NCBI GenBank assembly: GCA_913055195.1
Contig: CAJXJU010000018.1
Location: 1 to 10,043 of the forward strand
DNA length: 10,043 nt
Direction of reading: 5' to 3'
Source of the DNA: an uncultured Desulfohalobiaceae bacterium
Lineage (GTDB): Bacteria; Desulfobacterota; Desulfovibrionia; Desulfovibrionales; Desulfonatronovibrionaceae
Shown: in pieces, positions 1-10,043 of the stretch
Layout: the number at the start of each line of letters is the position of its first letter
Numbering within the stretch: the first letter of the stretch is position 1
Made by a program: the position numbers and the translations under genes
The notes under the pieces: generated by a model
The model's input: only the letters and a program-made list of their open reading frames with translations
What the model was told of the DNA's origin: nothing
Databases searched by the model: none

Positions 1-54
1 AAGGAGATAGAAGGGGTGCGGGTAATGGTGGAGCCGATTGTTTTTGGCGTGTAG
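1..54 (+). CDS. possible 3' end of an unidentified gene (partial)
   Basis: Reading from the first base gives 17 codons, KEIEGVRVMVEPIVFGV, closed by TAG. The alternating hydrophobic pattern is protein-like, but nothing identifies a family. The opposite strand is also open, from an ATG at 93 leftwards past the window edge (it begins MKSELQGWKWIPRLHAKN). That start has no visible ribosome site, which slightly favours the + strand reading. Only sequence to the left of the window can settle which strand is coding. Confidence 0.25.
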   Translation, partial: KEIEGVRVMVEPIVFGV

Positions 55-170
55 GCGCGGAATCCATTTCCACCCCTGCAGCTCTGATTTCATTTCTAAT
101 TTTTTGATAAATCAGTATATAACGAGACGGAACCTGACACTATTTCCCTTGCTCTTTTTTGTTTAATCGG

Positions 171-197
171 CTAGTTTAAACCAAAAATTTAAACTGG
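171..197. promoter_or_regulatory. inverted repeat just upstream of the first complete gene, possible operator or leader hairpin
   Basis: AGTTTAAA (173-180) and TTTAAACT (188-195) form a perfect 8-bp inverted repeat around a 7-nt A-rich centre. A T.G wobble (172/196) and a C-G pair (171/197) extend it. It ends 8 nt before the ATG at 206 and occupies the place where a good ribosome site would be expected; the sequence there (GGACGATAAG) is only weakly Shine-Dalgarno-like. A weak -35-like TTGCTC at 149-154 would put a poor -10 over the left arm. An operator or a translation-limiting hairpin are both possible. Confidence 0.4.
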
Positions 198-205
198 ACG
201 ATAAG

Positions 206-1447
206 ATGTATATTCCCCGTACTCTGGAAAAATCCATTAAAGAGGTTACAAAAGAATTTCCTGCCTTGCTTCTTACTGGCCCCAGACAGGTGGGCAAAAC
301 AACTTTGCTTCAACACCTTAAAGAGCCTGAGCGCACTTATGTGAGTCTTGATGATCCCATTATTCGCACTCTAGCCAGAGAAGATCCTGCCTTATTTTTT
401 CAAAAATTTCGTCCTCCTATTCTGATTGACGAAATCCAATATGGGCCGGACTTACTTTATTATATTAAAATGGAAATTGACCGCACTCATAAGCCAGGAC
501 AGTTCTGGCTTACAGGTTCTCAACAATTTGCGCTGATGTCCTCTATCTCAGAAACTTTAGCCGGTAGAATAGCTATCCTTAATTTACTTGGATTTTCCAT
601 GCGTGAACAGGACAAACGGCCTGAACCGGATGAGCCTTTTTTACCAACAAGAGAAAATTTATTGACTCGAGACGAGTCCGCTATAATGCTTACTTTACCT
701 CAGATTTTTGCTCGCATCTGGTTGGGTAGTTTTCCGGCCCTTATTACAGGACAAATAAAACAAAGGGATATTTTTTATAGCTCTTACGTGCAAACTTATT
801 TGCAAAGAGATGTCAGCGATCTTGCTCAGGTAGGAGACAGAGAAGCATTTTTTCGTTTTATAAAGGCCTGCGCTGCAAGAACAGCCCAGCTTCTCAATTT
901 ATCAGATCTAGCCAGAGACGCAGATATTAGCGTAACCACAGCCAAAAAATGGCTTTCAATCCTGGAAGCGAGTTTTCAGATTTTTCTTTTACGTCCATTT
1001 GCAACTAATTTAACTAAACGACTTATTAAGCGTCCCAAGCTCTATTTTGTAGATACCGGACTGGCAGCATATCTTACTGAGTGGACATCTCCGGAGACTC
1101 TTGCCTCAGGAGCAATGGCCGGGTCTTTTTTTGAAACCTTTGTTGTCGTGGAAATTTTAAAGACATGGTGGCACAGAGCGCGGCAGCCTTCAATATTTTA
1201 TTTTAGAAACAAAGATAAAAAAGAAATAGATGTTATTTTGCAGCAAAACAATATCCTTTATCCTGTGGAAATAAAACTCGGGGCATCTCCTAAAAAAGAA
1301 TGGATAAAAAATTTTTTGGCCATTAAAAGCATAACACAGAATAGTGATAGCAGCGTAAGCACAGGAGAAGGTTGTGTAATCTCTTTGATCAATACTCTTC
1401 TTCCATTGGACAAAGAGAACATGGCTTTGCCAGTAGGGTGTATATAA
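206..1447 (+). CDS. AAA_14/DUF4143 family ATP-binding protein
   Basis: This is a 413-residue member of the widespread AAA_14 plus DUF4143 family. The N-terminus MYIPRTLEK is the usual family start, which supports the ATG at 206 despite a weak ribosome site. The Walker A motif is GPRQVGKT (25-32), the Walker B motif is LIDEI (73-77), and a sensor-like TGSQQF follows (103-108). A helix-turn-helix-like segment lies around 231-262 (LSDLARDADISVTTAKKWL). The C-terminal domain keeps a PD-(D/E)XK-like pattern: E316, D342 in EIDVIL, then E355-I-K357 in PVEIKLG. Length and domain order are normal and nothing is broken. The cellular role of the family is not established; it is common in archaea and in accessory regions of bacteria. 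The gene is monocistronic here, followed by a strong hairpin and about 500 bp without a gene, so it need not belong to the BREX locus downstream. The last 30 or so residues are less family-like. Confidence 0.9.
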   Translation: MYIPRTLEKSIKEVTKEFPALLLTGPRQVGKTTLLQHLKEPERTYVSLDDPIIRTLAREDPALFFQKFRPPILIDEIQYGPDLLYYIKMEIDRTHKPGQFWLTGSQQFALMSSISETLAGRIAILNLLGFSMREQDKRPEPDEPFLPTRENLLTRDESAIMLTLPQIFARIWLGSFPALITGQIKQRDIFYSSYVQTYLQRDVSDLAQVGDREAFFRFIKACAARTAQLLNLSDLARDADISVTTAKKWLSILEASFQIFLLRPFATNLTKRLIKRPKLYFVDTGLAAYLTEWTSPETLASGAMAGSFFETFVVVEILKTWWHRARQPSIFYFRNKDKKEIDVILQQNNILYPVEIKLGASPKKEWIKNFLAIKSITQNSDSSVSTGEGCVISLINTLLPLDKENMALPVGCI

Positions 1448-1452
1448 TGATT

Positions 1453-1481
1453 CGCCTGCAAAAAGTCCCTTTTTGCAGGCG
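1453..1481. terminator. strong 13-bp hairpin after the first gene
   Basis: CGCCTGCAAAAAG (1453-1465), a 3-nt loop (TCC), then CTTTTTGCAGGCG (1469-1481) form a perfect 13-bp stem. It begins 5 nt after the TAA of the DUF4143 gene. No U-tract follows (the next bases are GCTCC), so it is not a textbook intrinsic terminator. It may protect the 3' end of the mRNA or be a mobile palindromic element. The loop and arms reappear in altered order at 9938-9979. Confidence 0.5.
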
Positions 1482-1552
1482 GCTCCATATAGGCAATAAT
1501 CGCTAAAAATTGACTGGATCAACCCGGTTTTGGTCATTTAAACATTTGAAAA

Positions 1553-1622
1553 TTCGGATTTGTTTCGGATTTCGACCCTATTGAATGAAAAAAATTCAAC
1601 AGGGCAGGAATTCGGATTTCGA
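1553..1622. repeat. TTCGGATTTCGA direct repeats around an inverted repeat
   Basis: The 12-nt word TTCGGATTTCGA occurs exactly at 1564-1575 and 1611-1622, with a shorter copy (TTCGGATTT) at 1553-1561. Between the two full copies, CCCTATTGAAT (1576-1586) and ATTCAACAGGG (1594-1604) form an 11-bp stem with one mismatch and a 7-nt A-rich loop. A hairpin directly flanked by identical 12-mers resembles a small non-autonomous mobile element, but no terminal structure or coding capacity proves it. Confidence 0.6.
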
Positions 1623-1626
1623 ATTT

Positions 1627-1654
1627 CTCAACTTTCGGAACTCCGAAAGTTGAG
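1627..1654. repeat. perfect 13-bp hairpin
   Basis: CTCAACTTTCGGA (1627-1639) is the exact reverse complement of 1642-1654, with only AC between, so the practical loop is four nucleotides. The 3' flank (TTATTAATTATGG) is AT-rich but is not a T-run. It sits 5 nt after the TTCGGATTTCGA cluster and reuses the TTTCGGA word, so the two structures are probably parts of one repeat element. Confidence 0.65.
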
Positions 1655-1809
1655 TTATTAATTATGGCGTCTGTCTGAATGAATTGATGTCTTCAAAACC
1701 TGATATTTTATGCGGTTCACGGTCTTTTTCTCTCTGATATTTTGGGACATTGTACCAGGTTGTCAAAAAATGTCAAGAAATTTCTCCTGTCCCTTTATTT
1801 ACTTTATTT

Positions 1810-1845
1810 ATTTTGCGCTTATTAATATCTATCTTGACATAGAGG
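1810..1845. repeat. 36-nt segment duplicated at 7997-8032 (left copy)
   Basis: Starting at ATTTTG and ending at AGAGG, this segment matches 7997-8032 at 30 of 36 positions without gaps. All six differences are C/T transitions. This copy includes TTGACA (1834-1839), which is CTGACA in the other. Weaker similarity continues downstream (ATTGTGCA here, ATTGCGCA there). Both copies lie in gene-free DNA upstream of a multi-gene unit. They may be diverged copies of a promoter region or relics of one ancestral gene. Confidence 0.6.
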
Positions 1846-1894
1846 TGGAACTATTGTGCAAGGTTCAATTTTTGTCGTTAATGATGTCTCCAAT

Positions 1895-1916
1895 CAAGCA
1901 CCTTACAGGTGCTCGA
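1895..1916. repeat. AGCACCT palindrome, copy 1 (upstream of brxF)
   Basis: AGCACCT (1897-1903), TAC, AGGTGCT (1907-1913) form a perfect 7-bp stem with a 3-nt loop, flanked by CA on the left and CGA on the right. It lies 15 nt before the brxF ribosome site. A second copy with the same flanks and only two changed bases, both at the loop, lies inside brxF at 2191-2212. A half copy occurs at 10033-10041. Confidence 0.7.
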
Positions 1917-1931
1917 TGATCAACAGGTTTT

Positions 1932-1937
1932 AAGGAG
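1932..1937 (+). promoter_or_regulatory. ribosome binding site that fixes the GTG start of brxF
   Basis: AAGGAG lies 7 nt before GTG at 1945. The overlapping ATG at 1938 opens a different frame that closes within 16 codons. The frame upstream of the GTG is closed by TAA at 1930-1932, so no earlier in-frame start exists. GTG is therefore the most likely initiator. Confidence 0.75.
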
Positions 1938-1944
1938 ATGAATA

Positions 1945-2448
1945 GTGAAAAACTCTCTGGCAAACCATGTCATGCAAAAAATTAGTGAAGTCAATGAGCT
2001 TTATTTCCGGTTGATTTTGCTGGTTGGTCCGTCAGGTTGCGGGAAAACAAAACTTTTGCAGGAACTATCTACTTTGACTTCCGCACCGCTTATCAACGTC
2101 AACCTTGAGTTATCTCGCGTGCTGCTGGATTTGAGTGAACGCCAGCGTGTATTGCAACTGGCCAGGATATTAAGCAAAATAGTGGCTGAACAAGCACCTC
2201 GCAGGTGCTCGACAGATGTTGGTAGCGACCTGGTTTTGCTCGATAATATTGAAATTCTTTTTGATAGACACCTTAAACAGGATCCTTTGCGTCTGCTTCA
2301 GGGGCTATCCAGAAATAAAACAATTATAGCAACCTGGAATGGAAATATTAAGGATGGCCATATTATTTATGCTGAGGCCGGACATCCTGAATATCGCCGT
2401 TATCCTGCCTGCGATTTTTTGTCAGTCAGCATGGATGTGGCCAGATGA
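1945..2448 (+). CDS. brxF: BrxF, small P-loop ATPase of type 3 BREX
   Basis: This 167-residue protein matches the BrxF pattern. It has Walker A GPSGCGKT (28-35), then INVNLELSRVLLDLSERQR, a Walker B-like LVLLDNIEILF, the run QDPLRLLQGLSRN, and a C-terminal HPEYRRYP. BrxF is the small nucleotide-binding subunit specific to type 3 BREX phage-defence loci and is encoded beside BrxC/PglY, as here (21-bp gap to the next gene). Its exact biochemical role is unsettled. The start is a GTG supported by AAGGAG. One oddity is that residues 83-89 (QAPRRCS) are encoded by a copy of the palindromic repeat found upstream of the gene. This places an Arg/Cys-containing insert in the linker before Walker B, in frame and without destroying any motif. 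I recognise the family from motif order and neighbourhood, not from a search. Confidence 0.82.
   Translation: MKNSLANHVMQKISEVNELYFRLILLVGPSGCGKTKLLQELSTLTSAPLINVNLELSRVLLDLSERQRVLQLARILSKIVAEQAPRRCSTDVGSDLVLLDNIEILFDRHLKQDPLRLLQGLSRNKTIIATWNGNIKDGHIIYAEAGHPEYRRYPACDFLSVSMDVAR
2191..2212. repeat. AGCACCT palindrome, copy 2, inside brxF
   Basis: AGCACCT (2193-2199), CGC, AGGTGCT (2203-2209), with the same CA and CGA flanks as copy 1. Twenty of 22 positions agree with 1895-1916, and the two changes fall at the loop, so the stem is preserved. The element starts exactly on a codon boundary and is read as QAPRRCS. It is 296 bp downstream of copy 1. Confidence 0.75.
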
Positions 2449-2469
2449 AAAATTAAGAGGGTATGCACA

Positions 2470-5400
2470 ATGAAATACGGGGAATTAATCCAGTTTGAAG
2501 CCATTGATACAATAATTCGGCTCAGGGATGCTGATGAGAGTTTAACTGCCAGGCAATTGGTCAGCACCTATGTCATTTCAGATGAAATGGCTGATAGATT
2601 GATTAACCTTGTGTTTCCTCAACTTCAATTTGCTCATCCTGCTGACAACAAAGGGCTTTTAATAGTGGGTAATTATGGAACTGGTAAGTCTCATCTGATG
2701 TCAGTGATTTCCAGTATTGCCGAAGATATGGATTTACTTTCCCTTCTTAAAAACGAGCAGGTAGCAGAGGCTGCGCATCAAATTGCCGGTAAATTCAAGG
2801 TAATTCGTACTGAAATAGGCGCAACCACCATGCCTTTGCGAGATATAATTGTAGGAGAACTGGAAGAACATCTAGCGAAGATGGGTGTTGATTATTCATT
2901 CCCGGATGCCAGTGAGGTTGTAAGCAACAAGCGGGCATTTGAAGAGTTAATGGCAGCTTTCCATGAGGTATATCCGGATCATGGTCTGCTTCTGGTGGTG
3001 GATGAGTTATTGGATTATCTTCGTACCCGTAAAGATCAGGAATTGATCCTTGACCTTAATTTCTTGCGTGAGGTGGGAGAAGTCTGCAAAGACTTACGCT
3101 TTCGTTTCATGGCCGGATTGCAGGAAGCCATCTTTGACAGCCCTCGTTTTGCTTTTGTGGCTGATCAGGTTCGCCGGGTAAAAGACCGTTTTGAGCAAAT
3201 CCTTATTGCGCGTCAGGACGTTAAATTTGTTGTGGCGCAGCGTCTTTTAAAAAAAACTGAAGAACAGCAGGCTGAAATTCGTGAATATCTCACGCCTTTT
3301 GCCAGGTTTTACGGTCAGATGAATGAACGAATGGAAGAATTTGTGCGTCTTTTCCCTGTCCATCCCGACTATATTGATACTTTTGAACGCGTCACAGCAG
3401 TGGAAAAACGTGAGGTGCTCAAGACCCTTTCCTTTGCTATGAAAAAATTGCTTAATGATGACGTGCCTGCTGATAGACCCGGTCTTATTTCTTATGACAG
3501 TTACTGGGAAAAATTGCGAAGCAACCCTGCCTTCAGGCTCATTCCAGATGTAAAAGCTGTTCTTGATTGCTCTTCTGTCCTGGAGGCCAGAATTGAGCAG
3601 GCATTTACCCGTCCGGTATATAAACCATTGGCGCTTCGCATCATTCATGCCCTGTCGGTTCATCGTCTGACTACAGGTGATATTTATGCTCCCATTGGCC
3701 CTACTGCCGAAGAACTGCGGGATTCTCTCTGTCTTTATCAACCTGGCATTGAAGATCTGGGCGGAGAACCAGCAGATGATTTACTAACCCTGGTGGAGAC
3801 AGTCTTAAAAGAGATTCATAGAACAGTAAGTGGTCAATTTATTTCTTTTAATCCAGAAAACAGGCAATATTATCTTGATCTTAAAAAGACAGATGACTTT
3901 GATGCCCTTATTGAAAAGCGTTCAGAAACCCTTGATGCTTCACATCTGGATCGCTACTACTATGAAGCTCTAAAACGGGTAATGGAATGTACTGATCAAA
4001 CTTATGTAACTGGCTATAAAATCTGGCAACATGAACTGGAATGGACAGATCGTAAAGTAACAAGGTCAGGTTATTTATTTTTTGGTTCACCTAATGAGCG
4101 TTCAACAGCAGTGCCGCCTCGTGATTTTTATATTTATTTTATTCAACCATTTGATCCGCCACGCTTTAAAGATGAAAACAAGGCCGATGAGGTCTTTTTG
4201 CGCTTAAGCCACATGGACGATGAGTTTCGCACTGCACTTATGAGATATGCTGCTGCACTGGAACTGGCTTCCACCTCAAGCGGTCAGGCCAAAAAAGCTT
4301 ATGAATCCAGGGCGGGCGAGTTTTTACGCAAAATGGTAAACTGGTTGCAAAGCCATATAACCGATGCTTTTGACATAACTTATCAGGGGAAAACCAAAAA
4401 GCTAAGAAGTTGGGCAAAAGGTAAGTCCCTTCGAGAACTATCCGGCATCTCCCCCCATGAGCGCATTAACTTCCGTGACTTAATAAATACCATTACCAGC
4501 ACTATTTTATCTGCTCATTTTCAGGATCAAGCACCAGAATATCCTTATTTTTCAGTGCTCATTACAAATCAAAATCGTGAACAGGCTGTTCAGGATGCCC
4601 TGCGTGCCATTGCAGGCAATACTCCTACCAGGCAGGCAAGGGCTGTTCTTGATGGACTTGAACTATTTGATGGCGAACGGTTTGACCCTTATGCATCCAG
4701 ATACGCAAACCATGTTTTGAACATACTAAAAAATAAAGGCCATGGCCAGGTGGTCAATCGTTCAGAATTAATACAGGATATTTACGGCGTTGAATATTTT
4801 GCAGCGGATAAGGGGTATCGTCTGGAACCAGAATGGCTTGTGGTGATTCTGGCGGTTTTAGTTTATAATGGGGACGTGGTGCTTGCAATTCCTGGTAAGA
4901 AATTTGATGCTACTAAAGTTTCTGAACTTGCTGCCACTCATATTTCTGAACTTACTCAGTTTAAACATATTGAGCGTCCCAAAGACTGGAATTTGCCAGC
5001 CCTAAAAAGCCTTTTTGAATTGTTAAAACTTACTCCTGGCCTGGTGCAACTGATAACTCAGGGAAAAGATGAGCCTGTGCGAGAGCTTCAAAAGGCCATT
5101 TCTGAAAATGTAGAGAAGTTTGTTTTAGCTCAACAAATCCTGCAAAGCAGATTACCATTCTGGGGTAGAAATTTGCTTGCTGAAGAAGATGTAAAAAAAT
5201 ACCAGAAGCAGCTGGAAGAAACAAAAAACTTCCTGGAATCTTTGCAGCCTTATACTTCTCCTGGTAAATTGAAAAATTTTCGCTATAGTTCTGAAGAAGT
5301 TAAAAAACACGAGGCTGGTTTTGCTGTTCTTGCTGAGCTAAATTCCATGCAGGAATTAATAAATGATTTTGCATCGCTTACATCTTATCTGTCAGAAGCA

Positions 5401-6201
5401 GGGGTGGTTTTGCCTGAAGGGCACGAATGGGTAAAACAGATGAAAAATACAAGAGACATGGTTCTGGCTGAAATATTTAATTTAACCAGCAATAAAACCA
5501 GTTCTTTTCGGCAGCAAACTCTTAAAAAATTAGGGGAACTAAAAAATAAATATGTGCAGGTTTATCTTGAATTGCATGGCAAAGCTCGTCTGGGGGTGAA
5601 TGATGATAAACGCAAAGCCAGACTTTTGAATGATAATCGACTTAATGTCTTGAAAAAACTTGCCACCATTGACCTGTTGCCACGGCAGCACCTGACAGAT
5701 TTTCAAAATCGTCTGGCGGTCCTGAAAACCTGTTTTGCTCTGACTTCACAGGATATTGAAGCTTCGCCAGTTTGTCCGCATTGTTCTTACCGGCCAGGCA
5801 CGGAAATTTCTTCTGTTCCAGCAAGCTCAATACTTGATAATCTGGACGATAAACTGGATCAGATGATTGATGAGTGGACAAAAATGCTTTTAGATAACCT
5901 GGATGATCCAACCACTCGTAAAAATCTTGATTTGTTAGCACCTGCAGAACGTAATTTAATAGATACTTTTCTTAAGGAACGAAAATTACCAGAAAATTTG
6001 AGTCAGGATTTTATCCATGCCATTCAGGAGGTATTGTCAGGTCTTTGTAAAATTACTCTTAAGATGGATGATTTGCGCCTTAATCTTTTTAAAGGTGGCG
6101 CACCTGCAACTCCTGCTGAGTTAAAGAAACGCTTTGAAGAATATATAGATGAGCTGACAAAAGGGTATGAACAGGGGAAAGTAAGGATTGTATTGGAGTA
6201 G
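2470..6201 (+). CDS. brxC: BrxC/PglY-type large ATPase (DUF6079 family), BREX-3
   Basis: This is a 1243-residue P-loop ATPase of the DUF6079 type, the large BrxC/PglY subunit expected next to BrxF in type 3 BREX; the length is normal. The start ATG is preceded by AAGAGGG at 2455-2461. The N-terminus [18 protein letters not shown] leads to Walker A GNYGTGKS (67-74) followed by HLMSVISS. Walker B is [12 protein letters not shown] (173-184, with D178 and E179). The middle is helical and charged, and residues about 890-1060 look coiled-coil prone (many E/K/L/Q). A single CPHC knuckle occurs at 1102-1105 with no obvious second Cys pair nearby, so a complete zinc ribbon is not evident. BrxC is part of the core needed for BREX host methylation and phage exclusion in characterised systems; the mechanism is inferred by family. 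It lies between brxF and a gene starting 3 nt after its stop, consistent with one transcript. Confidence 0.85.
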
Positions 6202-6204
6202 TTT

Positions 6205-7929
6205 ATGCGGGAACTTTCTGAAATTCGTTTATTATTAGATAAACTCGAACATCAGCCTGCTGATGCTTTAGAAGATCAGGATCTTGATTTCAAGGAATGG
6301 AATACCCGCAGCATGGCAGATGCAATATCCATGACTATTGAGATGGCCATTTGTATGGCTAATGGTGGGGGCGGCACAGTAGTTTTTGGTGTCAATGACA
6401 AAGCTATAGGACGTAAACAAGCCATTTTAGGAGTGCCGCCAGAAGTGGATATGAATCGTCTAAAAAAGGCGGTTTATGATTCAACCGATCCTAGACTTAC
6501 TCCTGTTTTTCAAGAGCTTATAGTTCCAGAAGGAACTGGTCGGCTTATTGTCATGCAGGTTTATCCTGGATTGCCTCCTTATACTGACACCCAGGGACGA
6601 GGCAAAATTCGCGTGGGAAAGGACTGCCAACCTCTTACAGGAACATTGCGCCGCGGGATAATGGTAGAAACAGGAGAAACTGATTTTACTGCCATTTCAG
6701 TGTCGGATCCTGTTGAATCACTTATTTCCGCAGCAGCTATGGAGCGCTTGCGGGAAGCTGCACGTCGCGAGAACGCACCTGAAGATTTGCTTAATAAGAC
6801 AGACCTTGACTTACTTACTGCTCTGGATTTGCTCCGTAACGGGCAATTGTTACGAGCTGGTATATTTTTGGCCGGTACAAAAGATGCCATACGTAAATAT
6901 TTTCCTGGTTATATCTGGACGTATCTGCGCATGGAAACTGATATCCACTATTCTAATCGTGCAGATGGTTATGATGCTTTACCAGTTGCTCTGGAACGGA
7001 TCCTGGATTGGGTTATGACTAACAATCCAATTACCACAGTCCCTCAAGGTCTTTTTCATTTTGAAATTCGTACCTATCCAGAAATAGCCTTAAGAGAAGC
7101 GTTGCTCAATGCCTTTGCTCATGCTGACTATCGTATAGCCGGGCCAATTATGGTTAAACAATTCCAGGATCGGTTGGAAATAAGCAATCCAGGTGGTCTG
7201 CCAGGAGGGATTACTCCTGATAATATCTTACGACATGAACCAATTGCCAGAAATCCAGCCCTGATAGATGCTTTGACGCGCCTTCGATTGGTCAACCGAA
7301 GTAATCTGGGAATACGCCGTATGTATCATGCCCTTCTAATAGAAGGCAAAGAACCTCCTATAATAATTGATGAAGGTGAAGCAGTGAGGGTTATTTTTCA
7401 GGCAAGCAATCTGTCTGTACCGTTTCGGATGTTTGTTGCTGAAGAAGCAGATCGGGGCAGGATTCTCACTGTTGAACATCTTTTGATTTTACAACATTTG
7501 TTCAGGCATCCAGAGATAGATACGATTGTTGCCGCTCAAATTGCGCAACAGTCTGAGCAAAGTGCCAGAGAAATTTTAAGTGAAATGGAATTAAAATTTG
7601 GATATATTGAGCGTGGTGGAACAGGAAGAGGAACTTACTGGATTTTACGCCATGATCTTCATCGACGACTGTCTTTGCCTGGTCATCCTGAACGGGATCG
7701 CCGGATTGATTGGGAAGCAGCCAAGACTCGGGTTTTAAGCGTCCTCAAACAACGAGCCCAACGAGGAGAGTCCGGACTGAGTAATGCTGAAATTCGACAG
7801 ATCACCCATTTCGACCGCGCGCAAGTAAAACGGCTTATGGCCGAGCTAAACCGTGAAAACGCGGCTACTCTGACAGGAAAGGGCAGGGGCGCTCGATGGG
7901 AATACAAAGAGAATAATAACAATGGATAA
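6205..7929 (+). CDS. AlbA_2 / GHKL-type ATPase / tandem winged-helix regulator-like protein
   Basis: This 574-residue protein has the COG2865 layout. The AlbA_2 (Schlafen-like, putative nucleic-acid-binding) domain is N-terminal, with LDFKEW (27-32) and ANGGGGTVVFGVND (52-65). A HATPase_c_4 domain follows, with E298, N302 and HADY (306-309) as the N-box and NPGGLPGG (328-335) as the glycine box. Two winged-helix segments follow at about 420-485 (GYIERGGTGRGTYWIL) and about 505-570 (GLSNAEIRQ...TGKGRGARWEY). The usual family member has one C-terminal winged helix, so the second is an extra. Its ribosome site GGAG (6195-6198) lies in the last codons of brxC and its ATG is 3 nt after that stop, so translation is probably coupled. 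Candidate roles are an ATP-dependent transcriptional regulator of the locus or an accessory defence effector. It is not one of the classical BREX-3 core genes. The function is inferred from domains only. Confidence 0.85.
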   Translation: MRELSEIRLLLDKLEHQPADALEDQDLDFKEWNTRSMADAISMTIEMAICMANGGGGTVVFGVNDKAIGRKQAILGVPPEVDMNRLKKAVYDSTDPRLTPVFQELIVPEGTGRLIVMQVYPGLPPYTDTQGRGKIRVGKDCQPLTGTLRRGIMVETGETDFTAISVSDPVESLISAAAMERLREAARRENAPEDLLNKTDLDLLTALDLLRNGQLLRAGIFLAGTKDAIRKYFPGYIWTYLRMETDIHYSNRADGYDALPVALERILDWVMTNNPITTVPQGLFHFEIRTYPEIALREALLNAFAHADYRIAGPIMVKQFQDRLEISNPGGLPGGITPDNILRHEPIARNPALIDALTRLRLVNRSNLGIRRMYHALLIEGKEPPIIIDEGEAVRVIFQASNLSVPFRMFVAEEADRGRILTVEHLLILQHLFRHPEIDTIVAAQIAQQSEQSAREILSEMELKFGYIERGGTGRGTYWILRHDLHRRLSLPGHPERDRRIDWEAAKTRVLSVLKQRAQRGESGLSNAEIRQITHFDRAQVKRLMAELNRENAATLTGKGRGARWEYKENNNNG

Positions 7930-7930
7930 A

Positions 7931-8000
7931 AAAATGGCACCAATCCATTTCTATGCCATTTTGCAGTATAAATGGAATAATAAATGGCAATATGCCATTT
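7931..8000. repeat. AAATGGCA / TGCCATTT inverted-repeat cluster
   Basis: AAAATGGCA (7931-7939) pairs with TGCCATTTT (7954-7962). AAATGGCA (7982-7989), ATA, TGCCATTT (7993-8000) make a perfect 19-nt palindrome. Partial copies lie between: CCATTT at 7945-7950 and AAATGG at 7970-7975. The units recur roughly every 11-13 nt. It begins immediately after the stop codon of the AlbA/GHKL gene. Confidence 0.6.
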
Positions 8001-8032
8001 TGTGCTTATTAACATCCATTCTGACACAGAGG
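7997..8032. repeat. 36-nt segment duplicated from 1810-1845 (right copy)
   Basis: This is the partner of the segment ahead of brxF: 30 of 36 positions identical, ungapped, all six differences transitions. It starts inside the last TGCCATTT arm of the preceding cluster. It lies about 335 nt upstream of the ATPase gene. Confidence 0.6.
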
Positions 8033-8039
8033 GAAATTG

Positions 8040-8080
8040 AATTGCGCAGAAAATTGCTAATTTGCAATTATTGCGCAATT
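8040..8080. repeat. nested AATTGCGCA / TGCGCAATT inverted repeat
   Basis: The outer arms AATTGCGCA (8040-8048) and TGCGCAATT (8072-8080) are exact reverse complements. The inner arms AATTGC (8052-8057) and GCAATT (8064-8069) nest inside with a 6-nt loop. All four arms reuse the same TTGC word. Confidence 0.6.
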
Positions 8081-8126
8081 TGGCAGAGACTGAAAAAGTT
8101 TACCCAGAACCTGAATTTGGTGATGA

Positions 8127-8264
8127 GGTACGCGCGGACTGAGTAAGCTTTCTGCTAGGCGGTTATATTGCACCTCAGAGGACCTTACCCATCTTAAACA
8201 TTTGGATTTGATAGAATTAAAAGGATTTGGGCGTAGTGCTGTCTGGCGTCTGAAGAAAAATTGA
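8127..8264 (+). pseudogene. remnant of a winged-helix C-terminal tail (COG2865-like)
   Basis: The + frame between a TGA at 8124-8126 and the TGA at 8262-8264 reads GTRGLSKLSARRLYCTSEDL, continues with THLKHLD, and ends LIELKGFGRSAVWRLKKN. This parallels the end of the gene upstream: GLS start (there GLSNAEIRQ), then a DNA-recognition-like helix, then a G-x-G-R wing (there TGKGRGARWEYKEN). It has no start codon or ribosome site. Upstream, protein-like sequence continues in another frame (LAETEKVYPEPEFGDEVRAD at about 8081-8140), so at least one frameshift separates the pieces. I read it as the tail of a lost paralogue or of an earlier version of the upstream gene. It could also be chance, because it is only 45 codons. 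Confidence 0.5.
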
Positions 8265-8304
8265 ATAAGGCAAGAATAAGGCAAAATAAGGCAATAATAA
8301 GGCA
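8264..8304. repeat. four phased AATAAGGCA direct repeats
   Basis: AATAAGGCA occurs exactly at 8264-8272, 8275-8283, 8285-8293 and 8296-8304, with start-to-start spacing of 11, 10 and 11 nt, close to one DNA helical turn. An inverted copy, TGCCTTATT, follows at 8314-8322. The array begins at the last base of the TGA that ends the winged-helix remnant and lies about 60 nt before the next start codon. It is iteron- or operator-like. Confidence 0.75.
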
Positions 8305-8327
8305 GCCGACTTTTGCCTTATTTTTTT
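8296..8327 (+). terminator. intrinsic terminator-like hairpin with T-run
   Basis: AATAAGGCA (8296-8304) and TGCCTTATT (8314-8322) form a 9-bp stem with a 9-nt loop, followed by five more T's (8323-8327). The stem is AT-rich with only a GGC/GCC core, so efficiency is doubtful. Its left arm is the fourth AATAAGGCA repeat. If functional, it would end transcripts from the brxF-brxC operon before the ATPase pair. Confidence 0.5.
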
Positions 8328-8366
8328 AAAAAAGTGTGAATTTAATATGCTTAGAGAGAATAAATA

Positions 8367-9383
8367 ATGACAATTACAAGATTACGATTTGAGCGTTTTA
8401 CCGCTTTTGAAGAACTGGACATTGAAATAAGCCCTGGCATCAACATTTTTATTGGAGCCAATGGGACTGGCAAAACTCACCTTCTCAAAGCTGCTTATGC
8501 TGCGTGTGATATTACAAAGACAGGTGTGAATTATGCTGAAAAGCTCATTCGTATTTTTCTTCCTTCTGGTAGAGCATTGGGTCGGCTGGTAAAACGGCGC
8601 AAAGGTAGTTCACGAGGTATAATAGAAATTTATCGTAACGATCTTAAATTGCGCTGCTCTTTCTCAAACCATGCTACTGTTGCCACTTCAGCAACTATTC
8701 AGGGCATAAAAAAATGGGTGAGTAATAAAATTGAAAGCGTTTATATTCCTGTTAAGGAAATGCTGTCTAATGCCCCTGGTTTTCAATCGTTATATGCTCA
8801 AAGAGAAATTCATTTTGAGGAAATTTATGCTGATATTTTGAATCGAGCTTACCGCCCACCGCTTCGAGGCCCAATGGATAGAAATAGAAAAAAATTGATG
8901 AACACTTTGCAAAAAATCATAGATGGTAAGGTAACAATTAAGGAAGAAGAATTTTTTCTGCGCAACAAACAGGGTAATCTTGAGTTCACTCTTCTTGCAG
9001 AAGGGATGAGGAAACTCGGCCTCTTATGGCTTTTACTGCAAAATGGAACCTTACTTAAAGGTTCTGTCTTGTTTTGGGATGAACCTGAAACAAATCTTAA
9101 CCCAAAGCTTTTTGGGCCGCTTATTGATATTTTATTGGAACTTCAGCGAATGGGTGTGCAGATTTTTTTAGCTACTCACGATTATGTTATTCTTAAAGAA
9201 TTTGATTTGCGAACTCAAGTAGAAGATAAAGTTTTATTTCATTCATTGTATAGAGAAGAAGATACAAGAGAAATTGGGTATTTTTCTACAGAAAAATATT
9301 TGCAAATTCATCCCAACGCTATTGCTGATACGTTTACTGATTTGTATAATCGAGAAATTAAACGTAGTTTGGGGAAGAATTAA
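8367..9383 (+). CDS. AAA_15/OLD-like ABC-type ATPase, first gene of a two-gene unit
   Basis: This 338-residue ATPase of the RecF/SMC/OLD type has an N-terminus MTITRLRFERFTAFEELDIE typical of AAA_15/AAA_21 proteins. Walker A is GANGTGKT (30-37), followed by HLLKA. A signature-like segment, AEGMRKLGLLWLL, begins near 211. Walker B is VLFWDEPETNLNP (234-246, catalytic pair D238-E239), and the switch histidine is in ATHDYVIL (H271). It is short and ends soon after the ATPase core, with no room for a TOPRIM nuclease domain as in OLD proteins, so catalysis on a target would need a partner. That partner is probably the next gene, which starts 2 nt after this stop. The ribosome site is AGAGAG, 8 nt upstream. 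Comparable ATPase-plus-effector pairs are common in phage defence (AriA/AriB, PtuA/PtuB, AbiL). A defence role is inferred from that parallel and the BREX neighbourhood. Confidence 0.82.
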   Translation: MTITRLRFERFTAFEELDIEISPGINIFIGANGTGKTHLLKAAYAACDITKTGVNYAEKLIRIFLPSGRALGRLVKRRKGSSRGIIEIYRNDLKLRCSFSNHATVATSATIQGIKKWVSNKIESVYIPVKEMLSNAPGFQSLYAQREIHFEEIYADILNRAYRPPLRGPMDRNRKKLMNTLQKIIDGKVTIKEEEFFLRNKQGNLEFTLLAEGMRKLGLLWLLLQNGTLLKGSVLFWDEPETNLNPKLFGPLIDILLELQRMGVQIFLATHDYVILKEFDLRTQVEDKVLFHSLYREEDTREIGYFSTEKYLQIHPNAIADTFTDLYNREIKRSLGKN

Positions 9384-9385
9384 AA

Positions 9386-9925
9386 ATGCAAGTTTTAAGA
9401 GAAGGAAATTTGGAGCTATATCTACCAGACGATGTTCAGGCTAAAAAATTTGATGATAGTACACACGGTCTATCTCATTGTATGAAAGCCGTAGATTTTA
9501 TTGTAGAGACTTCAGATAAAATTGTTTTTATTGAATTTAAGGATCCGGATAACCAACATGCTCCTCTGAAAGAACGAAAGGATTTTCTGGAAAAATTGAT
9601 GGGTGGCAAAAAAGATGATCATTTTGTTCGCAAGTATCGTGATACGTTTATCTATCAATGGGCTGCAAGAGCATTAACCAAACCAATTGAATATTATGTA
9701 CTTGTTGCCACAAGCCAATTGGATGCGGCAATGCTTCTGGCAAGGACAGAGGAGTTAAAGCGCAAACTACCCCTGGAAGGGCCTAAATCTGGTGTTTGGC
9801 AACGCCAGATTGCTGCTGGCTGTGGAGTGTTTAATATTGAGACATGGAATGAGCATTTAGGTAAGTGGAAAGTTTCAAGAGTCTCAAAGGAGAATATAGA
9901 TGAGAAAGATAGAGACGAAACTTGA
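9386..9925 (+). CDS. small PD-(D/E)XK nuclease-like protein, partner of the upstream ATPase
   Basis: I do not recognise a named family for this 179-residue protein. Its core resembles a PD-(D/E)XK fold: D37 in AVDFIVE, then a strand IVFIEFKDPD carrying E50-x-K52. A helix region contains YQWAARAL (about 91-98), a place where RecB-like nucleases often carry a conserved Q. A further strand, EYYVLVAT, follows. The C-terminus (about 160-179) is charged and probably disordered. Its ATG is 2 nt after the ATPase stop, with GGGGA (9371-9375) inside the end of that gene as ribosome site, so the two are almost certainly co-translated. There is no signal peptide or membrane segment. The likely role is a nuclease effector controlled by the ATPase, inferred from the motif and the coupling. 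A restriction-type or structural role without catalysis is also possible. Confidence 0.7.
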   Translation: MQVLREGNLELYLPDDVQAKKFDDSTHGLSHCMKAVDFIVETSDKIVFIEFKDPDNQHAPLKERKDFLEKLMGGKKDDHFVRKYRDTFIYQWAARALTKPIEYYVLVATSQLDAAMLLARTEELKRKLPLEGPKSGVWQRQIAAGCGVFNIETWNEHLGKWKVSRVSKENIDEKDRDET

Positions 9926-9937
9926 CACTTATATGAG

Positions 9938-9979
9938 TCGCCTACAAAAACTCTCTTTTTGACTTAACTGCAAAAAGTC
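9938..9979. repeat. scrambled relative of the 1453-1481 hairpin
   Basis: TCGCCTACAAAAA (9938-9950) differs by one base from 1452-1464 (TCGCCTGCAAAAA) and is followed by CTCTCTTTTTG, as the first copy is followed by GTCCCTTTTTG. Then CTGCAAAAAGTC (9968-9979) repeats 1456-1467 exactly. CTTTTTG (9955-9961) and CAAAAAG (9971-9977) can pair. Here the element is no longer one simple hairpin. It follows the nuclease-like gene by 12 nt, just as the first follows the DUF4143 gene by 5 nt. Confidence 0.5.
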
Positions 9980-9987
9980 TAAATTAT
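9959..9987 (+). promoter_or_regulatory. possible sigma-70 promoter near the right edge
   Basis: TTGACT (9959-9964) and AATTAT (9982-9987) are separated by 17 nt and match 5 of 6 and 4 of 6 of the consensus. It would transcribe rightwards into sequence outside the window. In AT-rich DNA such matches arise by chance. Confidence 0.3.
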
Positions 9988-10032
9988 CGTTTTTAATAAA
10001 ATTGTTATCGCCTAACATTTTGAAAACATTGC

Positions 10033-10041
10033 CGAGCACCT
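10033..10041. repeat. half copy of the AGCACCT palindrome at the window edge
   Basis: CGAGCACCT equals the left half of the palindrome read from the opposite strand (the reverse complement of the AGGTGCTCG arm at 1907-1915). The window ends two bases later, so the second arm, if present, is outside. Confidence 0.4.
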
Positions 10042-10043
10042 AA

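Follow-up and report, generated by a model that had tools for sequence, protein, structure and literature searches.

The 3' end of a bacterial contig that carries BREX type 3 genes harbors two closely spaced genes, and these raise the question of whether they form a new type of defense module or belong to a known one, and how their products might act together. The window, i.e., the entire stretch of DNA that was analyzed, corresponds to the complete contig C18 (10,043 bases) of a genome (G000) that is 82% complete and distributed over 397 contigs. Gene A (8367..9383) encodes a protein of 338 amino acids; the ATG codon of gene B (9386..9925; 179 amino acids) is positioned on the same (+) strand two bases past the stop codon of A, just as an earlier note on this DNA had it, and the contig ends 118 bases 3' of B. 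Along the contig, the pair is preceded by a gene for a PDC-S01-like ATPase (AAA_14 plus DUF4143; 206-1447), a type named after another PADLOC candidate and encoded just 5' of brxF, and by three genes on the + strand: those for BrxF of BREX type 3 (1945..2448; PADLOC, E 2.7e-67; NCBIfam BREX_3_BrxF, E 1.3e-55), for BrxC/DUF6079 (2470..6201; PADLOC BrxC, E 0, 2054 bits; Pfam DUF6079, E 0), and for a Schlafen protein (6205..7929; Pfam SLFN_AlbA_2, E 4.4e-15; HATPase_c_4, E 2.6e-20) that separates BrxC from the pair. The general NCBIfam model for BrxC gave only 53 bits with the BrxC protein, compared with a cut-off of 400. BrxF and BrxC make up the BREX neighborhood to which the earlier note had drawn attention.

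The ATPase signatures that had been read from protein A are present and intact. They comprise the Walker A motif GANGTGKT (residues 30-37; 8454..8477, +), the Walker B motif WDEPETN with its catalytic Glu residue (residues 237-243; 9075..9095, +) and the H-loop ATHD (residues 269-272; 9171..9182, +). When 73 A proteins, derived from the window and from 72 of the 81 loci described below (which include the best 80 of 109), are aligned, the residues G30, N32, G35, K36, and T37 of the first motif, W237, D238, E239, and P240 of the second, and T270 and H271 of the third are invariant. The predicted structure of A consists of a single ABC head that spans the full length of the protein and possesses no long coiled coil; its nearest folds in a Foldseek search were the heads of PtuA, SMC, and Rad50. 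PtuA (8eea) was among the best structural matches (E 5e-15), and the title of another one, 9n69, names an HNH nuclease in a retron IA complex. Pfam assigned A to general ATPase families only (AAA_21, E 1.1e-22), and weak matches to Rad50 and RecF were found as well. None of the Pfam TOPRIM models matched A, and the PADLOC models covering TOPRIM proteins (ATPase-Toprim, AriAB, GajA) align to it at the ATPase motifs (best 25 of 122 matches). The single-head model and the lack of a Pfam TOPRIM match bear out the proposal that A is an ABC ATPase without an effector domain.

For protein B, a nuclease-like signature formed by D37 and E50-x-K52 had been noted. In the predicted structure, D37 (9494..9496, +), the predicted metal-binding residue, immediately precedes a strand formed by residues 38-41, and the predicted catalytic E50-F-K52 motif (9533..9541, +) lies within the strand 46-52, so that the D...(D/E)xK arrangement of the PD-(D/E)XK signature is present at the core strands. 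We aligned 202 B proteins (195 distinct sequences) from the window, the 81 loci (including the best 80 of 109), and 120 of 527 database proteins; among the matches listed, D37 and E50 are found in all 202 rows and K52 in 201. Hence, these conserved residues are not chance letters. The same alignment revealed a second motif, K83-Y-R85-D86 (9632..9643, +), in the helix 76-93, whose residues K83, R85, and D86 are each kept in 202 of the 202 rows (among the matches listed) and may serve at an interface or in substrate recognition. Pfam yielded no match for B at E <= 1, and neither NCBIfam nor PHROGs provided one; searches of the PDB sequences with phmmer and with a 42-row profile gave nothing better than E 0.68, and a Foldseek comparison of the B model with PDB chains and viral models gave no match at E <= 1e-3. 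Re-examination of the model with VIA-align uncovered structural neighbors of the PD-(D/E)XK type, mostly restriction endonucleases. Taken together, the structural model and the conservation pattern indicate that B is probably a PD-(D/E)XK nuclease, a case made here for a protein to which Pfam, NCBIfam, and PHROGs assign no model. The view that B is neither a TOPRIM nor an HNH protein agrees with the absence of matches to such models.

Both proteins correspond to a candidate system with a name. In PADLOC-DB 2.0.0, residues 1-336 of the 338 residues of A align with positions 1-335 of the 337 positions of HEC-02A (PDLC04213; E 1.4e-132), and residues 1-167 of the 179 residues of B align with positions 1-169 of the 171 positions of HEC-02B (PDLC04229; E 4.3e-59). 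PADLOC matched B to HEC-02 models only (11 of 11 matches). The window and HEC-02 as defined by PADLOC share the same two genes, their adjacency, and profile matches of nearly full length. The earlier note had put the pair forward as a candidate undescribed module, and had stated that this would be refuted if the pair could be assigned confidently to a system described before; the HEC-02 match was found, and the claim of novelty therefore falls. What stands is the reading as an ATPase paired tightly with a protein bearing a nuclease signature in a defense context. An apparently unknown gene pair thereby becomes a named and testable module. Judged by its sequence, the locus is a real, intact and conserved HEC-02 module and a candidate anti-phage unit of a known kind.

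The acronym HEC reportedly stands for Hma-embedded candidate and is said to originate from a 2024 preprint by Payne et al. While the name HEC-02 refers to Hma, the system neighboring it in the window is BREX type 3. HmaA models matched 5 of 70 ORFs downstream of HEC-02 relatives (loci from the best 80 of 109); these ORFs may encode BrxHII helicases, as in locus L002, where the helicase matches both types of model. Antiviral activity has been shown for several HECs, HEC-06 among them, and for HEC-04 (PMC12988326, PMC12111858, PMC11411939, PMC12137116, PMC12255303, PMC12629846). We found no experimental test of HEC-02 in open-licence PMC papers, and the HEC-citing passages considered from these six do not name this system. 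As a side observation, the PADLOC-DB profile PDLC04145 (170 positions), which is named A, matches the small proteins, and PDLC04146 (344 positions), which is named B, matches the ATPase; the HEC-02 labels of these two profiles look swapped.

If A and B function as a unit, their genes should be neighbors elsewhere, and this had been suggested as a check. When one genome of each species was scanned for relatives of B, 109 places were detected, the best 80 of which were analyzed. Cultured organisms are represented among these loci, for instance by Oligosphaera ethanolica (L023) and Parasulfuritortus cantonensis (L050). In each of these 80 loci, a HEC-02A match lies directly upstream of B; the extrapolated distance between the two genes ranges from -17 to +26 bases, and a 4-base overlap occurs in 50 of the 80 loci. 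The A reading frame is short in seven of them, three of which (L008, L035, L077) have it at the start of the sequence stretch (the others are L026, L046, L053, L080). Since this set of 80 loci had been selected on B, we applied the A and B profiles separately to 395 genomes from the phylum. B was detected in 13 and A (E <= 1e-40) in 19 genomes, and A adjoins B in all 13 genomes containing B. In the genomes with A only (G034, G081, G258, G336, G342, G387) and next to a second copy of A in G297, the adjacent ORF encodes a protein of 171-186 amino acids that PADLOC matches best to a HEC-02 small-protein model (E 2.5e-16 or better). The small protein of G387 (L127), for instance, is best matched by PDLC04145 (E 1.6e-58), which is labeled HEC-02A despite its length of 170 positions, and the best model labeled HEC-02B gave E 1.4e-12. 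In this divergent set of HEC-02B-type proteins (11 rows), E50 is kept throughout and the motif reads ExK, or ExR in one case; the position of D37 is occupied by E in five rows of one branch. Thus, the pairing is near-constant, even where B is divergent. Broken A genes adjoin B in two genomes: A is split by a stop codon in G118, and it is shortened and contains a stop codon in G099; either decay or sequencing errors may account for this. The pairwise distances of A and B are correlated (r 0.59 over 72 loci from the best 80 of 109; 0 of 2000 permutations as high), and shared species history contributes to this correlation.

The genetic surroundings of the pair recur as well. Of 81 loci (the best 80 of 109 plus one viral contig), 13 have BREX type 3 genes to either side of the pair (L002, L009, L010, L013, L017, L022, L028, L030, L033, L046, L050, L051, L089): the type 3 pglX gene precedes it, and brxHII and/or pglZ follow it on the same strand. 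Two loci (L031 and L077) contain downstream BREX genes only. PADLOC identified PglXI in 8 of 61 ORFs immediately upstream; of 70 downstream ORFs, 6 matched PglZ and 5 matched BrxHII (loci from the best 80 of 109). In seventeen 12-kb control stretches, PglX, PglZ, BrxC, BrxF, A, and B were absent at E 1e-10, and two stretches contained helicases with weak matches to BrxHII; these controls stem from relatives of the window's genome, and their taxa are not matched to the 81 loci. Hence, HEC-02 is recurrently embedded in BREX type 3. The pair in the window has brxF and brxC on its upstream side, and its downstream side is cut off by the contig end. Elsewhere in the same genome, contig C131 encodes a BrxHII protein that is 70-71% identical to that of L002, and contig C109 encodes PglZ (PDLC02558, the same model as for PglZ of the relatives) as well as BrxA and a further Schlafen protein. 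Searches of this genome revealed no type 3 PglX, although in one of them the positive controls were silent as well. Contigs C131, C109, and C167 share neither an exact end overlap of 12-299 bases nor any 31-mer with the window, and their linkage to it is therefore only inferred.

Pairs of this architecture are in print. WonAB from the WASA-1 prophage of Vibrio cholerae is an anti-phage operon encoding an ABC ATPase and a predicted PD-(D/E)XK nuclease; protection requires both genes and is lost in ATP-site mutants and in the nuclease variant K71A (PMC12137116). Overproduced WonB is toxic only alongside active WonA, a finding by which its authors ruled out simple sequestration in that system; translation ceases and the genomic DNA stays intact, and WonAB was assigned to a larger, as yet uncharacterized family of ABC-ATPase sensors with nuclease effectors (PMC12137116). 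By the description given in that paper, its two-gene plan matches that of A and B, and the anatomy of the latter fits a sensor ATPase combined with a nuclease effector. However, judging from its positions K34, R182, E300, and H333, WonA would be longer than A (K36, E239, H271), and K71 of WonB is located later in the protein than K52 of B, again compared by description. OLD-ABC ATPases paired with HNH, PD-(D/E)XK, or PIN nucleases are reported from 594 taxa, and those present in BREX have been proposed to constitute a backup effector layer (PMC12839542). Among them, the modules of an OLD-ABC ATPase and a PD-(D/E)XK REase in BREX or BREX-related loci resemble HEC-02, by description, in both architecture and setting (PMC12839542). 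The earlier statement that the pair could not be matched to any established pairing is thus contradicted by the HEC-02 match, by these published modules, and by WonAB, a system of the same plan that has already been tested (PMC12137116). HEC-02 is an entry of PADLOC-DB 2.0.0, and this type of architecture and the BREX setting have been published; our analysis adds the PD-(D/E)XK case for HEC-02B, the pairing despite divergence of B, and the BREX type 3 slot, for none of which we claim priority.

Two other systems were considered and rejected. PtuB, the partner of PtuA in Septu, is an HNH nuclease. PtuA of Septu and retron I-A ranks with the structures most similar to A, but none of the PtuB or HNH models of Pfam, PADLOC, NCBIfam, and PHROGs recognizes B. 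PARIS shares the plan of an ATPase with a separate nuclease and is present in BREX loci, but its effector AriB is a TOPRIM protein (PMC12839542), and B, without a Pfam match at E <= 1 and with HEC-02 models as its only PADLOC matches, is of another type.

We regard it as fairly probable that HEC-02 is an anti-phage accessory, located within or beside a BREX type 3 operon, in which an OLD/SMC-type ABC ATPase licenses a predicted PD-(D/E)XK nuclease. A would dimerize upon ATP binding and dock B. An infection signal, perhaps the inhibition of BREX by a phage or a replication product, would alter the ATP state of A, and A would then license B to cut nucleic acid. By analogy with WonB, a host tRNA or rRNA would be a likelier target than DNA, and its cleavage would bring translation and the phage cycle to a halt. 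On the strength of the WonAB results and the proposed backup role in BREX (PMC12839542), A2 with bound ATP would hold and license B until an infection cue fires it, and B would then cut either RNA or DNA.

A more specific version of this scheme, which we put forward tentatively, casts HEC-02 as a guard dedicated to BREX type 3: A would watch BREX, or an inhibitor that a phage directs against it, and B would be the backup nuclease that stops growth once BREX has been disabled. If this is true, the window represents a layered operon with two backups, a Schlafen-kinase-like protein and HEC-02. With its repeated occurrence between pglX and brxHII/pglZ (13 of 81 loci; the best 80 of 109 plus one viral contig), HEC-02 opens the published proposal of backup effectors within BREX to a direct test. 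The protein encoded at 6205-7929, with a weak RPA_C match under the cut-off at its C-terminus, is close in composition to the Schlafen proteins that have been described as backup effectors of BREX (PMC12839542).

Direct restriction, in which A and B would form a Rad50/Mre11-like machine that cuts invading DNA (ends, replication intermediates, or modified DNA) and spares the host, strikes us as rather unlikely. The model of A is equally close to Rad50/SMC heads and to PtuA, the structural neighbors of B are mostly restriction endonucleases, and the 13 flanked loci place the pair inside the restriction-like BREX type 3; yet A is a single head of 338 amino acids whose model has no long coiled coil, and WonAB, which follows the same plan, spares genomic DNA (PMC12137116).

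We judge it improbable that A and B behave like a toxin-antitoxin pair, with A binding B and keeping it inactive until infection or loss of A sets it free. PARIS reportedly follows such a release model. B was never encountered without an adjacent A, either in the 80 loci (best 80 of 109) or in the 13 genomes, and PARIS likewise combines an ATPase and a nuclease in BREX loci (PMC12839542). This arrangement is at odds with the toxicity of WonB, which requires WonA with an intact ATP site (PMC12137116), and with the broken A genes beside B in G118 and G099, for which sequencing errors are a possible cause.

BrxHII of BREX type 3 contains an inactive PD-(D/E)XK domain (PMC12839542), and B could by the same token be a catalytically dead restriction-enzyme fold that serves as a sensor or adaptor for A as the working part; the retention of D37, E50, and K52 in 201-202 of 202 rows (among the matches listed) and of E50 in 11 of 11 divergent rows makes this very improbable. 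A housekeeping DNA-repair or stress function for a pair situated near BREX by chance is hardly credible, since the frequency of such ABC heads in repair proteins and the weak Rad50 and RecF matches of A are set against its patchy presence (the sole intact copy among 41 related genomes; 19 of 395 phylum genomes), its repeated insertion inside BREX type 3, and the presence of relatives on two plasmids.

The presence of HEC-02 is patchy among relatives: among the 41 related genomes, which include the window's own, the only other match is a remnant of 50 residues with a stop codon. B relatives were present in two plasmid records, a pattern scan of viral contigs returned one, and no match was present in the phage records searched; we thus found no sign of a mainly phage-borne module.

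Several additional observations concern the DNA around these genes. On contig C131 (L157), the gene after brxHII extends beyond the contig end and encodes a long protein whose PHP/ABC-like character was judged only by eye, and contig C109 (L116) starts with the C-terminus of a Ppl-like ATPase, followed by the Schlafen protein, PglZ, and BrxA; these two contigs may be neighbors, albeit without overlap. Contig C167 of the same genome (L115) encodes an AbiLi/PDC-M38-like ATPase (243-1906) and a DUF3226 protein with a weak OLD-TOPRIM match (2200-4530) approximately 300 bases before a different pglZ gene, and thus a second pair of ATPase and effector genes next to a BREX gene. In L029, a piece of 53 residues that is 96% identical to PglX of L002 is encoded about 5 kb downstream of HEC-02 (11829-11987), and the two loci come from differently named organisms. 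An Rfam search of the window at gathering thresholds detected no RNA. Downstream of the Schlafen gene and ahead of HEC-02A (8264-8325), there are four copies of AATAAGGCA, then their complement TTGCCTTATT and a run of T residues, which, judged by eye, look like a terminator hairpin, and more inverted repeats are present at 7931-8001; HEC-02 may form its own transcription unit.
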